Part shown: one piece after another, positions 1 through 33,769 of the stretch | How the letters are laid out: each line of letters begins with the position of its first letter | Numbering within the stretch: position 1 is the first letter of the stretch | Assembly (NCBI GenBank): GCA_019236695.1 | Contig: JAFAIN010000015.1 | Coordinates: 1 to 33,769, forward strand | Length of the DNA: 33,769 bases | From: Acidobacteriota bacterium | GTDB lineage: Bacteria > Acidobacteriota > Terriglobia > Terriglobales > Acidobacteriaceae | Direction: 5' to 3' | Notes under the pieces: generated by a model | The model's database searches: none | Told to the model about the DNA's origin: nothing | What the model saw: the letters and a program-made list of their open reading frames with translations, nothing else | Made by a program: the position numbers and the translations under genes

Positions 1-2
1 GC

Positions 3-1547
3 ACCGCCTATCTGGAACTGGGCGACGAAAACCGAGCCCGGAAGGAATTTGAAGCGGCCGCGCAGCTCGACTCCAAATTTCCGCCTTCATTTCTGAACCT
101 GGCCAAGCTCGATATTGGGCAGAAGCGCTATTCTTCGGCCGAGCAGCAGCTCGACAAGGTTGTGTCACTGCGGCCGCACGACGCCTCGGCGCTTACTGCG
201 CTGGCGTACGTGCAGCACAACGTTCACAACTATCACCACGCCATTCAAACTGCCGACCGCGTTCACGCGCTTGACCACAAGGGCTTTGCGAATGTCCACT
301 ACATCGCCGCGTCGGCTGCCATTTCGCTGCGCGACTACAACGTAGCCCAGCATCAGTTTGAAGTCTTCCTGAAAGAGGATCCGCACAACCCGCTGGCGCC
401 CACGGCCGAACACAACCTGGCGGTATTGTCGAAGTACAAGAACGGCGCGGCTGAGCCCGCAATCGGCGGCGGGCCCCAGCAGATCCAGGGCCTGATCAGC
501 GGCGAGCAGGTGCAGACGTTCCCCGATTCCGAGCACCTGCGCAGCGAACTGGCGGCGCTGGGCAATGAAGGCGATGAGGCATGCCATGACTGTGCCGTAA
601 GCGCGGGCGGAGCGCTGCCCGCGCCCCTGCCGCCCGACCCTGCGCCTACACCGGGCAACATCACGACCATCCGGAAGGTGGTGGATGAAGTGGCGGTGTA
701 CTTCACCGCAACCAGCGGGGGACAATACATCAACAATCTGCGGGCATCCGACGTCAGGCTGCTGGATGATGGCAAGGCTGCCGCGAGCGTGGTTCAGTTC
801 CTGCCGCAGGCCAAGCTTCCGATGCGGCTGGGGCTCATCATCGACACCAGCGGGTCTGTGCAGCAGCGTTTTGATTTCGAAAAGAAAGCAGCCATCCGCT
901 TCCTGCAAGGCATGCTGACCAACCCCGCGGACCTGGCATTTGTGATGGGTTTTTCGGTTGACCACAACGTGACGCAGGAATTCACTTCCAACCTCGACCA
1001 GCTTGCGGCCGGGGTCCAGAACCTCACGAACGGCGGCGGGACGGCGATTTTCGACGCGGTTTCGTACGCGTGCTGGAAACTGGGCGCATACCCGGACAAG
1101 GACAGGGTGGCGCGCGTGCTGGTGATCCTGTCAGACGGAGAAGACAATTCCAGCAAGCTCTCGCTGCGCAAAGCAATCCAGGACGCCAACGCCACCGGCG
1201 TCACGGTGTTTGCCATCAGCACCAAGGAAGCGACGGGGCACAACAACGATTACGGCCAGGCCTCGACGGATGCGGACCATGTGCTGCAGGCGCTGGCCGA
1301 GCGCACCGGCGGTGAGGCGATGTTCCCCGGCCAGCTCACGCTGCTGGGCCGGAAGTTCGACAACCTGCACGATGTAATCCGCAACCGTTATCTCATTGCC
1401 TACAAACCTGCGAATTTCCAGGTCGACGGGCGCTATCGGAGGATCGCGATCACGGCGGAAAAAGATGGCCGCCAACTCACGGTACGGGCCCGAAAGGGAT
1501 ATTTCGCGCGCAATGACGCAGCCCCGGGAGCCCCGGGACATAATTGA
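3..1547 (+). CDS. TPR / von Willebrand factor A protein (5' end missing)
   Basis: The reading frame is open from the left edge, so the N-terminus lies outside the window. The visible part starts with about three to four TPR-like helical pairs (roughly residues 1-145 of the fragment), with the usual small-residue and Tyr/Leu pattern. A Pro/Ala-rich linker with a CxxC pair (CHDC) follows. The C-terminal half matches the VWFA-related domain common in Acidobacteria: a beta-rich lead-in with 'LLDDGK', the MIDAS motif DTSGS (Asp about residue 281 of the fragment), the Thr-loop GGGTAIFD and the strand LSDGEDNS. The metal site therefore looks complete. Such proteins are usually exported and are thought to act in protein-protein contacts; no substrate is known. 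The next gene converges on it 84 bases away. Domain calls are secure; the cellular role is not. Confidence 0.85.
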   Translation, partial: TAYLELGDENRARKEFEAAAQLDSKFPPSFLNLAKLDIGQKRYSSAEQQLDKVVSLRPHDASALTALAYVQHNVHNYHHAIQTADRVHALDHKGFANVHYIAASAAISLRDYNVAQHQFEVFLKEDPHNPLAPTAEHNLAVLSKYKNGAAEPAIGGGPQQIQGLISGEQVQTFPDSEHLRSELAALGNEGDEACHDCAVSAGGALPAPLPPDPAPTPGNITTIRKVVDEVAVYFTATSGGQYINNLRASDVRLLDDGKAAASVVQFLPQAKLPMRLGLIIDTSGSVQQRFDFEKKAAIRFLQGMLTNPADLAFVMGFSVDHNVTQEFTSNLDQLAAGVQNLTNGGGTAIFDAVSYACWKLGAYPDKDRVARVLVILSDGEDNSSKLSLRKAIQDANATGVTVFAISTKEATGHNNDYGQASTDADHVLQALAERTGGEAMFPGQLTLLGRKFDNLHDVIRNRYLIAYKPANFQVDGRYRRIAITAEKDGRQLTVRARKGYFARNDAAPGAPGHN

Positions 1548-1584
1548 CCCGCTGGGGCTAAGCCACCCGGCAATTTCATGGCGC

Positions 1585-1599
1585 GGCAGCGACGCTGCC
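1585..1599. terminator. Possible bidirectional hairpin between convergent genes
   Basis: GGCAGC, a 3-base loop and GCTGCC form a perfect 6-bp stem between two convergent genes that end at 1547 and 1632. There is no T-run on either side, so this is a weak terminator candidate only. Confidence 0.3.
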
Positions 1600-1631
1600 C
1601 CCCTTGCATTCTCGAGCCGCGAACCGTCCAT

Positions 1632-4109
1632 TCATTCATGACGAAGCGCTGTGATGGGATCAACCCAGGTGGCGCGGCGCGCCGGAATGTAAGCTGCCAG
1701 GAGCGCAAGGATAAACAGCATAAGAGCGACCGTGGTGTATGTGGCAGGGTCGGTGGCGCGGACACCAAACAGCAGGCTTGCCAGGAAACGGCCAAGGACG
1801 AGAGTGAGTGCGATGCCGGCAGCGAGCCCGGCGAAAACCAGGCGCGCCGATTCTTTGAGAATGAGGCGTACCACGCCGGCAGGTGATGCCCCGAGCGCGA
1901 CACGGATTCCCATCTCGCGCGTCCGGCGGGAGACGGAATAGGAAATCACGCCGAAGATTCCGGCAATGGCGAGCACCAGAGCCATGACCGCGAATGAACC
2001 GAGCAACCATGCCCGGACCCTCGGTTGTTGAATCGAGGCATTGACCAACTCGGCCACTGCGACCTCATCGTTGAGGGGCAAGTTGCGATCGATTTCATTC
2101 ACCTGGCGGCGAATGGCGGCGGCTACAACATCCGGCGCCAGAGTGCTGCGCACTACTGCCTCCACTCCCCAGAGCGGCGCCTGGTCAAACGGGACATACA
2201 TCATGGGTGCAGGCAGTTGCGCCATTGACGCGTCGCGGATATCGCCCACTATGCCGACAATCTGCCGCGGGACGGCAGTATTGGGCGGAAAGCTGAAATC
2301 GAGCTGCTTGCCCAGCGGATCCTGGTTGGGGAAAAAGCGGTGAGCGAAGGCTTCACTGATAATCGTGACACGCGGCGCGGATGAATTGTCACTGTTGGTA
2401 AATGCGCGGCCGCGAACCACTGGTATTCCCATTACATGGAAGTATCCTGGGCTGATGGAGACGTAATGCGCCGTTTCGGAAGTGCCTTTCGGCAGGGGCG
2501 GACGGTCCTTGATTTCGAACGGGAGCACGGCGAAGCCCTGCCGGTTGAGCGGCAGAGGAAGTCCGATGGCGGATTCAGCCATTCCGGGCTCCGACTGCAG
2601 GCCTCGCAGGAACCGATCCCCGAAGGCGCTCCACTGCTGCGGCATCGCATACTGGAAGCGCGGAAGCTGGATATCCGCCTTCACCAGGTGCGTGACATCA
2701 AAGCCGGGGTGGACGGAAGTCAGAGCGGCGAAGCTGCGAACCAGGAGCCCTGCGCCCACGAGCAGCACCAGGGCCAGGGCAACCTCGGCGGCAGCAAGGA
2801 AGTTGCGGGCGAGCCGGCGCGCGCCAGGTTCGCTCATCTGCGAAGCGCCTTCTCTGAGGGTGGCCTGCACATCCGAGCGGGCGGCAAAGCCGGCGGGCGC
2901 CACCCCAAAGAGCAGGCTCGCGAGCAGCGACAACGCCAACGCAAAACTCAGGACGGGGAGATCGATGCTGGCACCGTAAATCTGGCGAATACTTGCCGGC
3001 AGGAGGAAGCCGAGGGCGCGAATGCCCCAGAACGCGAGCATTACCCCAGTAGCGCCGCCTACCAGCCCGAGAGCGGTACTCTCGGCCAGCAGTTGCCGCA
3101 GGATGTGCGTGCGCGAAGCGCCCAGGGCCGCCCTGATTGCGATTTCCCGGCTGCGCGAAGCGGCACGAGCCAGCAAGAGGTTCGAAACGTTGGCGCAAGC
3201 GATCAGAAGCACCAGGCCAACGGCTCCGAGCAGTACTAGAAGCGGGTTCCGCAGGTTGCCGACGAGCACCCTCTGGAGCGGCCTAATGTGGATGAGCCAG
3301 CCCGAGTTCTCGGCCGGAAATTTCCCGACGAGCCGCGCGGCAACCGTCTTCATCTCCGCTTCCGCCTCGGTAAGCGGCACTCCTGGCTTCATACGCGCCA
3401 CGATGCCTAAGAAGCGGGCGCCCTGGAGCGGGATAAACGTCCTGAATAACGGGTCCTGAGCCACCGGAATCCAGAATTGAATTTGCCGGGGAGAGAACAG
3501 AATGCCTGGGCTATCCGGCATGACGCCCACCACCGTGTAAGGGCGGCGATCCAGATCAATGGCGGAGCCAATTATCCCCGGATCGGCGGCGAAGCGCTGG
3601 CGCCATGCTTCTTCGCTGAGAACGACAACCGGGGCTGCGCCCAGATTACCTTCCTCAGCGAGGAAACCGCGGCCGGCCAGCGGCTTGACATTGAGCAGCG
3701 TGAATAGTTCCGGAGTCACGCCGGCAATCGCAACCTCGGCCGGCTCGCCATGGCCCGTAAGCGTCAGGTCGTGGGTAGTAATCCCTGCAAGCTCGCTGAA
3801 TACGTGGTTTTGCGCGCGAATCTCGAGAAAGTTGTCGAACGATGTGAACGCATCCTGGATTCCGTTCGCCGGTTTCGCCTGGGAGATGGAGACCAACTGC
3901 TCGGAATGCGGGAATGGCAGCGGCCTGAGCAACACGGAATCCACGACGCTGAACATGGCAGTGTTAGCGCCGACGCCAATGGCGAGCATCAACACCGCAA
4001 TGGCGGCAAAACCGGGTGACGTCATGAGCATGCGCATGCCGTGGCGAAGGTCTTGCATGCCGTCGGCCACAAAGTTTACGCGACGAAACCCGGGACCGAG
4101 GTGTTTCAT
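1632..4109 (-). CDS. FtsX/MacB-type ABC permease, acidobacterial orphan permease family
   Basis: This is an 825-residue membrane protein with the MacB periplasmic-core plus FtsX layout repeated twice. A first transmembrane helix (about 33-57) leads into periplasmic domain 1. A block of helices (about 285-460) follows, including 'RSREIAIRAALGAS'. Periplasmic domain 2 comes next, then a second FtsX block (about 695-825) with the parallel motif 'RTREMGIRVALGAS'. This duplicated form, about 800 residues long and without its own ATPase, is typical of Acidobacteria, where dozens of copies may occur per genome. No ABC ATPase is encoded nearby, so it is an orphan. Related MacB/LolC proteins transmit force across the membrane to move lipoproteins, peptides or drugs, but this one's substrate is unknown. 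It starts 20 bases after the stop of the AAA+ gene on the same strand, so the two are probably co-transcribed. Confidence 0.88.
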   Translation of the reverse strand: MKHLGPGFRRVNFVADGMQDLRHGMRMLMTSPGFAAIAVLMLAIGVGANTAMFSVVDSVLLRPLPFPHSEQLVSISQAKPANGIQDAFTSFDNFLEIRAQNHVFSELAGITTHDLTLTGHGEPAEVAIAGVTPELFTLLNVKPLAGRGFLAEEGNLGAAPVVVLSEEAWRQRFAADPGIIGSAIDLDRRPYTVVGVMPDSPGILFSPRQIQFWIPVAQDPLFRTFIPLQGARFLGIVARMKPGVPLTEAEAEMKTVAARLVGKFPAENSGWLIHIRPLQRVLVGNLRNPLLVLLGAVGLVLLIACANVSNLLLARAASRSREIAIRAALGASRTHILRQLLAESTALGLVGGATGVMLAFWGIRALGFLLPASIRQIYGASIDLPVLSFALALSLLASLLFGVAPAGFAARSDVQATLREGASQMSEPGARRLARNFLAAAEVALALVLLVGAGLLVRSFAALTSVHPGFDVTHLVKADIQLPRFQYAMPQQWSAFGDRFLRGLQSEPGMAESAIGLPLPLNRQGFAVLPFEIKDRPPLPKGTSETAHYVSISPGYFHVMGIPVVRGRAFTNSDNSSAPRVTIISEAFAHRFFPNQDPLGKQLDFSFPPNTAVPRQIVGIVGDIRDASMAQLPAPMMYVPFDQAPLWGVEAVVRSTLAPDVVAAAIRRQVNEIDRNLPLNDEVAVAELVNASIQQPRVRAWLLGSFAVMALVLAIAGIFGVISYSVSRRTREMGIRVALGASPAGVVRLILKESARLVFAGLAAGIALTLVLGRFLASLLFGVRATDPATYTTVALMLFILALLAAYIPARRATWVDPITALRHE

Positions 4110-4129
4110 CAGGATTGTCCCTGAAAGGT

Positions 4130-5656
4130 TCAGTTGTAGCCGCCCCGGCCGCGCCGGAACTGCGCCGGCTCCGCTTCCCTTGCCTCACGCCCGCCAAACC
4201 CTGCTTCGGCGCGCCTCGGTTGCTTCTCGCCGGCCATAAACACGCGTTCCTCACTGCGGCCAATCCGTTTGTGAGCACACAGCCCCTCAAGCACGAACTC
4301 CGCCGCGGAAACCGCGACCTCGGCGGCATCCCTGGGCTTGATGTGGAGGCTGGTGAGCTGCTCCGGCAAGCCTTGAATGCTCTTCAGGCGGGGCCACACT
4401 TCGGTGGCGGAGGCGGAGTCATCGACCTTCACTTCGCCGCCGAGATCGAAGAACTGAATGACCTGCTGCATGGATGCACAATCGAAATACTGATCAAAGG
4501 TTCTGGCGATTGCGGCGTGGATCAACTCGCGAGCCACAAAGTCCGCGCCCTTCATTTCGCCTTCGTACTCGAGTTCAAGCTTGCCCGTAATGGCGGGCAT
4601 GGCCGCATAGATATCGGCGACACGAGGAACCGCGATGCGTTCGCCGTGCCGAAGGGCTCTCCGCTCCGCGTTCGAAACAACATTCTCCATGCAACTGATG
4701 GGCAGCCGCTGGGATACTCCCGAGCGTTTGTCGACCTTCTTATCGTCACGCGCGCAGAAGGCTATGCGCTCGACAATTTCGCGAATGTAGGCAGGGACAT
4801 TCAGCGCCATACCGGCTGCGGCGCGCTCTGTCCACGCCTCCCGGCCCGTGATCGCAATGCCTTCTTCCACAGTCGCCGGATAGTGTGTTCGCACTTCACT
4901 GCCGATGCGGTCCTTCAGCGGGGTGACAATTTTGCCGCGCGCCGTATAGTCTTCGGGATTGGCGCTGAACACCAACATAACGTCAAGCGGCAGGCGAATG
5001 GGGTAGCCTTTAATCTGCACATCCGCTTCCTGCATGATGTTGAACAATCCAACCTGAATTTTCCCGGCCAGATCAGGAAGCTCATTCATGGCAAAGATGC
5101 CGCGATTGGCGCGCGGCAGCAGGCCATAATGAACCGTCAACTCGCTCGAAAGTTCATGCCCGCCGCGCGCGGCTTTGATAGGGTCGACGTCGCCAATCAG
5201 GTCCGCGATGGTGACATCGGGGGTGGCCAGCTTCTCCACATATCTTTGTTCCGGGCCCAGGTACGCGATGGGCGCAGCGTCGCCGGCGGTCGCGACCAGC
5301 TCGCGGCAACGCCGGCAGATGGGATCGTACGGATTGTCGTGAATCTCGCATCCGGAAACGTACGGCATGTGCGCGTCCAGCAGCGCGGTAAGGCCCCGCA
5401 GGATGCGGCTCTTAGCCTGGCCGCGCAGCCCGAGCAGAATAAAGTTATGGCGGGACAGGATGGCATTCGCAATCTGTGGCACAACAGAATCGTCATAGCC
5501 GACGATGCCGGGAAAAACGGTTTGCCGATTTCGCAGCTTTCGGATCAGGTTTTCGCGCAACTCGTCTTTCACGCGGCGGGTGCGCAAACGATCGGCGCTG
5601 AACTCGGTGCGCCGCAGCTCGCCCAGGGTGGAGGGCAGCGAGCGGGGAACAGTCAC
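4130..5656 (-). CDS. AAA+ ATPase, MoxR / magnesium-chelatase ChlI-like
   Basis: This is a 508-residue AAA+ protein. Counting from the proposed GTG start, the P-loop GLRGQAKS is at about 76-83, the Walker B region (IFAMNEL) at about 187-193, and the sensor-1-like 'SANPEDYTARG' at about 231. These match the family often labelled 'magnesium chelatase' or 'sigma-54 interacting' in non-photosynthetic bacteria. A Cys-x2-His...Cys-x2-Cys cluster (C103, H106, C114, C117) sits just after the P-loop helix and may bind zinc. I chose GTG at 5656 because GGAGG lies just upstream and the protein then begins with the conserved 'TLGELR' segment. A TTG at 5740 would extend it by 28 residues, but a good -10 box lies inside that extension. 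No chlorophyll genes are near, so a chaperone-like remodelling role is more likely than Mg chelation. Confidence 0.85.
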   Translation of the reverse strand: MTVPRSLPSTLGELRRTEFSADRLRTRRVKDELRENLIRKLRNRQTVFPGIVGYDDSVVPQIANAILSRHNFILLGLRGQAKSRILRGLTALLDAHMPYVSGCEIHDNPYDPICRRCRELVATAGDAAPIAYLGPEQRYVEKLATPDVTIADLIGDVDPIKAARGGHELSSELTVHYGLLPRANRGIFAMNELPDLAGKIQVGLFNIMQEADVQIKGYPIRLPLDVMLVFSANPEDYTARGKIVTPLKDRIGSEVRTHYPATVEEGIAITGREAWTERAAAGMALNVPAYIREIVERIAFCARDDKKVDKRSGVSQRLPISCMENVVSNAERRALRHGERIAVPRVADIYAAMPAITGKLELEYEGEMKGADFVARELIHAAIARTFDQYFDCASMQQVIQFFDLGGEVKVDDSASATEVWPRLKSIQGLPEQLTSLHIKPRDAAEVAVSAAEFVLEGLCAHKRIGRSEERVFMAGEKQPRRAEAGFGGREAREAEPAQFRRGRGGYN

Positions 5657-5713
5657 GGGACCTCCGAAAAACCTCCGCAGCGCCGAGTTCGCGCCGCGGG
5701 AACTTCTTTGCGG

Positions 5714-5740
5714 ATTATACGCCGCGAGAATCGCACGCAA
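5714..5740 (-). promoter_or_regulatory. Predicted sigma70-type promoter of the AAA+/permease unit
   Basis: On the minus strand a perfect TATAAT (5719-5714) is preceded, after 15 bases, by TTGCGT (5740-5735), a partial -35 match. It lies about 58 bases upstream of the GTG start at 5656 and supports that start over the upstream TTG. Confidence 0.5.
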
Positions 5741-5826
5741 ATCGCCCGGCAGGTATCGGGCGCCGGCTGCCGGGTCCCGGGCCAGACCCCGCCATTCGTT
5801 TGAGGACGGAGCGCTGCCGGAGCAGG

Positions 5827-6432
5827 CTATCTCACCTGGCCGTTACGCCCGGCCTTCCGCCGGGCTTCAAGGTTTTGCCTGATTTTGGGGATCGTGGCTT
5901 CGTAATACTCGATGAGCAGCCGGATGCGCTCGCTTTCCGAAGGAACGCCGAGCAGCGTCTGCTTGAAATCAAGGTCGGTGGGGATGGCTGCGGCCAGCCG
6001 GTATGAAAGCGCGGCAGAATCGCTGCCGGGCATATCCGAATCCGAGCCCAGCAGCGACATCATTTGCTCGTGCATTTCATGCGCCCGTTTCCGGGCCTGC
6101 GGAGAGGACGATGACGGCTCGTCTTCGAGAAACATCACCTCGCCGCGCAGGAACGCCCGCTCCTGATCGAGCGCCAGCACTTCGAATCGCCGCCGGCCTT
6201 CCGTCAGAATGTCCATGCGACCATCTGGATAACGCTTCAGCACGTCAACGATCTCGACGCTGCAGCCCACCTCCGCCACGGCGTTCTCCTGTGCCCTCAC
6301 CATCCCGAATGCGGACTTCTGTTCCAGGCACTCGCCGATCATTTCCTTGTAACGCGGCTCAAAAATGTGGAGCGGAAGCGGGATGCCCGGAAAAAGCACA
6401 AGATCGAGCGGGAACAGGGGAATGAGGGGCAC
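5827..6432 (-). CDS. Lon N-terminal (LAN) substrate-binding domain protein
   Basis: This 201-residue protein opens with the family hallmark PLIPLFPLDLVLFPG...PLHIFEPRYKEMI, seen at the start of Lon proteases and of stand-alone LON-substrate-binding proteins. No AAA or protease domain follows, so it is the stand-alone type. The second half is helical, ending in 'RIRLLIEYYEATIPKIRQNLEARRK'. The stand-alone family has no firmly established activity; a substrate- or adaptor-binding role is inferred. I placed the start at GTG 6432, directly before the conserved motif. An ATG at 6498 would add 22 residues but would overlap the divergent dehydrogenase gene. A 64-base divergent gap separates it from that gene, and 170 bases separate it from the AAA+ gene downstream. 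Confidence 0.8.
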   Translation of the reverse strand: MPLIPLFPLDLVLFPGIPLPLHIFEPRYKEMIGECLEQKSAFGMVRAQENAVAEVGCSVEIVDVLKRYPDGRMDILTEGRRRFEVLALDQERAFLRGEVMFLEDEPSSSSPQARKRAHEMHEQMMSLLGSDSDMPGSDSAALSYRLAAAIPTDLDFKQTLLGVPSESERIRLLIEYYEATIPKIRQNLEARRKAGRNGQVR

Positions 6433-6496
6433 GGCAGGAATTCTACATGCAGTCTTCAAACCTTCGGTTCGATCGGCTTGTGATAGAACCTTCCCC

Positions 6497-7315
6497 ATGA
6501 AGCTCGAAGGCAAGGTCGCCGTGATCACGGGCGGTTCCATGGGCATCGGTGAGGCCATTGCGCGCGTATTCGTCTCGGAGGGTGCGGCCGTGGCGCTGAC
6601 TTCGCGCGATCAGCATCGCGCCGAGGCAGCGCGGGAGCGCATCGCAGGCGAGACCGGCAAGGTGCTGCCCGTGGCGTGCAACGTGCGCCACCGTCCCGAC
6701 CTGGACGCCGTTGCAGAAGCCGCAATGTCGAAATTCGGCCGGATCGACGTGTGGGTAAATAATGCCGGCCATGGCCTGCTCGACTCAGTGGAGCAGATGA
6801 AGCCAGCCGATTATCGCAGTCTCTTTGACACCAATCTATTTGGCGCGATTGAGGGGATGCAGGCAGCTCTCGCGGTGATGCGCGCTCAGCGGAGCGGCAC
6901 AATCATCAACATATCGAGTGTGGCCGGCCATATTCCGGTTCCCTACATGGCAGCCTACTCGGCCAGCAAGGCGGCATTGAACGTAATTGGCCGAGCCGCG
7001 GCCATTGAACTGCGCAATAGCGGCATTCACATCATGACCGTCTGCCCGGGCTACATTGCAACGGATTTTCCGGTGAATGCCACCCGGGGAACGGACCAAT
7101 GGCGCCTTTCTCCATCGCAGCCGCGGAATCGCAGCGTTCCACCGGAAGTGGTGGCTTTGGCTACATTGAACGGCTACTTGAAGAAACGACGGGAAGTGAT
7201 TGTGCCGTCATATTACAGGGCTTTCATCGCGCTGTACCGCACGGTTCCGGCCATCATCGAGTCATCGATGACCAGAATGCTGCGGCCAGTTGAAACCTCA
7301 AGCACTGCACCCTAG
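6497..7315 (+). CDS. Short-chain dehydrogenase/reductase (SDR)
   Basis: This is a 272-residue classical SDR. The Rossmann dinucleotide motif TGGSMGIG is at residues 11-18, NNAG at 88-91, and the catalytic triad is Ser141, Tyr154 and Lys158 (YSASK). The 'SSVAGHIPVP' and 'VCPGYIATDF' segments are typical. The basic residues after the second strand (TSRDQHR) suggest an NADP(H) preference, which is inferred. The C-terminal 45 residues are rather hydrophobic and may associate with membrane, as in SDRs acting on lipids. The substrate cannot be read from the sequence. It is divergent from the LON-domain gene and ends tail-to-tail with the CPBP gene, whose stop codon overlaps its own. Confidence 0.9.
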   Translation: MKLEGKVAVITGGSMGIGEAIARVFVSEGAAVALTSRDQHRAEAARERIAGETGKVLPVACNVRHRPDLDAVAEAAMSKFGRIDVWVNNAGHGLLDSVEQMKPADYRSLFDTNLFGAIEGMQAALAVMRAQRSGTIINISSVAGHIPVPYMAAYSASKAALNVIGRAAAIELRNSGIHIMTVCPGYIATDFPVNATRGTDQWRLSPSQPRNRSVPPEVVALATLNGYLKKRREVIVPSYYRAFIALYRTVPAIIESSMTRMLRPVETSSTAP

Positions 7316-8016
7316 CGCTTCCAAAGGAGGTACGAAATCCCAACACGCATACTGTGCGTCCAGGCGGTGGGGAACGCAGCGGCAATGCACATTCCGAGCA
7401 TTGCGTGGGCGATCCATATGGGATAGACGTTTCGCCAACGTCGAAAGGCTTCGCTGAAGCCCAGCCCACCCAGGAAAGTTGCGGGAAGCAAAACCGGATT
7501 CGGTATGTGGGCCGCGGAGAACAGAGCGGCGTTGACCCATACCGCGCGTTTGCCGCCCAGCCACTCCTCGAACCTGACAAAGAAGAAGGATTGCGCCATG
7601 AACTGCTGGATGAATGCCCAGAGTATATAGCCGGCGCCGTGCATGCGCGAACTTAACATCAGCGGGTGCGCCCACCCAAACCCCCATGCAGAAGCAAGCA
7701 GCACGAAGGCGGCCGCGGCGGCCATCGGTATGACGAACCAGGCGCAACGTATCCCTTGAAGGGAAAGCCCCATGCAGCGGAGGCTGCGACCGCCGAAGAT
7801 GCTGAGCACGACAATGAGCGCCAGCATTCCAGCGCCGTATTGCGACTGCGCCGGCAACCTGCTCCACAATGCAAGCTCGAGCAGCGTATAGGCGCCCAGA
7901 ATCTCCAGCGTCGCGCGCAACCGAGCGTAGGAGTGAATTCCGGAGCCCAGGCGGGATGGGCGGCGCTCCACGGCGCCCGGAAAAACCAGCGGAGCTGCAA
8001 ATGAGCGATTCCGCAT
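7312..8016 (-). CDS. CPBP (CAAX protease/bacteriocin-processing) family membrane protein
   Basis: This 234-residue protein has about six to seven hydrophobic segments. The C-terminal half shows the CPBP/Abi core: a helix 'QQFMAQSFFFVRFEEW', then 'FSAAHIPNP' (motif 2 with His) and 'IAHAMLG' (motif 3 with His). The usual catalytic EExxxR of motif 1 is not present in that form; QQ stands where EE would be expected, with a separate EE a few residues later. It may therefore be a divergent or inactive intramembrane protease. It lies 46 bases downstream of a small membrane-protein gene on the same strand, probably in one transcript. The ATG at 8016 has no strong ribosome-binding site, so the start is less sure than the family. 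Confidence 0.75.
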   Translation of the reverse strand: MRNRSFAAPLVFPGAVERRPSRLGSGIHSYARLRATLEILGAYTLLELALWSRLPAQSQYGAGMLALIVVLSIFGGRSLRCMGLSLQGIRCAWFVIPMAAAAAFVLLASAWGFGWAHPLMLSSRMHGAGYILWAFIQQFMAQSFFFVRFEEWLGGKRAVWVNAALFSAAHIPNPVLLPATFLGGLGFSEAFRRWRNVYPIWIAHAMLGMCIAAAFPTAWTHSMRVGISYLLWKR

Positions 8017-8062
8017 GCCTGTTCGTCTTGATGAGGAACACGCCGGCTCTGTTGGCCACCCA

Positions 8063-8518
8063 TCAGTGATTCCAGATTACAGGGATCAGGCTGAGGCGGA
8101 AGGCGCCAAACTGTGCGACTGCTCCGAGCAGAAAGGCGGCCGCTGCCGTTCCCGGGGACACGCCCCGAAACGGCGTTGCCGGGATCGCCACCAGAGCTGC
8201 GATACCGACCAGGATTGTCATGGCGATTTCCACGGGCGAGAAATGCCCGTTTACGAATGATGGCAGATGCAGCAGGAAGAGCCAGATCGCTGCCATTATG
8301 CCCAGCCAGAAGACAAAGCACGGAAGAGCGAACCATTGTGCCGCCGGTTTGCGGCCTGCAGCCGCGGCTGCCCACAATGGCAGGGTTTGAACCAGGTGGT
8401 GCAGCACGGTGTTGCTTGCGAGCCCAACCCCAACGACCAGCGCCGAGATAATGACGAGCGCGCTGACGGTGGTGACAGGTACGCCGGACGGGCGCGGGGC
8501 GACTACGGGCACACTCAT
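8063..8518 (-). CDS. Small four-helix membrane protein, unknown function
   Basis: This 151-residue protein shows four clear hydrophobic segments (about 17-40, 62-84, 95-113 and 122-142) and a short Pro-rich N-terminus. I recognise no family. The start at 8518 is well supported: GAGGTG lies 6 bases upstream. A longer in-frame start exists at 8551, but its extra 11 residues precede this site. The gene is followed by the CPBP gene on the same strand and diverges from the thioesterase gene. Confidence 0.7.
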   Translation of the reverse strand: MSVPVVAPRPSGVPVTTVSALVIISALVVGVGLASNTVLHHLVQTLPLWAAAAAGRKPAAQWFALPCFVFWLGIMAAIWLFLLHLPSFVNGHFSPVEIAMTILVGIAALVAIPATPFRGVSPGTAAAAFLLGAVAQFGAFRLSLIPVIWNH

Positions 8519-8542
8519 CGGATACACCTCAGATCTTATGAC

Positions 8543-8560
8543 GTTCCGCAAAGCCGGAAC
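8543..8560. repeat. Small inverted repeat in divergent intergenic region
   Basis: GTTCCG, 6 bases, then CGGAAC: a perfect 6+6 dyad between the membrane-protein gene (start 8518, minus) and the thioesterase gene (start 8591, plus). It could be an operator or a leader hairpin; nothing more supports either. Confidence 0.35.
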
Positions 8561-8590
8561 TTACCCCGACATGATTTATCCTTCCCTGCC

Positions 8591-9079
8591 ATGAGCAGGA
8601 AGTCAGGTCATGGGCACGACACCGCGCAATACCGGGCTCCCGCCAACCACTGCTTCGGGTGCGGCCAGGATAATCCGCAAGGGATGCGCCTGCGCTTCCG
8701 GCTCGATGAGGGTCGCAACCGGTTTGTCGGTCGATTTCGAATCCCACACCGGTTCCAGGGTCCGCCCGGGCATGTCCACGGCGGCATTATCGCGACGATA
8801 CTGGACGAGGCGATGGGCAAGGTGAACAAGTTGCGATCGGTGATTGCCCTGACCCGCAGCATGGCAGTTGAATACCTGAAGCCAGTCCCGCTGGGACAGC
8901 CCCTTACGGTGGAAGGTTGGGAGGTGCGGGTCCGCGGCCGCCGGCATAAAAACGCGGCGGAGATACGCAACCAGGATGGCGAAGTTCTGGCCCGCAGCGA
9001 GGGCCTGTTCATAGCGATCGACCCGCAGGCCATGTTCGGCGACCACATCCGCCGGATGTCGCGCAACAGGGGGGCATGA
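8591..9079 (+). CDS. PaaI-type hotdog-fold thioesterase
   Basis: This 162-residue protein has the single hotdog fold of the PaaI/YbgC-like acyl-CoA thioesterases. It opens with [13 protein letters not shown] (Cys21 and Cys24), a segment common in one PaaI subgroup. The active-site stretch [17 protein letters not shown] (about 60-76) supplies the conserved HGG and the acidic residues Asp72/Glu73. The family hydrolyses acyl-CoA thioesters in the cytoplasm, but the acyl group cannot be read from the sequence. The ATG at 8591 is chosen because the conserved domain begins soon after; no good ribosome-binding site is visible. The pdxS gene follows 74 bases later on the same strand. Confidence 0.85.
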
Positions 9080-9153
9080 GCCGTACAGGATGTAGAATTA
9101 AGGTGCTTCCTCGACACCCAACCGGGTATCAGTTCTTGACGGCAGGAGCCTAT

Positions 9154-10098
9154 ATGTCTGAGAGCAATGGCGCAAACGGAACGGGGGGGCTGCGGCTAAA
9201 AACCGGTCTCGCCGAAATGCTGAAGGGCGGCGTGATCATGGACGTCATGAGCCCCGCCCAGGCGCAAGTGGCGGAACAGGCCGGCGCAGCCGCGGTGATG
9301 GCGCTGGAGCGTGTCCCTGCCATCATCCGCTCGGAGGGCGGCGTGGCGCGCATGGCGAACCCGAAAATGATTCGCGAGATCATGAGTACGGTTGCGATTC
9401 CCGTTATGGCCAAGTGCCGCATTGGCCACTTCGCCGAGGCGCAGATCCTGCAGGCTCTTGGGGTCGATTACATTGATGAATCGGAAGTCCTTACCCCGGC
9501 CGACGAAGCCCACCACGTTGACAAGCATGCCTTCCACATTCCCTTTGTGTGCGGCGCGCGGAATCTGGGCGAGGCTCTGAGGCGCATCAGCGAAGGCGCA
9601 GCCATGATCCGCACCAAAGGCGAAGCAGGAACCGGCGATGTGGTGCATGCCGTGAAGCATCTGCGCGCGATCGTGCAGGAGATGAAGATCCTTACGGTGC
9701 TCAAGGAAGAGGAACTGTACGCCCGCGCCAAGGAATTGCAGGCTCCTTATGAGCTGGTGCGCATGGTGGCGCGCATCGGGAAGCTGCCAGTTCCGAATTT
9801 TTCCGCGGGCGGAATTGCCACTCCGGCCGACGCTGCGCTGGTCATGCAACTGGGCGCGGAAGCGGTATTTGTGGGGTCCGGCATCTTCATGAAAGACGGC
9901 GTGACGGCGCTTGACCTGGACCGAGCCGAGGAGCGCGCCTGTGCGGAAGCGCGTGCGCGCGCGATTGTGCGAGCCACGACCCACTACGACGATCCGGCGG
10001 TTCTGCTTGAAGTAAGCGAACAAGTACCGAGTGCCATGAAAGGGCTGGCAGTGGCTGCTCTGGAAGAGAAAGCCATGCTGCAAACCAGAGGGTGGTAG
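9154..10098 (+). CDS. pdxS: Pyridoxal 5'-phosphate synthase subunit PdxS
   Basis: PdxS condenses ribose 5-phosphate, glyceraldehyde 3-phosphate and ammonia to pyridoxal 5'-phosphate in the deoxyxylulose-independent route. The 314-residue length is slightly above the usual 290-300 because of a short N-terminal extension. Conserved features are Asp30 in GGVIMDV, Lys87 in 'VMAKCRIGH' (the Schiff-base lysine, Lys81 in Bacillus), Lys155 in 'RTKGEAGTG' (the second lysine, Lys149), and the phosphate loop '[22 protein letters not shown]'. The ATG at 9154 has AGGAG five bases upstream. pdxT follows after 55 bases, so the two form an operon encoding one complex of 12 PdxS and 12 PdxT. Confidence 0.97.
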
Positions 10099-10153
10099 CC
10101 TGCCGCACACTGGCACGCGGTGTTCGCGTTCTGTTTGTGTTCCCCGTGAATTC

Positions 10154-10717
10154 ATGAAGGTAGGCGTCCTCGCATTGCAGGGTGATTTCGATGCGCACCG
10201 CCGGCGACTGCAGGAGCTTGGCGCCAGCGCCACGCTGGTTCGCAAGCCCGCGCAACTGGATGAAGTTGAGGCGCTGGTCATTCCAGGCGGGGAATCAAGC
10301 ACACTCCTATGGCACCTGGAACAGCATGGATTCTTCCATCGGCTGGCCGAGTTCGTCCGAGCCCGCCCAACGTTTGGAACCTGTGCCGGAGCCATCCTGC
10401 TGGCGTCGGAGGTTGCCAATCCGCCACAAAAGAGCCTCGGTGCAATGAACATTTCGGTGGAGCGCAATGCCTACGGGCGGCAGATCAACAGCTTCATCGG
10501 CGGGGTGCATTGGACGCGAGGGGGCGATCCGCTTGAGGCGGTTTTCATCCGTGCCCCCCGGATCACCAGCGTCGGCGAAGGTGTGGAAGTTCTGGCGAGC
10601 GAGGGAAGTCACCCGGTTCTGGTTCAGCAAGGGCACCTGATGGCTGCCACATTCCATCCTGAACTCTCAGCCGATAAACGAGTGCATGCAGCCTTCCTGG
10701 AACTGATCGGCCCCTGA
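10154..10717 (+). CDS. pdxT: Pyridoxal 5'-phosphate synthase glutaminase subunit PdxT
   Basis: This is a 187-residue class I glutamine amidotransferase that frees ammonia from glutamine and passes it to PdxS. It shows the family GGESST loop (45-50), the nucleophile Cys77 in GTCAGAILLA and the catalytic pair His168/Glu170 in FHPELS. Length and motif order are standard. It is cytoplasmic, encoded directly downstream of its partner and in the same orientation. Confidence 0.97.
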   Translation: MKVGVLALQGDFDAHRRRLQELGASATLVRKPAQLDEVEALVIPGGESSTLLWHLEQHGFFHRLAEFVRARPTFGTCAGAILLASEVANPPQKSLGAMNISVERNAYGRQINSFIGGVHWTRGGDPLEAVFIRAPRITSVGEGVEVLASEGSHPVLVQQGHLMAATFHPELSADKRVHAAFLELIGP

Positions 10718-10771
10718 TCGGTTCGCAGAAATCTCGTTGCACTCCGCTGAAAACCCCCGTACCTTCTCCGC

Positions 10772-11500
10772 ATGCAACTTGAACGCGAAGTCCGGATCCT
10801 GAAGCTTTATTCGCTTCTGCTCACGCTCGCCGTGGTGGTGTTTGCGGTCGCGGCATTTCAAACCGCTCCCGCTCGCGGGCGTTTCACCGAGCTCGATGTC
10901 GAGCGCCTGAACCTGATCGAGCCCGATGGCAAGCTCGATATGGTGATCTCGGATGTAGCGCACTTCCCTGACCCGATTGTGGGCGGCAAATCGTTCAAGC
11001 GGCAGGGCGCCGCGAGCCCGGGAATGATTTTTTACAATCAACAGGGGGATGAGGATGGCGGCCTGACCTACGACGGCCGTAAAACCGCAAACGGCACCAT
11101 GGCGAGCGGCGCTCTCCTTTTCGATCAGTTCAACCAGGATCAAACCGTGGGCATTATGTACGGCGAGGAGAACGGAAAACGCGACGCCGCATTCCATGTA
11201 TGGGAGCGGCCCGACACTCCGATTCCCGAGATCATGCCCAAGATTGAGGCCGCACGCCGGCTGCCGCCCGGCCCTGAGCGCCAGCGCGCAATCACTGCGT
11301 TGCGGGAGGCGGGGCTGCTCGGCGCACAGCGCGTGTACCTCGGCAAGAACAGTGATCGCGCCGCCAGCCTGGTTTTAAGCGATGCCAAGGGCCAGGTGCG
11401 AATTCGCATGAAGGTAGAAGCGAGCGGCGACGCCCGACTCGAATTCCTGGATGAGAAGGGCACGGTTCAGCAGGCTTTCCCTGCGCCGACAAAGCCGTAG
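10772..11500 (+). CDS. Membrane-anchored protein of unknown function
   Basis: This 242-residue protein has a short charged N-terminus, one hydrophobic helix (about 12-30) and an extracytoplasmic or cytoplasmic domain rich in beta-strand. Two similar strand pairs, 'LNLIEPDGKLDMVISD' near residue 46 and 'SLVLSDAKGQVRIRM' near 200, both follow an 'x-D-x-x-G' pattern and may be ends of a repeat. I recall similar proteins in Acidobacteria, but no function is known. It starts 54 bases after pdxT on the same strand. No ribosome-binding site is evident at this ATG, so the start is tentative. Confidence 0.65.
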   Translation: MQLEREVRILKLYSLLLTLAVVVFAVAAFQTAPARGRFTELDVERLNLIEPDGKLDMVISDVAHFPDPIVGGKSFKRQGAASPGMIFYNQQGDEDGGLTYDGRKTANGTMASGALLFDQFNQDQTVGIMYGEENGKRDAAFHVWERPDTPIPEIMPKIEAARRLPPGPERQRAITALREAGLLGAQRVYLGKNSDRAASLVLSDAKGQVRIRMKVEASGDARLEFLDEKGTVQQAFPAPTKP

Positions 11501-11596
11501 CTGAAAAATGGCGGGGCAGGTTATCCCGGAGACGCGCCTTGCTGCCGCTGCCGGATGCGGTTCCCTGCTCCATAACTCTTAATTGCTTAAAACCAT

Positions 11597-11626
11597 TTGC
11601 GCTTTTGCTCGGGCGTGTTTTAGACT
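11597..11626 (+). promoter_or_regulatory. Possible promoter of the cox operon
   Basis: TTGCGC (11597-11602), an 18-base spacer, then TAGACT (11621-11626), in a locally AT-richer part of the 212-base gap before the subunit II gene. Both boxes are imperfect. The leader to the subunit II ATG would be about 80 bases. Confidence 0.35.
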
Positions 11627-11712
11627 GCGTCTCTTCTGGTCTGGCATGAAATACAGCGCTTGGTGCCGGATGGCGGAGGGTTCTCGTTAAATCCGATTGA
11701 AGGGGCGTGAGC

Positions 11713-12633
11713 ATGGGCCTGGCGCTCTTGCTGGTTGTCTGGCTGATCACGTTTGTAAGCACTTACTTCTTCATTGCTCACCCGTCATGGATGTGGCTGC
11801 CTCCAGTGGCAACCACTTACGGTCCGCAGATCGACTCCCAATTCACCTACACTTATATTGCGATGGGAATCGTGTTCGTGGCGGCGCAGGTGGCGCTGGG
11901 CTTATTTGCCTGGAAGTATCGCGACCGCGGACATGCCGCGGCCTATTACAGCCACGGCAACATACGCCTGGAGGCGGTCTGGACAATCCTGACGGCCATC
12001 CTCTTTGTGGGCCTGAACCTGATGGGCCAGCACATCTGGGCGCAGGCTCGATTCCAGGGACCGTCGCCCGGCTCAGAGCAGGTGGAAATAACCGGAATGC
12101 AGTTCCAGTGGTATTTCCGCTACCCCGGCAGCGACGGCAAGTACGGCCGCACGCTGGCCAAACTGGAGGACCCCTCCACGGGCAATGCGCTCGGCATCGA
12201 TCCCGACGATCCCGCTGCCAAAGACGACATTGTTTCGAGCACGCTGGTGCTGCCGGTAAATCGCGAACTCGACGTTACGCTGAAAGCGCTGGATGTGATT
12301 CACGATTTCTTTGTCCCGGAATTCCGCTTCAAACAGGATGCGGTTCCCGGGCTGCTGATCCACATGCACTTCACTCCCAACCGGATCGGCGACTATGAAA
12401 TCGATTGCGCCGAACTCTGCGGCTCCGGGCACTACAAAATGCGTGCCGGGGTGAAAGTTGTTTCCGAGGCGGACTACCAGGCGTTCCTCAAGGCGCCGCA
12501 GCAGTGGCTCACCGAACATCCCTGGAATGGCCCGATGTCGCGGGGCCTTATGCAGGAATCGGAGGCGAAGCCGCCTGCGCCCGCATTGCAGCTCGCCATG
12601 CGCCACCATCAATCCCAGGCGGAGAACCATTAA
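11713..12633 (+). CDS. coxB: Cytochrome c oxidase subunit II
   Basis: This 306-residue subunit carries the CuA centre, which accepts electrons from cytochrome c. It has an N-terminal hydrophobic segment (about 1-22), two further helices (about 47-67 and 88-106), and then a periplasmic cupredoxin domain. The CuA ligands are all present: His197, Cys232, Glu234, Cys236, His240 and Met243 (CAELCGSGHYKM). The aromatic 'FQWYFRYPG' segment at 131-139 is the usual electron-entry region. No haem c motif (CxxCH) follows, so it is not a caa3 type. I use ATG 11713, which has AAGGGG seven bases upstream; the GTG at 11707 sits too close to that site. Its stop overlaps the subunit I start (TAATG), which implies translational coupling. 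Confidence 0.96.
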   Translation: MGLALLLVVWLITFVSTYFFIAHPSWMWLPPVATTYGPQIDSQFTYTYIAMGIVFVAAQVALGLFAWKYRDRGHAAAYYSHGNIRLEAVWTILTAILFVGLNLMGQHIWAQARFQGPSPGSEQVEITGMQFQWYFRYPGSDGKYGRTLAKLEDPSTGNALGIDPDDPAAKDDIVSSTLVLPVNRELDVTLKALDVIHDFFVPEFRFKQDAVPGLLIHMHFTPNRIGDYEIDCAELCGSGHYKMRAGVKVVSEADYQAFLKAPQQWLTEHPWNGPMSRGLMQESEAKPPAPALQLAMRHHQSQAENH

Positions 12634-14423
12634 TGGGCAACGTGCAGAACACGCCCCACCGGGCTGACGTAGGGGTGGTCGATTCCAGCGTTCAGCATGC
12701 CGCGCACGCGCATGCGGCGCCCACAGGTTTTATTCGCAAGTACATATTCAGCCTCGACCATAAGGTGATCGGGCTGCAATATTACTTTCTTGCTTTGGCC
12801 TCTGTGTTCACCGGCCTGATTCTTTCGGTGCTGATGCGCATTCACCTGGTGTGGCCGGAGTGGGCGATTCCCGGCATCGGAATCATCAAGGACGAGCAGT
12901 ACCTCGGGCTGCTGACGCTGCACGGCACGTTCATGGTCTTCTTCGTATTGACCACGGCCCCGCAGAGCGGATTCGGCAACTATTTTCTTCCCATTCAGAT
13001 TGGCGCCGCTGACATGGCCTTTCCCGTCCTGAACATGCTTTCATTCTGGACGACATTCGCTGCCTTCATCGTGATGCTGGGCGCGTTCTTCACGGTAATG
13101 CCGATTGCGGGCTGGACTTCTTACCCCACGCTCAGCGCTCTGCCGAATGCGGGAAGCCTGCCGTGGGGGCAGGACTTATGGCTCCTCAGCATTGCGCTGT
13201 TTTGCGCCGCATCGCTGATGGGCGCGCTGAATTTCATTACCACAACTCTTGACCTGCGCTGCAAAGGCATGTCGCTGTGGCGAATGCCCCTCACCTGCTG
13301 GACATGGTTCGTCACTGCCATCCTGGGCCTGCTGGCGTTCGGGGTTCTTCTCTCCGGCGGGCTTCTGCTGCTGCTCGACCGCAATGCCGGAACCAGCTTC
13401 TTTGTACCCGGCGGGCTGGTGGTGAACGGCGTCCAGCAACGCCATGAAGGCGGATCGCCACTGCTATGGCAGCACCTTTTCTGGTTTTTTGGGCATCCTG
13501 AGGTGTACATCGCCATCCTGCCGGGCATGGGCGTGGCCTCGCAGTTGCTCTCCACGTTTTCGCGCAAGCCGATTTTCGGTTACCGGGCCATGGTTTTCGC
13601 CGTCATGGCCATCGGCCTGCTCGGCTTTATGGTGTGGGGCCACCATATGTTCATGAGCGGCATGAGCCCATACACGGCATTTGCCTTCTCGCTCATGACT
13701 ATGGCGATCGGCGTGCCCTCCGCCATCAAGACGTTTAACTGGCTGGGTACGATGTGGCGCGGCAAGATCCGCTTCTACACGCCCATGCTGTTTGCCATCG
13801 GCTTCGTTTCCCTGTTTGTCTCCGGGGGCTTGAGCGGGCCATTCCTGGCGCAGCCCACTCTCGATATCCCTCTGCACGACACGTTCTTCGTTGTGGCGCA
13901 TTTTCACCTGATCATGGGCGTGGCCGCCATCTTCGGCATCTTCGCGGCGACTTACTACTGGTTTCCCAAGATGTTCGGCCGCATGATGAGCGAGAGCCTG
14001 GGGCGGCTGCATTTCTGGTTCACTTTTGTCGGAACTTACGCCATCTTCATGCCGATGCATTATGAGGGCATGGCGGGGCGGCCGCGCCGTTACGGTTCCA
14101 TGGTGGTGGCCGGCGGCCTGTTCAACCGGCTCGCCGCGCTGATGCCGCTGGAGAAATTTATCAGCATCGCTGCGTTCGTGACGGCCGCCGCCCAGCTTAT
14201 TTTCGTCATCAACCTGTTCTGGAGCATGAAGAAAGGCGAGAAGGCCCCGGTGAACCCGTGGGAGGCCACCACCCTGGAGTGGACCATTCCCTCCCCGCCG
14301 CCGCACGACAATTTCGCCGGCAATACTCCGGTCGTAAACCACGGCCCGTACGAATACTCGGTGCCGGGAGTTGAGCGCGACTACGTCATGCAGACGGATC
14401 CGGCGTCGGTGCACGCGCACTAG
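12633..14423 (+). CDS. coxA: Cytochrome c oxidase subunit I (A1-type haem-copper oxidase)
   Basis: This is the 596-residue catalytic subunit that reduces O2 and pumps protons. Low-spin haem ligands are His97 and His425, the haem a3 ligand is His423, and CuB is held by His288, His337 and His338. Tyr292 in HPEVY is the residue cross-linked to His288. Glu290 in the same motif is the D-channel glutamate that marks family A1. The D-channel Asp127 (GAADMAFP) and K-channel Lys366 (SAIKTFNW) are present, so proton pumping is expected. The 30-residue N-terminus is His/Ala-rich. GGAGA seven bases upstream of ATG 12633 supports the start. It follows subunit II with a 1-base overlap. Confidence 0.97.
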   Translation: MGNVQNTPHRADVGVVDSSVQHAAHAHAAPTGFIRKYIFSLDHKVIGLQYYFLALASVFTGLILSVLMRIHLVWPEWAIPGIGIIKDEQYLGLLTLHGTFMVFFVLTTAPQSGFGNYFLPIQIGAADMAFPVLNMLSFWTTFAAFIVMLGAFFTVMPIAGWTSYPTLSALPNAGSLPWGQDLWLLSIALFCAASLMGALNFITTTLDLRCKGMSLWRMPLTCWTWFVTAILGLLAFGVLLSGGLLLLLDRNAGTSFFVPGGLVVNGVQQRHEGGSPLLWQHLFWFFGHPEVYIAILPGMGVASQLLSTFSRKPIFGYRAMVFAVMAIGLLGFMVWGHHMFMSGMSPYTAFAFSLMTMAIGVPSAIKTFNWLGTMWRGKIRFYTPMLFAIGFVSLFVSGGLSGPFLAQPTLDIPLHDTFFVVAHFHLIMGVAAIFGIFAATYYWFPKMFGRMMSESLGRLHFWFTFVGTYAIFMPMHYEGMAGRPRRYGSMVVAGGLFNRLAALMPLEKFISIAAFVTAAAQLIFVINLFWSMKKGEKAPVNPWEATTLEWTIPSPPPHDNFAGNTPVVNHGPYEYSVPGVERDYVMQTDPASVHAH

Positions 14424-14446
14424 CAACCATTGGCAGAGTTTTTTAT

Positions 14447-15178
14447 ATGGGAACCTTGAGACAATCCGTTGGCGGATCAGGCCGCGGGGACAACTTCCGG
14501 GAAGGCGGAGGGGGCGGTGAGCGCTACCGGCCGGGCCGCTATGAGCCCGCGGGCTACTATGAGCGGCTACGCCGGTATCGCCTTGCGGTGGCGGTGCTGC
14601 TGCTTTCCGTAATCATGATTTTTGTCGCCCTTACGAGCGCGTACATCGTTCGCGCTGGCATGGGCACTTACGACACGGTAACGCATTCGTACGTCTATGA
14701 CTGGAAGCCGGTGCAGCTTCCGAACGAACTGCTGCTGCTGAACACGCTGGTGCTGGTGCTGAGCAGCGGTACGCTGGAAATGGCGCGGCGCAACCTGAAT
14801 GCGCGAGCGGTTACGGCGGGCCTGACGGGACTGCCGGGCGTAGCCGTGGAGCCCGAGCGCTCGGCGCCGTGGCTCGGCATTACGCTGGTGCTCGGAATGG
14901 CATTTCTTGCGGGCCAGTTCTTGGCGTGGCGAGAGTTGCGCTCGCAGGGCATGTTCCTGGCCACCAATCCGAGCAGCTCATTTTTTTATGTTCTAACCGG
15001 GGCTCACGCCGCGCACCTTATCGGCGGCCTGGTGGCATTGTTCTACGCCGCTTTCGCAACGGTGTTCGGCAAGTCGCTCGCAACCCGCCGCATTGTGGTC
15101 GATGCTGCCGGGTGGTACTGGCATTTTATGGGGGCCTTGTGGATTTACATTTTTGCGCTATTGCACTTCGGAAAATAA
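14447..15178 (+). CDS. Haem-copper oxidase subunit III-like protein with glycine-rich N-terminus
   Basis: This 243-residue protein has five predicted helices (about 46-69, 94-110, 142-161, 180-206 and 222-240). The layout and the ending 'GWYWHFMGALWIYIFALLHFG' match subunit III/CyoC proteins. It has the helix-III Glu in 'AWREL' (Glu163) and the histidines of 'TGAHAAHLIGG'. The usual 'WHFVDxVW' aspartate is replaced here by Gly. The first 40 residues are hydrophilic and rich in Gly and Arg, which is unusual for the family. A second, different subunit III gene follows, so this is one of a pair. It lies 23 bases after subunit I. Subunit III stabilises the catalytic core in the membrane. Confidence 0.85.
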   Translation: MGTLRQSVGGSGRGDNFREGGGGGERYRPGRYEPAGYYERLRRYRLAVAVLLLSVIMIFVALTSAYIVRAGMGTYDTVTHSYVYDWKPVQLPNELLLLNTLVLVLSSGTLEMARRNLNARAVTAGLTGLPGVAVEPERSAPWLGITLVLGMAFLAGQFLAWRELRSQGMFLATNPSSSFFYVLTGAHAAHLIGGLVALFYAAFATVFGKSLATRRIVVDAAGWYWHFMGALWIYIFALLHFGK

Positions 15179-15181
15179 GTG

Positions 15182-15312
15182 TTCACAGCGGAGGCGCGGA
15201 GCCGAGCAATGCAAGGGCGAAAATGCAAAATGCACAAAGGCAATAGAAAGAAAGTTGCTAAAGAATTTTGTATTGGAATAGATTTCGCTTTTCGGTGTCT
15301 CTGTTGTGAGAA
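15182..15312. repeat. Degenerate palindromic intergenic element
   Basis: The 152-base gap between the two subunit III genes is AT-richer than its surroundings and begins and ends with imperfect inverted copies of a TTCAC...GGAG..CGGAG motif (15182-15201; reverse complement at 15291-15312, which reads TTCTCACAACAGAGACACCG). The right arm closely resembles the 'CACGGAGACACGGAG' palindromic intergenic repeats I recall from many environmental bacteria. A 7-base tandem (AAAATGC twice) lies between the arms. No coding potential is seen. The subunit III ribosome-binding site follows it. Confidence 0.5.
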
Positions 15313-15330
15313 ACAACTGGTGAGGACCTG

Positions 15331-16128
15331 ATGGCTGATGCAGTCGTGGTTCATCCTGGGGCTGAGGCCTACGAGCCTTCGTGGTTTCGCACGTACTCCA
15401 AGAAGATCGGGATGTGGCTGTTCCTGCTTTCCGATTCGCTGACGTTTGGCGCATTGCTGTTCGCCTATAGCTACAACCGGCTCTCCACCCCCGGCTGGCC
15501 AACGCCATTTCACGTGGAGAGCATTCGCAATGCCAGCATCATGACGGGATTCCTGCTTACCAGTTCCCTAACCATGGTGCTGGCTGTGCTGGCCTCGAGC
15601 CGCGGCGACCGTGCCTGGACGCGCAACTGGCTGCTGGCGACGATGGCGTTTGGAGCGGGGTTCGTGCTGCTGCACGCGGCAGAGTGGAACAAACTGATCG
15701 GCGAGGGCTTGCGTTGGCCTCTCTTTCAGACGCTTTTTGACCTGCAGCCCGGAACAAATCCAGAGTACGTGGCAGCGACCCGCAATTTTCCGCAATTCGG
15801 GGGGACATTTTTCGCCTTGACCGGCATGCATATGCTGCACGTCACCATCGGCATTATCTATCTCGGAGCGGTGGCGCTGCGCAAAATGTGGCTGCCGATT
15901 CTCGGGGTTCTGGCCATTCTGTGCTGGTGGGCGCCCGGACCGTTCCATTACGGCTTCTACGTGCTTCTATTCGGGCTCGCCATCTGCGCCATTGTCCTGC
16001 TCCTGAAGCCCATGGACTATACGGATCACGACATCGAAGTCAGCGGGCTTTACTGGCATTTTGTCGACCTGGTGTGGATGTTCATCTTCCCGCTGGTGTA
16101 CCTGATGTCAACCAGGATTTCGAGCTAA
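15331..16128 (+). CDS. coxC: Cytochrome c oxidase subunit III with an extra two-helix insertion
   Basis: This 265-residue subunit III begins with the standard first three helices, including 'KIGMWLFLLSDSLTFGALLFAY' split over residues 25-46 and the conserved Glu118 in 'LLHAAEW'. Helix four contains 'GMHMLHVTIGIIYLG' (165-179), and the protein ends with the family signature 'GLYWHFVDLVWMFIFPLVYL' (239-258). Between these, where relatives have a short loop, there are about 50 additional residues (about 185-235) with two more hydrophobic stretches (187-200 and 208-225). GAGG five bases upstream supports ATG 15331. It is part of the cox operon and follows the other subunit III-like gene after 152 bases. 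Confidence 0.92.
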   Translation: MADAVVVHPGAEAYEPSWFRTYSKKIGMWLFLLSDSLTFGALLFAYSYNRLSTPGWPTPFHVESIRNASIMTGFLLTSSLTMVLAVLASSRGDRAWTRNWLLATMAFGAGFVLLHAAEWNKLIGEGLRWPLFQTLFDLQPGTNPEYVAATRNFPQFGGTFFALTGMHMLHVTIGIIYLGAVALRKMWLPILGVLAILCWWAPGPFHYGFYVLLFGLAICAIVLLLKPMDYTDHDIEVSGLYWHFVDLVWMFIFPLVYLMSTRISS

Positions 16129-16151
16129 GGCAAGATAATGTGGAGAACACA

Positions 16152-16487
16152 ATGACTCATCCGGCCGGCGATGTCGTAACCGCAGGGCACGTGCAGCAAA
16201 CAAAGGCTCAGTTTTACTGGGTTTGGATCGCGCTGCTGGTCATCACGGTCGTGGAGATCGCCCTCGCTTATAACCAGGTGTTTACGCCCGGGCGCATGCT
16301 GAGCGTTCTGCTGGTGCTTTCGATCATTAAGTCGGCGCTCATCATCGGCTATTTCATGCATCTGAAATTCGAGGCACAGCGCATGAAGTGGATGCTGATG
16401 GTTTCGGTGTGTTTCTGCCTGGCGCTGATGGCCGTGTTCTTCGCCGACGCCCAGCGCATTCTGACCCTGGGATGGAAGGGACATTGA
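16152..16487 (+). CDS. Cytochrome c oxidase subunit IV (prokaryotic type)
   Basis: This 111-residue protein has three helices (about 22-43, 48-68 and 80-98), the usual shape of the small CyoD/CtaF-like subunit IV. The segment 'IIKSALIIGYFMHLKFE' in the second helix is the family hallmark. It supports assembly and stability of the oxidase core, and it sits last among the structural genes. GGAG six bases before ATG 16152 supports the start. Its 3' end overlaps the next small gene. Confidence 0.9.
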   Translation: MTHPAGDVVTAGHVQQTKAQFYWVWIALLVITVVEIALAYNQVFTPGRMLSVLLVLSIIKSALIIGYFMHLKFEAQRMKWMLMVSVCFCLALMAVFFADAQRILTLGWKGH

Positions 16488-16708
16488 CACTGTTTCGCCG
16501 TATGGCCGCTTCCCTGCTCCTGCTGGCCGGCTCGCTGCCGGCTGGGGCGCAGTGTGCCCTCTGCTACGAATCAGCGTCGCAAGCCGGGCAGCGCTCGCAG
16601 CGCGCGCTCACGCATGCAGTGATCCTGCTCCTCGTTCCACCGGTTACGATGATGATTGGGCTGGTGGGCGTAGCATTCCGGTACGGCCGCAAGCGCGACG
16701 AGGAGTAA
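16472..16708 (+). CDS. Small exported/membrane CxxC protein at the end of the cox operon
   Basis: This short protein (78 residues from ATG 16472) has a signal-peptide-like start (Arg-Arg, then a Leu-rich core) cut probably near 'AGA-QCALC'. A CxxC pair (CALC) follows at once, and then one transmembrane helix with a basic, acidic-ended tail. Gln before the first Cys argues against a lipoprotein. Similar small proteins follow oxidase operons in related bacteria as I recall, but I know no function; a redox or copper-handling role is only inference. Other possible starts are TTG 16484 and ATG 16502. The chosen start overlaps subunit IV by 16 bases. It converges with the zinc-ribbon gene, six bases apart. 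Confidence 0.7.
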   Translation: MEGTLTLFRRMAASLLLLAGSLPAGAQCALCYESASQAGQRSQRALTHAVILLLVPPVTMMIGLVGVAFRYGRKRDEE

Positions 16709-16714
16709 CCGGCA

Positions 16715-16963
16715 TCATTTCCGCCGTTTTTTCGGCTTCTCCGCCGATGGCATGGAGCCCATCACGCTGGCCAGCACGTGATCGAAGGCCTGCTTCGCCG
16801 ACATCTCTTTTTTGCCGCCGCGATTTTTGCGGTAGGTGTGCTCGTAATCGCAGGTGCGGCAGCGTACCCGGGCGGCCTGTTCCCCGCTGATCGAGACCAC
16901 CGAGTGATCCATGACGCGCCTGCAGCGCGAGCAGTAGTCATCCGTGTAATCGCCAAGTCGCAT
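16715..16963 (-). CDS. Small zinc-ribbon protein, unknown function
   Basis: This 82-residue protein has four cysteines as two CxxC knuckles (Cys11/Cys14 and Cys35/Cys38), a clear zinc-ribbon layout. The second is followed by 'DYEHTYRKNRGGKK', and the protein ends in a lysine/arginine-rich tail (KPKKRRK). It might bind nucleic acid, but that is inference from charge. The ATG at 16963 lies just before the conserved part; a longer open frame upstream runs antisense to thymidylate kinase and is not believable. It diverges from tmk across a 72-base gap that holds a perfect dyad. Confidence 0.75.
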   Translation of the reverse strand: MRLGDYTDDYCSRCRRVMDHSVVSISGEQAARVRCRTCDYEHTYRKNRGGKKEMSAKQAFDHVLASVMGSMPSAEKPKKRRK

Positions 16964-16988
16964 ATAGTTCACCGTTGTCCGCGACAGT

Positions 16989-17017
16989 TTACCCGAACCG
17001 CTGGACGAATCGGGTAA
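16989..17017. promoter_or_regulatory. Operator-like perfect dyad between zinc-ribbon gene and tmk
   Basis: TTACCCGA (16989-16996), 13 bases, then TCGGGTAA (17010-17017). The half-sites are perfect inverted repeats with centres 21 bases apart, close to two helical turns, as expected for a dimeric regulator. It lies in the 72-base divergent gap, and the left half overlaps a weak -10-like TAAACT on the minus strand. A stem-loop in the tmk leader is the alternative reading. Confidence 0.45.
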
Positions 17018-17035
17018 GCTGTACTCCGACTCCTG

Positions 17036-17692
17036 ATGGCTCGATCTCGCGGCAGGTTCATTAGCTTCGAAGGGCTTGATGGCTGCGGCAAGAGCACGCA
17101 GATGGGCAAGCTTGCCGCCGCCCTGCAGGCGGCCGGGCTCGAGGTGATTACGACGCGCGAACCCGGCGGAACCGCCGCCGGCGAACGCATCCGGGGCGTG
17201 CTGCTCGATTCCGCGAACTCCATGACGGCGATGTGCGAGCTGGCACTGATGTTCGCCTCGCGCGCACAGCAGATTTCCGAGGTGATACAGCCCGGCCTCC
17301 GCGCCGGACGCATCGTGCTGTGTGACCGGTTTACGGATTCCAGCGAAGCCTACCAGGGGGCCGGCCGGCACCTCGGTCCCAAGAACGTTCTGGCAATGCA
17401 CCAGCTCGTATGCGGCGATCTGCAGCCCGACCTCACGATCCTGATGGATTCCGATCCGGCACGCAGTGTGGAGCGGGCGCGCCGCCGCAATCGCGCCGCG
17501 CGGGGCCGGGCTTCAGATGAAAACCGGTTCGAGAAGGAAAGCCGGGCATTTTTCGAGCGCGTGCACCGGCAATACCTGCTGATTGCGCGCCGCGAGCCGC
17601 ACCGGGTGATTGTGGTTGACGCCCGCCGCTCGATTGCGGCAGTGCATCACGATATTGTGGAAGCGGTGCGCGGACGCCTGAGCGTTCGATGA
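17036..17692 (+). CDS. tmk: Thymidylate kinase
   Basis: This enzyme phosphorylates dTMP to dTDP for dTTP synthesis. The 218-residue length is normal. The P-loop EGLDGCGKST is at 12-21, REPGGT at 41-46 (thymidine-phosphate site), and the DRF motif with 'DSSEAYQGAGR' at 97-111. The lid region is unusually rich in arginine (RARRRNRAARGR). It is followed after ten bases by the delta' gene, a very common pairing (tmk-holB). Confidence 0.95.
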   Translation: MARSRGRFISFEGLDGCGKSTQMGKLAAALQAAGLEVITTREPGGTAAGERIRGVLLDSANSMTAMCELALMFASRAQQISEVIQPGLRAGRIVLCDRFTDSSEAYQGAGRHLGPKNVLAMHQLVCGDLQPDLTILMDSDPARSVERARRRNRAARGRASDENRFEKESRAFFERVHRQYLLIARREPHRVIVVDARRSIAAVHHDIVEAVRGRLSVR

Positions 17693-17702
17693 CAGGACTT
17701 CG

Positions 17703-18794
17703 ATGCCTTTTTCCGATTTTCATGGCAATGGGGGCGCGATTGGGCGAGTCCGGCAGATGCTGGCTCACGACCGTTTTCCGCACGCCGTGATCCTTGCCGG
17801 CCCTGCCGGTTCGGGCAAGTTCATGCTGGCGCAAATGGTAGCCCGAGCGATGAATTGCCTTCAGCCGCCGCCCGGCGATCTGCCTGATTTTTGCGGCGCC
17901 TGCGCAAACTGCCTGCGCATAGGGGATGCCGACGATCTTGAGGCTCGCATCGCGGAAGCGCTGGAGGCCCGCGAGGCGCTCCGGGACGCGGACAAGCGCG
18001 AGACTCGGATTTTTGTTCAGACTCACCCCGATGTGCTCATCGTTCCACCCGATCCGCCACAAAATCTCATCAAGGTTGACCAGGTGCGGCATGTGATCGC
18101 GACCATCCATTACCGCCCTGCCACTGCGCGGCAAAGGGTGTTCCTGTTCACGGATTCGGCTTTCATGAAAGAGGCCGCGAATGCGCTGTTGAAGGTCCTG
18201 GAAGAGCCGCCGGAGTTTGCCACGCTGTGGATTCTCACCGAAAACCCGGGTGAGCTATTGCCCACCATTCGATCGCGCTGCATCACGCTGCGGCTGGCGC
18301 CGCTTCCATTTGAAGAGATTGAGGCTTTACTCCGCGACCGGCGTTCCGGGTTAAATGCGGAACAGCGGAGGCTGGTGGCGCGGCTCAGCGGCGGCGCAGC
18401 GGGGCGCGCGCTTGGTTTCGACCTGGCGCGGTATGCGGCGGCTCGCGCAGACGCTTTAACGGTTCTGAATTCGGCAGTGGGCGGCAACGATCATTCGGCG
18501 CTGTTCAAGGTGACGGATACCTACCGGGCAGGCGCAGATGGACGGCAGAAGACAGAAAACCTGATCTCAGCGGCCTACGGTCTGTTGCAGGATCTTCTGC
18601 ACCTGAAATGGGCGGGCGACCAGATGGTGCGCAATATCGACCTGCTTCCCCAGCTCCGCTCGATGGCGCAATCGGTAGAGTTTGACTGGCTGGTGCGGGC
18701 ATCTGACGGGCTGGCGGAAGTTGAGCGGGGCATGCGGCGCAACCTGTTACGCTCGCTGGCGCTCGACGCCTTTGCGGCCGGCCTGGAACGCTGA
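17703..18794 (+). CDS. holB: DNA polymerase III subunit delta'
   Basis: This is a 363-residue clamp-loader subunit of the RFC/DnaX-like AAA+ family. The P-loop is GPAGSGKF (33-40): the usual Ser/Thr after Lys is Phe, so ATP hydrolysis is unlikely, in keeping with a stator role. Four zinc cysteines are present (52, 64, 67 and 70). About 30 extra, mostly charged residues (78-107) follow the zinc module. The 'KEAANALLKVLEEPP' and 'TIRSRC' (SRC) motifs are standard. Its last 48 bases overlap the convergent MFS gene. It is probably translated from the same mRNA as tmk. Confidence 0.93.
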   Translation: MPFSDFHGNGGAIGRVRQMLAHDRFPHAVILAGPAGSGKFMLAQMVARAMNCLQPPPGDLPDFCGACANCLRIGDADDLEARIAEALEAREALRDADKRETRIFVQTHPDVLIVPPDPPQNLIKVDQVRHVIATIHYRPATARQRVFLFTDSAFMKEAANALLKVLEEPPEFATLWILTENPGELLPTIRSRCITLRLAPLPFEEIEALLRDRRSGLNAEQRRLVARLSGGAAGRALGFDLARYAAARADALTVLNSAVGGNDHSALFKVTDTYRAGADGRQKTENLISAAYGLLQDLLHLKWAGDQMVRNIDLLPQLRSMAQSVEFDWLVRASDGLAEVERGMRRNLLRSLALDAFAAGLER

Positions 18795-20027
18795 AAGACC
18801 GACGAGCATAAGCGCTGCCACGGTGGCCAGAGCCGCCGAGAAATAAAACGGCACTGCGGCGCCATAGCGCTGCCAAAGTTCCCCGGCGGCAATGCTGGAT
18901 ACGAGCGTGGCCAGGCTCGTGGCAAAAGCGAAAATGCCGAAAGCGCGCCCCCGCAACTGCGGTTCCACGCTGGCGCCGACCAACGCACGCAACACCGGTT
19001 CCGTAAGCGCGTAGTAACAGCCGTAGATTGCCATTGAAACCCAGATCAGGCTGAGGGAGGCACCGGCGGCAAACGAAAGATAGGTTGCGGCGAACACCAG
19101 GTAGCCAGCGGCCGCGACTGCCGGCTTGGAATAGCGGTCGCTCAGTTTTCCGAACGGCCAGGCGGCCAGGGTGTAGGTGGAGTTGAACACCAGGCCCAAC
19201 AGCGGGGCATTGCGTGCCGCAATGCCGAGGTTTTGCGCTCGCAGCACCAGAAACATGTCGCTTGAGTTGCCGAGCGAGAACAGCGATACCGCAACGATCA
19301 GGTAATAGAAAGATGCCGGCAGGCCTCGAAAACCAAAATGCCGGAGCGTTCTGCCGGCGCGACTCTGGAGGGCTCCCGGAATCGTGTGCCGCGGTTCCCG
19401 GATGGCAAACCACACAGTAAGAACCGCAAGCGCTCCCGGCACGGCCGCCGCCCAAAACACATTTCGCAAACCGATGCGCGGAAGCAGGACAATTGCAATC
19501 AGCGGCCCCAGAACCGCCCCGGCAGAATCCATGGTCTGCAGCAGCCCAAAGCCCGCTCCGAGCCTTTCCTTCCTCACTGATTCCGCAAGCATAACGTCTC
19601 GCGGAACCGACCTCAGCCCTTTGGAAACACGATCGAAAAACCGAACGATCAACACGTGCCACCACAGGCTGGCGAGCCCAAGGAAAGGCTTTGTTATGTT
19701 TGCCACGGCATAACCTGCGACGACGAGCGGCTTGCGTTGAGGCATGCGGTCAGCCAGATAGCCGGCCAGGAGCTTCGCTATGGACGCGACGCTTTCGGCA
19801 ATGCCTTCAATGATTCCGAGTTGCGCGGGTCCGGCCCCGATGGAAACGAGAAACGCCGGAATGACCCAATAGGCCATCTCGGTCGAAATATCGTTGAACA
19901 GGCTGGTGAACCCGAACGCATAGACGTTGCGGGAGAGCCCATCATCGATGGATTCAGGGGGCAAGGGGATTGCCGTTGAACCGAGTTGGCATTTAGAGGA
20001 GCCGAGCCCCGGGGGAGGGGCACGCAC
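18747..20027 (-). CDS. Major facilitator superfamily transporter
   Basis: This 426-residue inner-membrane carrier has about twelve hydrophobic segments. It begins 'RNVYAFGFTSLFNDISTEM', typical of an MFS group of unknown substrate, and has the loop 2-3 motif 'GYLADRMPQRKPL' (GxLaDrxGrr/k type) and its repeat 'GKLSDRYSKP' in the second half. The first 30 residues are polar and Pro-rich. I use GTG 20027, with GGAG five bases upstream; no better start precedes the first helix. Transport of a small organic compound or drug is possible, but the direction and substrate are not visible. Its 3' end overlaps holB by 48 bases. Confidence 0.85.
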   Translation of the reverse strand: MRAPPPGLGSSKCQLGSTAIPLPPESIDDGLSRNVYAFGFTSLFNDISTEMAYWVIPAFLVSIGAGPAQLGIIEGIAESVASIAKLLAGYLADRMPQRKPLVVAGYAVANITKPFLGLASLWWHVLIVRFFDRVSKGLRSVPRDVMLAESVRKERLGAGFGLLQTMDSAGAVLGPLIAIVLLPRIGLRNVFWAAAVPGALAVLTVWFAIREPRHTIPGALQSRAGRTLRHFGFRGLPASFYYLIVAVSLFSLGNSSDMFLVLRAQNLGIAARNAPLLGLVFNSTYTLAAWPFGKLSDRYSKPAVAAAGYLVFAATYLSFAAGASLSLIWVSMAIYGCYYALTEPVLRALVGASVEPQLRGRAFGIFAFATSLATLVSSIAAGELWQRYGAAVPFYFSAALATVAALMLVGLSAFQAGRKGVERQRA

Positions 20028-20033
20028 TTAATC

Positions 20034-20051
20034 TCCCCCGGTTCCGGGGGA
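20034..20051 (-). promoter_or_regulatory. GC-rich hairpin covering the MFS ribosome-binding site
   Basis: A perfect 8-bp stem with a 2-base formal loop (TCCCCCGG, then CCGGGGGA) lies in the 28-base gap between the SOD stop and the MFS GTG. On the mRNA its 3' arm contains the GGGGGAG that would serve as ribosome-binding site for the MFS gene. No T-run follows, so it is not a standard terminator. Confidence 0.5.
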
Positions 20052-20055
20052 TGCT

Positions 20056-20694
20056 TTATCTTCCTTCGGCCTTGTTCATATGGTCTTTAAAATTCTCGAA
20101 CCGGCTGGCGATCTCCTTCCAATTCACCACATCCCACCAGGCCTTCAAGTAATCGGCCCGGCGATTCTGATAGCGCAAATAGTAGGCATGCTCCCACACG
20201 TCGTTGCCCATCACCGGGAACAACCCCTCCATCAGTGGGGAATCCTGGTTGGCCGTAGAGATGATTTTCAGCGCGCCGCTGGAATCGCGGACCAGCCACG
20301 CCCAACCGCTGCCAAAGCGTTTTACGCCGGCATCATTGAACTGCTCCTTGAAGGTGTTGAGGTTCCCGAATGCGGAGTTGATGGCCTGACCCAGGGGGCC
20401 GCCTGGTTCGCCGCCACCCCCGGGTGACATGATGTTCCAGAACATTGAGTGATTGGCGTGCCCGCCTCCGTTGTTGCGCACCGCCGTCCGCACCGCCTCG
20501 GGCACGTCCTGAATGTGGCGCAGAATCTGTTCCACAGTGTGGCTTTGCTGCTGCGGCGCTTTTTCCAGTGCGGCATTCAAGTTGGTTACGTACGCTGCAT
20601 GATGCTTATCGTGATGCAGGCGCATGGTCTGCTCGTCAATGCTCTTTTCCAATGCGTTGTAGTCGTAAGGCAAAGGGGGGACTTCGAACGGCAT
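20056..20694 (-). CDS. sodA: Superoxide dismutase, Mn/Fe family (Mn-type features)
   Basis: This enzyme converts superoxide to O2 and H2O2. It has 212 residues, two-domain helical then alpha/beta. The metal ligands are His27, His82, Asp165 and His169 (DVWEHAYY). Gly77 in '[13 protein letters not shown]' together with Gln150 in 'TANQDSPL' is the pattern of Mn-type enzymes; Fe types have Gln in the first position. Metal preference is therefore inferred, not proven. AAGGAG nine bases upstream supports ATG 20694. No export signal is visible if this start is right. It may share a transcript with the MFS gene, 28 bases downstream. Confidence 0.95.
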
Positions 20695-20854
20695 CAGTAC
20701 TTTCTCCTTGAGGCTACAGATGTACGGGACCAGGGGAAGGGTTCGGCAAAACCAACCATAATAAACGGAACCAGGCTCGCAGGGGGCTGCCATTCCGGAC
20801 ATTGAAAAGCGCATTGCCGGGATCGATGCCGGTGCATGCGCCGTTCAGCCATCC

Positions 20855-20878
20855 GGCCACTCAGCATGCAAGTGGGCC
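20855..20878. repeat. Imperfect inverted repeat downstream of the MBL-fold gene
   Basis: GGCCACT and AGTGG-G-CC pair as a 7-bp stem with one bulged base around a 9-base loop. It lies just past the stop of the metallo-beta-lactamase-fold gene (20883, minus strand). There is no T-run, so terminator function is doubtful. Confidence 0.25.
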
Positions 20879-20882
20879 AAGG

Positions 20883-21833
20883 CTACTCGGATGCAGGCTG
20901 AGGCACCTTCTTCGTGCCATCCATTTCCGCCGCTGTCTGCTCGACGTTGAGCGGGACAAGCCGGTCGAAACCTCCCCAGGAGCCGTACGAAGGCTTAAGT
21001 TCCTCCATCACGGCGCTCTTCAAAGCCTCGCCGGTTTTTCCGGAACGCACTTCGCGGCCGATGCTTGCCCGCAAGTCTTTCAAATACGACGCAAAGCTCG
21101 CAATGTCGGCTGCTGCCGCCACATCGCCGTGCCCGGGAATAAAAGTAGCGCTGGGGTGAGCTTTCAGCATGGCCGCGAGCGTCTCGATCCAGGCGGAGGT
21201 AGTAGCGTCAATGAGGTTGGGAATGCGCTGCCTCCACGCGAGGTCTCCGGCAAACACGACATCAGCATCGGGCACGTAAACGACCGAATCACCACCGGTG
21301 TGGCCGGGAAGCGCAACCACGCGAACCACACGGCGGCCGAGGCTGACCTCAAGGATGTGGTCGTACGTGATCTGCGGCTCGATGAAGGCTGCCACCATGG
21401 CGCTCTGTTCCGCAGTGGGCGTAGCGCCATTCTGCCGGAAAAACTTCAGGTTCTCGGTTCGCACCCAGCCGCGCATGTTGCGATTGCCGATAACTGCGGC
21501 ACCCGCCTCGGTGAAGACGGCGTTCCCTGCGACATGGTCCATGTGGTAATGCGTGTTGACGACATACTTCACCGGCAGATTGGTGATCTTGCGGATTTCC
21601 GCGAGCAGCTCGCGCGCTGCTGCCTGGTTGATGAACGTATCGACAACCAGCACCGCGTCATCACCCACAATGAAGCCGGTATTGCCACCGGCGCGCACCG
21701 AAATGGCCGCATAAACTCCGTTTCCCACCTGCTTTACGGTAAACGCCGGTCCGGAGGGCGCAGCCGGCTGGGTGGTTTGCGCCCAAACCGCGCATGTCAC
21801 GAGCAGCGATGCAAAAAACACCTTGGGAATCAT
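20883..21833 (-). CDS. Exported metallo-beta-lactamase-fold hydrolase
   Basis: This 316-residue protein starts with a signal peptide (MIPKVFFASLLVTCAVWAQT, cleavage near AWA-QT). The zinc motifs of the MBL fold are all there: HYHMDH (His95, His97, Asp99, His100), the 'GHTGGDS' histidine, the bridging Asp in 'FAGDLAW' and 'PGHGD'. The overall look is that of the SoxH/quinoprotein-relay-like periplasmic MBL group, not of a known carbapenemase. The substrate is unknown. GTG 21854 would add seven residues, but ATG 21833 gives a proper signal peptide. It is 188 bases from SOD, same strand. Confidence 0.87.
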   Translation of the reverse strand: MIPKVFFASLLVTCAVWAQTTQPAAPSGPAFTVKQVGNGVYAAISVRAGGNTGFIVGDDAVLVVDTFINQAAARELLAEIRKITNLPVKYVVNTHYHMDHVAGNAVFTEAGAAVIGNRNMRGWVRTENLKFFRQNGATPTAEQSAMVAAFIEPQITYDHILEVSLGRRVVRVVALPGHTGGDSVVYVPDADVVFAGDLAWRQRIPNLIDATTSAWIETLAAMLKAHPSATFIPGHGDVAAAADIASFASYLKDLRASIGREVRSGKTGEALKSAVMEELKPSYGSWGGFDRLVPLNVEQTAAEMDGTKKVPQPASE

Positions 21834-21917
21834 GGCGGCCGATTGTACCAGCACGAAAGCGCAGCCATACAGCGACCGAGCGATGGGACTCTGCAGGCAG
21901 CCAGCCGGAAAAGCGGG

Positions 21918-22802
21918 TCAGTAGAGAATTGAGGGCAAATACGCACCCTGCGGTTCGTTGTAAAGGCCAATGGTCATCAATGTGAGAGGCTCGATGACGC
22001 GAAGGCCATTTTCGAGGCACCATCGGAATAATTCCGCATTGCGGACGGGCACGAGAATGCCCGGTCCGTCGAACCGCTCGGCTGCGGCAATCAGAGCCTG
22101 CAGGTCGTAGTTACTTTCCGCAACGGCATAGGAAAAGAAGGCCAGCCCTGAGGCGCAGGCGGTGATTCTGCCTTCCCGCTCCACCACGACCGCGCTTCCG
22201 TGGCGGATGCCGTCATGCAATTCCCCGGTGCGCTCATGCCCATGTACCGCAAACTGCACGCGGGCGCAGGCTTGAAGATCGGCAGCCGTCGCCTTCCGCA
22301 CGTTACAGCCCCTTAGCGGGCGGCGGAGCGCCGGTCCATTCATCACCACCAGAGGCTCACGAACCACAAAGCCGAGCTTGGCATACAGCGATAACGACCG
22401 GCGATGATAGGCCGCCTGAACCAGCCGAATTCCGGCGTGCCCCTGTTCGGTCGAGCGCTCCATCACCGCGTGCATCAGCGCGCGGCCGGCGCCCCGATCC
22501 TGCACGGCCGGATCGACCGTAACAGGGCCCACGCCTGCAATGGGAGAACGTTGATCCAGGCAGTTGCTGCCTATGATCCTGCCTCCTGATTCGGCGACGA
22601 CGCAGAAGAATTTAGGGTGGGAGAATATCGCTCCCATGAACCCGGCGGCTACATCAACTCCCGGAATATCGGGCGGGAAGTTATGCTGCAAGGCGATGGC
22701 ATGGAATGCTTCGAAGCAGATGCGCCCGCATTCGGCAGTATCCGCCGGAGTAGCGCACCGAATGGTAATCGGAAGAGAACCCGACTTCACGGGATCGGCC
22801 AA
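21918..22802 (-). CDS. Tandem GNAT-family acetyltransferase
   Basis: This is about 294 residues with two GNAT-like halves. The first has the acetyl-CoA loop 'VTVDPAVQDRGAGRALM' (Q-x-x-G-x-G/A) and the family's 'SLYAKLGFV' ending. The second half ('VRKATAADLQACARVQFAVHGHERTGEL') is the degenerate partner domain seen in related two-domain GNATs, ending 'GLRVIEPLTLMTIGLY'. The acceptor is unknown. I place the start at TTG 22802, with GGAGG nine bases upstream. GTG 22835 would add 11 residues but has no ribosome-binding site. Confidence 0.8.
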   Translation of the reverse strand: MADPVKSGSLPITIRCATPADTAECGRICFEAFHAIALQHNFPPDIPGVDVAAGFMGAIFSHPKFFCVVAESGGRIIGSNCLDQRSPIAGVGPVTVDPAVQDRGAGRALMHAVMERSTEQGHAGIRLVQAAYHRRSLSLYAKLGFVVREPLVVMNGPALRRPLRGCNVRKATAADLQACARVQFAVHGHERTGELHDGIRHGSAVVVEREGRITACASGLAFFSYAVAESNYDLQALIAAAERFDGPGILVPVRNAELFRWCLENGLRVIEPLTLMTIGLYNEPQGAYLPSILY

Positions 22803-22896
22803 GCGTGAATGCCTCCGGAGGGATTTGTGGGGCACTATTCTGGCACAAGTCGTGTTCCTGTACGGGAGCGAGGACGAATGCTCAGGGTGTTCCGGG

Positions 22897-23343
22897 CTAG
22901 GCTGCTTTCCGATGTGACCATCGCTGGCCGCGATGGCTGCCCAGCGGGGCGTTCAGGGCCGCCTCCACCGCTTGCAGCATTTCCGGAATCGGAACCGGTT
23001 TAGCGAGGATGGGGAACTCGTAGCCTTGCGCCCGCGCGCCCGCGAGGATATCGGCAGTGGCGGTATTGCCCGAGAAGAGCAGTATCCTGGTTTCGGGCAG
23101 TGAATCGCACACCTCAATGGCGAGGGAAACGCCATTCAGCCTGGGCATGATGACATCGCTGAAGACCAGGTCAGGATGTAGTTTCCGCGCCAGTTCCAAA
23201 GCGGCCAATCCGTCATCGGCGGTTGCGGTTCGATAGCCGTGCGCTTCGAGGATGGCCGAACAGGTTAGAGTGATAGACTTCTCATCATCTACGATCAAGA
23301 TCAGCGGCGCGTCTGCGCTTGGCGCATTGGGCATATCAACCAT
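22897..23343 (-). CDS. Single-domain response regulator (receiver only)
   Basis: This 148-residue CheY-like receiver has no output domain. The acidic pocket is Asp19/Asp20 (VDDE), the phosphoacceptor is Asp63 (FSDVIMP), the switch Ser is Ser91 (FSGNT) and the conserved Lys is Lys115 (LAKPV). All needed residues are present, so it should be phosphorylated by a histidine kinase, which is not encoded in the window. The tail (SHRGQRWSHRKAA) is basic. An in-frame ATG at 23334 is an alternative start. It diverges from the rimP-nusA operon. Confidence 0.9.
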   Translation of the reverse strand: MVDMPNAPSADAPLILIVDDEKSITLTCSAILEAHGYRTATADDGLAALELARKLHPDLVFSDVIMPRLNGVSLAIEVCDSLPETRILLFSGNTATADILAGARAQGYEFPILAKPVPIPEMLQAVEAALNAPLGSHRGQRWSHRKAA

Positions 23344-23403
23344 GCGATGCGGAGAACAAGCGGGTCCGTTGCCCGCCGTTTCGTGCCGGTACTCCGAGTC
23401 AGT

Positions 23404-23434
23404 GGCAGCAGGCAGCCTGAATCGCCGTGCTGCC
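23404..23434. promoter_or_regulatory. Inverted repeat just upstream of the rimP promoter
   Basis: GGCAGCA (23404-23410), 17 bases, then TGCTGCC (23428-23434): perfect 7+7 half-sites ending six bases before the -35 box of the rimP promoter. A second GGCAGC follows the left half directly. It is a possible regulator site for the divergent response-regulator/rimP region, or chance in GC-rich DNA. Confidence 0.3.
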
Positions 23435-23440
23435 TGGAGT

Positions 23441-23469
23441 TTGTGTTTTCGCGTGACTACTTCTATACT
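23441..23469 (+). promoter_or_regulatory. Predicted sigma70-type promoter of the rimP-nusA-infB operon
   Basis: TTGTGT (23441-23446), a 17-base spacer and TATACT (23464-23469) form a near-consensus promoter in the divergent gap. Transcription would start near 23476, giving a leader of about 110 bases before rimP. Confidence 0.6.
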
Positions 23470-23500
23470 ATGTAACGTAAGTGGTAGGCCTTAGCGGTAG

Positions 23501-23530
23501 ATGCCTGCGCTGGAGCTGGTAGGCAGGCAT
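23501..23530 (+). promoter_or_regulatory. First leader hairpin of the rimP-nusA operon
   Basis: ATGCCTGC (23501-23508) and GCAGGCAT (23523-23530) form a perfect 8-bp stem with a 14-base loop. Its loop contains CTGGT (23516-23520), complementary to ACCAG (23543-23547) at the base of the following terminator, so the two structures could interact. Confidence 0.45.
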
Positions 23531-23545
23531 TCGGCGAAGCACACC

Positions 23546-23571
23546 AGTCGGCGCGAGCCGGCTTTTATTTT
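23546..23571 (+). terminator. Intrinsic terminator in the rimP-nusA leader (attenuator candidate)
   Basis: The stem GTCGGC/GCCGGC (one G-U pair) closes a GCGA loop (GNRA type) and is extended by one A-T pair. The tail is TTTTATTTT. This is a textbook Rho-independent terminator for plus-strand transcripts and ends 13 bases before the rimP ATG. The genes on either side diverge, so no upstream plus-strand gene needs a terminator here. A short alternative pairing of TCGGC (23548-23552) with GCCGA (23573-23577) would break the stem. Confidence 0.65.
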
Positions 23572-23584
23572 GGCCGAGTTTCCA

Positions 23585-24151
23585 ATGGCCAGCGTTGAAC
23601 AAAACGTGCGCGAGATTGCCGAGCGGGTTGCGGGGGCGCTGGGAGTGGAAATCGTTGAGATTGAATTCCGCGGCACCGGTGGAAAGAGCCGGATGCTGCG
23701 AGTTTACATCGATCGGCCGCCGGACCAGCAGGATACGAGCGATTCGGTTTCGACGGTTGAACAACTCAGCGGGGTGACGCACGAAGACTGCGTGGCTTTC
23801 AGCAACGAGTTCGGAACCATCGTGGATGCGGAGAATGCCGTACCAGGAGCGGGCTACACTCTGGAGGTTTCGTCTCCCGGGCTCGATCGGAAACTGGTGA
23901 AACTCCAGGACTACAGCCGATTTACCGGTCATCTCGTAAAGGTGACAACGCGCGAACCGGTCAATGGGCAAAGGAACTTTAAAGGCAGGCTGGACGGACT
24001 GCAGGACGGGATGATCGGCCTGAGGCCGCAGGACGGGGGACGCAGCAAGAAGGGGAAGCGGCAAACCGAAGAGACTGAATCCGCCGATCGGCCGGTGGTG
24101 AGGATTGCGCTCGCCAATGTGGAGCGCGCAAACCTTGTGCCGGAATGGTGA
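23585..24151 (+). CDS. rimP: Ribosome maturation factor RimP
   Basis: RimP helps assemble the 30S subunit. This 188-residue protein has the two RimP domains: the N-terminal alpha/beta domain with 'GVEIVEIEFRGTGGKSRMLRVYIDRP', and the joining signature 'YTLEVSSPGLDRKL' (about 95-108), followed by the SH3-like domain. The SH3 part carries a charged, Lys/Glu-rich insertion (about 154-170). ATG 23585 is the first start before the conserved fold; in-frame codons upstream would run through the predicted leader hairpins. It is first in the rimP-nusA-infB operon, an order conserved across bacteria. Confidence 0.93.
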   Translation: MASVEQNVREIAERVAGALGVEIVEIEFRGTGGKSRMLRVYIDRPPDQQDTSDSVSTVEQLSGVTHEDCVAFSNEFGTIVDAENAVPGAGYTLEVSSPGLDRKLVKLQDYSRFTGHLVKVTTREPVNGQRNFKGRLDGLQDGMIGLRPQDGGRSKKGKRQTEETESADRPVVRIALANVERANLVPEW

Positions 24152-24167
24152 CGAGAGAGCTGAATTT

Positions 24168-25778
24168 ATGGCAAGTGACCTGTACAACAGCATAGACGCG
24201 CTGAGCCGCGAAAAAGGGATCGATCCCCAGATTGTAGTGAGCGCCGTTCAGGATGCGATGGTGATTGCGACGCGCAAGTCGCTGAAGACGCCTGAGGTTC
24301 TGCGGGCCGAACTCGACAAGGAAACCGGCATCATCCGGGTTTTTGCGGTCAAGAGCGTCGTTGAAAATGAGGACGAGATCGAAGACCCGCACGAGCAGAT
24401 CCCACTGGAAGAGGCGCGGGAATACGATGCGGCGGTGGAAATTGGCGGCGAGGTGAAGATTCCCCGCGCGCAGCACCAGATGCAGAACCCGGCGGGCGGC
24501 CTGGGCCGAATTGCGGCGCAACTTGCGAAGCAGGTTATTTTCCAGAAGGTGCGCGAGGCTGAGCGCGACACGGTTTACAACGAGTACATCGGCCGAGTGG
24601 GCGAGATCGTGAATGCAACCGTAAAACGCGTGGAAGGTCCCGATGTCATTTTCGATATCGGCAAGGCCGAGGCGCGCATGCCCCGCAAAGAGCAGTCGCG
24701 GCTGGAATCGTTTGCAGTGGGTGAGCGCGTGCGGGTGGTGATCAAGACCGTGGATAAGGCCACCAAGGGCCCGGGCGTGTTGGTGTCGCGCGCGGTTCCT
24801 GAGCTGGTGCAGCACCTGTTCCAGACCGAGGTGCCTGAGATCTACGACAATACCGTCGTCATTCGAGCGATTGCGCGCGAAGCCGGCGAGCGCACCAAAA
24901 TTGCCGTGATGTCGCGCGACAAGGATGTGGACCCCGTAGGCGCATGCGTGGGAATGAAGGGGATGCGAGTACAGAGCATCATTCGCGAACTGCGCGGCGA
25001 AAAGATCGACATTATCGAGTACAACGAAGACCCGGTGATGTTTGCGGAGAAGGCACTGCAGCCGGCGAAGGTAAGCCGCGTCACCATCCTTGAGGCCTCG
25101 GACAAGCACCTCGAGGTTATCGTTGACGACACGCAGCTTTCCCTGGCTATCGGCAAGAAAGGGCAGAACGTCCGGCTGGCTGCGAAGCTCCTTGGGTGGA
25201 AGATAGATATCAAGAGCGAGGAAGAGAAGCGCCAGGAAGTGGAGCAGCAGATGCAGGCTCTGGTCAGCTCCAATACTCCGCTGGACCGCGTTCCCGACCT
25301 TGATGAAAGCATCATCGACAAGCTGGTGGCGGCCGGCGTGAACAACGTGGAAGCTCTGGCGGATATGACGCCCGAGCAACTGGAAGCCATCCCTGGAATA
25401 GGCCCGAAGACGGTGGAAAAAATCTCCATCGCAGTGAATACTTATTTCAGCAGCCTGGAAGCCGGGGAGGCGCCGGGCGAGGGCGCGGCGGCCGAGCCGG
25501 CGGAAGCCGCCGTGGAAACGGAGCCCGGCGACCAGCCTTCCGCTGAAGCTGGCGGAGAAACTCCGGCCGATGATGCAGGGCCCGATTCCGCGCGGCAGTC
25601 AGGTGACACGGAAGGCCTTTCACAAATAGAAGACAGCAACGCCGAAAGCGTAAGCGAGCTTGTGGAAGAGGGGCAGGATTTTGAAGGGGCGGCTATTGCC
25701 GGCGTGGAGAATGCGCCGCCCGCTGACGTCAGCGAAGTGGAAGTGCACGAGAGGACTCCGGAGAACGAAGGGACGTAG
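24168..25778 (+). CDS. nusA: Transcription termination/antitermination protein NusA
   Basis: NusA binds RNA polymerase and nascent RNA and affects pausing, termination and antitermination. The 536 residues run: N-terminal polymerase-binding domain (1-135), S1 domain (about 140-205), KH1 with GMKG (262-265), KH2 with GKKG (329-332), a helix-hairpin-helix region (about 375-425; 'LEAIPGIGPKTVEKI'), and then a roughly 105-residue tail rich in Glu, Ala, Asp and Gly with almost no basic residues. The tail is a low-complexity acidic extension in the place of the acidic repeats of E. coli NusA. The gene follows rimP by 16 bases. Confidence 0.96.
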   Translation: MASDLYNSIDALSREKGIDPQIVVSAVQDAMVIATRKSLKTPEVLRAELDKETGIIRVFAVKSVVENEDEIEDPHEQIPLEEAREYDAAVEIGGEVKIPRAQHQMQNPAGGLGRIAAQLAKQVIFQKVREAERDTVYNEYIGRVGEIVNATVKRVEGPDVIFDIGKAEARMPRKEQSRLESFAVGERVRVVIKTVDKATKGPGVLVSRAVPELVQHLFQTEVPEIYDNTVVIRAIAREAGERTKIAVMSRDKDVDPVGACVGMKGMRVQSIIRELRGEKIDIIEYNEDPVMFAEKALQPAKVSRVTILEASDKHLEVIVDDTQLSLAIGKKGQNVRLAAKLLGWKIDIKSEEEKRQEVEQQMQALVSSNTPLDRVPDLDESIIDKLVAAGVNNVEALADMTPEQLEAIPGIGPKTVEKISIAVNTYFSSLEAGEAPGEGAAAEPAEAAVETEPGDQPSAEAGGETPADDAGPDSARQSGDTEGLSQIEDSNAESVSELVEEGQDFEGAAIAGVENAPPADVSEVEVHERTPENEGT

Positions 25779-25854
25779 ATGTGGCTGCGTAACGGTTCTC
25801 GTGAGGTTTACATGAACACCTAACCAGGCAGGATGCGGAGCAAGCAAAGGCTGA

Positions 25855-28761
25855 ATGAGGATTAACGAACTAGCGCGAGAGCTGGAGGTTCCTTCGAAGC
25901 AGGTGATCGAAGCGCTGCCGAAGATCGGCATTGCCGACAAGAAGAGCCACTCCAGCAAGGTGGATCCGGATGAAATCGAGAAAATCCGGAAACATTTCCG
26001 TGCGGCCGCCGAGGCTGAGAGCAAGCCCGCTTCAGCGCCCAGGCTGGCCGGTGAAGGCGACGAGATCAAAACGAAGTTCGATCTCTCGAACATCTCCAAG
26101 CCTGGCGATGTGCTGAAGGCCATTACGCAGAAGCAGGCAGTGCCGGCGGCGCCGCCGCGCCCCGCAACTGCTCCGCCTGCCGCCAGGCCGCCGGCAAGCG
26201 CAGCAGTTCCGAAGCCTGCCGCACCGGCCGTGAGCACAGCAGCGCCCCCCACGGCGCCACCCCCCACGGCACCGGCGAAACCTGCGCCGCGGTTCATCAC
26301 GCCAGACATTCTGGCGCCGCGCCCGCCTGCACCCATCGTCCGGCCCGAGGCCAAGCCGCCGGCGGCCGCTCCTGCGACGCCTGCAATCGAGGAAAAGGCG
26401 CCAGCGCCTGCTGCAGCCATTCCGGCGGCTCCTGCACCGAGTGCGCCGCCAGCAGTCACCCAACCCTCGGCCGAACCGGCCGTCGAAGTACAGGCGGCGG
26501 CTCAGCCCGCCGTGCCTGCGCGGCCGGCTGAACCGCCCATTCCACCGCAGCCGCCAGCGCGGCGCATGATCGTTCCTCAAACGGGACCTCGGCCTGTTTA
26601 CCAGGCTCCTGCGCAGCCTCGCAACCTCACGCCGACACCGGGCCAGCCGATTGCGCGCCGGCCTATACCGGGGCAGCCCATTGCGCAGCGGCCTCGCCCC
26701 GCAGCCGGCGCACCCGGCATGCGCCCTATGCCGCCGGGTGGCCGCCGCCCCATGCATCCCACATCACGACCGATGGCGCCAGGCGCGCGGCCAGGGTTTG
26801 GGCAACGACCCATGGGCGCACCTCCGGCGGGAGCTCCGCCGCCGGGCACGCGCCGGCCAGGAGCAAACCGTCGCCCTGGCCAGCAGTACGTTCCGCGCGG
26901 TGTGAAAGAAGGCCCGATGAAGGGCTTTGTTCCGCCGCCGCGGCTGACGCTCTCGACTGAGCCTTTACCCATCACGCGCGAGATCACCATTACGGAAGGG
27001 ATCAGCGTAAAGGACCTGGCGGAAAAACTTGGGATCCGCGCCAAGGATTTAATTGCCCGATTGCTGGCGCGCGGCGTATTCGCCACCATCAACCAAACGC
27101 TCGATCAGGAACTGGCAGGCGACATGGCGCGGCAGTTCGGCGCTGACGCCAAGGTGATCACGTTCGAAGAGCAGTTGATGCAGGATACGGGTCCGGCGCA
27201 ATCGGCTGAACAGGCGGCGGAGACCATGCAGGCCCGGCCACCGGTGGTCACCATCATGGGTCACGTAGACCATGGCAAGACCACGCTGCTCGACAGTATC
27301 CGCGAAGCCAATGTGGCAGGCGGCGAAGCGGGCGGCATCACGCAGCATATTGGCGCATACAAGGTTCGCATTGCGGATACCAACTCTCCGGCTTACGGCC
27401 GCGAGATCGCGTTCATCGATACGCCCGGCCATGAGGCATTCACGCGCATGCGGGCCCGCGGCGCCAAGGTGACGGACATTGTAGTGCTCGTAGTCGCGGC
27501 GGATGATGGCGTGATGCCTCAGACGCTGGAAGCCATGGACCATGCCAAGGCGGCCAACGTTCCGATCATCGTGGCGGTGAACAAGATCGATAAGCCCGAT
27601 GCGCTTCCCGATCGTGTAAAGAAACAGCTAGCCGACCGGGGGCTCATGCCGGAGGACTGGGGCGGCAATACTGTGTTTGTCGACGTCTCGGCCAAGCAAA
27701 AGACCAACCTCAACCTGCTGCTGGAAATGATCTGCCTGGTTGCCGACCTGCAGGAGGTGAAATCGAATCCTGACCGCCCGGCCAGCGGTACGGTGCTCGA
27801 GGCCAAACTCGACCGTGGCCGCGGCCCGGTGGCCACGGTGCTGATTCAGTCAGGCACCCTGAAAATCGGCGATGCATTTGTGGCGGGCAACATTTTCGGG
27901 CGCGTGCGCGCCATGTTCGACGATCGCGGCAAGGCCCTCGAGCAGGCAAGCCCCTCGACCCCGGTTGAAATTCTGGGGGCAGAGGGCCTGCCCGCTGCCG
28001 GCGACCAGTTCGTGGTGGCTGAGCGGGAGCGCGCTCACGAGATTTCGGAATATCGCACTATGAAGGCCCGCGAAGCGCAACTTGCCAAGACCTCGCGCGT
28101 TTCCCTGGAAGGCTTGTCGGAGCAGATCAAAGCGGCCGGCATCAAGGAACTGCCCATCATCCTGAAAGGCGATGTGCAGGGCTCAGTGGAAGTGCTGTCT
28201 GACCTGCTGACCAAGCTCTCGAACGAGAAGGTCAAGATCAAGGTGCTCCACTCCGGCGTGGGCGCAATCACGGAAACCGACGTGCTGCTGGCGTCGGCTT
28301 CAAACGCCATCATTATCGGTTTCAACGTCAGGCCTGAGCGCAAAGCGCACGATCTCGCCGAGCAGGAAAAAGTCGACATCCGGCTGCACTCCATCATTTA
28401 CGAACTGCAGGACGAGATCAAGCGCGCGATGGCGGGCCTGCTTGAACCGGTAATCCGCGAAGCCTATCATGGCCGCGCGGAAGTCCGCGAAACCTTCCGT
28501 ATTCCCAAGGTCGGCACCATTGCCGGGTGCTTCATGCAGGACGGTTTAATCAAGCGCGATGACGAAGTGCGGCTCCTGCGCGACAACGTAGTCGTGTTCA
28601 AAGGCAAGGTCGGATCGCTCCGGCGCTTCAAAGACGACGTGAATGAAGTTCGCAATGGGCAGGAATGCGGCATCGGAATTTCGGGCTACGGCGATATCAA
28701 AGTTGGCGACGTAATCGAAGGTTTCGTAACCGAGCGCATCGCCCAGGAAGTGTTCGCCTAA
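25855..28761 (+). CDS. infB: Translation initiation factor IF-2
   Basis: This 968-residue GTPase brings initiator tRNA to the 30S subunit and promotes subunit joining. An N-terminal IF2_N helix module (about 1-50) is followed by a very long Pro/Ala/Arg-rich linker (about 85-350) and a second IF2_N module (about 383-410). The G domain has G1 GHVDHGKT (469-476), G3 DTPGH (522-526) and G4 NKID (576-579). Domains II to IV follow and end '[15 protein letters not shown]'. AAAGG before ATG 25855 is a modest ribosome-binding site. The 76-base gap after nusA holds none of the small genes (ylxR, L7Ae-like) often found there in Firmicutes. Confidence 0.97.
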
Positions 28762-28840
28762 AAGAGCTTCCTCGCCTTTCGGGCGTGGCCTTTTGGCTTT
28801 CCGCTCACGGACTTCACCTGGGTTTAGCCGCGTTAACCTG

Positions 28841-29131
28841 ATGCCGATCGCGTATCTCACGCTTGAGCTCCGCATGGAAGCCGCGCAATCGTTGAAGGAC
28901 AAGCGCCAGGTGCTGCGCAGCGTAAAGGACCGCCTGCGCTCGCACTTCAATGTCTCGGTTGCCGAGCTTGATCCGGCCGACCTGTGGCAGCGCGCGACCC
29001 TCGGGGTGGTGAGCATTTCCTCGTCGCGTGACTATCTTGATGGGCTGATGCACAACGTAGAGAGGGAGGCTGTGCGCGTGGCCAACAATGCCGGCGCAGA
29101 TGTGACCGACAGCTACATGGAATTCCTTTAA
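28841..29131 (+). CDS. DUF503 / YlxP family protein
   Basis: This 96-residue protein matches the DUF503 (YlxP-like) family: 'AYLTLELRMEAAQSLKDKRQVLRSVKDRLRSHFNVSVAELD' is its signature region, followed by 'WQRATLGVVSISS'. The family is found between infB and rbfA in many bacteria. Its function is not established; a ferredoxin-like fold and a link to ribosome assembly are suggested by its position. The ATG at 28841 starts the conserved part. rbfA begins five bases after the stop. Confidence 0.88.
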   Translation: MPIAYLTLELRMEAAQSLKDKRQVLRSVKDRLRSHFNVSVAELDPADLWQRATLGVVSISSSRDYLDGLMHNVEREAVRVANNAGADVTDSYMEFL

Positions 29132-29135
29132 TGCA

Positions 29136-29495
29136 ATGGACCGGGCGCAACAACATCATCACGAGCGGCTGAGCGAAGCCATCCGCGCCGAGCTAACGAC
29201 CATCATTGAAGGTGAGCTGGGCGACCCGCGCATTGGAGCTCTCGCCGTCACTGAGGTTCACCTGAGCCCGGATGGAAAGACGATCAGCGCTTTTGTTTCG
29301 GTGAGCGGCGACGACCGCGCTGCAGAGAACAGCCTGGCAGGGCTAATGGCCGCGAAAGGCTACGTGCGACGGGAAATGGCAGCCCGGCTGGGGTTACGAA
29401 GGGCACCGGAGCTGGTATTTCAGCTCGACCGGTCCGAGCAGTACGGAGCTAGAATTGACGAACTGCTCCGCAGGATCCAGCGGCGCGCCCGCTAA
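29136..29495 (+). CDS. rbfA: Ribosome-binding factor A
   Basis: RbfA binds the 30S subunit during late 16S rRNA processing. The 119 residues have the KH-like fold: an N-terminal helix with 'ERLSEAIRAELTTIIEGELGDPRIG', the strand pair 'LAVTEVHLSPDGKTISAFVSV', and the end helix with 'LGLRRAPELVFQLDRSEQYGARIDELL', which carries the family's R.PEL.F..D pattern. The length is typical. It is nearly joined to the DUF503 gene (4-base gap). Confidence 0.95.
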   Translation: MDRAQQHHHERLSEAIRAELTTIIEGELGDPRIGALAVTEVHLSPDGKTISAFVSVSGDDRAAENSLAGLMAAKGYVRREMAARLGLRRAPELVFQLDRSEQYGARIDELLRRIQRRAR

Positions 29496-29555
29496 CCGGG
29501 GCCGCGGCTTGCGAGGGCGGAATCTTAGCCGACGCCCCGTCCGCTGCTGTGCAGA

Positions 29556-30539
29556 ATGCTTACCGACGTTCTACGTGAGATCAAAGGTCGACGACGGTTC
29601 GTCATCAGTTCGCATGCGCGCCCCGATGGAGATGCCGTTGGATCTGCGCTCGCGCTCGCGGACATCCTGCGCCGCCTGGACAAGATGGTGGATGTGGTCC
29701 TGCATGACCCGGTGCCGGTGATTTACCAGCCGCTGCCGTTTGCCGAAAGCGTAATCCACTCCCGCGAAGTGCCGGGCTCATACGATGCCGCCATCCTCCT
29801 GGAATGCGATTCGGTTCAGCGCACGCGGCTGGAGGGGCTGGAGCGCAACTTCCTCATCAATATCGATCATCACGTCACCGGGCGACCCTACGCCCACGTA
29901 AACTGGATTGATTCGAGCGCCTGTTCCACTGCAGAACTGGTGTGGCGGCTGGCGCGCGCGGCAAACGTCGAGATCACTCCGGATGTTGCGACGTGCCTGT
30001 ACGCGGCCGTGCTTGCCGACACGGGCTCGTTCTGCTATTCCGGCACTACTGCGGAAACGCTGGGCCTGGCGCAGGAACTGGTGCGGTGCGGCGCCCACCC
30101 GGCGCGCATAGCGCAGCAGGTGTATTTCACGAATCCAACCTCGAAGATGCGCCTGCTCGGTGCCGCACTTGGCAATCTGCACCGGGAGCATGACCTGGCG
30201 TGGATGTTCTGCACCCGCAGCGACATCGCCAGATGCGGCGCACTCGATGAAGATGCTGAAGGCCTGGTGAATTACGGGCTGGCGATTGCCGGAGTAGAGA
30301 TTGCCGTATTCCTGCGCGAACTCCCCGACCAGCGGTTCCGTGTAAGCCTGCGCAGCAAAGGGGCCGTAGATGTCGCCACCGTGGCGGAAAACTTTGGAGG
30401 GGGCGGCCACCACTGTGCGGGCGGTTTCTCCATCGATGGCCCGCTGGCGGTCGCACTCGAGCGGGTTCTTTCCGCGCTGCGCATGACCGCCTCAGCGCCG
30501 CCGGCAGACGCCACACCCGAACTTCGACCCACGAACTGA
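29556..30539 (+). CDS. nrnA: DHH-family phosphoesterase, NrnA-like oligoribonuclease/pAp phosphatase
   Basis: This family degrades short RNA pieces and 3'-phosphoadenosine 5'-phosphate. The 327 residues carry all DHH motifs: His20, Asp24 and Asp26 (SHARPDGDAVGS), Asp85 (here in ECDS), the DHH triad 104-106, Asp155 (LADTGSF), and the C-terminal DHHA1 motif GGGGHHCAGG (281-290). The gene sits after rbfA in many bacteria. truB, which often follows, is absent. The stop lies 12 bases from the convergent RDD gene. The exact substrate choice within the family is not visible. Confidence 0.9.
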   Translation: MLTDVLREIKGRRRFVISSHARPDGDAVGSALALADILRRLDKMVDVVLHDPVPVIYQPLPFAESVIHSREVPGSYDAAILLECDSVQRTRLEGLERNFLINIDHHVTGRPYAHVNWIDSSACSTAELVWRLARAANVEITPDVATCLYAAVLADTGSFCYSGTTAETLGLAQELVRCGAHPARIAQQVYFTNPTSKMRLLGAALGNLHREHDLAWMFCTRSDIARCGALDEDAEGLVNYGLAIAGVEIAVFLRELPDQRFRVSLRSKGAVDVATVAENFGGGGHHCAGGFSIDGPLAVALERVLSALRMTASAPPADATPELRPTN

Positions 30540-30551
30540 TAAAAGTGCCCG

Positions 30552-31337
30552 TCACCTGCCGCGGTCGCGCAGGGTGCGGGCCATCCGCTCGAGGAAGGCC
30601 TCAGGACCTTCGCCGGGTTCAGGACTGATGCCGGTTTTCTCGCGCAGATGCGCCAGTATCTGATCAGCGGCCTTCATGCGTACAAATCCCTGGAGCTCTT
30701 CCCTGCGGTGCAGGAAGGTCTCCACCAATTCCAGGTCGCGATTGTCGAGGCGCGCGAGTTCCGAGGACAGCAGGGGTACGGCACTCCGACCGCGTTCGGC
30801 GATCCAGGATACCGAAACCGGAGCCTGCGCGCGCTCGTGCACTACAACGGTTCCGGCCACGAGATCACCCAGGCGCTGGTTCTTCCGGGTGAGCGCCATG
30901 CAGACCAGCCCAACGCCATACAACGCGGGCAGCGAATCCACGGCACGCAGAATGTTGCGGCCAATCGCTTCGACCGCGTTGATGGGGCGGCCATTATCTT
31001 TTATGACGCGAATGCCGAGAGCCCATTTTCCTGGCGTTTGGCCCTTGCGCCAGGCTTCAAATGCGGCAAAATAACCCCAGTAGATGGTGAACAGCACCAG
31101 CACCACAAGCGCCATTGCCCAGTTCGTGGAGGCCGATAAAATAGCCGCCGCGCCTTGCCCGGCTCTGGTCCTGGTGAGCAGCAGAAACGCGCCCAGCAGA
31201 ATGAGGAAATAGAGCGCCGCTTGAATCAGGCTGTCGAGCGCCATGGCAAGAAGCCGGGAACCGATACCGGCGGGCACGAACTCCAGGGCAATCTGCTCGG
31301 GAGTATCAATCGCCAGGTTGTCGGAAGAGAGACTCAT
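30552..31337 (-). CDS. RDD-family membrane protein
   Basis: This 261-residue protein has the RDD domain at residues 20-170. It shows three hydrophobic helices (about 32-55, 72-92 and 135-150), the conserved Arg28/Asp35 of helix 1, 'GQTPGKWALGIRVI' (99-112) and 'RNILRAVDSL...QRLGDLVAGTVVV'. A C-terminal soluble tail of about 85 residues ('LVETFLHRREELQGFVRMKAADQILAHLREKTG') is a helical extension beyond the RDD core. Function is unknown; transport or envelope roles are guessed for the family. It is head-to-head with the SpoIIM-like gene, whose start codon shares one base with its own. Confidence 0.87.
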   Translation of the reverse strand: MSLSSDNLAIDTPEQIALEFVPAGIGSRLLAMALDSLIQAALYFLILLGAFLLLTRTRAGQGAAAILSASTNWAMALVVLVLFTIYWGYFAAFEAWRKGQTPGKWALGIRVIKDNGRPINAVEAIGRNILRAVDSLPALYGVGLVCMALTRKNQRLGDLVAGTVVVHERAQAPVSVSWIAERGRSAVPLLSSELARLDNRDLELVETFLHRREELQGFVRMKAADQILAHLREKTGISPEPGEGPEAFLERMARTLRDRGR

Positions 31338-32329
31338 TGATCACCACAAAGTGGCTGCAGACACGAAGCCTTTACTGGAAGCGGCTGGAGCAGATGCTCG
31401 AACGGGCCGCCGGCAACGGCATTAAACGCCTTACCCGCGCCGAATTGCGTGAGCTAGGCGCATTGTATCGCCAAACTGCCGCCGATTTGTCGGCCTTGCG
31501 GGTTGACGGCGGGAGCCAGCAGTATGCCGCTTCGCTCAACAGCCTGCTGGCACGCGCTCATAATGTCCTGTACTCCAGCACCCGCCCGCGGGCCACGGCC
31601 GTCATCGAGTTCTACGCCTCAACTTACCCGAAAATATTTCGCCGGAACTTTGGCTTTTTCGCGGCCGCATTCCTGCTGTTTGCCGTTGCCGCCATTGCCT
31701 TCGCTCTCGTGACTTCGTTCCATCCTGAGTTCCAGAACTATGTTCTAGGCCCGGAGATGGTCGATACAATCCAGCGCCGGGAAATGTGGACGCATTCCAT
31801 AGTTGCTGTGAAACCTCTGGCCTCGAGCGGCATCATGACCAACAACCTGTCCGTTTCGTTCATGGCATTTGCCGCCGGAATTACGGCGGGCGTGGGCACC
31901 GTTTACATGATGTTGACCAACGGCATGCTGTTTGGCGTGATTTCGGCGGCGTGCGTAACGGCAGGCATGGGGAGGCAACTCTTCAGCTTCGTAGCTCCTC
32001 ACGGGGTGCTGGAACTGCCGGCCATCTTCATCGCCGCCGGAGCGGGCTTTCGAATTGCGGCGGCACTGTTGTTTCCTCACCTGATGCGCCGCAAGACGGC
32101 GCTTCGGTACGCGGGCCAGGATGCCATTCGCATGATGCTTGGCTGCATTCCACTGTTGATTCTTGCCGGGATTGTTGAAGGGTTTGTCTCCCCCAGTGGC
32201 TTGCCCGAGGCAGCGAAATACGCCGCCGGCGCAACCCTGCTCGCTGGCCTGGTGATGTGGCTTGGATTGGGTTGGAAGGCGGATAAGGGCGAATCAGAAG
32301 CCAGCAATGGAATTCAAATCCTGCCCTGA
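31337..32329 (+). CDS. SpoIIM-like (COG1300) membrane protein
   Basis: This 330-residue protein has a soluble N-terminal part (1-100, with 'LTRAELRELGALYRQTAADLS') and about five to six helices, containing 'NNLSVSFMAFAAGITAGVGTVYMMLTNG' split over 168-195 and 'HGVLELPAIFIAAGAGFRIA' (about 225-245). These are the core motifs of the COG1300/SpoIIM family. In non-sporulating bacteria such genes sit with RDD, DUF58 and MoxR genes, and their role is unknown. The TTG start at 31337 is chosen because the conserved N-terminal segment begins at once; GAGAG lies five bases upstream. Its 3' end overlaps the DUF58 gene by 16 bases. Confidence 0.83.
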   Translation: MITTKWLQTRSLYWKRLEQMLERAAGNGIKRLTRAELRELGALYRQTAADLSALRVDGGSQQYAASLNSLLARAHNVLYSSTRPRATAVIEFYASTYPKIFRRNFGFFAAAFLLFAVAAIAFALVTSFHPEFQNYVLGPEMVDTIQRREMWTHSIVAVKPLASSGIMTNNLSVSFMAFAAGITAGVGTVYMMLTNGMLFGVISAACVTAGMGRQLFSFVAPHGVLELPAIFIAAGAGFRIAAALLFPHLMRRKTALRYAGQDAIRMMLGCIPLLILAGIVEGFVSPSGLPEAAKYAAGATLLAGLVMWLGLGWKADKGESEASNGIQILP

Positions 32330-33738
32330 TCCTTCAAATTCAAATATTCATTCACTACGCTGGCCGAAAGGGTTTTCCAGTCCGCTTCCAGGGCCACCGC
32401 GCCGTAATCGCGCAGGGCCGCAAGCAGCTTCTCGCGCCGGTTCACCAGTTCCTGCGCCGCAGCAATTCGGAACATTGCTTCTTCATTCGCCGGCTCTTCG
32501 GCCGCCAGCGCTCGGAGGTCGGGCTGGCTGATGGCCACCAGCAGCAACAAATGTGTCCTGGTGAGCCTGGTTGCGGCCTGCAGCACCTCAGGAGTCATCG
32601 ACGTCTCTGGAAAATCCGTCAGCCAGACGACCAGCGCGCGGCGGCGCTGGCGTGTCATCAAAGCATTGCTCGCCCGAAAATGGTCCGCCTCCGGAGCCTC
32701 TTCCTTTCCCGCGGCAAGCTGCCCGATGATTTGGCGTAAATGCGCGTTGCCGCGGCCCAAAGGAGTCACACTGCGAATTTCGCGGCCGTAAGTCATGACT
32801 CCGACGCGGTCGCCTGAGAAAACGGCCACCTGCGCCACGCTGAGTGCGGCATTTACGGCTGAATCGAGCTTGCTGATATCTCCAACGCGAGTGCGCATCA
32901 GCCGGCCGCAGTCGATTACGATCCACACCGGCTGGCTGCGTTCCATTCGATACACCTTCGTAATCGCCCGGGCGCGCCGCGCGGTAGCCGTCCAGCAGAT
33001 ATCGCGCAGGTCATCGCCGTCCTGATATTCACGAAGGCTTTCAAATTCCCGGCCTTCACCGCGAATGCGGAGATACCTTTTCTCAATTTCGGTCTGGCGG
33101 CTGCGCATCAGGTACATCGAGTGCTGTTCCGCCTCGTTCAGGTTCGGGTAGACCCGCACCTGCTGCCGCAAGTCAGCGCGCGCCCAGCGCTCCGCAATCC
33201 TGAGCCCGCTTTGGTACCGAAGGAACGCAAAACCACAGAACGCGTCGCCGCGGGAAGACGGGAGCACAAAGTACTCTGCCGTGCTCTCGCCGGGCGGCGC
33301 CACGATGGCCAATTCAGCAGGTGTTGAACGCAACGAAACGGGCACATCGTCCACAATCTTGAGCGATAAAGCCGAGCGCGAGGTGTTCTCGACTGCGAAT
33401 AGCACCCGGCCTTCAATCCTCAAAGCGAGTGGCGCATGCCAGCGGCGGGCAAGCAACAACTGCTGCGGAGTGGGGAGAGAGGCCAGATCGGCAATCCACG
33501 CCAGCAGCAACAGAGCGTCCCACGCGAGCATGCCGTAAACAAATCGCCGGTCGCGAAACGCCGGCACAATCCACACCAGCCCAAGGAGCAACAGGAAGAG
33601 GAAGCGTGGACCAAAGCCGCCGCCGAAGCGCTTCCGGCTTTCTGCGGGAGCGGCGATATCCGGGGGAACCAGAGCGGCGCCGGCCGATGGCTTGCTCACT
33701 TGCCGAGTCGCACCAATAGCGGATGTCGCCCTGGCCAT
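32314..33738 (-). CDS. DUF58 protein (MoxR-associated, VWA-like)
   Basis: This 474-residue protein starts with two membrane helices (about 46-60 and 68-86). A beta-rich segment follows, and then the DUF58 signature 'FESLREYQDGDDLRDICWTATARR' split over about 229-252. Beyond it is a VWA-like domain with 'VIDCGRLMR', 'LDSAVNAALSVAQVAVFSGDRVGVM' (parts) and 'VVWLTDFPE'. The strict DxSxS metal motif is altered to DCGRLM. Such proteins are thought to work with MoxR ATPases in envelope assembly, inferred from gene neighbourhoods. A MoxR gene could lie beyond the right edge. GAGG ten bases upstream supports ATG 33738. Confidence 0.88.
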   Translation of the reverse strand: MARATSAIGATRQVSKPSAGAALVPPDIAAPAESRKRFGGGFGPRFLFLLLLGLVWIVPAFRDRRFVYGMLAWDALLLLAWIADLASLPTPQQLLLARRWHAPLALRIEGRVLFAVENTSRSALSLKIVDDVPVSLRSTPAELAIVAPPGESTAEYFVLPSSRGDAFCGFAFLRYQSGLRIAERWARADLRQQVRVYPNLNEAEQHSMYLMRSRQTEIEKRYLRIRGEGREFESLREYQDGDDLRDICWTATARRARAITKVYRMERSQPVWIVIDCGRLMRTRVGDISKLDSAVNAALSVAQVAVFSGDRVGVMTYGREIRSVTPLGRGNAHLRQIIGQLAAGKEEAPEADHFRASNALMTRQRRRALVVWLTDFPETSMTPEVLQAATRLTRTHLLLLVAISQPDLRALAAEEPANEEAMFRIAAAQELVNRREKLLAALRDYGAVALEADWKTLSASVVNEYLNLKDQGRI

Positions 33739-33769
33739 TATTTCGGAACCTCAACGGAACCCACGATAT

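Follow-up and report, generated by a model that had tools for sequence, protein, structure and literature searches.

What does a transcriptional stop signal accomplish when it lies after the promoter but ahead of rimP, the first gene of the rimP-nusA-infB operon? The DNA analysed, referred to below as the window, was a 33,769-nucleotide stretch, one contig of the draft genome (G000) of a soil bacterium of the Acidobacteriaceae. As originally predicted, rimP is preceded by a TTGTGT-17-TATACT promoter, then by a hairpin of 8 bp and by a terminator whose U-rich tail ends 13 bases before the rimP ATG (23585); the features are listed in Table 1. The terminator stem, described earlier as 6 bp of GC, was corrected to 7 bp consisting of five G-C pairs, one A-U and one U-G. 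The terminator sits in the predicted 5' UTR of rimP-nusA-infB, the transcription start being itself a prediction. Farther 3' of infB, DUF503 and then RbfA (rbfA) were identified using Pfam. An open reading frame running in frame from 23501 was considered as an extension of rimP and rejected. In 43 of 107 relatives, a stop codon in the rimP frame separates the terminator from the rimP match; the leader was therefore read as non-coding.

Table 1. Coordinates of the rimP leader and of the neighboring genes in the window
Feature	Position	Strand	Remarks
-35 hexamer TTGTGT, predicted rimP promoter	23441..23446	+	read directly; TTGNNN-17-TATNNT conserved in window's family
-10 hexamer TATACT	23464..23469	+	17-nt spacer after -35; +1 predicted near 23476 (inferred)
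Hairpin 1, AUGCCUGC (23501-23508) / GCAGGCAU (23523-23530)	23501..23530	+	8 bp, 14-nt loop
GGCGAAGCACACC, immediately 5' of terminator stem	23533..23545	+	near-invariant alignment columns, kept in most of window's family
Terminator stem-loop AGUCGGC(GCGA)GCCGGCU	23546..23563	+	variant of rimP-leader GUGGGC...GCCCAC
Terminator stem arms and loop GCGA	arms 23546-23552/23557-23563; loop 23553-23556	+	read directly
U-rich tail UUUAUUUU	23564..23571	+	predicted 3' end of terminated RNA
rimP	23585..24151	+	Pfam RimP_N 3.7e-14, DUF150_C 9.3e-14
nusA, proposed source of feedback factor	24168..25778	+	Pfam NusA_N 2.2e-32, KH_5 8.6e-30
infB (IF-2)	25855..28761	+	Pfam IF-2 1.2e-42
Response regulator gene, divergent, upstream of rimP	22897-23343	-	read directly

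A published attenuator found in numerous bacteria, the rimP-leader, has a stem of the form GGGc...gCCC (Naville & Gautheret 2010, Genome Biol 11:R97, PMC2965389). NusA was named there as the likely factor, and the letter-by-letter conservation of the stem was explained only by proposing a protein that reads it. The earlier view that the terminator of the window acts on the operon's own transcript agrees with that description and with the divergent orientation of the upstream gene.

The terminator was compared with chance expectation. When 23344-23584 was dinucleotide-shuffled 5000 times, 3 of the shuffles contained an equal hairpin and tail, and the rimP terminator was the sole such site on both strands of the 33.8-kb window. 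The isolated hairpin had a predicted energy of −12.0 kcal/mol (z −2.6); the fold of the whole leader was not unusual (z −0.72). Terminator-like sites were not enriched in a generic scan of 22000-33769 (9 observed, 11.8 expected), nor did that scan list the TTGTGT-17-TATACT promoter; the case therefore rests on the conservation evidence.

RimP searches in 120 relatives yielded 109 rimP loci of the class with upstream DNA; G001 was the one relative from the window's genus among the genomes searched. Conservation of the stem in relatives, which had been named as a check of the original prediction, holds at 108 of these 109 loci (107 matching the pattern, plus G032 with a wobble). The sole rimP locus lacking a recognizable rimP-leader motif was that of G047 (L058). 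All six core stem pairs are standard in 108/108 motif-bearing loci, the commonest form being GTGGGC(GNRA)GCCCAC-T5+. The stem reads exactly GUGGGC/GCCCAC in 102 of the 108, and pairing is kept in each of the six that deviate: pair 4 is C-G and pair 5 is U-G in G000 and G001, pair 6 is G-U in G011, G026 and G030, and pair 5 is U-G in G032. The core-pair changes seen were thus G-C to C-G (the window's genus), U-A to U-G and G-C to G-U. The loop has 4 nt at 94 of the 108 loci and is GNRA in most; tail column 8 is T in all 108 and column 9 in 105. The RNAalifold consensus of 41 leaders from the window's family contained the terminator stem alone, and the double change at pair 4 was detected.

Several other features of rimP leaders were recorded. 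Genome G019 has two rimP loci (L022 and L120), each with its own rimP-leader terminator. Most leaders in the window's family carry a near-invariant GGCGAA(G/A)CACACC directly 5' of the stem (23533-23545 in the window), and many have CTGTTGTG farther upstream, able to pair with CACACCAG around a mismatch. A recurring AAGTTATTG/AAGTTACTG, unlike a Shine-Dalgarno sequence, precedes the rimP start in L005, L008, L021, L024 and others. In the Clostridia rimP leaders L039 (~2439-2463) and L040 (~2435-2461), the place of the GGGC/GCCC terminator is taken by a hairpin, GAGAGUGG...CCACUCUC, that lacks a U-tract.

Specificity to rimP was examined by searching for the exact pattern GTGGGC-N3-8-GCCCAC-TTTT, with the backward pattern as the control. 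Of 151 class genomes, 134 contained the pattern, with few exceptions as a single copy; the control gave 3 matches. All 60 exact-pattern sites that were fetched (30 from the class and 30 from a phylum sample) lay directly 5' of rimP. At the 30 loci of the phylum sample, 17 of them from outside the class, nusA follows rimP. Outside the class, fewer than half of the sampled genomes had the exact pattern; the letter-for-letter form is therefore strongest within the class. Within a genome the signature is specific to rimP. Genome G103 has a second GTGGGC...GCCCACTTTT copy (C235:27821-27840), apart from the rimP copy and with a non-GNRA loop.

The window's genome lacks the canonical GTGGGC pattern and has a flipped pattern once, at rimP. 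The core is CGGC...GCCG in G000 and G001, and GGGC...GCCC at the orthologous position in the other 106 motif-bearing class loci. Since the window departs from the letter-for-letter GGGc...gCCC core at the orthologous position, its terminator was filed by orthology as a variant of the rimP-leader. Among the 109 rimP loci, on which the genus restriction rests, the invariant G-C pair is flipped to C-G, next to a U-G wobble and with pairing kept, solely in the window's genus; a search of the phylum for the flipped pattern, by sequence alone, also gave scattered matches.

The stem is preceded by a conserved sigma70-like −35/−10 pair with ~17-nt spacing (mean score 9.7 vs 2.9 for control regions). 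The gap from the −10 to the stem is 77 nt in the window, mostly 45–50 nt in its family and 11–33 nt in most other families. With transcription assumed to start ~7 nt after the −10, the starts being predictions, terminated RNAs of 30–108 nt were predicted, with lengths of ≤38 nt in 12 genomes or more. Some families have a predicted RNA of ~30–38 nt, too short for a sensor, with only a few nt before the stem. Neither the 41-leader consensus fold nor the leader fold predictions revealed a conserved antiterminator or a larger sensor.

At the level of sequence, the presence and position of the terminator, its conservation and rimP specificity, the conserved promoter and the pair-preserving changes are established. 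It is likely that this leader is an acidobacterial rimP-leader, that is, a sensor-less attenuator whose NusA-dependent efficiency provides autoregulation, and the stop signal probably limits the operon's own expression. Polymerase would start near 23476 and transcribe a leader of ~96 nt. Some complexes would terminate in the U-rich tail, and the remainder would go on to transcribe rimP-nusA-infB. The hairpin itself would be the control point, with no riboswitch-like sensor. How many complexes terminate would depend on an elongation factor, for which NusA is the likeliest candidate, such that high NusA would lower expression of its own operon. We infer termination in vivo at this leader from its sequence; the NusA stimulation and feedback known from the literature would, by analogy, also apply here.

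The main rival is an attenuator that is independent of any factor: a constant share of transcripts would be cut short, and neither NusA nor any other factor would exert feedback. A stable hairpin followed by a U-tract requires no factor, and no sensor or conserved antiterminator is visible; nevertheless, near-invariant stem letters in a single-copy, rimP-specific element exceed the needs of a plain terminator, and autoregulation has been published for both E. coli and B. subtilis. This reading was considered unlikely. The original prediction had also proposed that pairing of the hairpin-1 loop, or of the GCCGA after the tail, with the terminator arms makes termination conditional through mutually exclusive structures. 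The loop sequence CUGGU can indeed pair with ACCAG at the foot of the stem, and the G001 leader prefers an alternative fold (terminator P=0.235, the only case below 0.5). Against this, the terminator was predicted at P=0.999 in the window's leader and above 0.9 in 92 of 95 leaders, and some families are predicted to have just a few nt of RNA 5' of the stem. The window's family does not conserve hairpin 1 or its loop; the 41-leader consensus fold lacks this hairpin, and G001 has a different sequence at that place. As a general mechanism, alternative pairing was therefore rejected, and as an explanation of the locus it was judged very improbable; a genus-specific effect of this kind may exist in the window's genus.

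Three further explanations received still less weight. Because GTGGGC-N4-GCCCAC is a symmetric dyad close to, and just 3' of, the promoter, the repeat could be a DNA operator for a repressor. The deviations from it, however, keep an RNA wobble while breaking the DNA symmetry (T-G and G-T, 3 genomes each), the arms GTCGGC and GCCGGC of the window's genus are asymmetric as DNA, and the T-tract is conserved, with a GNRA loop in most class members; an operator is thus highly improbable. At the bottom of the ranking, with hardly any probability assigned to either, stand insulation and rRNA mimicry. Terminators often separate operons, and this one might insulate rimP from upstream read-through, but in the window the gene ahead of rimP is divergent, and the hairpin is preceded by the conserved promoter. 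The mimicry idea, in which RimP or a different protein of ribosome assembly would recognize the hairpin in place of rRNA and so exert feedback, is suggested by the resemblance of GUGGGC(GNRA)GCCCAC to 16S helix 15 in some genomes (UGGGCGAAAGCC) and by the action of RimP on the 30S subunit (PMC2965389). Where the 16S site could be read (35 genomes), helix 15 has the form GGGG(GAAA)CCC in most and varies in the rest, whereas the leader stays GGGC/GCCC. Mimicry of helix 15 was rejected, as no covariation between leader and helix 15 was seen in these 35 genomes; the site was not found in the window's own genus.

In the NusA proteins of the window's genus and its relatives, the KH region showed no clear difference to accompany the compensatory stem change. 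Three residues conserved in relatives are private to both genomes of the genus (T102Q, R194T and E384D), one of them in the S1 domain. Co-evolution of NusA with the flipped stem was found unconvincing and is not claimed, there being only these three residues, an essentially unchanged KH region and no fair background.

The observation stands and for the most part had an explanation before; its new elements are the flipped stem pair and the detail from Acidobacteriota. A more specific proposal is offered tentatively, as possible rather than likely: in Acidobacteriota the rimP-leader would be a minimal attenuator that lacks a sensor and consists of a single-copy, near-invariant hairpin lying as little as a few nt from the transcript 5' end; a sequence-specific factor would recognize the letters of its stem while the elongation complex is still very young. 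In that case the window's genus would be a natural compensatory mutant in which one G-C flip is tolerated if pairing is kept. The value of the locus lies in this natural compensatory variant and in the compact leaders, which together can test why the stem is so constrained. A phylum-wide set, one genus with a flipped pair, and families in which the terminator follows the promoter too closely to accommodate a sensor make it directly testable whether the flipped stem still responds to NusA. The flip, with pairing kept, is also an experiment of nature on which letters of the stem are important.

The locus was lastly compared with known systems. Rfam scans of the window and its relatives returned nothing relevant, a weak leuA-Halobacteria match being dismissed as a chance hairpin match. 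Rfam RF01770 'rimP' shares the name and gene context and differs in being a 102-position model; its covariance model had no match in the window's genome at E≤10. NusA autoregulation through leader termination is described for B. subtilis in a 2025 review (PMC12288461), which cites Mondal 2016 for it. That attenuation likewise involves a leader terminator of the NusA operon, with NusA dependence demonstrated there, according to the review, and inferred here. The published rimP-leader is alike in being a terminator in the rimP-nusA-infB 5' UTR with a G-rich 5' arm, a C-rich 3' arm and a U-tract, and with no visible antiterminator; it lies 4–130 nt from the gene, a range that includes the spacing in the window. 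The window differs from it in the core (CGGC...GCCG in place of GGGC...GCCC, one pair flipped), in the extra hairpin upstream and in the GNRA loop, which is typical of the class. In E. coli K-12, the leader of metY-rimP-nusA-infB comes after metY and a further terminator, and there are several promoters (PMC6511841); like the window, it carries a terminator, GGGCuuuaGGCCC-U7, just before rimP, with the same core as the published rimP-leader.
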